DNA from: Bacillus sp. 491mf
GTDB lineage: Bacteria > Bacillota > Bacilli > Bacillales > Bacillaceae_G
Reading direction: 5' to 3'
Length of the DNA stretch: 46,437 nt
Assembly (NCBI RefSeq): GCF_900112415.1
Contig: NZ_FOLV01000031.1
Coordinates: 1 to 46,437 of the forward strand
Below are positions 1-46,437 of the stretch, piece by piece (position 1 is the first letter of the stretch; every line of letters begins with the position of its first letter). The notes beneath the pieces are model-generated. The model searched no databases. It was given only the letters and a program-made list of their open reading frames with translations, and had not been told where the DNA came from. Made by a program: the position numbers and the translations under genes.

Positions 1-209
1 TGGTTTTCTTGCTGTTTATTGTTTTGAGTCTGTTGTTGATTTTCTTGCTGTTTGTTGTTTTGAGCTTGTTGCTGGTTTGTCTGCTGCTTGTTCGTTTGCG
101 CTACTTGATTGACGTTTGTTTGTTCATTTTGCTTCTTCTTCGTATCTGTATTGTTCTTCTCTACTTGCTTATTATCGTTCTTTTTTTTGCGAAACCATTT
201 GAAAAACAT
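1..209 (-). CDS. N-terminus of a Gln/Asn-rich protein, probably a GerA-family germinant receptor A subunit (partial)
   Basis: Only the first 69 codons of this leftward gene lie in the window; it runs off the left edge. The ATG at 209 follows a GAGGG ribosome site (217-221) at normal spacing. The product begins MFFKWFRKKKND and then becomes a hydrophilic stretch dominated by Gln, Asn and Lys, with a short block around NNKQQENQ that recurs. No membrane segment is reached. GerIA/GerHA-type receptor A subunits of the B. cereus group are known for a repetitive Gln-rich extension ahead of their membrane domain, so this is the best guess. It would act in the spore inner membrane in nutrient sensing. 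The family cannot be proved from this tail alone; that the frame is coding is much more certain. Confidence 0.5.
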   Translation of the reverse strand, partial: MFFKWFRKKKNDNKQVEKNNTDTKKKQNEQTNVNQVAQTNKQQTNQQQAQNNKQQENQQQTQNNKQQEN

Positions 210-411
210 ATGTATTCCCTCTTTATCCAAATTAGATAACTTTAGTCTGTGGGAATTTTTATATATTATGCATATATTTGTGGGTGGAAAAGTGAAATGT
301 GAATAGTGAGGGAAGCAATTTTGGATACATAGTGATATGAGTTTTAGAGGAAATAATAATTGAACAAATAAAGGAAATGTGTTTTCTCTTTTTGAATAGT
401 CTTCTGTAGCG

Positions 412-442
412 CACTTCATTTGTTTTATGTAGAAACGAAGTG
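412..442 (+). promoter_or_regulatory. Inverted repeat just upstream of metX
   Basis: CACTTCATTT (412-421) and AAACGAAGTG (433-442) pair over 9 of 10 positions with an 11-nt loop. The hairpin ends 8 nt before the GGAGG ribosome site (451-455) of the next gene, a place suited to an operator or leader hairpin. The rest of 210-462 is AT-rich. I saw no S-box (SAM) riboswitch features, which methionine genes of Bacillus often have. Confidence 0.3.
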
Positions 443-462
443 TGAATTAAGGAGGCGAAAAG

Positions 463-1587
463 ATGTTATATGTACAAAAACAAGTATTTCGGCTAAAGAA
501 ATATACATTTGAAAACGGTACATCAATTCCAATCCAAATTGGTTATGAAACATACGGTACGTTAAACAGTGAGAAATCAAATGCTATTTTAGTTTGTCAT
601 TATTTTAGTGCAACGAGTCATGCGGCAGGAAAGTATACAGAGCACGACCAGGTTCCAGGTTGGTGGGATGAGTTAATTGGACCAGGGAAAGCAATTGATA
701 CAAATAAATATTTTGTGATTTGTACAGATAATCTTTGTAATGTACAAGTGAAAAATCCTTATGTTGTGACGACAGGACCAAAAACGATAAATCCGGAAAC
801 AGGCGCAGAGTATGGAATGGAATTTCCAGTCTTCACGTTTCTTGATATGGCTCGTATTCAATATGAATTAATAAAGGATATGGGAATTGCTAGACTGCAT
901 ACAGTCATTGGTCCATCTGCCGGAGGGATGATTGCTCAGCAATGGGCTGTTCATTATCCGCATATGATGGAACGGGTGATTGGGGTAATTACAAGTCCGC
1001 AAAATCCAGTTGTAACGTCGATTAATGTTTTACAACATGCAATCGGTGCAATTCAATTAGACACAGCTTGGAAAGAGGGTAATTACGGAGAGGAGCAGCC
1101 TGTAAAAGGATTGCACTTAGCGGCGAAAATGATGTTCATAAATGCATATGATGCCCACTATTATGAAACGACATTTCCGCGGGACAGTACAGAATCGGCG
1201 CCTTATCAAAATTTCAGTACATTCACTTCATTTGAAGAGACAATTAATGAAGCAACATTACAGAATATCGCCTTTGTTGATGCAAATTCATGGATGTACA
1301 CCGCAAAAGCAACTTTATTACATGATATTGCTCACGGTTTTCCTTCATTAGAGGAAGCGCTTCGGCAAGTAGAAGCGAGCGTTCTAATGATTCCTTGTAA
1401 GCAAGATTTGCTGCAGCCTCCTCGTTATAATTATAAGATGGTTGAATTGCTTAGAAAGAATGGGAAATTTGCAGAAGTATATGAAATTGAAAGTATTTAC
1501 GGACATATGGCAGGTGTGTTTGAGACGCATTTATTTGCCGGGAAAGTGCATCAATTTCTTAATCAGCAAATTTCAAGAATGATGTAG
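463..1587 (+). CDS. metX: Homoserine O-acetyltransferase-like alpha/beta hydrolase (MetX family)
   Basis: A 374-residue cytoplasmic alpha/beta hydrolase of the MetX family, whose members transfer acetyl from acetyl-CoA to homoserine in the first committed step of methionine synthesis. The nucleophile elbow is GPSAGG with Ser152; the Asp (Asp315 in CKQDLLQPP) and His (His348 in YGHMAG) of the triad sit in the usual C-terminal places. The elbow differs from the common GGSMGG form, and the region around it is divergent, so a different acyl acceptor is possible and the family name is safer than the reaction. The ATG is 7 nt after GGAGG. It stands alone as a transcription unit, and no SAM riboswitch is visible upstream, which is unusual for a Bacillus methionine gene and also argues for caution. 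Confidence 0.75.
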   Translation: MLYVQKQVFRLKKYTFENGTSIPIQIGYETYGTLNSEKSNAILVCHYFSATSHAAGKYTEHDQVPGWWDELIGPGKAIDTNKYFVICTDNLCNVQVKNPYVVTTGPKTINPETGAEYGMEFPVFTFLDMARIQYELIKDMGIARLHTVIGPSAGGMIAQQWAVHYPHMMERVIGVITSPQNPVVTSINVLQHAIGAIQLDTAWKEGNYGEEQPVKGLHLAAKMMFINAYDAHYYETTFPRDSTESAPYQNFSTFTSFEETINEATLQNIAFVDANSWMYTAKATLLHDIAHGFPSLEEALRQVEASVLMIPCKQDLLQPPRYNYKMVELLRKNGKFAEVYEIESIYGHMAGVFETHLFAGKVHQFLNQQISRMM

Positions 1588-1659
1588 CTTTTACACATAG
1601 CTTGTTTTCTAAGTGGTCCATGCTAAAATTGAGGAGAAAGAAGGAGGAGAGTTTATTTT

Positions 1660-1965
1660 ATGACTGAAGTGAAAACAATTATGCCAGAAGAGGTACAAGA
1701 GCGTTTAGAAAAAGGAGAAACGCTATTTTTAGTAGATGTGCGTGAAGATGAAGAAGTAGCATATGGAAAAATTCCAGAAGCAGTTCATATTAAAATGGGT
1801 GATATTCCGCATAAATTAGACTTCTTTGATAAAGAAAATGAATATATTTTTATTTGCCGCTCTGGTGTACGCAGCGAAAATGTTTGTCATTATTTAAATG
1901 AACAAGGTTATAAGACACTGAACATGGTTGGCGGCATGATGCAGTATGAAGGAGAAGTAAAGTAA
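1660..1965 (+). CDS. Single-domain rhodanese-like protein
   Basis: A compact 101-residue rhodanese domain with the active-site loop CRSGVRS; the sulfur-carrying cysteine is Cys66. The loop length and the VDVRE motif near residue 27 match the small cytoplasmic rhodaneses (B. subtilis YtwF type) that move sulfane sulfur between donors and acceptors such as thiols or cyanide. The partner is unknown. It has its own AAGGAGG ribosome site (1641-1647) and a clear terminator after it, and follows metX by 72 bp in the same direction. A link to sulfur amino acid metabolism is suggested by the neighbour only. Confidence 0.85.
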   Translation: MTEVKTIMPEEVQERLEKGETLFLVDVREDEEVAYGKIPEAVHIKMGDIPHKLDFFDKENEYIFICRSGVRSENVCHYLNEQGYKTLNMVGGMMQYEGEVK

Positions 1966-2000
1966 CTACTATTTGCTAAAACGTAATTATTCTTTTGAAA

Positions 2001-2030
2001 ACTTGAAACGCGTCCGTTTCAAGTTTTTTT
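2001..2030 (+). terminator. Rho-independent terminator after the rhodanese gene
   Basis: ACTTGAAACG (2001-2010) and CGTTTCAAGT (2015-2024) form a perfect 10-bp stem with a 4-nt loop, followed by a run of T. Confidence 0.95.
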
Positions 2031-2084
2031 CTTTTGCATACAGTGTAGAAAGCAGGAGATAGTGCTAAGGAAGGTGGTTCAAGA

Positions 2085-2309
2085 GTGAATTCACTTATTC
2101 GAAAAATTAAAGTCATAAATAATAGAGGAGCAATTAATATGGGGGATTGTTACGATCTTTCTCCATTTATTGCGAGGAAGGCATTTAGTGGTGCTGGTGG
2201 GTCGAGCGTTGCGACATTTTTAAATGGGAAGTTAGCGCCGCCGATAACACCGCAAACTACTGAATTTACTCCGCCTTTACCAGCTGGTTCATTAACAGCA
2301 GGAGTATAA
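2085..2309 (+). CDS. GerPA/GerPF-like small spore protein
   Basis: A 74-residue protein starting at GTG 2085, 8 nt after AGGAAGGTGG. The middle, with NNRGAINMGDCYDLSP followed by KAFSGAGGSSVA, follows the pattern of the GerPA/GerPF family (asparagine/glycine turn, GD-Y--SP, then K-F-G-G-S). GerP proteins are made in the mother cell and help germinants pass the spore coat. The C-terminus is Pro/Thr-rich and unlike classic GerP. A CATACAGT sequence at 2038-2045 resembles a SigE/SigK -10 box, in line with sporulation expression. The next gene has the same domain, so the two are tandem paralogues. The family call comes from pattern matching by eye. Confidence 0.6.
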   Translation: MNSLIRKIKVINNRGAINMGDCYDLSPFIARKAFSGAGGSSVATFLNGKLAPPITPQTTEFTPPLPAGSLTAGV

Positions 2310-2328
2310 TAGAAAGGTTGTATAAAAA

Positions 2329-2856
2329 ATGGGGGTTTGTATTAAGGAATTTGTTATTGTCAATAATACTGGGAATATTTTTACAGGGGATAATTTGCGA
2401 GATACTTCGTTTGTTGCTTCGAAGACATTTACAGGATCAACAGGACCAACATGTATGGATGTTGTCGTTGTTATCGGGAATACAAATGAAGTTTGTTTAC
2501 GCCCTGGAGACGTAGTGACAACTACAATTACACGGGGTACTGGACTAACAGGTAGTAGCCCAAGCAGTGGCGGTGGGATGACCGATGCTTTACAGGGAAC
2601 TCCAAGTAGCAGTGGGATGACCGGTACTTTACAGGGAACTCCGAGTAGCAGTGGGATGACCGATGCTTTACAGGGAACTCCGAGTAGCAGTGGGATGACC
2701 GGTGCTTTACAGGGAACTCCGAGTAGTAGTCAAAGCAATGGCCTAAGTAGTAGCCCAAGCAGTAAACCGGGTGGTAACTCAGGTAGTAGCTGCGAGAGCG
2801 CTTTATTAGTAGTTAATAAAACAGATCATACAGATTCTGGAGTAGGATTTTCGTAA
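2329..2856 (+). CDS. GerPA/GerPF-like protein with Ser/Thr/Gly-rich tandem-repeat tail
   Basis: The first ~60 residues repeat the pattern of the upstream gene (IVNNTGNIFTGDN, then KTFTGSTG), so this is a second GerPA/GerPF-like domain. It is followed by a low-complexity tail of about 100 residues holding four copies of a 13-residue unit of the form GMTDALQGTPSSS, then more Ser/Gly/Pro and one Cys in SSCESALL. There is no signal peptide or membrane span. The gene starts 20 bp after the previous stop, with a modest AAAGG site, and probably shares its transcript. A spore coat or exosporium location is an inference from the domain and the repetitive tail. Repeat number is likely to vary between strains. 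Confidence 0.6.
   Translation: MGVCIKEFVIVNNTGNIFTGDNLRDTSFVASKTFTGSTGPTCMDVVVVIGNTNEVCLRPGDVVTTTITRGTGLTGSSPSSGGGMTDALQGTPSSSGMTGTLQGTPSSSGMTDALQGTPSSSGMTGALQGTPSSSQSNGLSSSPSSKPGGNSGSSCESALLVVNKTDHTDSGVGFS
2575..2730 (+). repeat. Four in-frame 39-bp tandem repeats
   Basis: Units at 2575-2613, 2614-2652, 2653-2691 and 2692-2730 encode GMTDALQGTPSSS, GMTGTLQGTPSSS, GMTDALQGTPSSS and GMTGALQGTPSSS. The D/G alternation suggests the last duplication copied a two-unit, 78-bp block. There are no spacers, so this is a coding minisatellite and not a CRISPR array. Confidence 0.95.
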
Positions 2857-2893
2857 AAGAATGATTATTTATTTCAATAAAATGCTTTATAAG

Positions 2894-2927
2894 TAAGCCC
2901 TCCGTTTCTTTAGAAGCGGAGGGCTTA
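2894..2927. terminator. Strong hairpin, terminator of the GerPF-like pair
   Basis: Two 16-nt arms (2894-2909 and 2912-2927) pair with one mismatch around the core AAGCCCTCCG / CGGAGGGCTT. The T tract after it is weak (TTACTGTTT), but position and strength fit a transcription terminator. Confidence 0.8.
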
Positions 2928-2939
2928 TTACTGTTTCTA

Positions 2940-2989
2940 AAAGCTTTCACCAGTGGAGAATGAAAAACTTCCCCATTGATGGAAGCTTT
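2940..2989. repeat. Imperfect long hairpin, member of a repeat family also seen near narK
   Basis: Arms 2940-2960 and 2969-2989 pair over about 21 nt with several mismatches. The right arm holds CCCCATTGATGGAAGCTTT, closely matching the hairpin at 17094-17129. It ends 3 nt before the nitroreductase stop codon at 2993, so it may also end that leftward transcript. Confidence 0.6.
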
Positions 2990-2992
2990 ACT

Positions 2993-3664
2993 TTAATTGA
3001 TCCATTCAACAACCATATCCATTGTTTGACGGGTTTTTTCATGTTGTGGTTCTTCTAATCGATAGCCGAAAGCCACTAAACAAGAGACACCGAATGTATC
3101 TCCAAAAATAATTCCTTCTTCTCGTAAAAGCGATTCTACCTTTTCTTGATGAAAGCCTTCCATTGGACAAGAATCGATACCGATTTGAGCAGCTGCAGTC
3201 ATCATATTACCTAGAGCAATGTATGTTTGTTTAGAAGCCCAATCAAACATAGCGCGATCACTTTCTAATAAATTGAAATCAGATTCTTGGAACGTTTTAT
3301 AAAAATCACCTTTCATATTCACTGCTTCTTGTGGAAGTCTTTGGATGTTTGTCATGAAGTTAGAAATATAGGAAGAGTTATACATCATATCTTCTTTTTT
3401 TCGAGCTAATATCACAACAAAATGGCTGGCTGTTGGTAATTGTTTTTGTGCTCCCCATGCTATCGGTAGAAGCTTCTTGCGAATATCTTGATTTTGAATT
3501 ACGACAAATTTCCAAGGCTCAAAGCCAAATGAACTTGGAGAAAGACGGCCTGTTTCGAGAATAAAATGAAAATCTTCATCAGAGATTTTTTTATTTACAT
3601 CAAATACTTTGCATGCATGTCTAAACTGATAGGCTTTTAAAATTTCTTCTTTTGTATTTTTCAT
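2993..3664 (-). CDS. NAD(P)H-dependent nitroreductase (YfkO-like)
   Basis: A 223-residue FMN-dependent oxidoreductase of the nitroreductase family. The sequence follows B. subtilis YfkO closely as I remember it: YQFRHACKVFD near the N-terminus, LSPSSFGFEPWKFVV (FMN-binding arm), then FDWASKQTYIALGNMM and SCPMEGF in the C-terminal half. Such enzymes are soluble and reduce nitro compounds or quinones. I chose the ATG at 3664, 8 nt after AAAGGTGG; a GTG 12 nt upstream overlaps that site. The gene is divergent from an HxlR regulator, the common layout for quinone- or aldehyde-responsive control, with dyad sequences between the two. Confidence 0.88.
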   Translation of the reverse strand: MKNTKEEILKAYQFRHACKVFDVNKKISDEDFHFILETGRLSPSSFGFEPWKFVVIQNQDIRKKLLPIAWGAQKQLPTASHFVVILARKKEDMMYNSSYISNFMTNIQRLPQEAVNMKGDFYKTFQESDFNLLESDRAMFDWASKQTYIALGNMMTAAAQIGIDSCPMEGFHQEKVESLLREEGIIFGDTFGVSCLVAFGYRLEEPQHEKTRQTMDMVVEWIN

Positions 3665-3697
3665 TCCAATTACCACCTTTTAATAATTTACTTTCTA

Positions 3698-3716
3698 TTT
3701 GTAAGTTGGTTACAAA
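3698..3716. promoter_or_regulatory. Candidate HxlR operator between the divergent genes
   Basis: TTTGTAA (3698-3704) and TTACAAA (3710-3716) form a perfect 7-bp dyad with a 5-nt centre, 34 bp upstream of the nitroreductase ATG. A second dyad, TGTAAGTACGCACA (3745-3758), lies nearer the regulator. TATAAT at 3728-3733 is a likely -10 element for the rightward gene. The use by this HxlR protein is inferred from position. Confidence 0.5.
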
Positions 3717-3789
3717 ATAAATTTTACTATAATATATTTATAAGTGTAAGTACGCACATTTTTGACATATAGTATCAAAATGTATACTA

Positions 3790-4125
3790 ATGAAGAGTGA
3801 TGAGAAGGAGAATATACGTCGTTGTTCAGTAGAGGTCACATTAGATGTAATCGGCGGGAAATGGAAAGGCGTGATTCTATTTCATTTAATAAATGGAGAA
3901 ATTCGCCTTAATCAATTTTTACGATTGATGCCTGGTCTCACGCAGCGAATGCTAACGAGACAATTACGAGAGCTCGAAGCTGATGGTGTGATTCATCGTG
4001 AAGTATATAAGGAAGTGCCTCCGAAAGTTGAATACTCATTAACCGAATTTGGAAAGTCGTTAGTTCCAATTATCTTAATGATGCGAGATTGGGGAAATCA
4101 GTATCGAATACAAATAGAGCAATGA
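3790..4125 (+). CDS. HxlR-family winged-helix transcriptional regulator
   Basis: A 111-residue HxlR-type regulator. The family core is plain: CSVEVTLDVIGGKWKGVIL with the N-terminal cysteine (Cys12) that many members use as a redox or electrophile sensor, then the recognition region GLTQRMLTRQLRELEADG and the wing VPPKVEYSLTEFG. It binds DNA as a dimer and most likely controls the divergent nitroreductase and itself. The start is puzzling: no other ATG, GTG or TTG fits the frame, there is no ribosome site before 3790, and a promoter-like TTGACA / TATACT pair runs into the start codon. The AGAAGGAG nearby (3801-3808) lies inside the frame. Confidence 0.88.
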   Translation: MKSDEKENIRRCSVEVTLDVIGGKWKGVILFHLINGEIRLNQFLRLMPGLTQRMLTRQLRELEADGVIHREVYKEVPPKVEYSLTEFGKSLVPIILMMRDWGNQYRIQIEQ

Positions 4126-4127
4126 AG

Positions 4128-4160
4128 AAGTGTGCAACACCTTGATTGCACACTTTTTTA
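4128..4160 (+). terminator. Terminator after the HxlR gene
   Basis: AAGTGTGCAA (4128-4137) pairs perfectly with TTGCACACTT (4146-4155), 8-nt loop, followed by T residues. It separates the regulator from the convergent nar operon. Confidence 0.9.
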
Positions 4161-4166
4161 TTGCGA

Positions 4167-4850
4167 TTAAAATTTTATCGGTTTTCTTTTTCGGTAAATA
4201 ACATAACTGCGTCGTAAGTATTTCACTGGTACGCTAAAGACATGAACAAGTCTTGTAAATGGCCATGTTGCAAATAGTCCCATTGCGGCGATGATATGAA
4301 TTTTGAACCAAATTGGCACCTCTGCCATATATTCCGCTTTAGGTTGGAAAATAAAGAGGCTGCGGAACCATGGGCCAATCGTTGTTCGATAATCAAAACC
4401 GTTTGAATCGATATTTAAAAATGTAGAAGAAAGTCCGGCAAGCATTACGATGAGCAACAAGATGAGAGCGATGTAATCCCCAGTTGTACTTGTTGCGATA
4501 ATTCGTTTTACGGTAAAGCGGCGATACGTTAAAATGAATAATCCGATTACAGAAGCAATACCTGCTGGAAGACCGAAGCTGATTGCCATTATATGATACG
4601 TATGTTCAGAAATGCCGAGAGAACTGTAGACGGATTCAGGGATTAAAATTCCCATGACATGACCGCCAATTACGAACATAATACCAAAGTGAAATAGTAA
4701 ACTTCCGATTCGGAGCATTTTCTTCTCTAATAATTCACTAGATTTTGATGTCCAGCCAAACTGATCGTAGTTGTATCTAAAAATATGTCCACCAATGAAA
4801 ATGACTAAAATGATATAGGGAAAGAGTACCCATAAAAATTGATCCATCAT
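4167..4850 (-). CDS. narI: Respiratory nitrate reductase gamma subunit (cytochrome b)
   Basis: A 227-residue five-span membrane protein, the quinol-oxidising cytochrome b of membrane-bound nitrate reductase. It passes electrons from menaquinol to the NarH iron-sulfur clusters. Four histidines match the known heme b ligands: His54 and His64 (FHFGIMFVIGGH) and His185 and His203 (KIHIIAAMG, RLVHVFS). The length is typical. It is the last gene of narGHJI, starting 17 bp after narJ, and it converges on the HxlR gene. Nothing looks damaged. Confidence 0.97.
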   Translation of the reverse strand: MMDQFLWVLFPYIILVIFIGGHIFRYNYDQFGWTSKSSELLEKKMLRIGSLLFHFGIMFVIGGHVMGILIPESVYSSLGISEHTYHIMAISFGLPAGIASVIGLFILTYRRFTVKRIIATSTTGDYIALILLLIVMLAGLSSTFLNIDSNGFDYRTTIGPWFRSLFIFQPKAEYMAEVPIWFKIHIIAAMGLFATWPFTRLVHVFSVPVKYLRRSYVIYRKRKPIKF

Positions 4851-4867
4851 TCTTGTCCCACTCCTTT

Positions 4868-5398
4868 CTAGTTTATTTCATACTGCCATGCACGAATAGC
4901 AGTAAGGATGCACCTTACAATTGGTTCGTGCATACTGTTTATGCTTGTTAATTGTTCATGCAATGCTTCGATATTGTTTTCATATTTTTTCATAATTGGT
5001 TCACTATCTTCTTCATCAGCATTTGCGAGAAATTCTAACATAAGCGGTAAATAATCAGGCAGTTCTTTATCAGTTACAGCGAGACCTGCTTTTTTATAGT
5101 GTTGTTTTAGTTCTAGCAGTTCAATCCCTCGTTCTCGTTGTTCACCAGTATTCAAATAAGTGAGATACATATTTGTTTTTTTGCCAAAATCAAATGTATA
5201 TACAAACGATTGAATTAATTCATCATTTGTTTTTTGCTTTGCTTGTTCGATAAATGTTGTTAGATTAGTACGAATTTCCTCATGTTCGATAGTTTGAACA
5301 TCATTTTGTAAATGAGTAAGTGCTTCTCTCCATCCTTGTTCAGGATAGGAGAGAAGAAAGGAAGAACAAGAGAAAGCTGTTTGTAAACTTTGATTCAT
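4868..5398 (-). CDS. narJ: Nitrate reductase delta subunit, assembly chaperone
   Basis: A 176-residue soluble helical protein of the TorD/NarJ chaperone family. NarJ binds apo-NarG, helps insert the molybdenum cofactor and holds the complex back from the membrane until it is complete. The segment LPDYLPLMLEFLA (around residues 110-125) is the hallmark of the family; the LLSYPEQGWREAL stretch near the N-terminus is also typical. It lies between narH and narI with short gaps (19 and 17 bp) and its own AGGAGG ribosome site, as in other Bacillus nar operons. Confidence 0.95.
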   Translation of the reverse strand: MNQSLQTAFSCSSFLLSYPEQGWREALTHLQNDVQTIEHEEIRTNLTTFIEQAKQKTNDELIQSFVYTFDFGKKTNMYLTYLNTGEQRERGIELLELKQHYKKAGLAVTDKELPDYLPLMLEFLANADEEDSEPIMKKYENNIEALHEQLTSINSMHEPIVRCILTAIRAWQYEIN

Positions 5399-5417
5399 AA
5401 TTGTTACCTCCTTTATT

Positions 5418-6893
5418 TTAAGAGATTGTCATGCAAGAGCCAGGACCGCCAGCGAAGGAAAGACCACAGCTTCCTTGCTCGTTATAAAGATCTGCCACTT
5501 GCTCACGGTGAGAAGTTGGAATGACGAAACGATCTTTATATTTTGCAATTGCAAGAAGGCGATACATATCTTCAATGTCTTCTTTTGTTAAGTTCAGTTC
5601 TTTTAATATAGCTTCATCTGGTTCTTTATTAATTTGCAATGCTCTCATATGAGTACGCATGACAGCCATTTTTTTCAATGTAAGACGAATATGAGATTCA
5701 TCGCCTGCAGTTAATAGATTTGCTAAATATTGAATTGGAATCCGCATATTATCAATAGCAGGGAAAATGTCTTTTGCTTGCCAGTTGCTTCCTTTTCCTT
5801 CGACCATATTCATAATTGGGCTTAATGGTGGGATGTACCAAACCATTGGCAATGTACGATACTCTGGATGAAGAGGAAGAGCAATTTTCCAATCGATAAT
5901 CATTTTATAAATTGGTGACTGCTGAGCAGCTTTGATCCATTCTTCTGTAATACCCTGTTTCTTTGCTTCAGCAACTATTTCTGGATCATTTGGATCTAGA
6001 AATACGTTAAGCTGAGACTCGTATAAGTCTTTTTCATCTTCTACAGATGCTGCTTCTTTTACTTTATCAGCGTCATATAACATAACTCCGATGTAACGAA
6101 TGCGTCCAACGCATGTTTCCGAACAAATTGTTGGCATACCAGCTTCGATACGCGGGAAACACATTGTACATTTTTCAGCTTTATTCGTTTGCCAGTTGAA
6201 ATATACTTTTTTATATGGGCAAGAAGATACACAAAATCTCCAAGCACGGCATGCATTTTGATCAACAAGGACAATCCCGTCTTCATCCCGCTTATACATA
6301 GAACCAGATGGACAAGAAGATACGCACGACGGATTCATGCAGTGTTCGCAAATACGCGGTAAGTACATCATGAACACATTTTCAAAATCTGTTTTAATTT
6401 CATCTTCCATTTTTTTAACGTTCGGATCTTGTAAGCCTGTTATATGTCCGCCTGCTAAATCATCTTCCCAGTTTGGTCCCCATTCAATTTTATCGATAAA
6501 TTCACCTGTAATAGCTGACTTCGGCCTAGCAACTGGTTGGTGCTTTCGCTGTGGACTGTTTGTTAATGTTTCATAATCGTAGTTCCAAGGCTCAAAGTAA
6601 TCATCAATTGTTGGTTGATCTGGGTTATGGAAAATGTTCATGAGACGTTTCATTTTTGAACCGGATTTCAACTGAAGGTCTCCGTTTTTCAGCTCCCAGC
6701 CACCTTTATATTTTTCTTGATCTTCCCATTGTTTTGGATAGCCAATGCCCGGTTTTGTTTCTACATTGTTAAAGTACATGTATTCAGCACCTGGACGATT
6801 CGTCCAGGTGTTTTTGCATGTTACGCTACAAGTGTGACAGCCGATGCATTTATCAAGATTCATTACCATTCCGACTTGTGCTTTAATCTTCAA
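5418..6893 (-). CDS. narH: Respiratory nitrate reductase beta subunit (Fe-S)
   Basis: A 491-residue electron-transfer subunit that links NarI to NarG on the cytoplasmic face of the membrane. Four cysteine groups are visible: Cys16/19/22/26, Cys182/185/190/194, Cys215/221/225 with Trp218 in place of the second cysteine, and Cys242/245/257/261. The Trp substitution (CRAWRFC) is the signature of the 3Fe-4S cluster in this family; the others bind 4Fe-4S clusters. The start codon overlaps the end of narG by 11 bp, consistent with translational coupling. The C-terminal NarH-specific region after residue 300 is intact. Confidence 0.97.
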   Translation of the reverse strand: MKIKAQVGMVMNLDKCIGCHTCSVTCKNTWTNRPGAEYMYFNNVETKPGIGYPKQWEDQEKYKGGWELKNGDLQLKSGSKMKRLMNIFHNPDQPTIDDYFEPWNYDYETLTNSPQRKHQPVARPKSAITGEFIDKIEWGPNWEDDLAGGHITGLQDPNVKKMEDEIKTDFENVFMMYLPRICEHCMNPSCVSSCPSGSMYKRDEDGIVLVDQNACRAWRFCVSSCPYKKVYFNWQTNKAEKCTMCFPRIEAGMPTICSETCVGRIRYIGVMLYDADKVKEAASVEDEKDLYESQLNVFLDPNDPEIVAEAKKQGITEEWIKAAQQSPIYKMIIDWKIALPLHPEYRTLPMVWYIPPLSPIMNMVEGKGSNWQAKDIFPAIDNMRIPIQYLANLLTAGDESHIRLTLKKMAVMRTHMRALQINKEPDEAILKELNLTKEDIEDMYRLLAIAKYKDRFVIPTSHREQVADLYNEQGSCGLSFAGGPGSCMTIS

Positions 6894-9800
6894 GCCAATC
6901 TACCTCCTTCAGTTTGCGGATGACAACATTTAGGTCGCGTTGGTTTCCAGTTGGGCCATAGTAGTTAAAGCCGTAACTTAATTGACCGTATCCGCCAATC
7001 ATATGAGTTGGTTTTACGTGAATACGCGTTGGGCTATTATGTGTTCCGCCGCGGTTACTTGTTAAATTCGTACCAGGTACGTTAATATGACGATCTTGTG
7101 CATGATGCATAAACGCCATTCCACGCGGCATGCGGTGTGTGACGACAGCGCGGGCAACAACGACGCCGTTTCGGTTGAAGCATTCAATCCAGTCATTATC
7201 AGCAACACCAGCATCAGCGGCGTCATCTTTATTCATCCATACTGTCGGCCCGCCGCGGAACAGCGTTAACATTGGCAGTGAGTCAAAGTACATACTATGA
7301 ATAGACCATTTATTATGCGGTGTTAAATAGTTTAGCGTAATTTCTTTTCCTTCTACTTCAGGGCGAGATTTTCGGAACGGTTTATGCTGCAGTATTGGTT
7401 TGAACGTTGCCATTGTTTCACCAAATTCTTTCATCATGTCGTGATCTAAGTAGAAAGATTGACGCCCTGTTATTGTTCGCCAAGGAATGAGACGCTCCAC
7501 ATTTGTTGTAAACGGTGAATAGCGGCGTCCTCCTTTTTCTGAACCAGTAAAAGCAGGTGATGTAATAACTGTTTTTGGCTGCGCTGTAATTTGTTCAAAT
7601 GTGAAGCACTCTTCTTCACGCTCTTCTGCTAAATCGCGCAGTTGTAAATCTGTTTGTTTTTCAAGTGCCTCCCATGCTTTTACTGCCATATGACCATTTG
7701 TTGTTGAAGAAAGAGTTAACACAGCTTCAGCAGCATTGATTGCTTCTGTTATGTTAGGGCACCCTTTTGCGATAGAATCAGTGCGAATAACACCTAATTT
7801 ACTCTTTAATTGTTCGTATTCTTTTTCCGCAGACCAAGAGATACCTTTCGTGCCAATTGGCTGTTTTCCGACGTTTGGTCCAAGTGCGGTCATTTTGTCA
7901 TAAATCGTTTTATAATCATGTTCCACAACATGTATTTGCGGCATTGTTTTGCCTGGGATTGGTTCACATTCTCCTTTGCTCCAATCTTTAATTTGTCCAA
8001 GCGGCTGTGCTAATTCTTGTGGTGTATCGTGAAGAAGCGGCGTTGCAACAACTTCTTTCATTGGCTCAAGATCTAACTTTTGTGCTAAATCAGCGACTGC
8101 TTTTGAAAGGGAGCAGAAAATATCCCAGTCAGAGCGTGCTTCCCACGGTGAACCGATTGCCGGGTTAAATGGATGTACGAACGGATGCATATCTGTACTG
8201 CTTAAGTCATGTTTTTCATACCAAGTTGAAGCAGGAAGAACGATGTCAGAGTACAGTGCTGTTCCAGCCATACGGAAATCTAAGTTAATTAGTAGATCGA
8301 GTTTTCCTTCAGGTGCTTCTTCCTGCCACTTGATTTCCTCTGGTCGTAGTGAATCACTATCGTCGTTCATTAATCCGTTTGTTGTACCTAATAAATGTTT
8401 TAAGAAATACTCGTGTCCTTTACCAGAACTTGAGATTAAATTCGCGCGCCATACGAATAAATTGCGCGGGAAGTTATTTTTGTTATCAGGGTCTTCAATC
8501 GCAAATTTGAGTTCTTTGTTTTTTAGCTTCTCTGCAACATATTTCCCGATTTCCTCCTGGGTTGTTGCACCATTAGCGACCGCTTCTTTATATAATTCAA
8601 TTCCGTTTTTCTCGAATGTTGGATAGGATGGTAACCAGCCAAGGCGAGCTGCCAACACATTGTAATCACCGTGGTGCTGATAGCGTGAGTTGCCGACAAC
8701 TGGTGATGCTAAATGACCAACTGGTGTATCTTCATAACGCCACTGATCTGTAACGAAATAGAAGAACGACGTCCCGTTTTGCAGTTTTGGCGGACCTTGC
8801 CAATCTCTTGCCATCGCAATTGTTTGCCAACCTTCTGCTGGACGTAATTTTTCTTGGCCAACATAATGAGCCCAACCGCCGCCGTTTACCCCTTGTGCTC
8901 CAACGAGAAGAACGAGGTTTAACACAGCGCGGTAAATCGTATCAGAGTTAAACCAATGGTTAATACCAGCGCCGACAATAATCATCGAGCGTCCATTTGT
9001 ATCAACGGCATTTTGCGCAAATTCACGAGCGATTTGAATAATCAGTTCTCGTTTTACACCTGTCATTTTTTCTTGCCATGCTGGCGTAAATGGAACATCT
9101 TCATCGAAACTCTTCGGTTCTGGGCCGCCAAGACCGCGGTCTACGCTGTAGTTTGCTAATGTTAAATCGTAGACAGTTGTTACGAAAAGATCTCCGTTTG
9201 GCGTTGTAATCTTTTTCACTGGAATCGTACGTTCTAATACTTCATTTCCGTCATCAGAGAAGTACGGAATTTGGACAGTTCCAATTGAATCTTCCATACC
9301 AAGTAAAGAAAGACGTGGGTCGATTTTTTCGCCTGTTTGTTCATCTTCTAAACGTAAGTTCCATTTTTTCTCGTTATCCCAGCGTGATCCCATTGTGCCG
9401 TGCGGCGTAGCGAAATCATGACTTTTATCGTTCCAAAGAACAGGTTTCCATTCGCCAAGTTTTGTTTCCCGGCCAATATCAGTCGCATTTAAGAAACGAT
9501 CTGCAACAAATTGACCGTCTTGCTGTTTTAACGTGACAAGGAACGGGAAATCTGTGTATTGCTTTGCATAATTTATGAAGTAGTCTACTTGTTTGTCTAC
9601 GTAGAATTCTTGTAAAATGACGTGTCCCATTGCCATTGCAAGTGCCCCGTCTGTCCCTTGTTTTACACTGATCCAGTCATCAGCGAATTTTGTTGATTCG
9701 GCAAAATCAGGACTAACAGAAACAACTTTCGTCCCTTTATAGCGCACTTCCGCTAAGAAGTGCGCATCTGGTGTCCGCGTTAGCGGTACGTTGGATCCCC

Positions 9801-10566
9801 ATGTCATAATGTAGCCAGCGTTGTACCAATCACTACTTTCTGGCACATCTGTTTGATCACCCCAAATTTGTGGTGAAGCTGGTGGTAAGTCAGCGTACCA
9901 ATCGTAGAAGCTCAGCATCGGCCCGCCCATCAGCTGCATAAAGCGGCTGCCAGCTGCGTGACTTAGCATAGACATCGCTGGAATTGGTGAGAAACCAACA
10001 TTTCGATCAGGACCATATTTGATTACTGTATATAGTAAGGAAGCAGCAACGAGCTGTAATACTTCATCCCAACTTGCACGAATGAAGCCGCCTTTTCCGC
10101 GAGCACTTTTATATGCGCGTGCTTTTTCTGGATTTTCAACAATGCTTTTCCAAGCATCTAATGGTGATTCATGTTTTTGCAGTTCTTCTTGCCACATATT
10201 CCAAAGAACGCCGCGTACATATGGATATTTCACACGAAGCGGACTATAAATGTACCAAGAAAAGCTTGCTCCTCGCGGACATCCGCGTGGTTCAAAATCT
10301 GGCATATCAGGACCAGTAGACGGATAATTTAGTTCTTGTCCTTCCCAAGTGACAATTCCATCTTTTACGTAAATGTTCCAGCTGCAAGAACCGGTGCAGT
10401 TTACGCCGTGTGTGGAGCGGATAACTTTATCATGTTGCCATCGTTTTCGGTAGGCATTTTCCCATTCTCGGTCTTCATATGTTTCTTGCGTATGATTATC
10501 GTTATAACGATCTATTGGAGAAAAATATTTTAAACGTTGCATAAATGGTGATAGTTTCTTCTTCAT
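6883..10566 (-). CDS. narG: Respiratory nitrate reductase alpha subunit (molybdenum catalytic subunit)
   Basis: The 1,227-residue catalytic subunit that reduces nitrate to nitrite at a Mo-bis-MGD centre on the cytoplasmic side. His53, Cys57, Cys61 and Cys96 (HGVNCTGSC, RGCPRG) bind the FS0 4Fe-4S cluster. Asp222 in SFYDWYADLP is the molybdenum ligand. I set the start at 10566 (MKKKLSPFMQ) because AAAGGAG precedes it correctly; the open frame reaches 10647, but that would place the start inside the Fnr box. First gene of narGHJI. It depends on the cofactor genes to its right and on NarJ for assembly. No truncation or missing ligand. Confidence 0.97.
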   Translation of the reverse strand: MKKKLSPFMQRLKYFSPIDRYNDNHTQETYEDREWENAYRKRWQHDKVIRSTHGVNCTGSCSWNIYVKDGIVTWEGQELNYPSTGPDMPDFEPRGCPRGASFSWYIYSPLRVKYPYVRGVLWNMWQEELQKHESPLDAWKSIVENPEKARAYKSARGKGGFIRASWDEVLQLVAASLLYTVIKYGPDRNVGFSPIPAMSMLSHAAGSRFMQLMGGPMLSFYDWYADLPPASPQIWGDQTDVPESSDWYNAGYIMTWGSNVPLTRTPDAHFLAEVRYKGTKVVSVSPDFAESTKFADDWISVKQGTDGALAMAMGHVILQEFYVDKQVDYFINYAKQYTDFPFLVTLKQQDGQFVADRFLNATDIGRETKLGEWKPVLWNDKSHDFATPHGTMGSRWDNEKKWNLRLEDEQTGEKIDPRLSLLGMEDSIGTVQIPYFSDDGNEVLERTIPVKKITTPNGDLFVTTVYDLTLANYSVDRGLGGPEPKSFDEDVPFTPAWQEKMTGVKRELIIQIAREFAQNAVDTNGRSMIIVGAGINHWFNSDTIYRAVLNLVLLVGAQGVNGGGWAHYVGQEKLRPAEGWQTIAMARDWQGPPKLQNGTSFFYFVTDQWRYEDTPVGHLASPVVGNSRYQHHGDYNVLAARLGWLPSYPTFEKNGIELYKEAVANGATTQEEIGKYVAEKLKNKELKFAIEDPDNKNNFPRNLFVWRANLISSSGKGHEYFLKHLLGTTNGLMNDDSDSLRPEEIKWQEEAPEGKLDLLINLDFRMAGTALYSDIVLPASTWYEKHDLSSTDMHPFVHPFNPAIGSPWEARSDWDIFCSLSKAVADLAQKLDLEPMKEVVATPLLHDTPQELAQPLGQIKDWSKGECEPIPGKTMPQIHVVEHDYKTIYDKMTALGPNVGKQPIGTKGISWSAEKEYEQLKSKLGVIRTDSIAKGCPNITEAINAAEAVLTLSSTTNGHMAVKAWEALEKQTDLQLRDLAEEREEECFTFEQITAQPKTVITSPAFTGSEKGGRRYSPFTTNVERLIPWRTITGRQSFYLDHDMMKEFGETMATFKPILQHKPFRKSRPEVEGKEITLNYLTPHNKWSIHSMYFDSLPMLTLFRGGPTVWMNKDDAADAGVADNDWIECFNRNGVVVARAVVTHRMPRGMAFMHHAQDRHINVPGTNLTSNRGGTHNSPTRIHVKPTHMIGGYGQLSYGFNYYGPTGNQRDLNVVIRKLKEVDWLED

Positions 10567-10598
10567 ATCGTTCACTCCTTTATTGCGTCTCTCTTGCT

Positions 10599-10648
10599 TA
10601 CTTTCACTATAAGAGGGCACACAAAATAGAGATGTGATATCTATCACA
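10599..10648 (-). promoter_or_regulatory. Fnr-dependent promoter of narGHJI
   Basis: A perfect Fnr/Crp-type box, TGTGATATCTATCACA (10633-10648), is followed on the minus strand by a -10 sequence TATAGT (10611-10606). If transcription starts about 7 nt further on, near 10599, the box centre (10640.5) lies at -41.5, the standard class II activator position. The transcript would begin about 33 nt before the narG ATG. Confidence 0.85.
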
Positions 10649-10948
10649 GTTCAACAGATTGTCAAAATTCATAAGAGTGTAAGGAAAAAAATAGAGAAGA
10701 TGTGATATTTTGCACATCGCAAAATATGTTTTGTATGTAAAGTAGGGGGAGAAAGAAAAAGAGCAGCATCTTCAATAATATATCCATGTTAATTTTCTGG
10801 CAGCTGCTGCTATGCAGAATAAAACGCTTGAAACCTTGCATGTGGCAAGAGAAAGTACTGACCGCTTTATGCACGGTCAGAAGCTCTCGTTCCTCACTAA
10901 AAGAAAAGGTTTTTTATGTCGTTTTTTTAACTTGTATATATAGGAATG
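10649..10948. other. narG-fnr intergenic region with a second Fnr box, a hairpin and a possible short ORF
   Basis: TGTGATATTTTGCACA (10701-10716) is a Fnr box with one mismatch. A class II start to the right would be near 10750, with TAAAGT (10738-10743) as a weak -10. Downstream are a ribosome-site-like AGGGGGAG (10743-10750) with no usable start codon behind it, a hairpin CTGACCG / CGGTCAG (10858-10864 and 10874-10880), and T-rich runs at 10910-10928. A 43-codon frame at 10812-10943 has protein-like composition but no ribosome site. The box may instead be an extra upstream site for narG, at about -109.5. Nothing here is proved to be a gene. Confidence 0.35.
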
Positions 10949-11641
10949 CTACTCAATACTACAAATAGAAGTAGGGCAATCTTCACAAGAGATTGCACAT
11001 TTTAAAAAATGTAAATTATGAATGGTGATTTTGCCTTTATGAATAGAAATAATATCTTGTTTTTTTAAATCATTTAACATGCGATTGACACTTTCACGGG
11101 AGGTCGCACAGAAGTTGGCAAGATCTTGATTTGTTAATGGAAGATCAATCAGAATACCATCTTCTTTTAAAATGCCATAACTATTCGTCATGCGAATGAG
11201 AGTGGAGTATAGTGCTCCTTTTTTGCCATGCAATACTAGATCACGGAACTTCGTTTGCATTCTTCGTAAATGTTCACTAACCCACTTCATAAATTCAAAG
11301 GCAAGAGCTGGTTTTTCCAGCAATGCTTTTTCTAATGCATCCCGCTTAATGACGCCGATTTCTGCACGTTCCAGTACTTTTGCATTTAATAAATATTTGG
11401 CGTTTTCCGTAAATAATGTAAGTTCCCCAATAATATCATTCTCCGAACAAATGCGCAGTGTCAATTCTTGACCATCGGCGCTAATTTTACTAATTTGCAC
11501 TTTTCCAGAGCGAATAATGTATAGTTCTTTTGCCTCCATACCTTCTTGGAAAATATAATGGGATTTGTTTACTTGCATTTTATATTCAACAGATGCGAGT
11601 AATTCATTTAAATCATTTGATAATGCAGTACTGTTTGTCAC
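10949..11641 (-). CDS. fnr: Fnr, oxygen-sensing Crp/Fnr-family activator
   Basis: A Crp/Fnr regulator of about 230 residues: an N-terminal cyclic-nucleotide-like beta barrel, a dimer helix and a C-terminal helix-turn-helix with TNQDLANFCATSRESVNRML as recognition region. As in other Bacillus Fnr proteins the iron-sulfur cysteines are at the extreme C-terminus (CAISCEDCPTSIC; Cys215, 219, 222 and 227), not at the N-terminus as in E. coli. It activates anaerobic respiration genes through TGTGA-N6-TCACA boxes, three of which are well placed in this window. I prefer the GTG at 11641, 6 nt after GGGGTG; another GTG at 11650 has its ribosome site too close. The next upstream Fnr box (11782-11797) faces moaA. 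Confidence 0.95.
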   Translation of the reverse strand: MTNSTALSNDLNELLASVEYKMQVNKSHYIFQEGMEAKELYIIRSGKVQISKISADGQELTLRICSENDIIGELTLFTENAKYLLNAKVLERAEIGVIKRDALEKALLEKPALAFEFMKWVSEHLRRMQTKFRDLVLHGKKGALYSTLIRMTNSYGILKEDGILIDLPLTNQDLANFCATSRESVNRMLNDLKKQDIISIHKGKITIHNLHFLKCAISCEDCPTSICSIE

Positions 11642-11781
11642 AGCAGTCACCCCTTTTTTCCGAATAGTCTATCTCTTATTTTGAATATAAATATAGTGAA
11701 AATGCAAGAGATTTTTTCCTTTTCCTAATTGTGAACAGTTTTTGACTGGATTTGTGAAGAATTTTTGAATGAGGAAATTGA

Positions 11782-11824
11782 TGTGAGAAATATCACAACA
11801 TAGATTGTAGTTCTTTTTTATGAT
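11782..11824 (+). promoter_or_regulatory. Fnr-dependent promoter of moaA
   Basis: A perfect Fnr box, TGTGAGAAATATCACA (11782-11797), and a -10 sequence TATGAT (11819-11824). A start near 11831 puts the box centre (11789.5) at -41.5. The leader to the moaA ATG would be about 108 nt. A second -10-like TATAAT at 11894-11899 lacks a matching -35. Confidence 0.8.
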
Positions 11825-11938
11825 GAAGACAAATGAAAGGCATCCAAAAAAAGATAAAGTGCAAGAGCAAAACACCCTAGTTTAAAAATATATTATAATA
11901 GAATAAAAGTATATATGCAGCAAGAAGGAGGGGTGACG

Positions 11939-12952
11939 ATGACTGAGAAGATTGTAGATGTATGGCAGCGTCCACTTCAAGATTTACGCATTTCTGTCAT
12001 TGATCGTTGTAATTTTCGGTGCACGTATTGTATGCCGGCTGAAGTGTTTGGACCAGATTATGCTTTTTTAAAAGAAGAGTTTCTACTTACGTTTGATGAG
12101 ATTGAACGATTAGCTAAGCTGTTTGTTCGTATGGGAGTTAAGAAAATTCGCTTAACTGGCGGTGAACCGCTACTTCGTAAAGATTTACCACAGCTCATTA
12201 AACGTCTTGTGAAAATAGAAGGCTTAACAGATATTGGGCTAACGACGAACGGCATTCATTTAACGAAACAGGCAAAGGCATTAAAAGAAGCTGGTTTAAT
12301 GCGAGTAAACGTCAGCTTAGATGCGTTAGATGATGATGTATTTCGAAATATTAATGGCCGCAATGTAAGCACAAAACCTATATTACGAGGAATTGAAGAA
12401 GCAAAATCTGCTGGGCTCGACGTGAAAGTCAATATGGTCGTGAAAAAAGGAATGAACGATAACCAAATTTTGAAGATGGCCGCTTATTGTAAAGAGCAGT
12501 GCATCCCTCTTCGCTTTATCGAATTTATGGATGTTGGAAGTACGAACGGCTGGAACTTTGAACAAGTCATTACGAAGAAAGAGTTAATCGATATGATTGG
12601 ACGTGTATATCCAATTGAACCGATAGATCCTCACTATTTCGGTGAAGTAGCCAAGCGATATCGATATGTTGGAACTGAGGCTGAAGTTGGTTTTATTACT
12701 TCTGTTTCTGAATCATTTTGTTCTTCTTGTACGAGAGCGCGCATTTCAGCAGAAGGACGATTGTATACTTGTTTATTTGCAACGACAGGAACAGATTTAC
12801 GCACGCTAATCCGGGGTGGAATAGATGATGAGAAATTGTTCCAAATCGTGCAAGATGTATGGAATAAGCGTAATGATCGTTATTCGGATGAACGAACGGA
12901 AGAAAGTGCAAATAACCGCCCAAAAATTGAAATGTCATATATTGGCGGATAG
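11939..12952 (+). CDS. moaA: GTP 3',8-cyclase, first step of molybdopterin synthesis
   Basis: A 337-residue radical SAM enzyme that converts GTP to 3',8-cyclo-GTP, from which MoaC makes cyclic pyranopterin. The N-terminal SAM cluster is CNFRCTYC (Cys24, 28, 31). The second, substrate-binding cluster uses Cys261, Cys264 and Cys278 ([18 protein letters not shown]). The protein ends in the conserved Gly-Gly tail needed for activity (SYIGG). The ATG at 11939 follows AAGGAGGGGTG; the open frame begins 24 nt earlier but that start would overlap the ribosome site. Driven by the Fnr promoter upstream and followed 15 bp later by moeB. Confidence 0.97.
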
Positions 12953-12967
12953 AGAGAAGGGGTTAAG

Positions 12968-13981
12968 ATGCAAGAGCGGTATTCACGGCAAATACTGTTT
13001 TCTGAGATTGGGGAAGCTGGTCAGCGTAATTTAAGTGAAAAACACGTATTAATCATTGGCGCTGGTGCACTTGGTGCAGCAAATGCTGAGGCGCTCGTTC
13101 GAGCAGGCGTCGGCAAGTTGACGATTGCAGATCGTGATTATGTCGAATGGAGCAATTTGCAAAGGCAGCAATTATATACAGAAGAAGATGCGAAGTGCTA
13201 TGTGCCGAAAGCAGTGGCAGCGGCGCAGCATTTAAGGCAAATTAATTCTGAAGTAGACGTTGAGCCGGTTGTAACGGATGTAACGGTGCAAGAAATCGAG
13301 CGGCTTGTGCAAAATGTGGATATCATAATCGATGCGACGGATAATTTCGATACACGTCTTCTTATTAATGATATTTCACAAAAGTATAACGTTCCGTGGA
13401 TATATGGCGGCTGCGTTGGGAGTTACGGTGTAACGTATACGATTATTCCAGGGAAAACACCATGCTTTCGCTGTTTAATGGAACATCCAACGAGCAGCGC
13501 AACGTGTGATACAGCGGGAATTATTCAACCAGCCGTGCAAATGGTCGTTGCTTATCAAGTTGCTGAAGCTTTAAAAATATTAGTTGGAGACTTCGCGGCA
13601 CTGAGAGAAACGATGGTATCATTCGATCTTTGGAACAATCAATATATGGCATTTAAAGTAAACCGGCAAAAAAAAGAAAACTGTCTATCATGCGGCAAGC
13701 TTCGTACATATCCAAGCTTAGCATTTGAAGCGCAAACGAAAACAGAAGCGCTATGCGGCCGCAATACAGTTCAAATTCGTCCAGGCGTAAATCAGCCTCT
13801 TAACTTAGAAGAAATAGAAAAGCGCTTACAAAGGAGCGTGCCAGTACAGAGGACGCCGCACCTATTATCATTTCATGCTGATGAATATCGCTTCGTTTTA
13901 TTTCAAGATGGGCGAGCCTTTGTTCATGGTACAAATGATATACAAGTGGCCAAACGATTATACGCGCGTTACATAGGGTGA
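12968..13981 (+). CDS. moeB: MoeB/ThiF-family adenylyltransferase
   Basis: A 337-residue E1-like enzyme that adenylates the C-terminal Gly-Gly of the sulfur carrier MoaD so that it can be thiocarboxylated. The nucleotide loop is GAGALG (residues 31-36), the RQQLY motif follows at about 66-70, and four zinc cysteines are present (Cys166, Cys169, Cys239, Cys242). Cys180 in ATCDTAG sits where the catalytic cysteine of this family lies. The C-terminal ~90 residues extend past the core; they do not show a rhodanese active-site loop. ThiF-type members serve thiamine synthesis, but the location next to moaA and a MoaD gene favours cofactor work. It is 15 bp after moaA. Confidence 0.92.
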   Translation: MQERYSRQILFSEIGEAGQRNLSEKHVLIIGAGALGAANAEALVRAGVGKLTIADRDYVEWSNLQRQQLYTEEDAKCYVPKAVAAAQHLRQINSEVDVEPVVTDVTVQEIERLVQNVDIIIDATDNFDTRLLINDISQKYNVPWIYGGCVGSYGVTYTIIPGKTPCFRCLMEHPTSSATCDTAGIIQPAVQMVVAYQVAEALKILVGDFAALRETMVSFDLWNNQYMAFKVNRQKKENCLSCGKLRTYPSLAFEAQTKTEALCGRNTVQIRPGVNQPLNLEEIEKRLQRSVPVQRTPHLLSFHADEYRFVLFQDGRAFVHGTNDIQVAKRLYARYIG

Positions 13982-14007
13982 ATCCAAAGGGGAATCCCCC
14001 TTGGATT
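13981..14007. terminator. Convergent hairpin between moeB and moaC
   Basis: AATCCAAAGGGG (13981-13992) pairs with CCCCCTTGGATT (13996-14007) with one A/C mismatch and a 3-nt loop. It starts at the last base of the moeB stop codon and lies 4 nt beyond the end of moaC, so it can serve both directions, though the T tracts are weak. Confidence 0.7.
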
Positions 14008-14011
14008 AAGA

Positions 14012-14494
14012 TTAATTTCTTGAATAATCACCGCTTTTGCCGCCCGTTTTTTCAAACAGGTATGTTTCACCGATAATCATGCCTTTATCGACAGCTTTAC
14101 ACATGTCGTATACGGTAAGAGCGGTAGCGGAAGCGGCAGTTAAGGCTTCCATTTCAACGCCGGTGCTGCCTTCTGTTTTTACTTTTACTTCAATAAGCAA
14201 ACGATATTGTTCATCTGTAATGTGCCAGTCAAAGGAAATATCGACACCTTTTAGAAGTAGTGGATGACACATCGGAATAATATCCGAAGTACGTTTTGCG
14301 GCCATAATACCAGCGATTTGGGCAACGGCTAGGACATCGCCTTTTCCGATTTCATTATGAGTGATTTTCTCGTAAATTTCTTTCGTCAAGGTGATGCTTG
14401 AACGAGCAATAGCTGTGCGCACAGTAACTTTTTTATCACTAATATCGACCATTTTAGCACGGCCTTGATCGTTAAAATGAGTAAATGAAGACAT
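14012..14494 (-). CDS. moaC: Cyclic pyranopterin monophosphate synthase
   Basis: A 160-residue MoaC that rearranges 3',8-cyclo-GTP to cyclic pyranopterin monophosphate. Conserved stretches are [28 protein letters not shown] (active-site region) and [14 protein letters not shown]. The ATG at 14494 follows AAGGAGG; longer open frame upstream would cover the promoter. It is the only cofactor gene here on the minus strand, and it has its own Fnr-type promoter, so MoaA and MoaC would still be induced together despite their opposite orientation. Confidence 0.97.
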
Positions 14495-14531
14495 GAAATT
14501 CCTCCTTGAAGTAATTGCTATTATGATTAGC

Positions 14532-14574
14532 ATTGTACAACAAAAAGTGTAATAAAGATGTGATATTTTGCAAA
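14532..14574 (-). promoter_or_regulatory. Probable Fnr-dependent promoter of moaC
   Basis: The Fnr-like box is TGTGATATTTTGCAAA on the plus strand (14559-14574): one perfect half site and one degenerate half. On the minus strand TACAAT (14537-14532) is a good -10; a start near 14525 puts the box centre (14566.5) at -41.5. The box is only 15 bp before the moeA start codon, so it cannot act as a class II site for moeA, but Fnr bound there could block or shape moeA transcription. Confidence 0.7.
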
Positions 14575-14589
14575 TGCGGGGTGAAAATG

Positions 14590-15882
14590 ATGCTAGAAAA
14601 ACGAATACCAATTGCTGTTAGCGAGGCAGTAGCACGTGTGATGGAGTATGCAAAACACGGAGAAATTGAGCGAGTACCGCTTACAGAAAGTTATGGACGA
14701 ATTCTAGGTGAAGATGTAGTTGCCGATCATGACGTGCCTCATTTTGACCGCTCGCCGTACGATGGGTTTGCGGTTCGGGCCGAAGATACGAAGAAAGCAA
14801 GTTATGAACATCCGACCGAATTTGAAGTTGTTGGAGAAATTGGTGCTGGTTTTGTTTTTAACGAGGAAGTGAAGGGATTTCAAGCGGTGCGAATTATGAC
14901 CGGCGCAGCGATTCCAACTGGCTGTGATGCGGTTGTCATGCTTGAGCTTACGGAAGGCTTTCAAAAAGACGAAAAGACATATATGAAATTGAAGCGTCCG
15001 TTTCAGTCAGGCGATAATATTTCACGTAAAGGTGAAGATGTCAGGAAGCATCAAGTGCTTGTAGAAAAAGGAACGATGATTAATCCAGGAGTGGCAGCGC
15101 TTCTTGCAACGTTTGGTTATAGTGAAGTAGCTACTGTAAAACGTCCGGTGATTGGCATTGTGACGACAGGAAGTGAATTGTTAGAAGTTCATGAGCCGCT
15201 TGAACCAGGGAAAATTCGCAACAGTAACTCATATATGATCGGTGCACAAATTATGCGAGCAGGCGGAAAGGTCCGGTATTATGGAAAGTTTGCAGATGAC
15301 TTCGACACTTGCTATGAGATGGTAAAAAAGACAATGGAAGAAGTCGATATTCTCATTACGACAGGCGGTGTGTCAGTTGGTGATTATGACTACTTACCGG
15401 CCATTTATGAAAAGCTTGGAGCAAACGTACTATTCAATAAAATAGCGATGCGTCCGGGAAGTGTAACGACAGTAGCAGAAGTAGACGGAAAGTTATTGTT
15501 TGGATTATCAGGAAATCCATCTGCTTGCTATGTTGGGTTTGAATTGTTTGTCCGTCCGGTTGCTCGAACGTTTCTACATATGAAAGAGCCTCATATGTAC
15601 CGCGGCGACGCCATTTTAATGAAGGGGTTCCCGAAAGCAAATCCATTTACACGCTTTGTTAGAGGGAAAGTAGAAATTGGAAACGAAAGGCTGCAAGCTG
15701 TGCCAGTTGGACTGGATAAATCCAGTGCTGTTTCTTCACTCGCTGATGCGAATGCGTTTATTGTCTTACCAGGTGGAACTCGCGGATTTGAAGAAGGGAT
15801 GACTGTGACTGTCCTATTGTTAGACAGAGAGCAAGGAAGTGAGTGGCCGTGGAAAGAACCGTTCCAGTCTTACAAATCGTAG
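14590..15882 (+). CDS. moeA: Molybdopterin molybdenumtransferase
   Basis: A 430-residue MoeA, which inserts molybdate into adenylated molybdopterin. Visible marks are [14 protein letters not shown] near residue 50, the [16 protein letters not shown] segment, the MoCF/MogA-like domain with TTGSELL and [12 protein letters not shown], and the GLSGNPSAC motif. Two ATGs lie together; the second (14590) has better spacing from GGGGTG (14578-14583). The end overlaps mobB by 40 bp, so moeA, mobB, moaE and moaD form one operon. moeA probably starts from a promoter within the moaC-moeA gap; none is obvious to me. Confidence 0.96.
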
Positions 15883-16364
15883 GGTATCAAAATAGCGGGA
15901 AGACAACGTTGACAGAGAAGCTGATTAAAGCATTAACGAATGAAGGCGTGAAAGTAGGTGCGATTAAGCATCATGGGCACGGAGGATATCCGGAAGTGCC
16001 GCTGCAAAAAGATAGCGAACGTCATCGCCAAGCTGGAGCGATTGTCAGTGTGGTGGAAGGGGACGGATTATTATCTTTATCCGCTAAGGACGACTGGTCT
16101 TTAGAAAAAATCATTCGTTTGTATACATGTTTTGAAGCGGAAGTCATAATTGTTGAAGGCTATAAAAAAGAGCGATACCCGAAAGTCGTTTTACTTCGAT
16201 CAGAGGAAGATGCTTCTTTATTAGAAAGTGTAGAAAATGTGATTGCTGTTATTACATGGAATAAGGCTCTAAAAACAGGGCAAGAACATTATCAAGTTTT
16301 TCATATAGCAGAAGATGAAAAGTATATAAATTGGTTTGTAAAAAGAATGAGGGATACAAAATGA
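15843..16364 (+). CDS. mobB: Molybdopterin-guanine dinucleotide biosynthesis protein B
   Basis: A 173-residue P-loop GTPase. The Walker A motif is [10 protein letters not shown] at the N-terminus, followed by IKHHGHGG and DSERHRQAGA, all typical of MobB. It assists MobA in attaching GMP to the cofactor, which is needed for the bis-MGD of NarG. Translation starts at a GTG after AAGGAAG inside the end of moeA. No mobA gene is present in the window, so it must be elsewhere. The stop overlaps the moaE start (ATGA). Confidence 0.93.
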   Translation: MAVERTVPVLQIVGYQNSGKTTLTEKLIKALTNEGVKVGAIKHHGHGGYPEVPLQKDSERHRQAGAIVSVVEGDGLLSLSAKDDWSLEKIIRLYTCFEAEVIIVEGYKKERYPKVVLLRSEEDASLLESVENVIAVITWNKALKTGQEHYQVFHIAEDEKYINWFVKRMRDTK

Positions 16365-16831
16365 CAAATACGTATTTTGAAGTAGTGGATACACCGATTT
16401 CGATTGAAGAAGTAGCGCAGAAAGTTATTCAACGTGAATGCGGGGCTGTGACGACATTCATTGGTACAGTGCGCGAATTTACGAAAGGCCGCCGTACGCT
16501 TTACTTAGAATATGCTGCGTATCGTTCGATGGCTGAAAAGATGCTTGCCAAAATTGGGGAAGAAACGAAAGAAAAATGGCCGGGAACATATGTGGCAATT
16601 TCACATCGCATCGGCACATTGCAAATTTCTGATATTGCGGTAGTTGTTGCTGTAGCGACGCCGCACCGAAAAGCAGCATACGAGGCAAATGAGTACATTA
16701 TGGAGCGCATTAAACAAATCGTTCCTATTTGGAAGAAAGAGTTTTGGGAAGACGGTGAGAACTGGATTGGCGATCAATTAGAGCAAACACCGTATCCAAA
16801 CGGAGAACCAGGAAAGGAGAATGCAAAATGA
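16361..16831 (+). CDS. moaE: Molybdopterin synthase catalytic subunit
   Basis: A 156-residue MoaE, the large subunit of molybdopterin synthase, which moves two sulfurs from MoaD thiocarboxylate to cyclic pyranopterin. Typical segments: CGAVTTFIGTVREFTKGR, LYLEYAAYRSMAEKML, HRIGTLQISDIAVVVAVA-type core, then IVPIWKKEFWEDG with the catalytic lysine region. The ATG at 16361 overlaps the mobB stop by 4 bp, and its own stop overlaps moaD in the same way, so translation of the three genes is coupled. Confidence 0.96.
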   Translation: MTNTYFEVVDTPISIEEVAQKVIQRECGAVTTFIGTVREFTKGRRTLYLEYAAYRSMAEKMLAKIGEETKEKWPGTYVAISHRIGTLQISDIAVVVAVATPHRKAAYEANEYIMERIKQIVPIWKKEFWEDGENWIGDQLEQTPYPNGEPGKENAK

Positions 16832-17061
16832 TTACAGTATTATTATTTGCTCACCTGCAAGAAGAAGCTGGAACACACCAATTACAAATGGATGTCCAAA
16901 ACATTGCAGTAGCAGAGCTGAAGGAGCTTGTAACGAAAGACTACAATGTTTCCCTTTCAGAGCACACAATGGTAGCAATTAATGAAGAATATGCAAATGA
17001 AGACGATATGATTCAAGATGGTGATGTTGTTGCATTGATTCCACCAGTAAGCGGCGGGTGA
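16828..17061 (+). CDS. moaD: Molybdopterin synthase sulfur carrier subunit
   Basis: A 77-residue ubiquitin-like sulfur carrier ending in PPVSGG; the terminal Gly-Gly is adenylated by MoeB and converted to a thiocarboxylate. It pairs with MoaE, whose gene overlaps it by 4 bp, and has a GGAAAGGAG ribosome site within the end of moaE. Length and the acidic C-terminal half are normal. Last gene of the moeA-mobB-moaE-moaD operon; a folded repeat-like element follows. Confidence 0.95.
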   Translation: MITVLLFAHLQEEAGTHQLQMDVQNIAVAELKELVTKDYNVSLSEHTMVAINEEYANEDDMIQDGDVVALIPPVSGG

Positions 17062-17066
17062 TTCTT

Positions 17067-17249
17067 TCCTGCCTAATCATGATAAAGTGAAACTTCCATC
17101 AGTGGGGGCTTTATCCCCCATTGATGGAAAGCTCTCACCAATCGGGCACATGCCAGCAGTTATCCTTCACCTATCTTCTTCGCTTCACTCAATCTTGAGG
17201 TGGAGGATTATTGCCCGCGAATAGCGGGAAAGAGCGTGATTAGGCAGGA
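17067..17249 (+). repeat. Structured 183-nt element between moaD and narK (possible leader RNA or mobile intergenic repeat)
   Basis: A 13-bp perfect inverted repeat, TCCTGCCTAATCA (17067-17079) and TGATTAGGCAGGA (17237-17249), closes the element. Inside are a 15-bp hairpin with a G-T pair (17094-17108 with 17115-17129), an 11-bp stem (17162-17172 with 17198-17208), and a region TGCCCG (17212-17217) that can pair either with CGGGCA (17143-17148) or, within CCCGC (17214-17218), with GCGGG (17224-17228). These two pairings exclude each other. Parts of the sequence recur at 2969-2989 and 18538-18560, which favours a B. cereus-group intergenic repeat (bcr type), but it lies in the narK leader and could control it. 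Confidence 0.6.
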
Positions 17250-17299
17250 GGGAAGCAATAGAAAATGTGAAATATTGAACAAAATAGGGGGAGAGACTG

Positions 17300-18469
17300 A
17301 TGAAAAATCCGAATTTTCAGTTAGGGTTACAAACTTCAAATCTTATACTTGGCTTTATGGTATGGGTGATTTTATCTTCTTTAATGCCATTTATTAAAGC
17401 AGACATTACGTTAACAGCAGGACAGATTTCTCTTGTCACAGCAGTACCAGTTATTTTAGGTTCTATTCTTCGCATTCCAATTGGTTATTGGACCAATCGT
17501 TACGGAGCAAGAAAATTATTCTTTATTAGTTTTATTATTCTATTATTCCCGGTCTTTTATATTAGTATGGCAACATCGATGCTAGATTTAATTATTGGCG
17601 GTTTATTTGCTGGGGTTGGCGGAGCTGTATTCTCTGTAGGGGTAACATCTCTTCTGAAATACTATCCGAAAGAAAAGCATGGATTTGTAAACGGAATATA
17701 CGGAATAGGAAATATAGGGACAGCGGTTACATCCTTTCTCGCACCAGTACTTGCAACTTCATTTGGCTGGAGAACAACGGTACAAATGTACTTAATCTTA
17801 CTCGCTACATTTGCATTAGCAAACTTCCTGTTAGGAGATCGCAACGAGAAAAAGGTAAATACATCATTAACGGAACAAATTAAAGGTGTATATAAAAATG
17901 AAAAACTTTGGTTCTTATGTATTTTCTATTTCTTAACATTCGGTTCGTTCGTCGCATTTACAGTTTATTTACCGAACTTCCTTGTATCTCACTTTGGTTT
18001 AGCGAAAGTAGATGCTGGATTACGTACAGCCGGTTTTATCGCTTTAGCAACAATCATGCGTCCGATTGGGGGCTGGCTCGGCGACAAATTTAATCCATTT
18101 AAAATTTTAATCTTTGTCTTTACCGGTTTAACATTAGCAGGAATTATTTTATCATTCATGCCACAGATGAATGTATACACATTTGGTTGTTTATTAGTTG
18201 CTTTTTGCGCTGGTACTGGAAATGGAACAATCTTTAAACTTGTACCAATGTATTTCTCCAAGCAAGCTGGTATTGTAAATGGTCTTGTATCAGCACTTGG
18301 CGGACTTGGCGGTTTCTTCCCGCCATTAATCTTAACACTATTATTCCAACTAACAGGTCATTATGCAATTGGGTTTATGGCGTTATCAGAAGTAGCGCTT
18401 GCTTGTTTAGTTATTACTGTTTGGATGTATAGTCAAGAGAAGTTAGTTGCGATGTTACAACATAGATAG
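17300..18469 (+). CDS. narK: Nitrate/nitrite transporter of the major facilitator superfamily
   Basis: A 389-residue, 12-span MFS protein of the NarK/NNP family that brings in nitrate and exports nitrite for the NarGHI enzyme. Both nitrate-signature regions are visible: GLFAGVGGAVFSVGVTS (about residue 97) and AGTGNGTIFKLVPMYFSKQAG (about residue 305), along with RIPIGYWTNRYGARK in the first half. It has a good ribosome site (AGGGGGAG) 6 nt before the ATG and its own terminator. No properly placed Fnr box is visible in its short upstream region, so it may be read from moaD or from a start inside the folded element. Confidence 0.95.
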   Translation: MKNPNFQLGLQTSNLILGFMVWVILSSLMPFIKADITLTAGQISLVTAVPVILGSILRIPIGYWTNRYGARKLFFISFIILLFPVFYISMATSMLDLIIGGLFAGVGGAVFSVGVTSLLKYYPKEKHGFVNGIYGIGNIGTAVTSFLAPVLATSFGWRTTVQMYLILLATFALANFLLGDRNEKKVNTSLTEQIKGVYKNEKLWFLCIFYFLTFGSFVAFTVYLPNFLVSHFGLAKVDAGLRTAGFIALATIMRPIGGWLGDKFNPFKILIFVFTGLTLAGIILSFMPQMNVYTFGCLLVAFCAGTGNGTIFKLVPMYFSKQAGIVNGLVSALGGLGGFFPPLILTLLFQLTGHYAIGFMALSEVALACLVITVWMYSQEKLVAMLQHR

Positions 18470-18477
18470 TAGAAGAG

Positions 18478-18517
18478 GGTGTCTCCAAGTTGCGATTTTG
18501 GAGACACCTTTTTTTAT
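18478..18517 (+). terminator. Terminator after narK
   Basis: GGTGTCTCCAA (18478-18488) pairs perfectly with TTGGAGACACC (18498-18508), followed by a T run interrupted by one A. Confidence 0.95.
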
Positions 18518-18523
18518 TTTTTA

Positions 18524-18565
18524 GGAGAGATTGTTCATGGAAGGCTCTCACCAATCGGGCTCTCC
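18524..18565. repeat. Partial copy of the element found before narK
   Basis: 18538-18560 matches 17127-17147 almost exactly (GCTCTCACCAATCGGGC is shared). The local fold differs: GGAGAG-ATTG (18524-18533) faces CAAT (18552-18555) and CTCTCC (18560-18565). Looks like a truncated repeat left beside the narK terminator. Confidence 0.55.
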
Positions 18566-18665
18566 TTTCCAAAAAGCAGCAGGATACATGTGAGAGGAAT
18601 TATCTCGATAGTATAAGCATACTAGTTTATAGAGTTTATCTTTATGCATAAGGGGAATGAAGAGA

Positions 18666-19004
18666 ATGAACAGGGTAGGAAAAAATGATTTTGTTTCTGG
18701 TTTTGTGCCACATCATAACCATGGGTCAGTGGATTATACATCTGTTGTGGGAGGTCATGTCCATCAGTGTCTAGATATAACATCCCCGCCAATTCAGACA
18801 CAGGAAGGAGGGCATATACATTATACAGAAGGATATGTTTTGTTCGAAGATGGACATACACACTATTACAAGGCGTACTCAGGACCAGCAATTCCAGTTG
18901 GAAATGGGATGCATGTTCATTATTACGATTTTTATACGACGGAAAATAATGGGCATAAACACCAGGTTAAGGGAGTGGATCAGCCCGCCCCAGGTGATAA
19001 ATAA
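18666..19004 (+). CDS. YmaF-family histidine-rich protein
   Basis: A 112-residue soluble protein with repeated histidine clusters spread along it (HHNHG, GGHVHQ, GGHIHY, GHTHYY, GMHVHYY, GHKHQ), each beginning about 17-25 residues after the previous one. This is the layout of the YmaF family, of unknown function; metal binding is a reasonable inference from the HxH pairs. I chose the ATG at 18666 because AGGGG (18651-18655) is 10 nt upstream; an ATG at 18657 would be only 1 nt away from it. There is no signal peptide. CATACTAG at 18619-18626 resembles a sporulation sigma -10 box. It stands alone after the narK terminator. Confidence 0.75.
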   Translation: MNRVGKNDFVSGFVPHHNHGSVDYTSVVGGHVHQCLDITSPPIQTQEGGHIHYTEGYVLFEDGHTHYYKAYSGPAIPVGNGMHVHYYDFYTTENNGHKHQVKGVDQPAPGDK

Positions 19005-19146
19005 ATTAGAATTATTATTTATGTTGGGATGAATAGAAAAAAATAAGATTATTTTTATAGCCAGACTGAACTTTTATTGCTGATATGTTTATATATATCT
19101 ATTCATAAGAATAGAACTAGCATAGTATTTACTGGAGGGATTGAAA

Positions 19147-19986
19147 ATGAATAGGATACATCCTGATACGGGTGTTACATCTGGAGTGTTTGTTGAACGA
19201 TCATTAAATGAAATTCGTTTTTGGTCTAGAATCATGAAAGAGCATTCTTTATTTCTTCGATTGGGGTTTAGATGTGAGGATACGCAACTAATCCAAGAGG
19301 CTAATCAATTTTACCGATTGTTTGAACATATCGAACAAATTGCACATTCCTATACAAATCAAACAGATCCTGAGCAAATAAAAAGGTTTAATTCAGAAGT
19401 ACAACAAGCTGCAACTAATATTTTCGGATTTAAACGAAAAATTCTAGGATTAATTCTCACATGTAAATTGCCAGGGCAAAATAATTTTCCACTGTTAGTT
19501 GATCATACAAGTAGGGAAGCTAATTATTTTAGAAATCGTTTAATTGAATTAAATGAAGGTAAATTGGATGCTCTTCCTGATGCTATTATTAAAGAAAATG
19601 TTTTCTTTTTAAGGATTATGGCAGACCATGCTAAATTTATTGGTCATCTTCTTGATCCATCAGAAAGAAAGCTTGTAGATATGGCCCGGAATTTTAGTAA
19701 TGATTTTGATGAATTGATGTACCAAGCAATTGACTTAGAATCTATGAAACCACAATCTCAAACAGTTCCTCTTTTAGATCAATTTCTGGATCAAAATCGT
19801 GTGTCAGTCACATCTCTTCGGGACTTTAAGAAAACGGCACGTGATTTAATTGAGCAATGTAAAATAAAGAGTATCATTCACCCACTATTAGCAGACCATG
19901 TTTTCCGTGAAGCTGATAGATTCCTTGAAATAATTGATATGTTTGATGCTCATCTTACAAGCGCTAAATCACAATCTAGAATGTAA
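19147..19986 (+). CDS. DUF2935 protein with two related helical domains
   Basis: A 279-residue all-helical soluble protein. Two halves repeat the same pattern: an N-terminal RSLNEIRFWSRIMKEHSLFLR and a later RIMADHAKFIGHLLDPSER, with conserved HTSREANYFRNRL and ADHVFREADRFLE motifs rich in Asp, His and Glu. This fits DUF2935, a Bacillus/Clostridium family of unknown function that looks like a ferritin-like four-helix bundle and may bind metal. The ATG at 19147 is 7 nt after GGAGGG; an in-frame TTG at 19141 is too close. A remnant of another copy of its C-terminal motif follows directly. Confidence 0.8.
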   Translation: MNRIHPDTGVTSGVFVERSLNEIRFWSRIMKEHSLFLRLGFRCEDTQLIQEANQFYRLFEHIEQIAHSYTNQTDPEQIKRFNSEVQQAATNIFGFKRKILGLILTCKLPGQNNFPLLVDHTSREANYFRNRLIELNEGKLDALPDAIIKENVFFLRIMADHAKFIGHLLDPSERKLVDMARNFSNDFDELMYQAIDLESMKPQSQTVPLLDQFLDQNRVSVTSLRDFKKTARDLIEQCKIKSIIHPLLADHVFREADRFLEIIDMFDAHLTSAKSQSRM

Positions 19987-20078
19987 TGAATCCTTTACTA
20001 GCGGATCATGTTTTAAGAAAAGCGAATCATTTCTTCTTTATGATTCACGTTTTAGAACAGCGATTAAAACAAAAATAA
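19986..20078 (+). pseudogene. Fossil of a second DUF2935 gene (C-terminal end)
   Basis: The frame reads MNPLLADHVLRKANHFFFMI then HVLEQRLKQK and stops. It matches the last domain of the gene just before it (IHPLLADHVFREADRFLEII...FDAHL), so it is the tail of a tandem duplicate whose body was deleted. The ATG overlaps the previous stop (TAATGA), so it might still be translated as a 30-residue peptide by coupling. Confidence 0.7.
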
Positions 20079-20174
20079 ATGGAACAATCTGGACAGTAAT
20101 CATATAGCTAAGATCTCTAGTTGTAATATGGATATTGAATCATACTCTACAAACCTTTATTATGAATATATTGG

Positions 20175-20261
20175 ATGTTATGTATTATTTTAGGGTTTTT
20201 ATTTTTTGACATATCAATCGCAGGATTTACGCTGGCTTTTATGTCAATTGTATATACATAG
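20175..20261 (+). other. Short hydrophobic reading frame, possibly a membrane-gene remnant
   Basis: Twenty-eight codons reading MLCIILGFLFFDISIAGFTL then AFMSIVYT. It would form one membrane helix. There is no ribosome site, and it sits between the DUF2935 fossil and a small membrane gene, so a decayed gene end is more likely than an active peptide. Confidence 0.25.
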
Positions 20262-20276
20262 TAAAGGTGGATTTTC

Positions 20277-20480
20277 ATGTTCTTTCAGAAATATAAAGGC
20301 TCAATTCTTGCAATAGCTGGTGCTGTTATTTACATGGTTACAACACTTTATTTTAAAGATTTGGAGTATGTATATAGAGTGTGTATCAAAATATCAGCAG
20401 GAATCATGATAATTATTGGAGGCATTATAATTGAGGAATCAAATCGCTTCTATAAAAAGCAGAGAGATAACAATGTATGA
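20277..20480 (+). CDS. Small two-span membrane protein of unknown function
   Basis: A 67-residue protein with two predicted membrane helices (about residues 9-27 and 38-54), a short loop KDLEYVYR and a basic C-terminus. AAAGGTGG 7 nt before the ATG is a good ribosome site, which is why I accept it despite its length. I do not recognise a family. It converges with the LPXTG gene on its right. Confidence 0.6.
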   Translation: MFFQKYKGSILAIAGAVIYMVTTLYFKDLEYVYRVCIKISAGIMIIIGGIIIEESNRFYKKQRDNNV

Positions 20481-20557
20481 TTGTTTAGAATGATACATGC
20501 AAAGTAGAGTGCCTGCCGAGTATAAGCTTGGAGGCGCTTTGTTTTTATAAGATAAAA

Positions 20558-20607
20558 AGAAATCAAATTTATCCTCATAAAAGGATTCAATCTGATTTCT
20601 TTTTTTA
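20558..20607. terminator. Bidirectional terminator between the small membrane gene and the LPXTG gene
   Basis: AGAAATCA (20558-20565) pairs with TGATTTCT (20593-20600); T run to the right and an A run to the left give uridine tails on both strands. A weaker hairpin with AGTGCCT / AGGCGCT (20509-20537 region) precedes it for the rightward gene. Confidence 0.65.
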
Positions 20608-20613
20608 TTTCTG

Positions 20614-22296
20614 TTATTCCCCTTCTCGCTGTGCCTTTCTTCGCAAGAACCAAGCTCCAAGGAGTGCAAGAGCTCCAGCGATTCCAGTTGTTTCAACAGC
20701 AGAACCTGTTTTTGGAAGTGACTGGGATTCTGTTGATTTGTTAACTTGACCTGTTCCATTTGTGTTACTGTTATTAGAACTGTTATTGTCACCGTTAGAA
20801 TTTCCATTGTTACCGTTATTAGAATTGTTATTGCCACTGTTGGAATTTCCGTTATTACCATTATTCCCATTTCCATTGTTTGTATTATCTGTTTGTGAGA
20901 ATACTAGTTTTGTTGCTTCACTTTCTAACCATTTATCAGTCTTTTTGTATCGAATGAGGGCTTTTTTGCCTTCTTCAACTGAAAGGTGTCCATCAATCAC
21001 AAAGTTATTCCATGTTTTCCCTTCATCAAGAGAGTATTCCATATGCCCAGATACACCTAAAATCTTCTTGTTTTTCATATCAGCAAGGACAACTGGTGCA
21101 TCTGGACGATCACTGTGAGCTGAGAATTGATAATCAAAAAAATAACCAAAAGCCTCTTGCCCATTATCAGGCTTAAAATTTTGTTGTAACAATTCAAGAT
21201 GCTTTTTCGCAAATGGTCCATTTTTTAAATCAAATTTATTTTCTTCGATATTTAAATAAAAAAGTTTGGATGTGTTTAAATTAGGCAAATCAGTCAGTTT
21301 ATTTTTATTTAATTGTACATTGCGAAGTATTGCGTTTGGATTGAATTGTATAGAAGAAAGTGCATTTTCTTCTGCAAAGAGATCGTGCAATGCGACATGA
21401 TTTTCTAAGTTTAAATTTGTTAGGTTGTTGTTAGATACATCGAGTATTTCTAGTTTCGATTCTTTTGGTAAACGTAATTCTTTTATGCCATTATGTACAG
21501 CTGACAGAGCAGTTAATTTCGTTTGGTTAGATACATCTAATACAGCAATTTGATTGTTTTCTAAACCCAATGATTGTAGATCTTTATTTTCAGATAATGA
21601 AAGTGCGTTGAGCCCTAAGTTGCTTATAGCTAAGTGCTTCAGTTTCTTATTGTTTGATAGATCAATAGAAAGAGCAGATTTGGTTAATGCCTTGTTTACT
21701 TTATTATTTGCATACAAATTGAGATTTTCTAAATTTGGTAATAAGTGAAATCCTTGTAAGGAAGTGAATGTCCCCTCATTCGCAATTTCAAGCGTTGTTA
21801 CTAGCTTTAATTCTTCTTCTGTTACTTTATCATTAGGTGTTTTTCCAAGCTCACTAGCAACTGCGCTGGCGATGGTTGCGTCAGGGAACATTTCTGCGAT
21901 TGTTTGTTTTACTGGCGCTTGTGCTTGTTGGTTTGCTTCCTCTGTTAATTTTTCTTCTTTTGTAGGTGCTGTTTGCTGAGGTGTTGGTTTATTTTCTTGA
22001 GAAGGTGGAGCGGTTGTTTTGCTTTGTTCTTGTACAGGTTTCGTTTGTTCAGTTGGCTTTTGCTCTTGTACAGGTTTTGTTTGTTCAATTGATTGTTGTT
22101 GTTCGGACTTTGATTCTTGCTTTTGCGCAGTTTCAGAAGCATTCGTTTGTTTTGATTCAAGTTCTTTTTGATTTACAGTTTCTTTTTTTTCTTCTGAAAT
22201 GACAGTCTTCGTTTCGTTCGTTTGAGCAAACGTACTCATAGGTTGCAGTAATAAAGATGTAGCTGCGACTGCTGGTAAAGCGTATTTTTTCTTCAC
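20614..22296 (-). CDS. LPXTG-anchored leucine-rich-repeat (internalin-like) surface protein
   Basis: A 560-residue cell-wall protein. In order: signal peptide (cleavage near residue 24 in MSTFAQ), a Gln/Lys/Thr/Pro-rich spacer (about 26-125) with repeated EQTKPVQEQ, a cap-like FPDATIASAVASELG (internalin-type), about eight leucine-rich repeats of 21-22 residues (about 165-360), an Ig-like or jelly-roll segment, an Asn/Gly/Ser linker, then LPKTG (527-531), a membrane helix and a positive tail for sortase A. It would display a binding surface for host or environmental ligands. The GTG start follows AGAGGTGG. The repeats are short and the cell-surface ligand cannot be told. Confidence 0.9.
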   Translation of the reverse strand: MKKKYALPAVAATSLLLQPMSTFAQTNETKTVISEEKKETVNQKELESKQTNASETAQKQESKSEQQQSIEQTKPVQEQKPTEQTKPVQEQSKTTAPPSQENKPTPQQTAPTKEEKLTEEANQQAQAPVKQTIAEMFPDATIASAVASELGKTPNDKVTEEELKLVTTLEIANEGTFTSLQGFHLLPNLENLNLYANNKVNKALTKSALSIDLSNNKKLKHLAISNLGLNALSLSENKDLQSLGLENNQIAVLDVSNQTKLTALSAVHNGIKELRLPKESKLEILDVSNNNLTNLNLENHVALHDLFAEENALSSIQFNPNAILRNVQLNKNKLTDLPNLNTSKLFYLNIEENKFDLKNGPFAKKHLELLQQNFKPDNGQEAFGYFFDYQFSAHSDRPDAPVVLADMKNKKILGVSGHMEYSLDEGKTWNNFVIDGHLSVEEGKKALIRYKKTDKWLESEATKLVFSQTDNTNNGNGNNGNNGNSNSGNNNSNNGNNGNSNGDNNSSNNSNTNGTGQVNKSTESQSLPKTGSAVETTGIAGALALLGAWFLRRKAQREGE

Positions 22297-22530
22297 TAGA
22301 AACCACCTCTGGATTTTGAATTTTAAAAAAACATCACAAGAAATTTATACCAAAAATTACAATAATAATCAATAAAATTAAATTTTTTGTAGGTTTTTCT
22401 GCTAATTTTGCTAGATGTATATAAGTCTTTTGTGCTACTTTATCTAACCCTAATGAGTGATTTTAAGAAGTATACAGCCATTTTATAATAGAAGTTGAAA
22501 GTATTCTAAAATGGATGGAGAGGGAATTGT

Positions 22531-22935
22531 ATGGAAAAGTGGGTTCAATTTAGAATCGCAAGACCGACAGATAAATTTGAAGAAGTAATTCGATTTTACG
22601 AAGAAGGATTAGGGTTAAAACGTATAGGTGTGTTTCATAATCATGAAGGTTATGATGGAGTAATGTTTGGATTACCTGGTGTAGAATATCATTTAGAGTT
22701 TACAAGGCATGTAAGCGGAACTCCATGTCCTGCTCCGACAAAAGATAATTTACTTGTATTTTATATACCGGATAAAGTTAAAATTGAAAATGTAAATAAT
22801 AGATTAAATACAATGGGATATTTTGAAGTTGAACCAGAAAATCCTTATTGGAAAGAAAAAGGAACTACAATAGAAGATCCCGATGGATGGAGAATTGTAC
22901 TTATGAATACAGAGGGGTTACGCTCCAATAATTAA
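22531..22935 (+). CDS. VOC-family (glyoxalase/bleomycin-resistance fold) protein, YycE-like
   Basis: A 134-residue vicinal-oxygen-chelate protein. The motif FYEEGLGLKRIG (first half) and DPDGWRIVLMNTEG (second half) mark the two beta-alpha-beta modules. It resembles B. subtilis YycE. The family binds a divalent metal and small substrates, or sequesters them; the substrate here is unknown. Good ATG after GGAGAGGG. Single gene, divergent from the LPXTG gene. Confidence 0.8.
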   Translation: MEKWVQFRIARPTDKFEEVIRFYEEGLGLKRIGVFHNHEGYDGVMFGLPGVEYHLEFTRHVSGTPCPAPTKDNLLVFYIPDKVKIENVNNRLNTMGYFEVEPENPYWKEKGTTIEDPDGWRIVLMNTEGLRSNN

Positions 22936-22991
22936 AGCTATAATCTCACTAATGAAATGAGAATTCTACGGCACGTCCCCTTAATTTTTAT

Positions 22992-23019
22992 TCATAAAAT
23001 AAAAAATCCTTAATACAAT
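22992..23019 (+). promoter_or_regulatory. Candidate SigE promoter for the cse60 pair
   Basis: TCATAAA (22992-22998) and AATACAAT (23012-23019) resemble the mother-cell SigE -35 and -10 elements at about the right distance. B. subtilis cse60 is known to be SigE-dependent, which raises the value of the match. Sequence fit alone is modest. Confidence 0.35.
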
Positions 23020-23056
23020 AAACCAATCCGTTCTTTTTCGAAAGGAGGGGTGGGAG

Positions 23057-23293
23057 ATGAGCCGTACAATTAAAATTGATATTACAGACAAGGTAGTGGC
23101 GAAGTTTAAGACAGATTATTTGGAATTATACTCTAATAAATTTATGATTGGTAAATTTTATGTCTATACTGAAGAGAAGCGATATGTATTAGAAGATGGT
23201 TACTTATATGAAGATGGCAAGTTTTATCGCATCATTGATACACACCGAGATAACAGTCCAGCAGTAGAAGGTTGCGACTTAGGATGGTGTTAA
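23057..23293 (+). CDS. Conserved-looking 78-residue protein paired with cse60
   Basis: I do not recognise this protein. It is acidic to neutral, beta-rich in appearance (repeated YVLEDGYLYEDGKFYRI), has no membrane span, and ends in EGCDLGWC with two cysteines. A very strong ribosome site (AAAGGAGGGGTG) precedes the ATG, and the stop is 1 nt from the GTG of cse60, so the two are co-translated. A role in early mother-cell sporulation is inferred from that pairing. Confidence 0.75.
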   Translation: MSRTIKIDITDKVVAKFKTDYLELYSNKFMIGKFYVYTEEKRYVLEDGYLYEDGKFYRIIDTHRDNSPAVEGCDLGWC

Positions 23294-23294
23294 T

Positions 23295-23477
23295 GTGATT
23301 CGCGTAAAGATCTTTGATGAAAGTCATGAAAAGGATTTAGAAGAGGCAATCAATGTCTTTTTGAAAAAAATGGACGAAGAACAAATTGTAGATATTAAGT
23401 ACCAAGTATCGGTTTCGAACAATGATGAAGAGAGTCAGATTTATTGTTTCTCTGCGATGGTTGTATATCGGTCTTAA
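23295..23477 (+). CDS. cse60: Sporulation protein Cse60
   Basis: A 60-residue acidic protein, full length for the family, with VKIFDESHEKDLEEAIN at the start and QIYCFSAMVVY at the end. These match B. subtilis Cse60, a small SigE-controlled sporulation protein of unknown biochemical role. It starts with GTG 1 nt after the preceding stop, so translation is coupled. A terminator follows immediately. Confidence 0.88.
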   Translation: MIRVKIFDESHEKDLEEAINVFLKKMDEEQIVDIKYQVSVSNNDEESQIYCFSAMVVYRS

Positions 23478-23481
23478 ATAC

Positions 23482-23510
23482 AAAAAGACGGCTTCGTGTC
23501 GTCTTTTTTG
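23482..23510 (+). terminator. Terminator after cse60
   Basis: AAAAAGACG (23482-23490) pairs with CGTCTTTTT (23500-23508), 9-nt loop, with T residues in the right arm and after it. Confidence 0.85.
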
Positions 23511-23535
23511 TATGTAACTAATGATTGGTTTCACT

Positions 23536-23665
23536 TTATCGGCGGAAATCCCTCATATATCGGCGACTTTTCAAATATATCGACCACTTTTAGCGATATA
23601 AAGATTCTTCGACACAATATAAAGACATCTCGGCAAAACTCGACACAATACATCGAAGATACAAT
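23536..23665. repeat. Cluster of short TCGGC/TCGAC motifs in an intergenic region
   Basis: Seven TCG-centred motifs (TATCGGCGG, TATCGGCGAC, TATCGACCAC, TTCGACAC, TCTCGGC, CTCGACAC, ATCGAAGA) lie at 23539, 23560, 23580, 23609, 23630, 23640 and 23653, spaced about 21, 20, 29, 21, 10 and 13 nt with AT-rich spacers. There is no gene here. It resembles an array of degenerate protein-binding sites more than a coding remnant. Confidence 0.4.
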
Positions 23666-23701
23666 CCATCACGAGACGTTTAAATAGGCAGTGTATGAAA
23701 A

Positions 23702-23728
23702 AAAGTGTTGAGAGATTCTCAACACTTT
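23702..23728 (-). terminator. Terminator of the leftward transporter gene
   Basis: AAAGTGTTGAGA (23702-23713) and TCTCAACACTTT (23717-23728) form a perfect 12-bp stem with a 3-nt loop. Read on the minus strand it is followed by a T run. Confidence 0.95.
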
Positions 23729-23731
23729 CTT

Positions 23732-25180
23732 TTACAGTGCGGTGCCTTTTTGCTGCGGTGCAACTGTTTCTTGTTGTTTGGATTTTAAGCATATCCATGC
23801 AATAACTAAACTGATAACGGCTAATATAAATGTGCCGCTAAAGATAATATGAACACTAGAAGCGAGCACTTCTTGCGAACGCGCTGCAGTACTTCCGTGT
23901 TCTGAAGTTACTAAGTTTACATTTCCGTCTCCAGCGCTGTGGATCACTGTATTGAACATTGTTCCAAATACTGCTGCACCTAGCGTTTGACTAAATGTAT
24001 TAATAAATGTATTTAAACCGACTGCTGTTCCGCGTTTATTCGCAGGGACAGAAGCTTGAATTGTGACCATAAAGATTGGTGTGATAAGTCCCATTCCAAG
24101 GCCAAACATCCCCATTGCAATGTAAATAAGAGATGGATGTGAATGAGTAGATAGTATGAATAATAAGAACGTTGAAGCCGATAAAATGCTGCTGCCAAGT
24201 AAAATAATTTGTTTTGTTTGTAAACGGCCAACTAAGTTACCAGACATCATCGCACCAACTGTCCAAACTACAGGAATTGGCATTAAAATCATACCAGCTT
24301 CCGTTGCATTTTTTCCTAATACCCCTTGTGTCCAAATTGGAAGGTACATTGTAATACTAATAATCATCGCACCAGCAATTAATGTTAATACGTTTACGAT
24401 AGATACAGTTCGGTTAGAGAACAACTCTAACGGAATTAATGGTTCTGGTGATTTTTTTTCTACAAGTAAGAAAAGAATAAATGCGATAACGGCAAATACT
24501 AGCAGACCGATAATTGTGATATCGCCCCAGTTTTGCTGCTGACTTCCTGTTAGTAGTGCATAAAGTAAGGCAATCGTACTAAGTGAGAAGATCATCGCAC
24601 CTGGATAATCGATATGATGTTTTGCTGGTTTGATAGATTCTTTATAAGAAATCGCAATCATTGCACAAGCAAAGATTCCAAATGGAATGTTTAAGAAAAA
24701 GATATAACGCCAAGATAGTGAATCAACTAAAAATCCGCCAACTAACGGTCCGACAACACCAGATACACCCCAAACAGCGCTCAGCCAACCTTGTGCTTTT
24801 GCTCTGTCTTTTGCTTCGCTATATAAGTCACCGATAATTGTCATTGTAATTGGCATAACAGCACCTGCTCCTACTCCTTGCAGGGCGCGGAATAGAATTA
24901 ATTGCTCCATCGATGTTGCAACGCCGCATAATGTCGAGCCGATTAAAAAGATGGCAGCTCCAGTTAATAGTACTTTTTTACGTCCAAATAAGTCGGCTAG
25001 CTTCCCGTAAATCGGTGTTGTGACTGCGGTTGCTAACATATAAATGGCATACACCCAGCTTACAAGTCCTACTCCTGAAAGTTCGCTTGTAATGCGAGGT
25101 ACCGCTGTGCTAACAATCGTTCCTTCAACAGCAGAAAGAAACGTCATTAGCATTAAAGACATCATTACTTTTTTTCTCAT
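23732..25180 (-). CDS. MFS drug:H+ antiporter of the 14-span DHA2 (EmrB/QacA) type
   Basis: A 482-residue membrane protein of the DHA2 family, with 14 predicted spans. Motif A is GKLADLFGRKKV and motif C is SAVWGVSGVVGPLVGG; motif D1-like TFLSAVEGTIVSTAVP is at the N-terminus. Such pumps expel cationic or lipophilic drugs in exchange for protons; the substrate is not predictable. Starts after AAAGGGG; single-gene unit with its own terminator and no linked regulator gene. Confidence 0.88.
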   Translation of the reverse strand: MRKKVMMSLMLMTFLSAVEGTIVSTAVPRITSELSGVGLVSWVYAIYMLATAVTTPIYGKLADLFGRKKVLLTGAAIFLIGSTLCGVATSMEQLILFRALQGVGAGAVMPITMTIIGDLYSEAKDRAKAQGWLSAVWGVSGVVGPLVGGFLVDSLSWRYIFFLNIPFGIFACAMIAISYKESIKPAKHHIDYPGAMIFSLSTIALLYALLTGSQQQNWGDITIIGLLVFAVIAFILFLLVEKKSPEPLIPLELFSNRTVSIVNVLTLIAGAMIISITMYLPIWTQGVLGKNATEAGMILMPIPVVWTVGAMMSGNLVGRLQTKQIILLGSSILSASTFLLFILSTHSHPSLIYIAMGMFGLGMGLITPIFMVTIQASVPANKRGTAVGLNTFINTFSQTLGAAVFGTMFNTVIHSAGDGNVNLVTSEHGSTAARSQEVLASSVHIIFSGTFILAVISLVIAWICLKSKQQETVAPQQKGTAL

Positions 25181-25216
25181 CTGTTTTCCCCTTTAGCTTT
25201 TTTACAATTACAAATG

Positions 25217-25244
25217 AAAAGGAGACTATAATTAGGCTCCTTTT
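25217..25244 (-). terminator. Terminator of the BaiN-type gene
   Basis: AAAAGGAG (25217-25224) pairs with CTCCTTTT (25237-25244) around a 12-nt loop. It lies 6 nt beyond the leftward stop codon at 25251, with T residues following on the minus strand. Confidence 0.75.
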
Positions 25245-25250
25245 TTACTA

Positions 25251-26516
25251 CTATATGGTAGCATTTTGACCAGCAGTCATTCCAGCAATTCGGCCTGTAA
25301 CGAATGCGGAAGTAATATTATACCCGCCCGTATAGCCGTGAATATCAAGAATTTCTCCGCAGAAATATAAGCCGTTCATGAGTTTTGATGACATTTCTTT
25401 CGGATTAATTTCTTTCACCGACACACCGCCGCCTGTTACGAATGCTTTTTCAAGAGGCTGCGTTCCGTTTACGGTAAAGGTAAATCCTTTGAAGTCAGCA
25501 GCAAGAGCACGGATCTTTTCGTGAGAAATTTGTCCGCATTGCTGACTGCCGTCAATTTCATTTTTCTCTAATAGGAATAAGAAATAACGCTCAGGCACAT
25601 AACCTTTCAGTACATTCTTTATTGCCTTTTTCGATTCTTCTTTCATTTGTTTCATCATGCGCTGGAAAAGTTGTTCGCCATGTTCTTCTGGCAACGCATC
25701 AATGCTCATTGTGACGTTGTTTGTTTTGAACTTTTTCATTGTTTTCAGGGCGAATTGACTACAGCGAAGAGCAGCTGGTCCAGACACACCAAAGTGAGTA
25801 AAGAGCATATCCATCTTATGAGAGATAACAGGTTTCCCTTTTGGATTTAATACGCTTAGTTCTACATCACGAAGCGCTATGCCTTGTAATGTACGGTCAC
25901 GAATAAATGGTTCATTCGAAAGAAGTGGTACTTCCGTTGGGAATAGTTCTGTAATCGTATGCCCTGCTTTTTCCGCCCAAGCGTAGCCATCCCCAGTAGA
26001 GCCTGTATGCGGCACTGATTTCCCGCCAACGGCAATCACGACATGATTTGTTTCCAGCACTTCACCATTTTGCAGGATAACAGCTTTCGTTTGGCCATTT
26101 TCATACTCTACAGTTTTCACAGGAAGATTTGTCCGAATCGTTACGCGCAGTTCCTTTAAACGCGTGAGCAGTGCATCTACAACGGACTGTGCTTTATTTG
26201 ATACAGGGAACATACGACCATGATCTTCTTCTTTTAATTTAACGCCCAGCTTTTCGAAAAACTGAATAATATCTTCATTATTAAAAATCGAAAAGGCGCT
26301 ATATAAGAAACGACCATTTCCCGGAATATGTTTTACAATTTCATCGAGCGGCAGACGGTTCGTTACGTTGCAGCGTCCGCCGCCAGAAATCGCAAGCTTT
26401 CTTCCTAATTTGTCGCCCTTATCAAGAAGTAAAACGCGTGCACCTTCTTCAGCAGCACCGATCGCTGCCATTAAACCAGAAGGACCGCCACCAATGACAA
26501 TTACATCATAATGCAT
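25251..26516 (-). CDS. ytfP: BaiN/HI0933-type FAD flavoprotein (YtfP)
   Basis: A 421-residue flavoprotein with an N-terminal dinucleotide fold ([11 protein letters not shown]), the family signature [10 protein letters not shown], and a second FAD-contact [17 protein letters not shown] near the C-terminus ending in [16 protein letters not shown]. Members are NAD(P)H-dependent oxidoreductases; physiological substrates are mostly unknown, and the BaiN name from bile acid metabolism should not be taken to mean that role here. The ATG at 26516 follows GAGGT; the frame is open for 11 codons more, but there is no ribosome site. The divergent flippase next door is the B. subtilis ytfP-ytgP arrangement. 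Confidence 0.9.
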
Positions 26517-26669
26517 ATAAATCGACCTCATTTTCTTATTTTGCTGCATTCAAGAATATCATGTTTTCATAGAAAAGAAAAATGAAGGGATATACTGTTA
26601 AGAGGATAAAGTGTGATACAATACAAAGGTTGGAGTACAGGGTTTTGAATAATGTAGGAGGATTTTTTT

Positions 26670-28319
26670 ATGTCCGATTCAAAATTTTTACGCGGAACGC
26701 TTATTGTGACGCTTGGGACATTTTTAGTAAAGTTCCTCGGCATGATTTATGTTTTTCCGTTTCATGCGTTAGTTGGCACAGAAGGCGGGGCGCTATACAC
26801 GTATGGATATATTCCATATACAATCTTTTTAAGTATCGCAACGGCAGGGGTGCCGCTTGCAGTTTCGAAGTTTGTTTCGAAATATAATGCACTTGGAGAT
26901 TATAAGACGAGCCGAAGAATGTTTCGCTCCGGTATGGTTATGATGATCATAAGCGGAATCCTTTCCTTTTTAGTCTTATATATGACAGCGCCGTTCTTTG
27001 CTGAGGCGATGCTAGGGAAGCAAAATTTACATAATAGCTTAGAAGATGTAACAATGATTATTCGTCTCGTTAGCTTTGCGCTTCTTGTAGTACCAGCGGC
27101 GAGTTTAATTCGCGGTTATTTTCAAGGATTCCAATCAATGGGACCAACGACCGTTTCACAAATTATTGAACAAATTATTCGGATTGTATTTTTACTTATA
27201 GGTAGTTTTATCGTTATAAAAGTAATGAAAGGTTCGGTCGCAACAGCAGTTGGGGTGGCGACATTTGCAGCGTTTGTTTCCGCTGTCGGAGCATTGGCTG
27301 TCCTCATTTGGTATTGGAGGAAGCGAAAGCATCATTTAGAGCAACACATTATCAATCAAACAGCACCAGAGTCAACAGTTAAAACAGTTGACTTATTTAA
27401 AGAACTGTTTGCGTATGCAATTCCTTATGTTGTGATTGGGTTAACGATTCCGCTTTATCAGCAAATTGACACGTTAACGTTTAATGCCATTATGCAAGCA
27501 ATTGGACAAGGGGATATTGCAGAACGTGCTCTTGGTATTTTTACAATGTGGACACATAAGTTAATTATGATTCCAGTATCGCTTGCAACGGCGTATAGCT
27601 TAACGCTCGTACCGGCAATTACAAAATCGTTTACAGAAGGACAGTTCAGTTATTTGAAGCAGCAAATTACCCAAACGTTTCAAGTGAATATGTTTTTAAC
27701 ATTACCAGCAGTCATTGGAATTTCCACGTTAGCGTATCCAATTTATACCGCATTTTATGAAGCTGATCCGCTCGGCGGAAAAGTATTAATGTGGTATGCT
27801 CCAGTTGCGTTATTGTTTGCATTGTTCACAGTAACAGCAGCTATTTTGCAAGGGATTAACCAGCAAAAGCATGCGATCATTGCACTTGGCATAGGCGTTA
27901 TTTTAAAATTCTTATGTAATGTGATGTTTATTCGTTATTTTGGAACGGTTGGTGCGGTCGTAGCAACAGGTGTAGCGTTCGCTGTATCCATTTGGTATAC
28001 AAATAAACAAATTCAAAAATATGCGCAATTTTCATTTGCACTTGTGTATAAACGAACGTTTCAAATTGCAGTATTAACAGCTGTGATGGTTGTAGTTGTT
28101 AACATATTATTATGGATTCTTTCCTTTATGCTTCCATATGAGACAAGTCGATTTGCAGCATTAGTTGCAGTTTTCATTTGTGCAATGGGAGGAGCAGCTG
28201 TGTATGGATATTTAGCATTCCGTACCGGCGTAATAGAGCGAGTATTTGGCGGTGAATTTTTAAAGAAGATTCAGCGTAAACTTGGTGGTAGATTGAAGAT
28301 AAAAACGAAAGGGGCGTAA
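26670..28319 (+). CDS. ytgP: MurJ/YtgP-type lipid II flippase (MOP superfamily)
   Basis: A 549-residue membrane protein with 14 spans, of the polysaccharide transport (MATE/MOP) group. In B. subtilis YtgP is the MurJ-type protein that flips lipid II for cell-wall synthesis; the SpoVB paralogue is sporulation-specific. The start FLRGTLIVTLGTFLVKFLGM and the GYFQGFQSMGPTTVSQIIEQ segment are diagnostic. The identical neighbourhood (ytfP, then an RsuA-type enzyme, YtzE and PepV) supports YtgP over SpoVB. ATG after AGGAGG; the rsuA-type gene follows 44 bp later on the same strand. Confidence 0.9.
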   Translation: MSDSKFLRGTLIVTLGTFLVKFLGMIYVFPFHALVGTEGGALYTYGYIPYTIFLSIATAGVPLAVSKFVSKYNALGDYKTSRRMFRSGMVMMIISGILSFLVLYMTAPFFAEAMLGKQNLHNSLEDVTMIIRLVSFALLVVPAASLIRGYFQGFQSMGPTTVSQIIEQIIRIVFLLIGSFIVIKVMKGSVATAVGVATFAAFVSAVGALAVLIWYWRKRKHHLEQHIINQTAPESTVKTVDLFKELFAYAIPYVVIGLTIPLYQQIDTLTFNAIMQAIGQGDIAERALGIFTMWTHKLIMIPVSLATAYSLTLVPAITKSFTEGQFSYLKQQITQTFQVNMFLTLPAVIGISTLAYPIYTAFYEADPLGGKVLMWYAPVALLFALFTVTAAILQGINQQKHAIIALGIGVILKFLCNVMFIRYFGTVGAVVATGVAFAVSIWYTNKQIQKYAQFSFALVYKRTFQIAVLTAVMVVVVNILLWILSFMLPYETSRFAALVAVFICAMGGAAVYGYLAFRTGVIERVFGGEFLKKIQRKLGGRLKIKTKGA

Positions 28320-28363
28320 ATGGTGCGCCTCTCTTTTTCTAATTATATAAAGCAGGTGAAATG

Positions 28364-29092
28364 ATGAGATTAGATAAGTTATTAGCAAACATGGGCTATG
28401 GTAGCCGTAAAGAAGTGAAAAAATTATTAAAAGATGGCGTTGTCAAAATAGATGGCGTATCAGTGAAAGATGCGAAATATCACGTGAACGTTGAAGAACA
28501 AGAAGTTATGATTCACGGTGAAGTAGTAGAGTATAAAGAATTCATATACTTAATGATGCATAAACCACAAGGTGTCATTTCGGCAACAGAAGATGACAAT
28601 CATGAAACAGTTATCGATTTATTAGAAATGGAAGATGCGATTTTTGATCCATTCCCAGTTGGAAGACTCGATATTGATACAGAAGGTTTTCTGTTAATAA
28701 CAAATGACGGAAAGCTAGCGCATCAACTTCTTTCTCCGAAAAAGCACGTGCCGAAAAAATACTTTGCAAGAGTAGCAGGGAAAGTGACAGAAGAAGATGT
28801 TGCAGCGTTCAAAAAAGGCGTTATTTTAGAAGATGGATATGAAACAAAGCCAGGTGATTTAACAATTCTACAAAGCGATGACGTGTCTGAAATTGAACTC
28901 GTTATTACAGAAGGAAAGTTTCATCAAGTAAAGCGCATGTTTGAAGCGGTTGGCAAAAAGGTTGTGTACTTAAAGCGTACAGAGATGGGGCCTTTAGTAT
29001 TAGATGAGGAATTAGAGCTTGGGCAGTACCGTGAATTGACAGACGAAGAAGTAGAGATGTTGAAGTCTTGTCATACGCAAGTAGAAAGATAA
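28364..29092 (+). CDS. RsuA/RluB-family 16S/23S pseudouridine synthase
   Basis: A 242-residue pseudouridine synthase with an N-terminal S4 RNA-binding domain (RLDKLLANMGYGSRKEVKKL) and the RsuA-type catalytic domain with GRLDIDTEGFLLITNDG (catalytic Asp in GRLD). It converts a uridine in ribosomal RNA to pseudouridine; the exact position cannot be inferred. Of two adjacent ATGs I take the second (28364), which has better spacing to AGGTG. It follows the flippase gene directly, as in B. subtilis (ytzG position). A repeat element begins 17 nt after the stop. Confidence 0.9.
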   Translation: MRLDKLLANMGYGSRKEVKKLLKDGVVKIDGVSVKDAKYHVNVEEQEVMIHGEVVEYKEFIYLMMHKPQGVISATEDDNHETVIDLLEMEDAIFDPFPVGRLDIDTEGFLLITNDGKLAHQLLSPKKHVPKKYFARVAGKVTEEDVAAFKKGVILEDGYETKPGDLTILQSDDVSEIELVITEGKFHQVKRMFEAVGKKVVYLKRTEMGPLVLDEELELGQYRELTDEEVEMLKSCHTQVER

Positions 29093-29109
29093 GTTGAAAA
29101 ACCGAAAAA

Positions 29110-29254
29110 ACCTTTCTTTTTAAGGTGGGCGAGGGGTTCTGGCGATGCTTAGTAGCGGTCAGGGCCTTTTTTTGCCACTTGCGGTGTTAAAACAAAGGGA
29201 TGAAGCGAGTGGGGGTTACTTTTTGTTTTCGTAAGCGGTGAATTAGAGGTTGAG
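29110..29254 (+). repeat. Intergenic repeat, copy A
   Basis: Begins 17 nt after the pseudouridine synthase stop with CCTTTCTTTTTAAGGTGGGC and continues through TAGTAGCGGTCAG, TTTGCCACTTGCGGTG and GTAAGCGGTGAAT. It matches copy C (31803-31942) along its full length with gaps, and copy B (29277-29363) over the second half. It holds a GAGGGG followed 9 nt later by ATG and a 29-codon frame beginning MLSSGQGLFLP. Confidence 0.7.
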
Positions 29255-29276
29255 GTATCGAGATGAAAAGGTATGC

Positions 29277-29363
29277 AACCCTCTTTTTTTGTCACCTGCT
29301 TTGTTAAAACAAAGAGAGAAAACAAGTGCAGGGCACGTTTTGTTTTAGTTGGCAGTGAATTAT
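29277..29363 (+). repeat. Intergenic repeat, copy B (second half only)
   Basis: TTTTTTTGTCACCTGC, TTGTTAAAACAAAG, GAAAACAAGTGCAG and GTTGGCAGTGAATTA line up with the second half of copy A, 150 bp upstream. The TTGTTAAAACAA core is itself palindromic. The first half, with AGCGGTC, is absent. Confidence 0.6.
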
Positions 29364-29379
29364 ATCATAATCAAAAAGA

Positions 29380-29406
29380 CCCCCATTCTTTTTATTAAGA
29401 ATGGGG
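29380..29406 (-). terminator. Terminator of ytzE
   Basis: CCCCATTCTT (29381-29390) pairs perfectly with AAGAATGGGG (29397-29406), 6-nt loop; on the minus strand it is followed by TCTTTTTGA. Confidence 0.9.
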
Positions 29407-29435
29407 TATGTATATAATAAATCAAGTTATACTCA

Positions 29436-29660
29436 TCACGAGGTCATTCTCACTTTCTTTCCTGTTGTTGTCCACTTGCCGCGGCAAGGGCTATACACGA
29501 GTTCATTAAATTGCAACACATTCAGATCGCGCTGTATCGTTCGCGGTGTGATCCCGAACTCATCTACAAGGTCTTGCGTCGTTACGGTGCCTTTCTCATT
29601 AATGTACATATAGATTGATTTAATACGTGTTAGCATACGAGTAGTTGTAGGTTTTATCAA
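29436..29660 (-). CDS. ytzE: Small DeoR-type helix-turn-helix protein (YtzE)
   Basis: A 74-residue protein that is only the DeoR-type DNA-binding domain: KPTTTRMLTRIKSIYMYI, then VTTQDLVDEFGITPRTIQRD as helix-turn-helix, ending SPCRGKWTTTGKKV. This is B. subtilis YtzE in length, sequence and place. There is no sugar-binding domain, so how it senses a signal is unknown. I choose the TTG at 29660, 6-7 nt after GAGGAGTGG; the frame is open for 11 codons upstream with no ribosome site. Confidence 0.88.
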   Translation of the reverse strand: MIKPTTTRMLTRIKSIYMYINEKGTVTTQDLVDEFGITPRTIQRDLNVLQFNELVYSPCRGKWTTTGKKVRMTS

Positions 29661-29949
29661 AAAAACCACTCCTCTACAAGTTTTTTGACCCATTCAGGAA
29701 AGAAGGTCGTTATTTTCATTGTACTCCAGATGAAAAAAAACATGCTCTAACTTGCTCAATTTTTACGAAATTTTAACATATTCCCGAAAAAAGTCCCATT
29801 TTCAAGCGCGTGACGGACAGCAACCCAGAGGTAAGGGGGAATTTCGGTTAGGTATAGCATAAAGTAATTCTTGGCAAATACACGCATGTTTTGCCCATCC
29901 ATATGAGGATGTAGTTTCCCTTCGCCAATGTTTGTAGGTGTTGGCAACT

Positions 29950-30140
29950 TCTTATATGAAGGCTTGTGGTTGACCGTTCTTTCCCAATCAGAACTGTTAC
30001 AGAGCCACCATAGAGCCAAGAACTAGGGAATCATTCACCTACAAACGGAGTCCACGAAAGACTTAGGCTAGACAACCAGGGCTTATTTCAAGCCCCCACT
30101 TCAAACCGGGTTAGCGTTTAAGTGGTGGGTAGTTGACCAT
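29950..30140 (+). mobile_element. Probable fossil of an IS200/IS605-type (TnpB) right end
   Basis: The last part (30090-30137) reads CCCCCACTTCAAACC ... GTTTAAGTGGTGGGTAGTTGACC. A stem of the CACTT / AAGTG type followed by GGGTAGTTGA is the usual right end of TnpB elements, which overlaps the omega (guide) RNA. Upstream, broken frames (ACG, then VVDRSFPIRT and SQELGNHSP-type segments) could be the decayed TnpB C-terminus. No intact transposase exists. A leftward 87-codon frame at 29756-30019 has no ribosome site. The rest of 29694-30371 holds only a TTGACA at 30168-30173 and the pepV promoter region. Confidence 0.45.
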
Positions 30141-30371
30141 CTGCTAGAGTCTATAGAAAGAAAGTTGTTGACATTCTGTTTCTCTTTACCAACTATCTTA
30201 TAAATTTCTACGTAAAACGTCAAATTCCTGCAAATAATTTAATAAAAATAAGAAAAAACTAATTTTAATAATCTGAAATATTATAATTGTTCGTTATTGA
30301 ACTTGAGCTTGCTAGCATAAAAAGAGATCGTTTGCTATGATGAAAAAGAGAATATAGAAGAGGGTGAAAGT

Positions 30372-31778
30372 ATGACAAATATAAATTGGATGCAAGAAGT
30401 AGAGAAACGAAAAGATGCTCTAATCCATGATGTACAGCAATTTTTACAAATTAAAAGTGTATGGGAAGAAGAAACGGCAAAAGAAGGTGCACCGTTTGGA
30501 GAAGGTGTAGCAAATGCATTATCTTTCATGCTAGATAAGGGAGAGTCTGACCGATTTCTTTCGAAAAATTTAGAGGGATATGCAGGGCATTTAGAAATGG
30601 GACAAGGAGAAGAAATCGTTGGTATTCTATGTCACGTTGATGTCGTACCAGAAGGAGACGGCTGGACAACGCCGGCATATAGCGCTGATATTCGTGATGG
30701 TAAAATCTTTGCACGCGGAGCGATCGATGATAAAGGTCCAACAATGGCAGCTTACTACGCAATGAAAATTGTAAAAGAACTAGAATTGCCGCTTTCTAAA
30801 CGCGTTCGCATGATTTTAGGAACGGATGAAGAAAGTAACTGGAAGTGCGTAGACCATTACTTTAAACACGAAGAAATGCCGACGATGGGCTTTGCTCCAG
30901 ATGCAGATTTTCCAATTATTAATGCGGAAAAAGGAATTTGCGATTTATATGTTGTTCAAAATAAAAAAGAACACGTAGCAGGAGAACATATATTAGTATC
31001 CTTCTCATCCGGACGCCGATTAAATATGGTTCCTGATTTTGCAGAGGCTACCCTAACGAGCGAAAAAGCAGCAGAACTTGCAAAGCAGTACGAACAATAT
31101 ATACAAGAAGGAAAGAAAAACGGGAAAGCAATTGTCGAAGGAAATACAGTTACACTGCAAGTAGAAGGTATTTCGGCACACGGTTCTACACCGGAACAAG
31201 GAGAAAATGCTGGCTTAACACTTGTGAACTTCTTAACGACAATCTCTTTAGATGAACAAGGCGGCGCATTTGCTAGTTTAGCGGCGGAAACATTTACAAA
31301 TGATACACTTGGAGAAAAAGCTGGCATTGCGTATGCAGATGAAATTACAGGTCCATTAACAGTAAACGTTGGTCTTCTTTCTTATACAAAAGAAGAAGGC
31401 GGTAAACTAGGATTAAACATTCGTTACCCAGTTACAACAAACTTAGAAGGAACGCTGCAAACATTAACAAATTATGTGAATGCAAAAGACTTTGCTATTA
31501 CAAATGTATCAGATTCTCGTCCGCATCACGTTGATAAAGATCACGTATTAATTCGTACACTTCAGCGTGTATATGAAGAACAAACAGGAGAAAAAGCCGA
31601 GTTACTAGCAATTGGCGGCGGTACATATGCACGTTCATTGAAAGCTGGCGTTGCGTTCGGTCCGCTATTCCCAGGAAAAGAAGAATTAGCGCATCAGAAA
31701 GATGAGTATGTTGAGATTGAGGATTTGCTTAAGGCAACAGCGATTTATGCACATGCGATTTATGAATTAGCGAAATAG
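30372..31778 (+). CDS. pepV: PepV dipeptidase (M20 metallopeptidase)
   Basis: A 468-residue cytoplasmic zinc dipeptidase of family M20. Metal-binding and catalytic residues are seen in CHVDVVP (His88), RGAIDDKGP (Asp120), GTDEESNW (catalytic Glu153 and metal Glu154), APDADFP (Asp177) and GGGTYAR near the C-terminus, although the last lacks the histidine form I would expect, so that ligand should be checked. It cleaves unspecific dipeptides during peptide use. B. subtilis YtjP is the counterpart in the same gene order. The ATG follows AGAGGGTGA; a repeat copy begins soon after the stop. Confidence 0.92.
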   Translation: MTNINWMQEVEKRKDALIHDVQQFLQIKSVWEEETAKEGAPFGEGVANALSFMLDKGESDRFLSKNLEGYAGHLEMGQGEEIVGILCHVDVVPEGDGWTTPAYSADIRDGKIFARGAIDDKGPTMAAYYAMKIVKELELPLSKRVRMILGTDEESNWKCVDHYFKHEEMPTMGFAPDADFPIINAEKGICDLYVVQNKKEHVAGEHILVSFSSGRRLNMVPDFAEATLTSEKAAELAKQYEQYIQEGKKNGKAIVEGNTVTLQVEGISAHGSTPEQGENAGLTLVNFLTTISLDEQGGAFASLAAETFTNDTLGEKAGIAYADEITGPLTVNVGLLSYTKEEGGKLGLNIRYPVTTNLEGTLQTLTNYVNAKDFAITNVSDSRPHHVDKDHVLIRTLQRVYEEQTGEKAELLAIGGGTYARSLKAGVAFGPLFPGKEELAHQKDEYVEIEDLLKATAIYAHAIYELAK

Positions 31779-31802
31779 AAGTATGGGAATGAAAAAACAT
31801 AA

Positions 31803-31942
31803 AACCTTTCTTTTTTTAGGTGGGCGAGAGGTACTGGCCGTGCGTAGGAGCGGTCAGTGCCTATTTTTGCCACGTACTGTGTGAAACCATAGAGAGGAAA
31901 CGAGTGCAAGTTATTTTTTGTATTCCGTACCAGTGAAAGATG
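31803..31942 (+). repeat. Intergenic repeat, copy C
   Basis: Begins 24 nt after pepV with ACCTTTCTTTTTTTAGGTGG and contains GTGCGTAGGAGCGGTCAG, TTTTTGCCACGTACTGTG and GTACCAGTGAAAGATG. It aligns with copy A across the whole length. Like copy A, it lies just downstream of a rightward gene in the same orientation. Confidence 0.7.
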
Positions 31943-31948
31943 TGTTGA

Positions 31949-32083
31949 AAAAAAGATTTAAGCCTTGTTTCACAAGAACAGTTAAACTGCGCACTGCTTC
32001 TGATTAATCAAAGACCAAGAAAATGTTTAGGGTGGAAAGCTATTCACGAAGCATTTCATGGGGAATTGTCGCACTTAAATTGA
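31949..32083 (+). pseudogene. C-terminal fossil of an IS30-family transposase
   Basis: Forty-four codons ending in LLINQRPRKCLGWKAIHEAF then HGELSHLN. The sequence NQRPRKCLGWK is the highly conserved C-terminus of IS30-type transposases. No start, DDE core or intact inverted repeats remain; a TGA lies in frame just upstream. It marks the left edge of the accessory island that contains the Rhs gene. 32084-32327 holds only AT-rich promoter sequence. Confidence 0.8.
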
Positions 32084-32327
32084 CAACTTGTCATGTATAA
32101 AGGGTTTTATTTTACTAGGTGAGTAATACACAATGTGTAATAATTTAAAAATATATATTCATTTTACCAAAAGATGGATCTGTTGAGAATATACCTATAA
32201 CAAGTGTTAGGGAATATTCGAAAATACTATCAAATTTTTTATATTTTGCAAAAAAACATTTACTTTACATATAGGACTTTCATATATTTTATTTGTAATA
32301 TATAGAAAATTCCGGCGGGGTGAATGT

Positions 32328-34937
32328 ATGAAAAGGGAAAAACGAAAAAGGCGATGGTTTCGGTATGTAATCCAACTCATCGTGATGGCATTAATTGTGT
32401 CCTCTATTCCGATGGAGGCAATCGCAGAAACGATGAACAATGGAAAAACAGTGCAGGAAAACAAGGTTCCTTCCACTAAACAAACAAAGAAAAAGAATGA
32501 GAAGAAGCAAACATCAGACGGAAAACCGACTGAAGTAGTAGAAGAACGAACTGAACACGAAAAAGTATTTGATAACAAGAATGGAACGTATACAAAGAAA
32601 GTTTACACAGAGCCCATACACACAAAAAAAGATGGGAAGCTAGAAGAAATTCAGCCAGAGCTTGTTGAAAAATCCTCACAAACAATCGCGACAAAAACTA
32701 CAAAGTTAAAACCAACATTTCAAAAAAAGTTAGAACAGAAAGAATATGCGGCCTTTGAAGTAGACGGTCACAAAGTTACGTACAAATTAATAGGGGCTAA
32801 AGGTGAAAAAGAACAAATAGGGCCCTCCCAAGTCGCAGCTACTTATGAAAAAAATAAAATTTGGTATAAAAACATTTTTCCAAACATCGATTTACGCACC
32901 ATTACATTTAATGACAAAATAAAAGAAGATATTGTTCTGAATCAGTATACAGGGCATCATATCTTTACCTTTCAATTAGAAACCACATTGACTCCGAAAC
33001 TACAAGAAGACGGTTCTATTTTGATGGTAGATGATAAGCAAAAGACAGTGTTTACATTGCCAAAACCGTTTATGACAGATTCCAATGTACATCCTGAATC
33101 AAATGAAGCACCAATTTCAGAAGAGGTAAAGTATACGTTAGAGAAACAAAAAAATAATACCTACAATGTAACCGTTACAGCTGACCCGAAATGGCTACAA
33201 GCTCCTGAACGAAAATATCCCGTTTATATTGATCCTTCCATTACGATGGGGAGTTTCCAAGAAGCATATGTATCGAGTGCGTATCCAAAGAGCAATTATT
33301 CAAGATGGGTACTTTGGGATGAAAATTTGCAAGCACATACATTGAAAGTGGGATATTTCGATAACCGCACTGGTTATAATTTTGCCTATACGAAACCGGA
33401 ACTTTCTAGTTTGAACGGCGCAATTGTACATGAGGCAAAGTTTTATGCTTACGCAGCTTGGCATTATTACGGAAATAACCCAAATGAAGTTTGGTTAGAT
33501 GAAGTAAAGGGTGACTGGGATTATATTACGATGAACTGGGAAACAAAACCGTGGTCCCAAGAAATCGCAGTTGCGAATGTTAGCCGAAATCAATGGGCAG
33601 AGTTTAATGTTACAGATACAGTGAAAGCTTGGCTGAGCGGTGAGAGACCGAACTATGGATTTAAGCTGCATCCGAATGGGCGAGGACAAACGCATTGGAA
33701 GAAATTTATTGCGGCTTATAACGGGGGAGATACAGCACCGCATTTAGAAATTACGTATTCCTATCCAAAGCCGAATAAACCGCGATTATCAGCTTATTCA
33801 AATGGCATTGGAAGCGGAACAGGACATATCAATGTGAACTGGGATGCAATGCCGGGTGCAACTGGGTACCGAGTAGGGATTTTTGACGGAACAGATTACA
33901 ATTATTATCACGTTGGGAATACGACATCTTGGTCAACAAAGGATAGAAAAATATGGCCAAGTAAAGATGATGTGAATCGTGGCCGGAATGAACTTCATTT
34001 TGATGAATTAGGAGGAGAATTTTCAACGAGTCCTTCTCAGTTTTATCAAAATAATAGTTCAAAAGAACCAGGCAATGATAAACATGCTTATAAAATAAAA
34101 GTTGTAGCGGAGTATCCGCATGATGAATTGAGTCCGGAATCAGATGAAGAAAAGGTATTTGTGCCACTAGAAGCACCGAAACAGCCGAAATCGCATGCCT
34201 TTACGAATTTGACTGGTTCTCAATCGGGATACGTTGAATTGAACTGGGATCAAATCCCTGGTGCTACCGGTTATCGGGTTATTTTTTATAATGGAAAGAA
34301 TCACGATGTATTTGACGTTGGAAATGTAACGAAGTGGACTACGCAAGGAAAGAAAATCTATCCGACGGCAGATGAATTAAAAAATGGTCGTTACCAGTTC
34401 CATACAGATGGAAAGGGAGAAGAACTTGCGTTAAATCCTTTAAGGCTGTATGAGAATGCAGGTGATTTTAGAAGCGATAAATACTGGGTTCATATTCAAG
34501 CCTATAGTAATATTGGACATGCGGAAAGTACGTATTCTCCGGATTACGGCATTAAAATAACAGAACCAACAGACATTTTCGGCTTGAAAGATTATATTGC
34601 CTCTGTTGATGTGATTGGCGGTAAAGTAAACGCGACAAACGGAAATTTTGTTATGGATGAGTCAGACTTTACGTTGTCAGGCCGCGGTCCTGACTTGCGC
34701 ATCGACCGTGTATACAACAGTAACAGTACAGAACAAGGTGTATTAGGAAAAGGCTGGACGAGTTCTTTTGACGAAAAAGTACAGGAGCAGCCAAATGGTG
34801 ATTTACACTTTATTCATGAAGATCGTGCAGTAGACCGTTTTGAAAAAACGGGAGACAATTCCTACAAAGCGCCGTCTGGTGTATTTTTAGAAATCAAGAA
34901 AACAGACAGCGGCTATACGGTTACGGATAAAGATTAA
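32328..34937 (+). CDS. N-terminal half of the Rhs protein: signal, DNRLRE-type domain, two Fn3-like domains, DUF6531-like start
   Basis: 869 residues up to the TAA. A basic start and membrane helix (RYVIQLIVMALIVSSIPMEA) act as a signal sequence. A charged Lys/Glu/Gln linker follows, then a region with a DNRLRE-like pattern (YVSSAYPKSNYSRWVLWD to ERPNYGFKLHPNG) known from wall-associated proteins. Two related modules share NWDxxPGATGYRV and VGN-T-WxT (about residues 505-540 and 640-680) and look like fibronectin type III folds. The end (NATNGNFVMDESDFTLSGRG, then YNSNSTEQGVLGKGW) is the usual entry to the YD-repeat shell. Alone it would be a secreted fragment without toxin. Confidence 0.85.
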   Translation: MKREKRKRRWFRYVIQLIVMALIVSSIPMEAIAETMNNGKTVQENKVPSTKQTKKKNEKKQTSDGKPTEVVEERTEHEKVFDNKNGTYTKKVYTEPIHTKKDGKLEEIQPELVEKSSQTIATKTTKLKPTFQKKLEQKEYAAFEVDGHKVTYKLIGAKGEKEQIGPSQVAATYEKNKIWYKNIFPNIDLRTITFNDKIKEDIVLNQYTGHHIFTFQLETTLTPKLQEDGSILMVDDKQKTVFTLPKPFMTDSNVHPESNEAPISEEVKYTLEKQKNNTYNVTVTADPKWLQAPERKYPVYIDPSITMGSFQEAYVSSAYPKSNYSRWVLWDENLQAHTLKVGYFDNRTGYNFAYTKPELSSLNGAIVHEAKFYAYAAWHYYGNNPNEVWLDEVKGDWDYITMNWETKPWSQEIAVANVSRNQWAEFNVTDTVKAWLSGERPNYGFKLHPNGRGQTHWKKFIAAYNGGDTAPHLEITYSYPKPNKPRLSAYSNGIGSGTGHINVNWDAMPGATGYRVGIFDGTDYNYYHVGNTTSWSTKDRKIWPSKDDVNRGRNELHFDELGGEFSTSPSQFYQNNSSKEPGNDKHAYKIKVVAEYPHDELSPESDEEKVFVPLEAPKQPKSHAFTNLTGSQSGYVELNWDQIPGATGYRVIFYNGKNHDVFDVGNVTKWTTQGKKIYPTADELKNGRYQFHTDGKGEELALNPLRLYENAGDFRSDKYWVHIQAYSNIGHAESTYSPDYGIKITEPTDIFGLKDYIASVDVIGGKVNATNGNFVMDESDFTLSGRGPDLRIDRVYNSNSTEQGVLGKGWTSSFDEKVQEQPNGDLHFIHEDRAVDRFEKTGDNSYKAPSGVFLEIKKTDSGYTVTDKD

Positions 34938-37900
34938 ACGGTATCCGAATATGACAAACAAGGACGTTTAACAAAGGTAAAAGACGAACATGGCAATACG
35001 TTGACGTATCGCTATGAAAATGGCCGGGTTGTCGAAATTACAAACGCTTCGAATCGTAAAGTATCTTTACAGTATACAGACGGATTATTAACAAAGCTTG
35101 TTGGTCCTGAAAATCGTACAGTTACGTATACGTATAAAGATGGCCAACTCGTAGGTGTAACAACACCGAGAGGAAAACAATATCGATACGGCTATGAAAA
35201 TGGGACACTACGTTACACATATGATCCAAAACATACGGAACAAAAGCCGTATAAAACTACGTACACGTATGAAAATAATCGTCTAGTTGGCGTGACAGAT
35301 GCACTTGGAAAGGAAACAAAGCTTTCGTATAATCAAGAATTACGCGAAGTGACTGTTACAGATCCAAAGCAAGTGAAAGATATCCATCAATACAATCTTG
35401 CGGGGAATCCAGCAAAAACAATTGTAGATGCAGACGGATTAAAACTAACAACAACGTATGAATATGAAACGAATAACTTAACGAAAAAGACAGATCCAAA
35501 AGATCAAGGGAAACGCGTTTCTGAAAGTTATACGTATGATGGCAAAGGAAACGTAACATCTGCGACGGACGCAATTGGAACAGAGAAGTATGAATATAAT
35601 CAAAATAATGATGTAACGAAAGTAACCGATACAGAGAATAAAGCAGCATCTGTGACATATAACGGTGCCAATGCCGTTTCGGAAACAGACTATCAAGCGA
35701 AAACTTCATCTGTGACGCAGTATGATTCTTATGGAAATCCGATTCGCGGCAGTTTAGAACTAGCACCAGGTGGCAACTTAATGCGCAACCCTGGCTTTGA
35801 AGTGGGTGGTGACCGTTGGGAATTGCGCGGATGGAATGATGGCGGGAAAAATGAAATTGATCGTAACGTTCGTGCACCACAGTTAGGACAAACGTCTTCC
35901 TTACACATGGATACAAAAGGCATCAATGACAGCTGGGGGGCGACGATTGCCAGCCAAAAAGTAGATGTTGAGCCAAATAAACCATATATTTTAAGCGGAT
36001 GGATCAAAACAAGTGGTTTAGAAAAAGCAAGTGCTTATTTCTATGTCATTCAGCTAGATGAGCATGGAAATCATGTAGGAACCATTTCGAATAACTATAG
36101 TAAAGTTAGCGGTACAACCGACTGGACAAAACGACAAGTCCCAATTGTTACTTCTGATAAAACGCGTCAATTAATCATTGAGGTCTTTACAGCCCATGAA
36201 AGCGCGGAAGGAAAAGGAACAGCTTGGTTTGATAATTTCCAATTAGAAGAAGGGCCAATTTCATCTTCTTTTAACCCAGTACCAAATCCAAGTTTTGAGT
36301 ATTATGGTGACAAATTAGAAGGTTGGCATACATGGCAAAACGTACCGAAAGATAATATTGGAGACGGATTTGGCGGACACTCAGCACTTGCGATGGAACG
36401 GAAGAGTCAGGCTGATCCAAGTCCAGACTTACATTATCGTCAAGAACTTGCGCTAAATCAAAGTCAGGCAAAAGACATTACAATTACGGCAATGTCAAAA
36501 GCAGAAAATGTTAAACATAGTGATACGTCGCAGCCAAACAAAGGATATTCTGTTTGGGTCTATGCAGAACATGAAGGCGGAACATGGAAAAGCTATTACA
36601 TTACGTTCCCACTTGGTACGAAAGATTGGAACCGCGGAGCAGTTGTTATCCCAGCTTCAGCAGGGGCGATTAAACGCATTCAGCTTCATACGATGCTTGA
36701 TAAAGAACTAACAGGAAAAGTATGGTTCGATGATATTCGAATCATGGAAGGCAATCACTTAACAAAGACAGAGTATGATGCAGATGGAAACTTTATTACC
36801 GCAACTTATGATGAAGAAAACCGTAAAAATACATTTACGTATGATGCGTATGGAAATAAAACAAGTGAAACAGATGAAAAAGAAAATAAAAAGGCCTTTG
36901 CCTATAACGAAGACAATCAATTAACGAAAACAACAATGGCAAATGGTACTTCTGTTTCTTATAGTTATGATGACAATGGAAACACAACAGAGAAATTTGT
37001 AACAGCTGGCGGAAAAACGCAAAAGAATATCTTCGAGTATGATGTCGATAACAAACTAACTGTCTTCCAAGATGCATTATCGCGAAAAATTTCACACGAG
37101 TATGATGCAAATGCGAACCGAACGAAGACAATGATGCCAACAAACGCTGTATTAGAATGGGAGTACGACGCGGCAAACCGAGCAATTAAAGCAAAACGAA
37201 ACGGAAAAGACGCATTCTCCTATGCATATGATGAGAACGGAAACGAAACAAAAGTAACCGATCATATAAACGGAATCACACGTGAAAAAGCATATGACGA
37301 AGGCAATCGCATCATCAGCATGACAGACCGCGGCGGCAGCGTAAAATGGTCGTATCAACCAAAATCTCATAAACTAAAAGATACAACGATCAATCATGGT
37401 TCCTACAACAACACAACAAACTATGAATATAACGCCTTAAATCAAAATACGAAAGTAACCGATAACGGAAAAACATTCTATTTTGATTACGACGAATTTG
37501 GAAACGTCGTTCGTTATCAAGCCGGCAATGACACAGCGGCCCAATTTACGTATGACCATACAAAGAAACTTACAAACTTACAAATTGGTACAAAAGATTC
37601 ACAGCGTATTTTAGAAGAATCCTATACGTATGACGCAACAAGCAACCGCACCGCAATCGAACGAAAAAACGGTGACAAAACTGAAAAAACAACGTACGCA
37701 TATGATTCTATCAATCAACTAATAAAAGAAACATTACCAAATGGTACAAGTAAAGAATACAGCTATGACGGCTTTGGCAACCGCACGAACGTAAAAGTAA
37801 CCGAAGCAGGAAAAGCAGCTGTATCGACAGCCGCCGTATTTAACGACGGTAATCAGCTAACGAAATTCGGCAATGAATCATTAACGTATGACGCCAACGG

Positions 37901-38879
37901 AAACCGTACATCCGATGGAAAATACAAATATACATGGAACGAAGCAGACCAACTTGTAGCCATTACGAAACAAGGTGAAAGCACACCATTGGCGACATAT
38001 AAATACGATGACGACGGACGCCGCATTGAAAAAACAGTGAGTGGAAAAACAACACGTTATCACTACGACGGCGACAGCATCAATCCATTATATGAAACAG
38101 ATGGAGACGGAAACGTCCTTCGTCAATATGTCTACTCAGTAGATGGCATCCGCCTTGCGATGAAATCCCAAGGCCAAACAGCATACTACCACTACAACCC
38201 ACGCGGTGACGTCATCGCGATGACAGACGAAGATGGACAAGTGGTAGCGAACTATGAATACGATGCATGGGGCAATGTTTTAAAGAGTGACGCAAAAGGG
38301 ATTGCGGCAGAAAATCCATTTGGCTATGCGGGATATATGTATGATAAAGAGATAGGGATGTATTATCTGATAGCACGATATTACAATCCAACTCATGGCG
38401 TGTTCTTGTCAGTGGATCCGGATCCGGGTGATGAGGATGATCCGATTACGCAGAATGGGTATACGTATGGAAATAATAATCCGGTGATGATGGTGGATCC
38501 GGATGGACATTGGGCTTGGTTTATTCCGGTAGCAATAGTAGGTGCTAGAGTAGCTGGTAAAGTAGCAGTTCGCTATGGAGCGAAATATGCTAAAAAAGGA
38601 GCTAAATGGGTAGCAAGTAAAGCGAAATCTGCTTGGAAAAATAGAAAATATACTATTCAAGGACCAAGTAAAAGAAATGGACGAATATTTGCAATCGTAA
38701 ATCGACAGAAAAAGCAGACTAAATCTACTGATTCTAGGTGGTTTGCACTAGATTATCATGAAATTAGAGAAAATAAGAAAAGGACTACGACAAAGGTTCT
38801 CCATATTCACTGGCGATACAAAAAAAATAAGCATTATTTTATCTATCCGACAAGGAAAAAAGTTAAATGGGTCAAATAG
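34938..38879 (+). CDS. C-terminal half of the Rhs protein: YD repeats, two carbohydrate-binding-like modules, core, variable toxin tip
   Basis: About 1,313 codons after the TAA (an internal TTG start is possible at 35001). Many YD repeats of the form YxYDxxGNxT build the beta cocoon. Within them lie two jelly-roll-like modules (NLMRNPGFEVGGDRWELRGW ... WFDNFQLEEG and VPNPSFEYYGDKLEGWHTW ... VWFDDIRIMEG). The conserved core ends GMYYLIARYYNPTHGVFLSV ... NNNPVMMVDPDG, the point where Rhs tips change between strains. The final 123 residues (38508-38876) are unrelated to the shell: a hydrophobic/glycine stretch, a Lys/Arg-rich linker, and a motif DYHEIRE ... LHIHWRYKKNKHYFIYP. The DNA becomes AT-richer there. 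I do not recognise the toxin. Confidence 0.85.
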   Translation, partial: TVSEYDKQGRLTKVKDEHGNTLTYRYENGRVVEITNASNRKVSLQYTDGLLTKLVGPENRTVTYTYKDGQLVGVTTPRGKQYRYGYENGTLRYTYDPKHTEQKPYKTTYTYENNRLVGVTDALGKETKLSYNQELREVTVTDPKQVKDIHQYNLAGNPAKTIVDADGLKLTTTYEYETNNLTKKTDPKDQGKRVSESYTYDGKGNVTSATDAIGTEKYEYNQNNDVTKVTDTENKAASVTYNGANAVSETDYQAKTSSVTQYDSYGNPIRGSLELAPGGNLMRNPGFEVGGDRWELRGWNDGGKNEIDRNVRAPQLGQTSSLHMDTKGINDSWGATIASQKVDVEPNKPYILSGWIKTSGLEKASAYFYVIQLDEHGNHVGTISNNYSKVSGTTDWTKRQVPIVTSDKTRQLIIEVFTAHESAEGKGTAWFDNFQLEEGPISSSFNPVPNPSFEYYGDKLEGWHTWQNVPKDNIGDGFGGHSALAMERKSQADPSPDLHYRQELALNQSQAKDITITAMSKAENVKHSDTSQPNKGYSVWVYAEHEGGTWKSYYITFPLGTKDWNRGAVVIPASAGAIKRIQLHTMLDKELTGKVWFDDIRIMEGNHLTKTEYDADGNFITATYDEENRKNTFTYDAYGNKTSETDEKENKKAFAYNEDNQLTKTTMANGTSVSYSYDDNGNTTEKFVTAGGKTQKNIFEYDVDNKLTVFQDALSRKISHEYDANANRTKTMMPTNAVLEWEYDAANRAIKAKRNGKDAFSYAYDENGNETKVTDHINGITREKAYDEGNRIISMTDRGGSVKWSYQPKSHKLKDTTINHGSYNNTTNYEYNALNQNTKVTDNGKTFYFDYDEFGNVVRYQAGNDTAAQFTYDHTKKLTNLQIGTKDSQRILEESYTYDATSNRTAIERKNGDKTEKTTYAYDSINQLIKETLPNGTSKEYSYDGFGNRTNVKVTEAGKAAVSTAAVFNDGNQLTKFGNESLTYDANGNRTSDGKYKYTWNEADQLVAITKQGESTPLATYKYDDDGRRIEKTVSGKTTRYHYDGDSINPLYETDGDGNVLRQYVYSVDGIRLAMKSQGQTAYYHYNPRGDVIAMTDEDGQVVANYEYDAWGNVLKSDAKGIAAENPFGYAGYMYDKEIGMYYLIARYYNPTHGVFLSVDPDPGDEDDPITQNGYTYGNNNPVMMVDPDGHWAWFIPVAIVGARVAGKVAVRYGAKYAKKGAKWVASKAKSAWKNRKYTIQGPSKRNGRIFAIVNRQKKQTKSTDSRWFALDYHEIRENKKRTTTKVLHIHWRYKKNKHYFIYPTRKKVKWVK

Positions 38880-38902
38880 TTTAAAAAAGGAGAAGATAAA
38901 TA

Positions 38903-39451
38903 TTGAGGCTTATATTTGATCAACGTAAAGAGATTGGTAATGAAGAAATTTATCGTGTAAGTAATTTTAATTGTATATATGAAGCAGATTTATTTGAGGA
39001 CGATTCTCTAAATATTGAAAGTTTAAATGATGTATTTAAAAACACTCTAAAGAAATTTATTTTTCATTTAGATGAATCTGAACGAGAAAATTTTCAAAAA
39101 GAGATGCAAACAGAAAGTATCGGTTATAAAGTATTTAATTTTGGCAGAAAAAATATATTTATAGTCATTGATTCAATATCTATAGAAAAAGTACCTTATA
39201 TAATTAATCTTTTCTATAATATAAGTATAGAGAATACAGTGGCTATTATATGTTTAGGGGAAGAAATTACGTTTGAGTTTGAAAAGATAAAAGGGAATAA
39301 GATTACAGAATATTTATTTGGTGAATGTTGGATTCCAAAATGTACTTTAGCACCATTATCAGCATGTGCCTTTATTAGGTATGATGGAGCATTGTTAACT
39401 ATTGTAAGTAATGATTTTTTGATTGGTGAACAAAGTGATTGTATGTTCTGA
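38903..39451 (+). CDS. Candidate immunity protein for the Rhs toxin tip
   Basis: A 182-residue soluble protein of mixed acidic and basic character with alternating hydrophobic strands (KNIFIVIDSISIEKVPYIIN, TVAIICLGEEITFEF). It begins 24 nt after the toxin gene, with TTG 10 nt after AAAGGAG, and is as AT-rich as the toxin tip. Position directly after an Rhs tip is where the cognate immunity gene normally lies. I do not recognise a family (SUKH, SMI1, Imm types not evident by eye). Function is inferred from position only. Confidence 0.65.
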   Translation: MRLIFDQRKEIGNEEIYRVSNFNCIYEADLFEDDSLNIESLNDVFKNTLKKFIFHLDESERENFQKEMQTESIGYKVFNFGRKNIFIVIDSISIEKVPYIINLFYNISIENTVAIICLGEEITFEFEKIKGNKITEYLFGECWIPKCTLAPLSACAFIRYDGALLTIVSNDFLIGEQSDCMF

Positions 39452-39638
39452 AGTTCTAAGAAGGTTTAAATGTAAAAATAAAAGTTTTATTATAGTGAAA
39501 TTGTGAACTAGTAGCTGGATATAAAGGGTATAAAAACTACGGTAAAAGTACTAAAAAATCGAGAAAACGAAATCGGTGAATATAATGTTAAAATATGTAT
39601 CAGAGATAAATGTTAATTTTTTTGAGGGAATGATTTCT
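39452..39638 (+). other. AT-rich gap with nothing clear
   Basis: Between the candidate immunity gene and a broken membrane gene I see no ribosome site with a credible frame, no terminator and no repeat. A 42-codon frame (39585-39713) only overlaps the start of the next remnant. Confidence 0.3.
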
Positions 39639-39891
39639 ATGAGTTTAAGATACCCAATAAGAGTAATTTTATTATGTGTAGCTCTAGGAGTTGTTTTTTC
39701 TTGTGTAAAATAAAGGTTTTTAATATCTGCTAGTTTAATTTCAATATTACTTGTATTTCTCGTTATTGGAACGTCCACTAACTTGTTGACATTTTTTAGA
39801 AGACATTCCGATTATGTTGCAATATGTTGTTGTATTAATCTATACAATATTATTTTGTATTGTATATGACTATGAGTCGTCTCTTGATTAA
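39639..39891 (+). pseudogene. Frameshifted small membrane protein (possible old immunity gene)
   Basis: Starts MSLRYPIRVILLCVALGVVF after GAGGG, hits a stop at 39711, and continues in another frame with FLISASLISILLVFLVIGTS then LLTFFRRHSDYVA, and in a third frame with VVLIYTILFCIVYDYESSLD. Two frame changes join one protein of about 84 residues with three membrane helices. Small membrane proteins are common immunity proteins of Rhs systems, so an old cognate of the orphan Rhs tail downstream is possible. A further short frame (39941-40045, 34 codons) of unknown value lies after it. Confidence 0.55.
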
Positions 39892-40034
39892 ATAAAGGAA
39901 GATAGGATTTATGATGAAAGGTGCTTTTGTGTAACAGGAGTTGAATCAATATTTCGGAAATAAAATGTTGATAAGTCTGTTATTAAAAAATATTGTAGTA
40001 AATGATGAATTGTTGAATCTGAAGAATGAAATAA

Positions 40035-40077
40035 AAAACAATTAGGGAGATTTAAATATCCTGATTGTTTTTTATTT
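40035..40077 (+). terminator. Terminator after the decayed cassette genes
   Basis: AAAACAATTAGG (40035-40046) pairs with CCTGATTGTTTT (40060-40071) with one mismatch, followed by TTATTTT. Confidence 0.7.
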
Positions 40078-40188
40078 TGAATGGCATTAATTTATTATAC
40101 GAACCCCGATGGTAAGGAGGAAAATTTTTCGATAATAGAGTACACTACAAAATAACATTTGTTTTGTGACGAAAGTAGAAGATTAAAT

Positions 40189-40377
40189 CTATATTACCAC
40201 TACAATCCACGCGGTGACGTCATCGCGATGACAGATGAAAACGGACAAGTCGTAGCGAACTATGAAGACGATACATAGGATAATGTTTTAAAGAGTGACG
40301 CAAAAGGAATCGCCGCAGAGAATCCATTTGGCTATGCGGGATATATGTTAGATTCTCTATATTGGAAGAGTAAGTAG
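40189..40377 (+). pseudogene. Orphan Rhs core fragment
   Basis: Sixty-two codons beginning LYYHYNPRGDVIAMTDENGQ and passing AKGIAAENPFGYAGYM. Nucleotides 40195-40345 match the Rhs core at 38187-38337 at roughly 90 percent by eye (about 14 differences in 153). It is broken by TAG at 40276-40278 and diverges just after the GYAGYM point, before the tip. This is the typical trace of tip exchange in Rhs/Wap loci, where an older core-plus-tip is pushed downstream. No toxin sequence remains after it. Confidence 0.85.
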
Positions 40378-40387
40378 ATATGTTGAA

Positions 40388-40425
40388 AGTCCCTGTAATA
40401 TATAATTTATACAGGGACTTTTTTA
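40388..40425 (+). terminator. Terminator closing the Rhs island
   Basis: AGTCCCTGTA (40388-40397) pairs perfectly with TACAGGGACT (40410-40419), followed by T run. Confidence 0.95.
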
Positions 40426-40459
40426 TCCTATATTGTAACTACTCAGTCACTCTATGAAA

Positions 40460-40535
40460 AAAAGGCAGAAAAGCATTTTTTTAATTGGCCTGGGAGGGAC
40501 TAGTTATGTGTAGGAGCGGTCCAATCTATGTTGCG
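40460..40535 (+). repeat. Intergenic repeat, copy D (first half, divergent)
   Basis: AAAGCATTTTTTTAATTGGCC, GGAGGGACTAG and TATGTGTAGGAGCGGTC resemble the first half of copies A and C; the block TAGGAGCGGTC is shared with copy C. The second half has been lost. It lies just before thpR. Confidence 0.45.
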
Positions 40536-40688
40536 AGTGAAGATTTATTATATGATGCAGAAAAAATAGAAGCGGCTTCTTTCATATGTATGGAGAATCA
40601 GCTACACACGAATAATAGGTGTATCCTGGGAAAAGGAGAGAGGAAAGATGGCGAGACATTATTTTCTTGCAGTGAAGTTACCAAATGA
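40506..40688 (+). CDS. Possible small ORF starting inside repeat copy D
   Basis: Sixty codons beginning MCRSGPIYVASEDLLYDAEK, with GGAGGGA at a good distance (7 nt) before the ATG. Copies A and C of the repeat have short frames at the same place that also begin with a Ser-Gly motif (MLSSGQ, VRRSGQ). The frame overlaps the start of thpR by 41 nt and could couple to it. Composition is not convincing and no family is recognised, so it may be an accident of the repeat. Confidence 0.2.
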   Translation: MCRSGPIYVASEDLLYDAEKIEAASFICMENQLHTNNRCILGKGERKDGETLFSCSEVTK

Positions 40689-41202
40689 GATAAAGAACAT
40701 ATTAGCAGAGTGGAAGGAAATGATAGAAGAAACGACGCTGTTTCGTTCTTGGGTCCATAAAGAAGATTATCATATTACACTTTCGTTTTTAGGAAGTGCT
40801 GAGGAAGAACAGCTTAAAAAATTGAAACAAGACTTGGAGCAACTGGCTAAAGTGTCTCGTTTTTCACTTACATTGCAAGGATGTCATACATTTGGGGTAA
40901 AAGACCAGCCACGTGTGTTTTGGGCAGGATTAGAAGAAGAACAGGCCTTGTTTGATTTACAAAAACAAGTGCATACGATATGTGAGCAAAATGGTTTTCA
41001 ATTAGAAACGCGTCCGTATCATCCTCATATTACTGTGGCTCGTAAATGGAAGGGAGAAGAAGCATTTGATAAAAATGCACTTCCTGCTGTGCCGCCGCGT
41101 ATATTTGAAGTGGAAACAGTAGCGTTATACGAAACACATGTAGAACGGATGCCGAAGTATGAGGCAATTTATGAAATATCTTTACAGAATGCACAAGCTT
41201 GA
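40648..41202 (+). CDS. thpR: RNA 2',3'-cyclic phosphodiesterase (ThpR/LigT family)
   Basis: A 184-residue two-H phosphoesterase. Both HxTx motifs are present: HITL at residues 42-45 and HITV at 127-130. The family opens 2',3'-cyclic phosphates in RNA or joins tRNA half-molecules in vitro; the biological role in Bacillus (YtlP) is not settled. Clear ribosome site (GGAGAGAGG) before the ATG. It is followed by pulA after 67 bp in the same direction. Confidence 0.93.
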   Translation: MARHYFLAVKLPNEIKNILAEWKEMIEETTLFRSWVHKEDYHITLSFLGSAEEEQLKKLKQDLEQLAKVSRFSLTLQGCHTFGVKDQPRVFWAGLEEEQALFDLQKQVHTICEQNGFQLETRPYHPHITVARKWKGEEAFDKNALPAVPPRIFEVETVALYETHVERMPKYEAIYEISLQNAQA

Positions 41203-41269
41203 AAACGTTTTCTGATTTTTTGAATATACTATAGAAAATGGAATGTCTCTTGGGAGGGCGTGGATACAT

Positions 41270-43411
41270 ATGTTAAGCGTACAGCGTACATTTGAAGCAT
41301 ATTTAGATGAAATGGATAAAATTACAGTTTTACTTCCGCATGCGTACGGGACGAGTAGCGTATTCCATTTAAAACAAGGTGCGAATGAATGGGAGCTTTC
41401 CATTCATAGTATCACCTCTCTTCCAGATGCAATGAAATATGAATGTAAAGTGAGTGAACCCATTATATTGAGTAATTGTTATATCATACGAGATGAACGT
41501 AAGGTAGAAACCGACTTACAGATGGGTGCTGTTATTCGGACAGAGAAATTTGATGAGTTATATATGTATGAAGGACGCGATTTAGGTGCTTCTTATTCCA
41601 GTGATCAAACTGGATTTAAAGTGTGGGCGCCAACAGCTACAAAAGCAAAAGTTCGCATTTATGAAACCGGGGCAGTGTATAAAGATTATGAAATGGAAGC
41701 ACAGGAAAAAGGGGTTTGGAGTTACGAGTTAATGGGCGACTGGGACGGTGCAAAGTATACCTTTCTTGTGTGCATTAATTTAATTTGGCGAGAAGTGGTT
41801 GATCCATATGCAAAATCAGTGTCTGTAAACGGTACGTACGGAATTGTCGTTAACCTTGCGAAAACATATGTGCAAGATGAGGAATCATTACCTCTCATGG
41901 CTTCTATGACGGATGCTGTTATTTATGAGGCGCATATTCGTGATATGACAGTTCATCCTCATAGCGGAGCAATGTATAAAGGGAAATATCTCGGTTTAGC
42001 AGAAGAAGGAACGACAGGAGAACGAGGGACGTTAACAGGTCTGTCTTATATAAAGGAATTAGGCGTTACCCATCTTGAACTATTACCGATTCATCAGTAC
42101 GCCGGAGTCGATGAGGAGCAACCATTTGCAGCATATAATTGGGGGTATAATCCGTTATTTTACAATGTTCCAAATGGTAGTTATGCAACAAATCCTCTCG
42201 ATCCGTACAATCGAATTGTTGAATGTAAACAAATGATTCAAGCACTTCATCGAAATGGTTTGCGCGTCATTATCGATGTGGTTTATAACCATGTGTATGA
42301 AAGAGAAACATCTTCTTTTGAAAAGCTTGTTCCTGGCTACTATTTTCGGCACGACGAAAATGGAATGCCGTCAAATGGGACGGGGGTTGGGAACGATATT
42401 GCCTCAGAGCGTAATATGGTGCGTAAGTTTATTGTCGATTCCGTTTTATATTGGTTAACAGAATACAAAGTGGATGGTTTCCGGTTTGATTTAATGGGAA
42501 TTTTAGATGTTGCGACAATGAACGAAATTCGGCAGAAAGTAAATGAAGTAAAAGAGCATGTCATATTATTAGGTGAAGGATGGGATTTACAAACACCGCT
42601 TGCCTCGGACCAAAAGGCAACGTTACAAAATGCAGCGAAACTACCATGTATCGCTCAGTTTAATGATCAATTTCGCGATGGGATTAAGGGAAGTACATTT
42701 GACGTGCAAAAACGCGGATATGCGCTTGGAGAGACAACAAATAAAGAGCATATCCAATACTTAGTTACGGGAAGTATCCCTTATGTAAAACAGAAAAGTT
42801 TATTTATAGAACCTATGCAAAGCATTAATTATGTAGAATGTCACGATAATATGACGATGTGGGATAAGATTATCGGCAGCAATAAAGAAGAGGAGCCTAT
42901 GCAAAAACGTCGTCATCGCCTTGCGACAACGATGACATTATTATCGCAAGGTATTCCGTTTTTACATGCTGGTCAAGAATTTTATCGCACAAAGCAAGGA
43001 AATGAAAATAGCTATAACGCCCCGGACTGTATCAATCAAATAGACTGGGATCAAAAAGAGCGAGAAGAAGAAACTATTTCTTATATAAAGGGAATCATTC
43101 GGATTCGCAAATCACACGGGGCCTTCCGCTTTCCGTCTTCTGAATGCATGAAGAGACATGTGTCTTTTTTTGATACAGCTTCTTCTGTCATTGCCTATTA
43201 TTTACAAGATGTGCAGCAGTTTGGGATGTGGAAAGAAATTGTTGTGTTATTTCATAACGGAACAGAGGAGCAAACAGTTTCCTTGCCTAAAGGTGGTACA
43301 TGGCATATTCTTGCAAATGAGGGAACGGCACATGAAAATCCAATTTCTTCATTTGAGGGAGATACAATTGTCATTGCTCCAATTAGTACGTATATATTGA
43401 CGAAATTGTGA
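41270..43411 (+). CDS. pulA: Type I pullulanase (GH13 debranching enzyme)
   Basis: A 713-residue intracellular glycoside hydrolase family 13 enzyme that cleaves alpha-1,6 branches in pullulan, glycogen or limit dextrins. An N-terminal beta domain and a CBM48-like region (YSSDQTGFKVWAPTATKAKV) precede the barrel. YNWGYNP is the type I pullulanase signature. Catalytic residues: nucleophile Asp407 (DGFRFD), acid/base Glu436 (GEGWD) and Asp526 (ECHDN). No signal peptide. I chose the ATG at 41270, after GGGAGGGCG; the frame is open for 9 codons more. B. subtilis AmyX has the same neighbours. A repeat-free gap and possible promoter follow. Confidence 0.95.
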   Translation: MLSVQRTFEAYLDEMDKITVLLPHAYGTSSVFHLKQGANEWELSIHSITSLPDAMKYECKVSEPIILSNCYIIRDERKVETDLQMGAVIRTEKFDELYMYEGRDLGASYSSDQTGFKVWAPTATKAKVRIYETGAVYKDYEMEAQEKGVWSYELMGDWDGAKYTFLVCINLIWREVVDPYAKSVSVNGTYGIVVNLAKTYVQDEESLPLMASMTDAVIYEAHIRDMTVHPHSGAMYKGKYLGLAEEGTTGERGTLTGLSYIKELGVTHLELLPIHQYAGVDEEQPFAAYNWGYNPLFYNVPNGSYATNPLDPYNRIVECKQMIQALHRNGLRVIIDVVYNHVYERETSSFEKLVPGYYFRHDENGMPSNGTGVGNDIASERNMVRKFIVDSVLYWLTEYKVDGFRFDLMGILDVATMNEIRQKVNEVKEHVILLGEGWDLQTPLASDQKATLQNAAKLPCIAQFNDQFRDGIKGSTFDVQKRGYALGETTNKEHIQYLVTGSIPYVKQKSLFIEPMQSINYVECHDNMTMWDKIIGSNKEEEPMQKRRHRLATTMTLLSQGIPFLHAGQEFYRTKQGNENSYNAPDCINQIDWDQKEREEETISYIKGIIRIRKSHGAFRFPSSECMKRHVSFFDTASSVIAYYLQDVQQFGMWKEIVVLFHNGTEEQTVSLPKGGTWHILANEGTAHENPISSFEGDTIVIAPISTYILTKL

Positions 43412-43422
43412 CAAATCGACCC

Positions 43423-43452
43423 TTGACGATGCGAATATAATAAATGTAGAAT
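43423..43452 (+). promoter_or_regulatory. Possible SigA promoter upstream of ytmP
   Basis: TTGACG (43423-43428) and TAGAAT (43447-43452) with an 18-nt spacer. It would start a transcript about 190 nt before ytmP. The leader contains AAGGTGG at 43459-43465 but no convincing frame behind it. Confidence 0.35.
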
Positions 43453-43651
43453 TGAACAAGGTGGCTATTTAGTTAAGTTGCCAGTCTATTATTATTTTTG
43501 TAAAATAAAGTAAGAGAGAGCAGCTTGTCTGTTTCTTTTTCACTTTTATTTACTACTTGAAGCAGAATGGATGGAAGCCATGGGTATATATTTAAATATG
43601 TTGTGGTTTTTCTGTTCATAACTATAAAAGATAAGGAATTGTTAACGGGTA

Positions 43652-44449
43652 ATGAACATGGAATGGTTGGAACAATTGTTAGGAAAAGAATGGAAAATAA
43701 TACCGGCTGGAGGGGCGACAGGAGATGCCTACATTGCGCATAATGAACATCATAAACTCTTTTTAAAGCGCAATTCATCGCCCTTTCTTGCGGTATTGTC
43801 AGCAGAAGGAATTGTTCCGAAGTTACTTTGGACAAGGCGATTAACAAACGGTGATGTGATTTCGGCACAAAAGTGGCTCCCAGGACAAAAATTAGAACCA
43901 GAAGATATGAACGATGAGCGAGTGGCAGCATTGCTGAAAAAAATTCATTCTTCTGAAGCGTTAGTGCACATGATTCAAAAGCTTGGGAAACAGCCTTTGC
44001 ATGCGCAAGATATTCTAGAAGAAGTGCTCATCACTTTGCAAGAGGATGTAAAGAAAAATGAAATCATTCAAAAAGGACTTCAGTATTTACAAAAGTCCCT
44101 TCAGAATGTAGAATTTGAACATCTTGCTGTTTGTCATTGTGATGTGAATCATAACAATTGGTTAGTAACAGATGATAACGAATTGTTTTTAATTGATTGG
44201 GATGGAGCAATTATTGCAGATCCAGCTCTTGATATTGGGATGCTGCTTCATTGGTATGTTCCAAGAGATGAATGGCACGAATGGCTTGAGCATTACGGAT
44301 TAGAACTTACTGATTCTTTGCTAAGCCGTATGAAATGGTATGTTACACTGCAATGTATGATTTTTGTACAATTGTATAGAACGAAAAATAAGCAAGTAGA
44401 AGCAGAATATTGGCTCCAATATTTAATGCAACTACTCGCTTCAGAATAA
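43652..44449 (+). CDS. ytmP: Aminoglycoside phosphotransferase/choline kinase-fold protein (YtmP)
   Basis: A 265-residue kinase-like protein. The catalytic loop is HCDVNHNNW (His162, Asp164, Asn169) and the metal site is IDWDGA (Asp182), the Brenner and DFG-like motifs of the APH/choline kinase fold. The N-terminus (GGATGDAY) fits the nucleotide loop. B. subtilis YtmP is next to ytzH and trmB, as here. The substrate is unknown; resistance to antibiotics is not implied. The ribosome site is weak, and an ATG at 43658 is an alternative start. Confidence 0.85.
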   Translation: MNMEWLEQLLGKEWKIIPAGGATGDAYIAHNEHHKLFLKRNSSPFLAVLSAEGIVPKLLWTRRLTNGDVISAQKWLPGQKLEPEDMNDERVAALLKKIHSSEALVHMIQKLGKQPLHAQDILEEVLITLQEDVKKNEIIQKGLQYLQKSLQNVEFEHLAVCHCDVNHNNWLVTDDNELFLIDWDGAIIADPALDIGMLLHWYVPRDEWHEWLEHYGLELTDSLLSRMKWYVTLQCMIFVQLYRTKNKQVEAEYWLQYLMQLLASE

Positions 44450-44450
44450 G

Positions 44451-44729
44451 TTAAGAAAAACTATCCATTCCTGTAATCCATTGTGACAGTTGTTCTTGAT
44501 GACCAGAAATATGGTTATCTAAATCAGGAGAATGTTTACCCGATTGACTATAGTAATATACATCGTTTAACATCGATTTAACATCATTACTTACATTGTC
44601 ATTTACGAGTAATGATTGAATGAGACGTTCTAATTGTTCACATTCAGAAACCGTTCCACAGCAATCACTTTGATGATTGACTAAGATGTCTTTTAAGATT
44701 GCCATTTGATGTTCATGATTAAGTGGCAT
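44451..44729 (-). CDS. ytzH: YtzH-like protein
   Basis: A 92-residue helical soluble protein, with LNHEHQMAILKDILVNHQSD at the start and SQWITGMDSF at the end, matching the YtzH family. Function unknown. It is on the opposite strand between ytmP and trmB, as in B. subtilis. Its stop lies 1 nt from the ytmP stop, so the two transcripts overlap at the 3' ends with no separate terminator visible. Confidence 0.85.
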   Translation of the reverse strand: MPLNHEHQMAILKDILVNHQSDCCGTVSECEQLERLIQSLLVNDNVSNDVKSMLNDVYYYSQSGKHSPDLDNHISGHQEQLSQWITGMDSFS

Positions 44730-44926
44730 TTTGACACATCCTTTTCAGTTGTTATCGTAACAATGAAACGAGCGTAACGAACCGCTGATGGAAATTGTAT
44801 TTCATACACTTTGTAGTTTCCGTCAAAATAGTAAATTTTATACTTGAAAGAAACGGACCGAGTGCTCGTACGTACTTGGTTTTTTATGTGATACACACAT
44901 CTTGGAGTGCAGAGAGGAAGAGAATT

Positions 44927-45580
44927 ATGCGTTTAAGACATAAACCATATGCAATGGACCGAACGAAAGAATTTTCACATTTTGTAATTGGAAATCCAGA
45001 AGAGCATAACGGAAAATGGAAAGAGTTATTTGGAAATGATAACCCGATTCATATTGAAGTTGGGACAGGCCGCGGCCGCTTCGTTTATGAAATGGCAAAA
45101 GCAAACCCAAACGTAAACTATATTGGAATTGAAAAATTTACAAGCGTAGTTGTAGATGCACTCGATAAATTAATTGAAGAACCACTGCCGAACTTAAAAC
45201 TAATTAATAAAGATGCCGAAGATTTAACTGTATTCTTTGCGGAGAATGAAATTGATCGCGTATATTTAAACTTCTCTGATCCATGGCCAAAAAATCGCCA
45301 TGCAAAGCGCCGTTTAACGTATAAAACATTTTTACGCAACTATGAAACAGTACTTGTAAAGGGCGGAGAAATTCACTTCAAAACAGACAACCAAGCCTTG
45401 TTCGAATACTCTCTTACAAGTATGGCGGAATACGGCATGCTACTGCCTTTTATTAGTTTAGATCTTCACAACAGTGATTTTGAAGGCAACATTATGACGG
45501 AATACGAAGAAAAGTTCTCAAGCAAGGGAAATCGTATTTACCGCGTTGAAGCAAAATATCGTACAGAACCTGCGCAATAA
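44927..45580 (+). CDS. trmB: tRNA (guanine-N7)-methyltransferase
   Basis: A 217-residue SAM-dependent methyltransferase that makes m7G46 in the variable loop of tRNA. Motifs: [14 protein letters not shown] (SAM site), [16 protein letters not shown] (catalytic Asp and Pro-Trp-Pro) and [14 protein letters not shown]. The start at 44927 (MRLRHKPYA) follows AGAGAGGAAGAG; an open stretch upstream has no ribosome site. Single gene with a terminator that overlaps its stop codon. Confidence 0.96.
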
Positions 45581-45595
45581 TGCGCGGGTTTTTTT
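45569..45595 (+). terminator. Terminator overlapping the trmB stop codon
   Basis: CCTGCGCA (45569-45576) faces TGCGCGGG (45581-45588) with a 4-nt loop containing the TAA stop, then a run of seven T. Confidence 0.9.
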
Positions 45596-45737
45596 ATCCT
45601 TGGTAAAGAAATAGATTTTTAATAGTAAGTAGCTAGGAAAAATAAGTAACTTGCCGTTCCTATCAATAAATATTTACATACTATGTATAGAGTAGGACAA
45701 GTCCTACTAGATTTAAAAATGAAAGGGGTGAGGTGGA

Positions 45738-46022
45738 ATGCCTATTATTAAACCTTTTTTAGCTGCTAGAAGATATAATGCAACAATCGGTGCTGGAACG
45801 GGAACTGGAGCAACGTTTAATATTTTAGCAACTGCTTGTACTGATGACACGGGAGCTGCTGCAACAGCATTTCCTGCGTCATTTGCTTATTACAATTTAT
45901 ATGTGAGTGGACAGTTGCAACCTGTGGTTAACTCAAGTGTTACCACAGCAGCAATTACAATTCCAGATGGAAATACTTTAGACCCTGGAGTTGTTGTTAG
46001 TGTTGAATTTGTCGTGAACTAG
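45738..46022 (+). CDS. DUF4183 protein (exosporium-type)
   Basis: A 94-residue beta-rich, Ala/Thr-rich protein with YYNLYVSGQLQPVVNSSV followed by TTAAITIPDG and a final strand VVVSVEFVV. This is the DUF4183 pattern found at the C-terminus of collagen-like and other exosporium proteins in the B. cereus group. It is a stand-alone domain with no collagen stretch. AAAGGGGTG precedes the ATG. A CATACTATG sequence at 45676-45684 resembles a sporulation -10 element. It faces a second DUF4183 gene across a perfect palindrome. Confidence 0.8.
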   Translation: MPIIKPFLAARRYNATIGAGTGTGATFNILATACTDDTGAAATAFPASFAYYNLYVSGQLQPVVNSSVTTAAITIPDGNTLDPGVVVSVEFVVN

Positions 46023-46066
46023 TCAATAAAAAGCGGATTCCTTTAAAGGAATCCGCTTTTTATTGA
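46023..46066. terminator. 44-bp perfect palindrome, bidirectional terminator
   Basis: Arms of 22 nt (46023-46044 and 46045-46066) are exact inverse complements, with the core GCGGATTCCTTT / AAAGGAATCCGC and A/T tracts at both ends. It overlaps the stop codon of the leftward gene (46060-46062). There is no unpaired spacer at the centre (TTTAAA). Confidence 0.9.
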
Positions 46067-46437
46067 TTGATTAAAATAAACTGAAGTGTGATTATAACAC
46101 CAGCTGGTGGTGCCTCATCAGCCAATAGTGTAAGCATCCCCGTCTGTACGACATAAGAATTTTGCGACTGAATAACGCCATTAATAAATAAATTCATATA
46201 GGATACTTGACTTGGTGCTAAAATCTGCGTCATTCCGAATTGAGGCAAACCGTCGGCATTTGTGTATACAAGACTCGTGCCATCTGAAACAGCAAAATAC
46301 ATTAGATTTGTGGCAGGAATTAGTCCTTGGAAGGTCGGTCCAGTAGCGCCAGTTGATCCAGTAGCGCCAGTCGGTCCGGTAGCGCCAGTTGATCCAGTAG
46401 CGCCAGTCGGTCCGGTAGCGCCAGTTGATCCAGTAGC
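46060..46437 (-). CDS. Collagen-like protein with C-terminal DUF4183 domain (partial, BclA-like organisation)
   Basis: The right edge cuts off the N-terminus. The 125 visible codons start in a Gly-X-Y tract of the form [12 protein letters not shown], then switch at FQGLIPATN to a beta-rich domain of about 90 residues ending [20 protein letters not shown]. That domain matches the pattern of the facing 94-residue DUF4183 gene ([11 protein letters not shown] vs YYNLYVSGQLQ). Collagen-like stalk plus globular head is the layout of exosporium hair proteins such as BclA, though the head here is DUF4183 and not the BclA C1q-like fold. An internal ATG at 46302 is not a start. Confidence 0.85.
46342..46437 (-). 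repeat. Collagen-like 18/36-bp tandem repeats
   Basis: Units encode GATGST and GATGPT in alternation, giving an 18-bp unit and a 36-bp super-unit on the minus strand, and continue off the right edge. Copy number in such stalks usually varies between strains. These are coding repeats, not CRISPR. Confidence 0.9.

What the first reader, a model, noticed from the sequence alone, without database searches (positions are those of the whole stretch)
38508..39451. Unrecognised Rhs C-terminal toxin tip (123 aa) with an adjacent candidate immunity gene (182 aa)
Seen: after the core end MMVDPDG the sequence changes to a Lys/Arg-rich, AT-richer segment with DYHEIRE and LHIHWRYKKNKHYFIYP, and a 182-codon gene follows after 24 nt. 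Known: Rhs/WapA proteins carry exchangeable toxin tips after this motif, each with its immunity gene directly downstream. Inference: the His/Asp/Glu cluster and basic charge suggest a nuclease, but I cannot place the tip in a named toxin family and the immunity protein in a named immunity family.
Basis: partly seen in the sequence, partly recalled or inferred. Interest (0 to 1): 0.72.

Follow-up and report, generated by a model that had tools for sequence, protein, structure and literature searches.

The report
Rhs toxin tip related to YpjP
A large bacterial cell-surface protein ends in a small, probably poisonous domain of an unnamed family, followed by the gene for its likely antidote; the domain is a distant relative of YpjP, a probably exported protein of unknown function found in many Bacillus-like bacteria.

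Summary
After the Rhs core end (MMVDPDG, 38487-38507) lies a 123-residue, strongly basic tip (38508-38876), and 23 nt later a 182-codon gene (38903-39451). Neither has a significant match in Pfam, NCBIfam, PADLOC, PHROGs or PDB. The pair recurs in Ectobacillus panaciterrae and a Rummeliibacillus; there the tip is 74% identical on a trunk only 35% identical. Sister genomes carry the same trunk with other tips. This is a polymorphic toxin-immunity module. Profile searches place the tip in a wider Bacilli family, on Rhs trunks and on short secreted trunks, with invariant D82, H99, H101 and H109. Bridge proteins link it to YpjP (PF14005), a probably exported core protein of Bacillales of unknown function, which keeps the three histidines but has His in place of Asp. 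The family uses several immunity types; the 182-aa protein belongs to one, DUF3986 is another. None of 16 partners checked has a membrane-like segment, so the target is probably cytosolic. Best guess for the activity is a small RNase; that is inferred, and the fold comparison was uninformative. The trunk frame carries an in-frame stop, so delivery from this copy is doubtful.

The parts
32328..34937 (+). Trunk ORF 1: N-terminal part of a WapA/Rhs-type surface protein, with an N-terminal hydrophobic segment (export signal) and DUF6531; ends at in-frame TAA 34935-34937
   Evidence: PF20148 4.5e-17; hydrophobic peak 2.10 at residue 14
35001..38507 (+). Trunk ORF 2, same frame: Rhs repeats and Rhs core up to MMVDPDG
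   Evidence: RHS_repeat 1.2e-65
38487..38507 (+). Junction motif MMVDPDG, after which tips differ between sister genomes
38508..38630 (+). Variable N-terminal part of the tip, predicted long helix (tip residues 5-44)
38631..38876 (+). Conserved toxin core (82 codons), predicted beta strands; stop codon 38877-38879
38751..38753 (+). Codon of invariant D82
38802..38810 (+). Codons of invariant H99 and H101 (His-x-His)
38832..38834 (+). Codon of invariant H109
38887..38892 (+). Probable ribosome-binding site AAGGAG of the immunity gene
   Evidence: sequence read directly
38903..39451 (+). Candidate immunity gene, TTG start, 182 aa, acidic, no membrane-like segment
40191..40348 (+). Relic of an Rhs core, 90.5% identical to 38183-38340: probable trace of an earlier, displaced trunk end

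Best explanation
The region is an exchangeable toxin-immunity module at the end of a WapA/Rhs-type surface protein. The Rhs shell carries the tip to a neighbouring bacterium. The tip is a helix followed by a small beta sheet holding Asp82, His99, His101 and His109. It enters the cytosol and most likely cuts RNA (tRNA as first guess), stopping growth. The 182-aa acidic cytosolic protein binds the basic tip and protects the producer and its kin. The tip belongs to a Bacilli family shared between Rhs trunks and short secreted trunks and distantly homologous to the core protein YpjP. Shown by sequence: the pair, its recurrence, tip exchange, selection, the conserved residues, and homology to YpjP through bridge proteins. 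Inferred: toxicity, protection, cytosolic target. Guess: RNase.
For: Pair in L001 (tip 65%, immunity 44%) and L002 (tip 70%, immunity 45%). Tip exchange: window vs L002 trunk end 35%, tip 74%. Same trunk, other tips: 23 of 27 sister loci were given to a script, 13 gave a readable tip, and only L065 (= L001) matched this family, next best E 0.25. Family in Bacilli: 16 of 398 genomes at E <= 0.01, 13 of the 16 judged real on inspection. Invariant F79, D82, H99, H101, H109 in 15 rows. Bridge to YpjP: hhalign tips vs bridges E 3.3e-8, bridges vs YpjP E 1.6e-17, against 0.067 and 0.79 for pairs meant as controls. Window-type immunity vs partners of distant tips: E 1.2e-7, probability 94%. Orphan immunity domain in an immunity-array setting. 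16 of 16 partners without a membrane-like segment. Predicted helix 5-44 plus strands 48-51, 59-65, 77-88, 91-102, 109-112 has the order described for the BECR RNase fold (PMC3482391, passages).
Confidence: 0.55

Rival explanations
1. Same module, but the tip is a metal-dependent DNase: the Asp and three His bind a metal ion and the basic surface binds DNA.
For: Four invariant potential metal ligands; strong basic charge. Recalled: several Rhs tips are DNases.
Against: No significant match to any nuclease profile in Pfam for the tip or the relatives scanned; predicted helix plus beta strands does not resemble HNH or restriction-type nucleases (recalled).
Confidence: 0.2
2. Same module, but the tip acts on something other than nucleic acid in the cytosol (for example a nucleotide cofactor or a protein).
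For: Invariant HxH, H and D would fit other enzyme classes too; no fold match settles it.
Against: Charge +10 to +32 in 13 of 13 tips points to a polyanion as substrate, though it may also serve the acidic partner's interface.
Confidence: 0.15
3. The tip is not toxic: a YpjP-like domain with a structural or envelope role that happens to end this Rhs protein, with an unrelated gene behind it.
For: YpjP is a core protein found in 46 of 61 Bacillales genomes drawn; no partner gene of it was looked for systematically (three loci viewed).
Against: Exchange between trunks, acidic partner genes of several families beside the tips, orphan immunity copies.
Confidence: 0.06

Closest known systems
WapA/Rhs polymorphic toxins of Bacillus (tRNase WapA: PMC5566331, start of abstract in the listing; general: PMC3482391, passages)
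   Same: Exported Rhs trunk, conserved core end, exchangeable tip, immunity gene right behind, relics and orphan immunity genes
   Different: The tip and the immunity protein match no named toxin or immunity family; the trunk frame is interrupted here
YpjP (PF14005)
   Same: Homologous domain through bridge proteins L023, L052, L053, L054; His-x-His and the following His invariant
   Different: YpjP is a stand-alone core protein (46 of 61 Bacillales genomes drawn) with His where the 13 toxin-type rows have Asp; no toxic function known to me
SAR2788 family putative toxin (NF038340)
   Same: Relatives of the tip sit at the C-terminus of short secreted proteins with a weak match to this model (L007 24.6 bits, L005 14.2 bits)
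   Different: Both are below the cut-off of 50 bits; the window tip is on an Rhs trunk
YxiD-YxxD (Ntox50, BECR-fold tRNase of B. subtilis 6633, PMC12700104, abstract and passages)
   Same: His-dependent tip of a Bacillus polymorphic toxin with an immunity protein that blocks substrate access
   Different: The tip has no significant Pfam match to Ntox50 or other models; other motif (HxVP there); LXG-type carrier (recalled)
DUF3986 (PF13143)
   Same: Partner gene of one branch of the same toxin family (L019, L021, L023; L052)
   Different: The window immunity protein shows no relation to it (hhalign E 0.067; no Pfam match)

Membership tests
Rhs/WapA polymorphic toxin with exchangeable tip | Rhs repeats and Rhs core before the tip | tested here: met
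   PF05593 1.2e-65 in trunk ORF 2
Rhs/WapA polymorphic toxin with exchangeable tip | Tip varies behind a conserved junction | tested here: met
   Sister trunks carry other tips; same tip on an unrelated trunk in L002
Rhs/WapA polymorphic toxin with exchangeable tip | Gene directly downstream that accompanies the tip elsewhere | tested here: met
   L001 and L002
Rhs/WapA polymorphic toxin with exchangeable tip | Uninterrupted trunk with export signal | tested here: not met
   TAA at 34935-34937 splits the frame in this copy; open frames of 2304-2352 aa exist at three related places. Whether it is a sequence error cannot be told
Rhs/WapA polymorphic toxin with exchangeable tip | Tip is toxic and the neighbour neutralises it | not testable with these tools
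   needs an expression test
YpjP (PF14005) | Score over the Pfam cut-off | tested here: not met
   No PF14005 match for the window tip at E <= 10; bridge relatives L023, L053, L054 do pass 27 bits
YpjP (PF14005) | Homologous domain, direct or through intermediates | tested here: met
   Through bridges: E 3.3e-8 and 1.6e-17; bridges beat 8000 shuffles for both HMMs. Direct comparison not significant
YpjP (PF14005) | Invariant RFHVR motif | tested here: not met
   The tip has FALDYH there, Asp in place of His
BECR-fold RNase toxins | N-terminal helix followed by a four-stranded meander | tested here: inconclusive
   Predicted order of elements fits, but mean pLDDT 67 and no useful structural match
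BECR-fold RNase toxins | RNase activity | not testable with these tools
   needs an assay
SAR2788 family (NF038340) | Score over 50 bits | tested here: not met
   No match for the tip; L007 24.6 and L005 14.2 bits
DUF3986 immunity (PF13143) | Match of the 182-aa protein | tested here: not met
   No Pfam match to it, hhalign E 0.067

The most novel reading that the evidence does not exclude
The tip family and YpjP form one superfamily. YpjP, a probably exported core protein of Bacillales without known function, would be a domesticated or ancestral form of an interbacterial toxin domain, with the conserved Asp replaced by His; its task would then be nucleic-acid binding or cutting outside the cell, or protection against incoming tips of the same family.
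Probability: 0.3. Interest if true: 0.68.

Novelty: new member of a known kind. Interest (0 to 1): 0.5.

Why it matters
It adds an unnamed toxin family with several immunity families to the polymorphic toxins of Gram-positive bacteria, shows one tip family moving between Rhs trunks and short secreted trunks, and gives a first functional hypothesis for YpjP and for DUF3986. Searches of the held full-text library: 'YpjP' as a whole word, 8 papers, none with it in title or abstract; 'YpjP' with 'toxin', 1 paper, on Yersinia plasmids; 'DUF3986', none; 'PF14005', 13 papers, 10 listed, all of them by title on other subjects, mostly Plasmodium. None of these papers was opened, so earlier mention elsewhere is not excluded.

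Tried and rejected
Single-sequence searches of Pfam, NCBIfam, PDB, PADLOC and PHROGs gave nothing significant for tip or immunity protein. Weak rows dropped as chance: Chordopox_A30L 0.12, Phage_RB18_ORF43 0.0093, germ_prot_CspBA 0.039, phrog_3826 0.0063. Annotated records by tblastn: tip none in plasmids and phages, immunity none in plasmids (immunity was not searched in phages). Viral-contig scans with three other tip alignments found nothing; one found four loci. PDB profile searches gave only weak rows, best E 0.2. Tips against YpjP directly were not significant. In one search the YpjP HMM lifted L023 clearly (39.7 bits, best shuffle 7.9) and L020 and L050 marginally (9.3, 8.2), the other tips not; the tip HMM, with or without L023, did not lift YpjP proteins above the best shuffle. 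The structural second look listed no BECR protein; its rows match the long helix or have rmsd above 6 A, so it says nothing either way. The L071 tip, similar by eye, gave E 0.37 and was left out. Partners of L005, L014 and L007 gave E 0.034, 0.5 and 0.5 against the immunity profile A10 and are not counted as related. Rows dropped from counts as chance: L008, L010, L024, L025, L026 (tip); L058 and L062 (immunity, looked at); L060, L061, L063, L064 (immunity, E 0.0018-0.008, not looked at). Broken or partial copies: L004/L016, L018, L020, L021, L022. Of the 27 trunk matches, 23 were given to the script and 13 gave a readable tip (L070 and L083, on one contig, came out identical).

Full report
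OBSERVATION. The tip and the neighbouring gene are as described. MMVDPDG ends at 38507, the tip runs 38508-38876 (123 aa), and the neighbour 38903-39451 (TTG start, 182 aa) follows after 23 nt, with AAGGAG 10 nt ahead of the start. GC falls from 0.406 (trunk ORF 2) to 0.317 (tip core) and 0.260 (neighbour). The trunk is read in two ORFs of the same frame, separated by TAA 34935-34937. The first has the hydrophobic export segment and DUF6531, the second the Rhs repeats. At three related places the frame is open over 2304-2352 aa. Whether the stop is real or a sequence error cannot be told here.

THE PAIR RECURS. A scan of genome contigs with exact peptide patterns of the tip, which finds close relatives only, gave two: Ectobacillus panaciterrae DSM 19096 (L001) and Rummeliibacillus sp. 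POC4 (L002). Both end an Rhs ORF and are followed after 29 and 33 nt by a relative of the 182-aa protein. Tip identity is 65 and 70%, immunity 44 and 45% over whole alignments. By local alignment the last 450 trunk residues are 72% (L001) and 35% (L002) identical to the window, while the L002 tip is 74% identical. The tip has therefore moved between unlike trunks. For window vs L002 the tip core has dN 0.134 and dS 1.51, the immunity gene 0.423 and 0.987: strong constraint on the toxin, weaker on the partner.

SAME TRUNK, OTHER TIPS. In the Ectobacillus family the trunk end was found in 7 of 19 genomes, 27 places. Of 23 loci given to a script, 13 gave a readable tip; only L065 (the L001 copy) matched the tip family, the next best having E 0.25. 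A relic of an Rhs core at 40191-40348, 90.5% identical to 38183-38340, lies behind the immunity gene in the window, as expected after displacement of an older trunk end. Orphan Rhs tips are a known subject (PMC3967940, PMC3150448, listing only).

A WIDER TOXIN FAMILY. A three-row HMM found 6 of 397 Bacillales genomes at E <= 0.01; five are judged real: L001 itself, L005 (3.4e-12), L006, L007, and L004, a relic with two stops that is real by score (7.1e-20) but shows no trunk. In 19 genomes of the Ectobacillus family it found only L001, in 261 of the Rummeliibacillus family L002 and one chance row. A six-row HMM found 16 of 398 Bacilli genomes, 13 judged real on reading the loci; of these 13, L013 has the same sequence as L012, L011 is L001 again, and five are broken or partial (L016, L018, L020, L021, L022). 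Four more loci came from viral contigs. The domain sits at the end of Rhs trunks (L001, L002, L006, L015), behind a mere core end (L012, L017), or at the end of short proteins with an export signal (L005, L007, L014, L019, L023, L047, L048; hydrophobic peak measured in L005, L007, L019, L047, the rest by eye). Fifteen rows share F79, D82, H99, H101 and H109 without exception. An HMM built without the window, L001 and L002 scores them 53.9, 49.6 and 42.8 bits against at most 10.7 in 6000 shuffles; the rows were recruited from these three, which shuffles do not correct for.

LINK TO YPJP. The L023 protein matches PF14005 YpjP at 3e-11, L054 at 4.7e-14 and L053 at 5.2e-8. L023 itself was found with the tip HMM (7.5e-4 in its genome); L052-L054 were found with L023. 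With the tip HMM the bridges L023, L052, L053, L054 score 47.5, 45.8, 17.3, 15.0 bits (best of 8000 shuffles 10.4), with the YpjP HMM 41.7, 36.5, 24.6, 33.9 (best 11.2). Profile comparison gives E 3.3e-8 for tips against bridges and 1.6e-17 for bridges against 19 YpjP proteins; control pairs give 0.067 and 0.79. Tips against YpjP directly give 0.0092 and 0.15, not significant (see also in Tried and rejected). In a joint alignment the three histidines are invariant in 17 of 17 rows; the Asp is present in 13 of 13 toxin-type rows and is His in the 4 YpjP rows, as in all 19 rows of the YpjP alignment. YpjP occurs in 46 of 61 Bacillales genomes drawn, L001's genome included. It has an N-terminal hydrophobic segment (peak 1.73 in L030), and in two of three loci viewed it lies near a gene recognised from memory as thymidylate synthase. 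Of the 8 papers that name it, several are by title about Sec secretion or signal peptides; none was opened.

IMMUNITY. A profile of the window protein, L001, L002 and L056 aligns with one of the partners of L006, L012, L015 and L017 plus L057 and L059 at probability 94%, E 1.2e-7; both end in a YDG...ND-like segment. The branch L019, L021, L023, L052 has DUF3986 partners instead. Partners of L005, L007 and L014 are unrelated to the first type as far as tested. The immunity HMM hits 10 of 397 Bacillales genomes at E <= 0.01; four are judged real (G001, G020, G376, G027), two of the rest were looked at and judged chance, four were not looked at. Only G001 has the tip by the three-row HMM; that HMM misses tips of the L015 kind, so for G376 and G027, whose proteins are of the L015-partner kind, only the absence of an adjacent tip in about 3.3 kb is shown. 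In G020 the immunity domain is fused behind a YxiG domain and lies beside DUF2716, an immunity-array setting (link of YxiG to the wapA region recalled). So the gene does occur alone, in few genomes, which fits orphan immunity. In 13 of 13 pairs the tip is basic (+10 to +32) and the partner acidic (-3 to -17) (L047 and L048 are near-duplicates). In 16 of 16 partners no 19-residue stretch exceeds 1.53 on the Kyte-Doolittle scale, while 7 of 7 exported controls reach 1.73-2.41 (exact starts of some partners are uncertain). The partners are therefore probably cytosolic, and so is the target.

MECHANISM. The predicted model has mean pLDDT 67 and pTM 0.44 (block means 61-80 over residues 41-110, 55 and less after), a helix 5-44 and strands 48-51, 59-65, 77-88, 91-102, 109-112. 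D82 lies on the third strand, H99 and H101 on the fourth, H109 begins the fifth. A helical segment followed by a four-stranded meander, at times with a fifth strand, is how the BECR RNase fold is described (PMC3482391, passages). B. subtilis inhibits B. megaterium by delivering the tRNase WapA (PMC5566331, abstract start in listing), and a BECR tRNase with three histidines was solved from another Bacillus polymorphic toxin (PMC12700104, abstract and passages). I therefore commit to a small RNase as the most likely activity (about 0.55), DNase 0.2, other cytosolic activity 0.15, not toxic 0.06. The structural second look gave no useful match, so the fold is not established.

VERDICT. A real, unnamed toxin-immunity pair on a known kind of carrier: about 0.93. 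Distant homology of the tip to YpjP: about 0.9. RNase: about 0.55. In this copy delivery is doubtful because the trunk frame is interrupted; the immunity gene is open and may still protect.

Noticed in passing
window 34935-34937: In-frame TAA splits the WapA/Rhs trunk into two ORFs of the same frame; open trunks exist in relatives. Described only.
   Followed up: partly
window 40191-40348: Relic of an Rhs core 90.5% identical to the trunk, behind the immunity gene; in 39452-40190 (GC 0.264) between them the only listed ORF of 60 aa or more is a 75-aa one on the other strand, not examined.
   Followed up: partly
L005 2142-3080, L019 2107-3099, L050 1586-2254: A gene that looks like a subtilisin-type protease (recalled motif) lies directly upstream of the short secreted toxin in three loci; it might process the toxin.
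   Followed up: no
L056 1456-2418: Immunity domain of the window type fused behind a YxiG domain (PF24711) next to DUF2716, with no tip of this family found in that genome by the three-row HMM: an immunity array.
   Followed up: partly
L028, L030, L032: YpjP is a core gene with an N-terminal hydrophobic segment; in L028 and L030 it lies near a gene recognised from memory as thymidylate synthase. Its function is unknown to me.
   Followed up: partly
L071 337-846: Another unnamed Rhs tip on a close relative of the window trunk, with a similar-looking Asp...His-x-His pattern but no detectable relation (hhalign E 0.37) and no Pfam match.
   Followed up: partly
L050 2317-5298: Short secreted toxin gene in two separate open pieces, with a reverse-transcriptase-like ORF (group II intron type, recalled) downstream of the DUF3986-like partner.
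   Followed up: no
window 46060-46437 (-): Collagen-like repeats with a C-terminal domain, resembling exosporium filament proteins (recalled).
   Followed up: no
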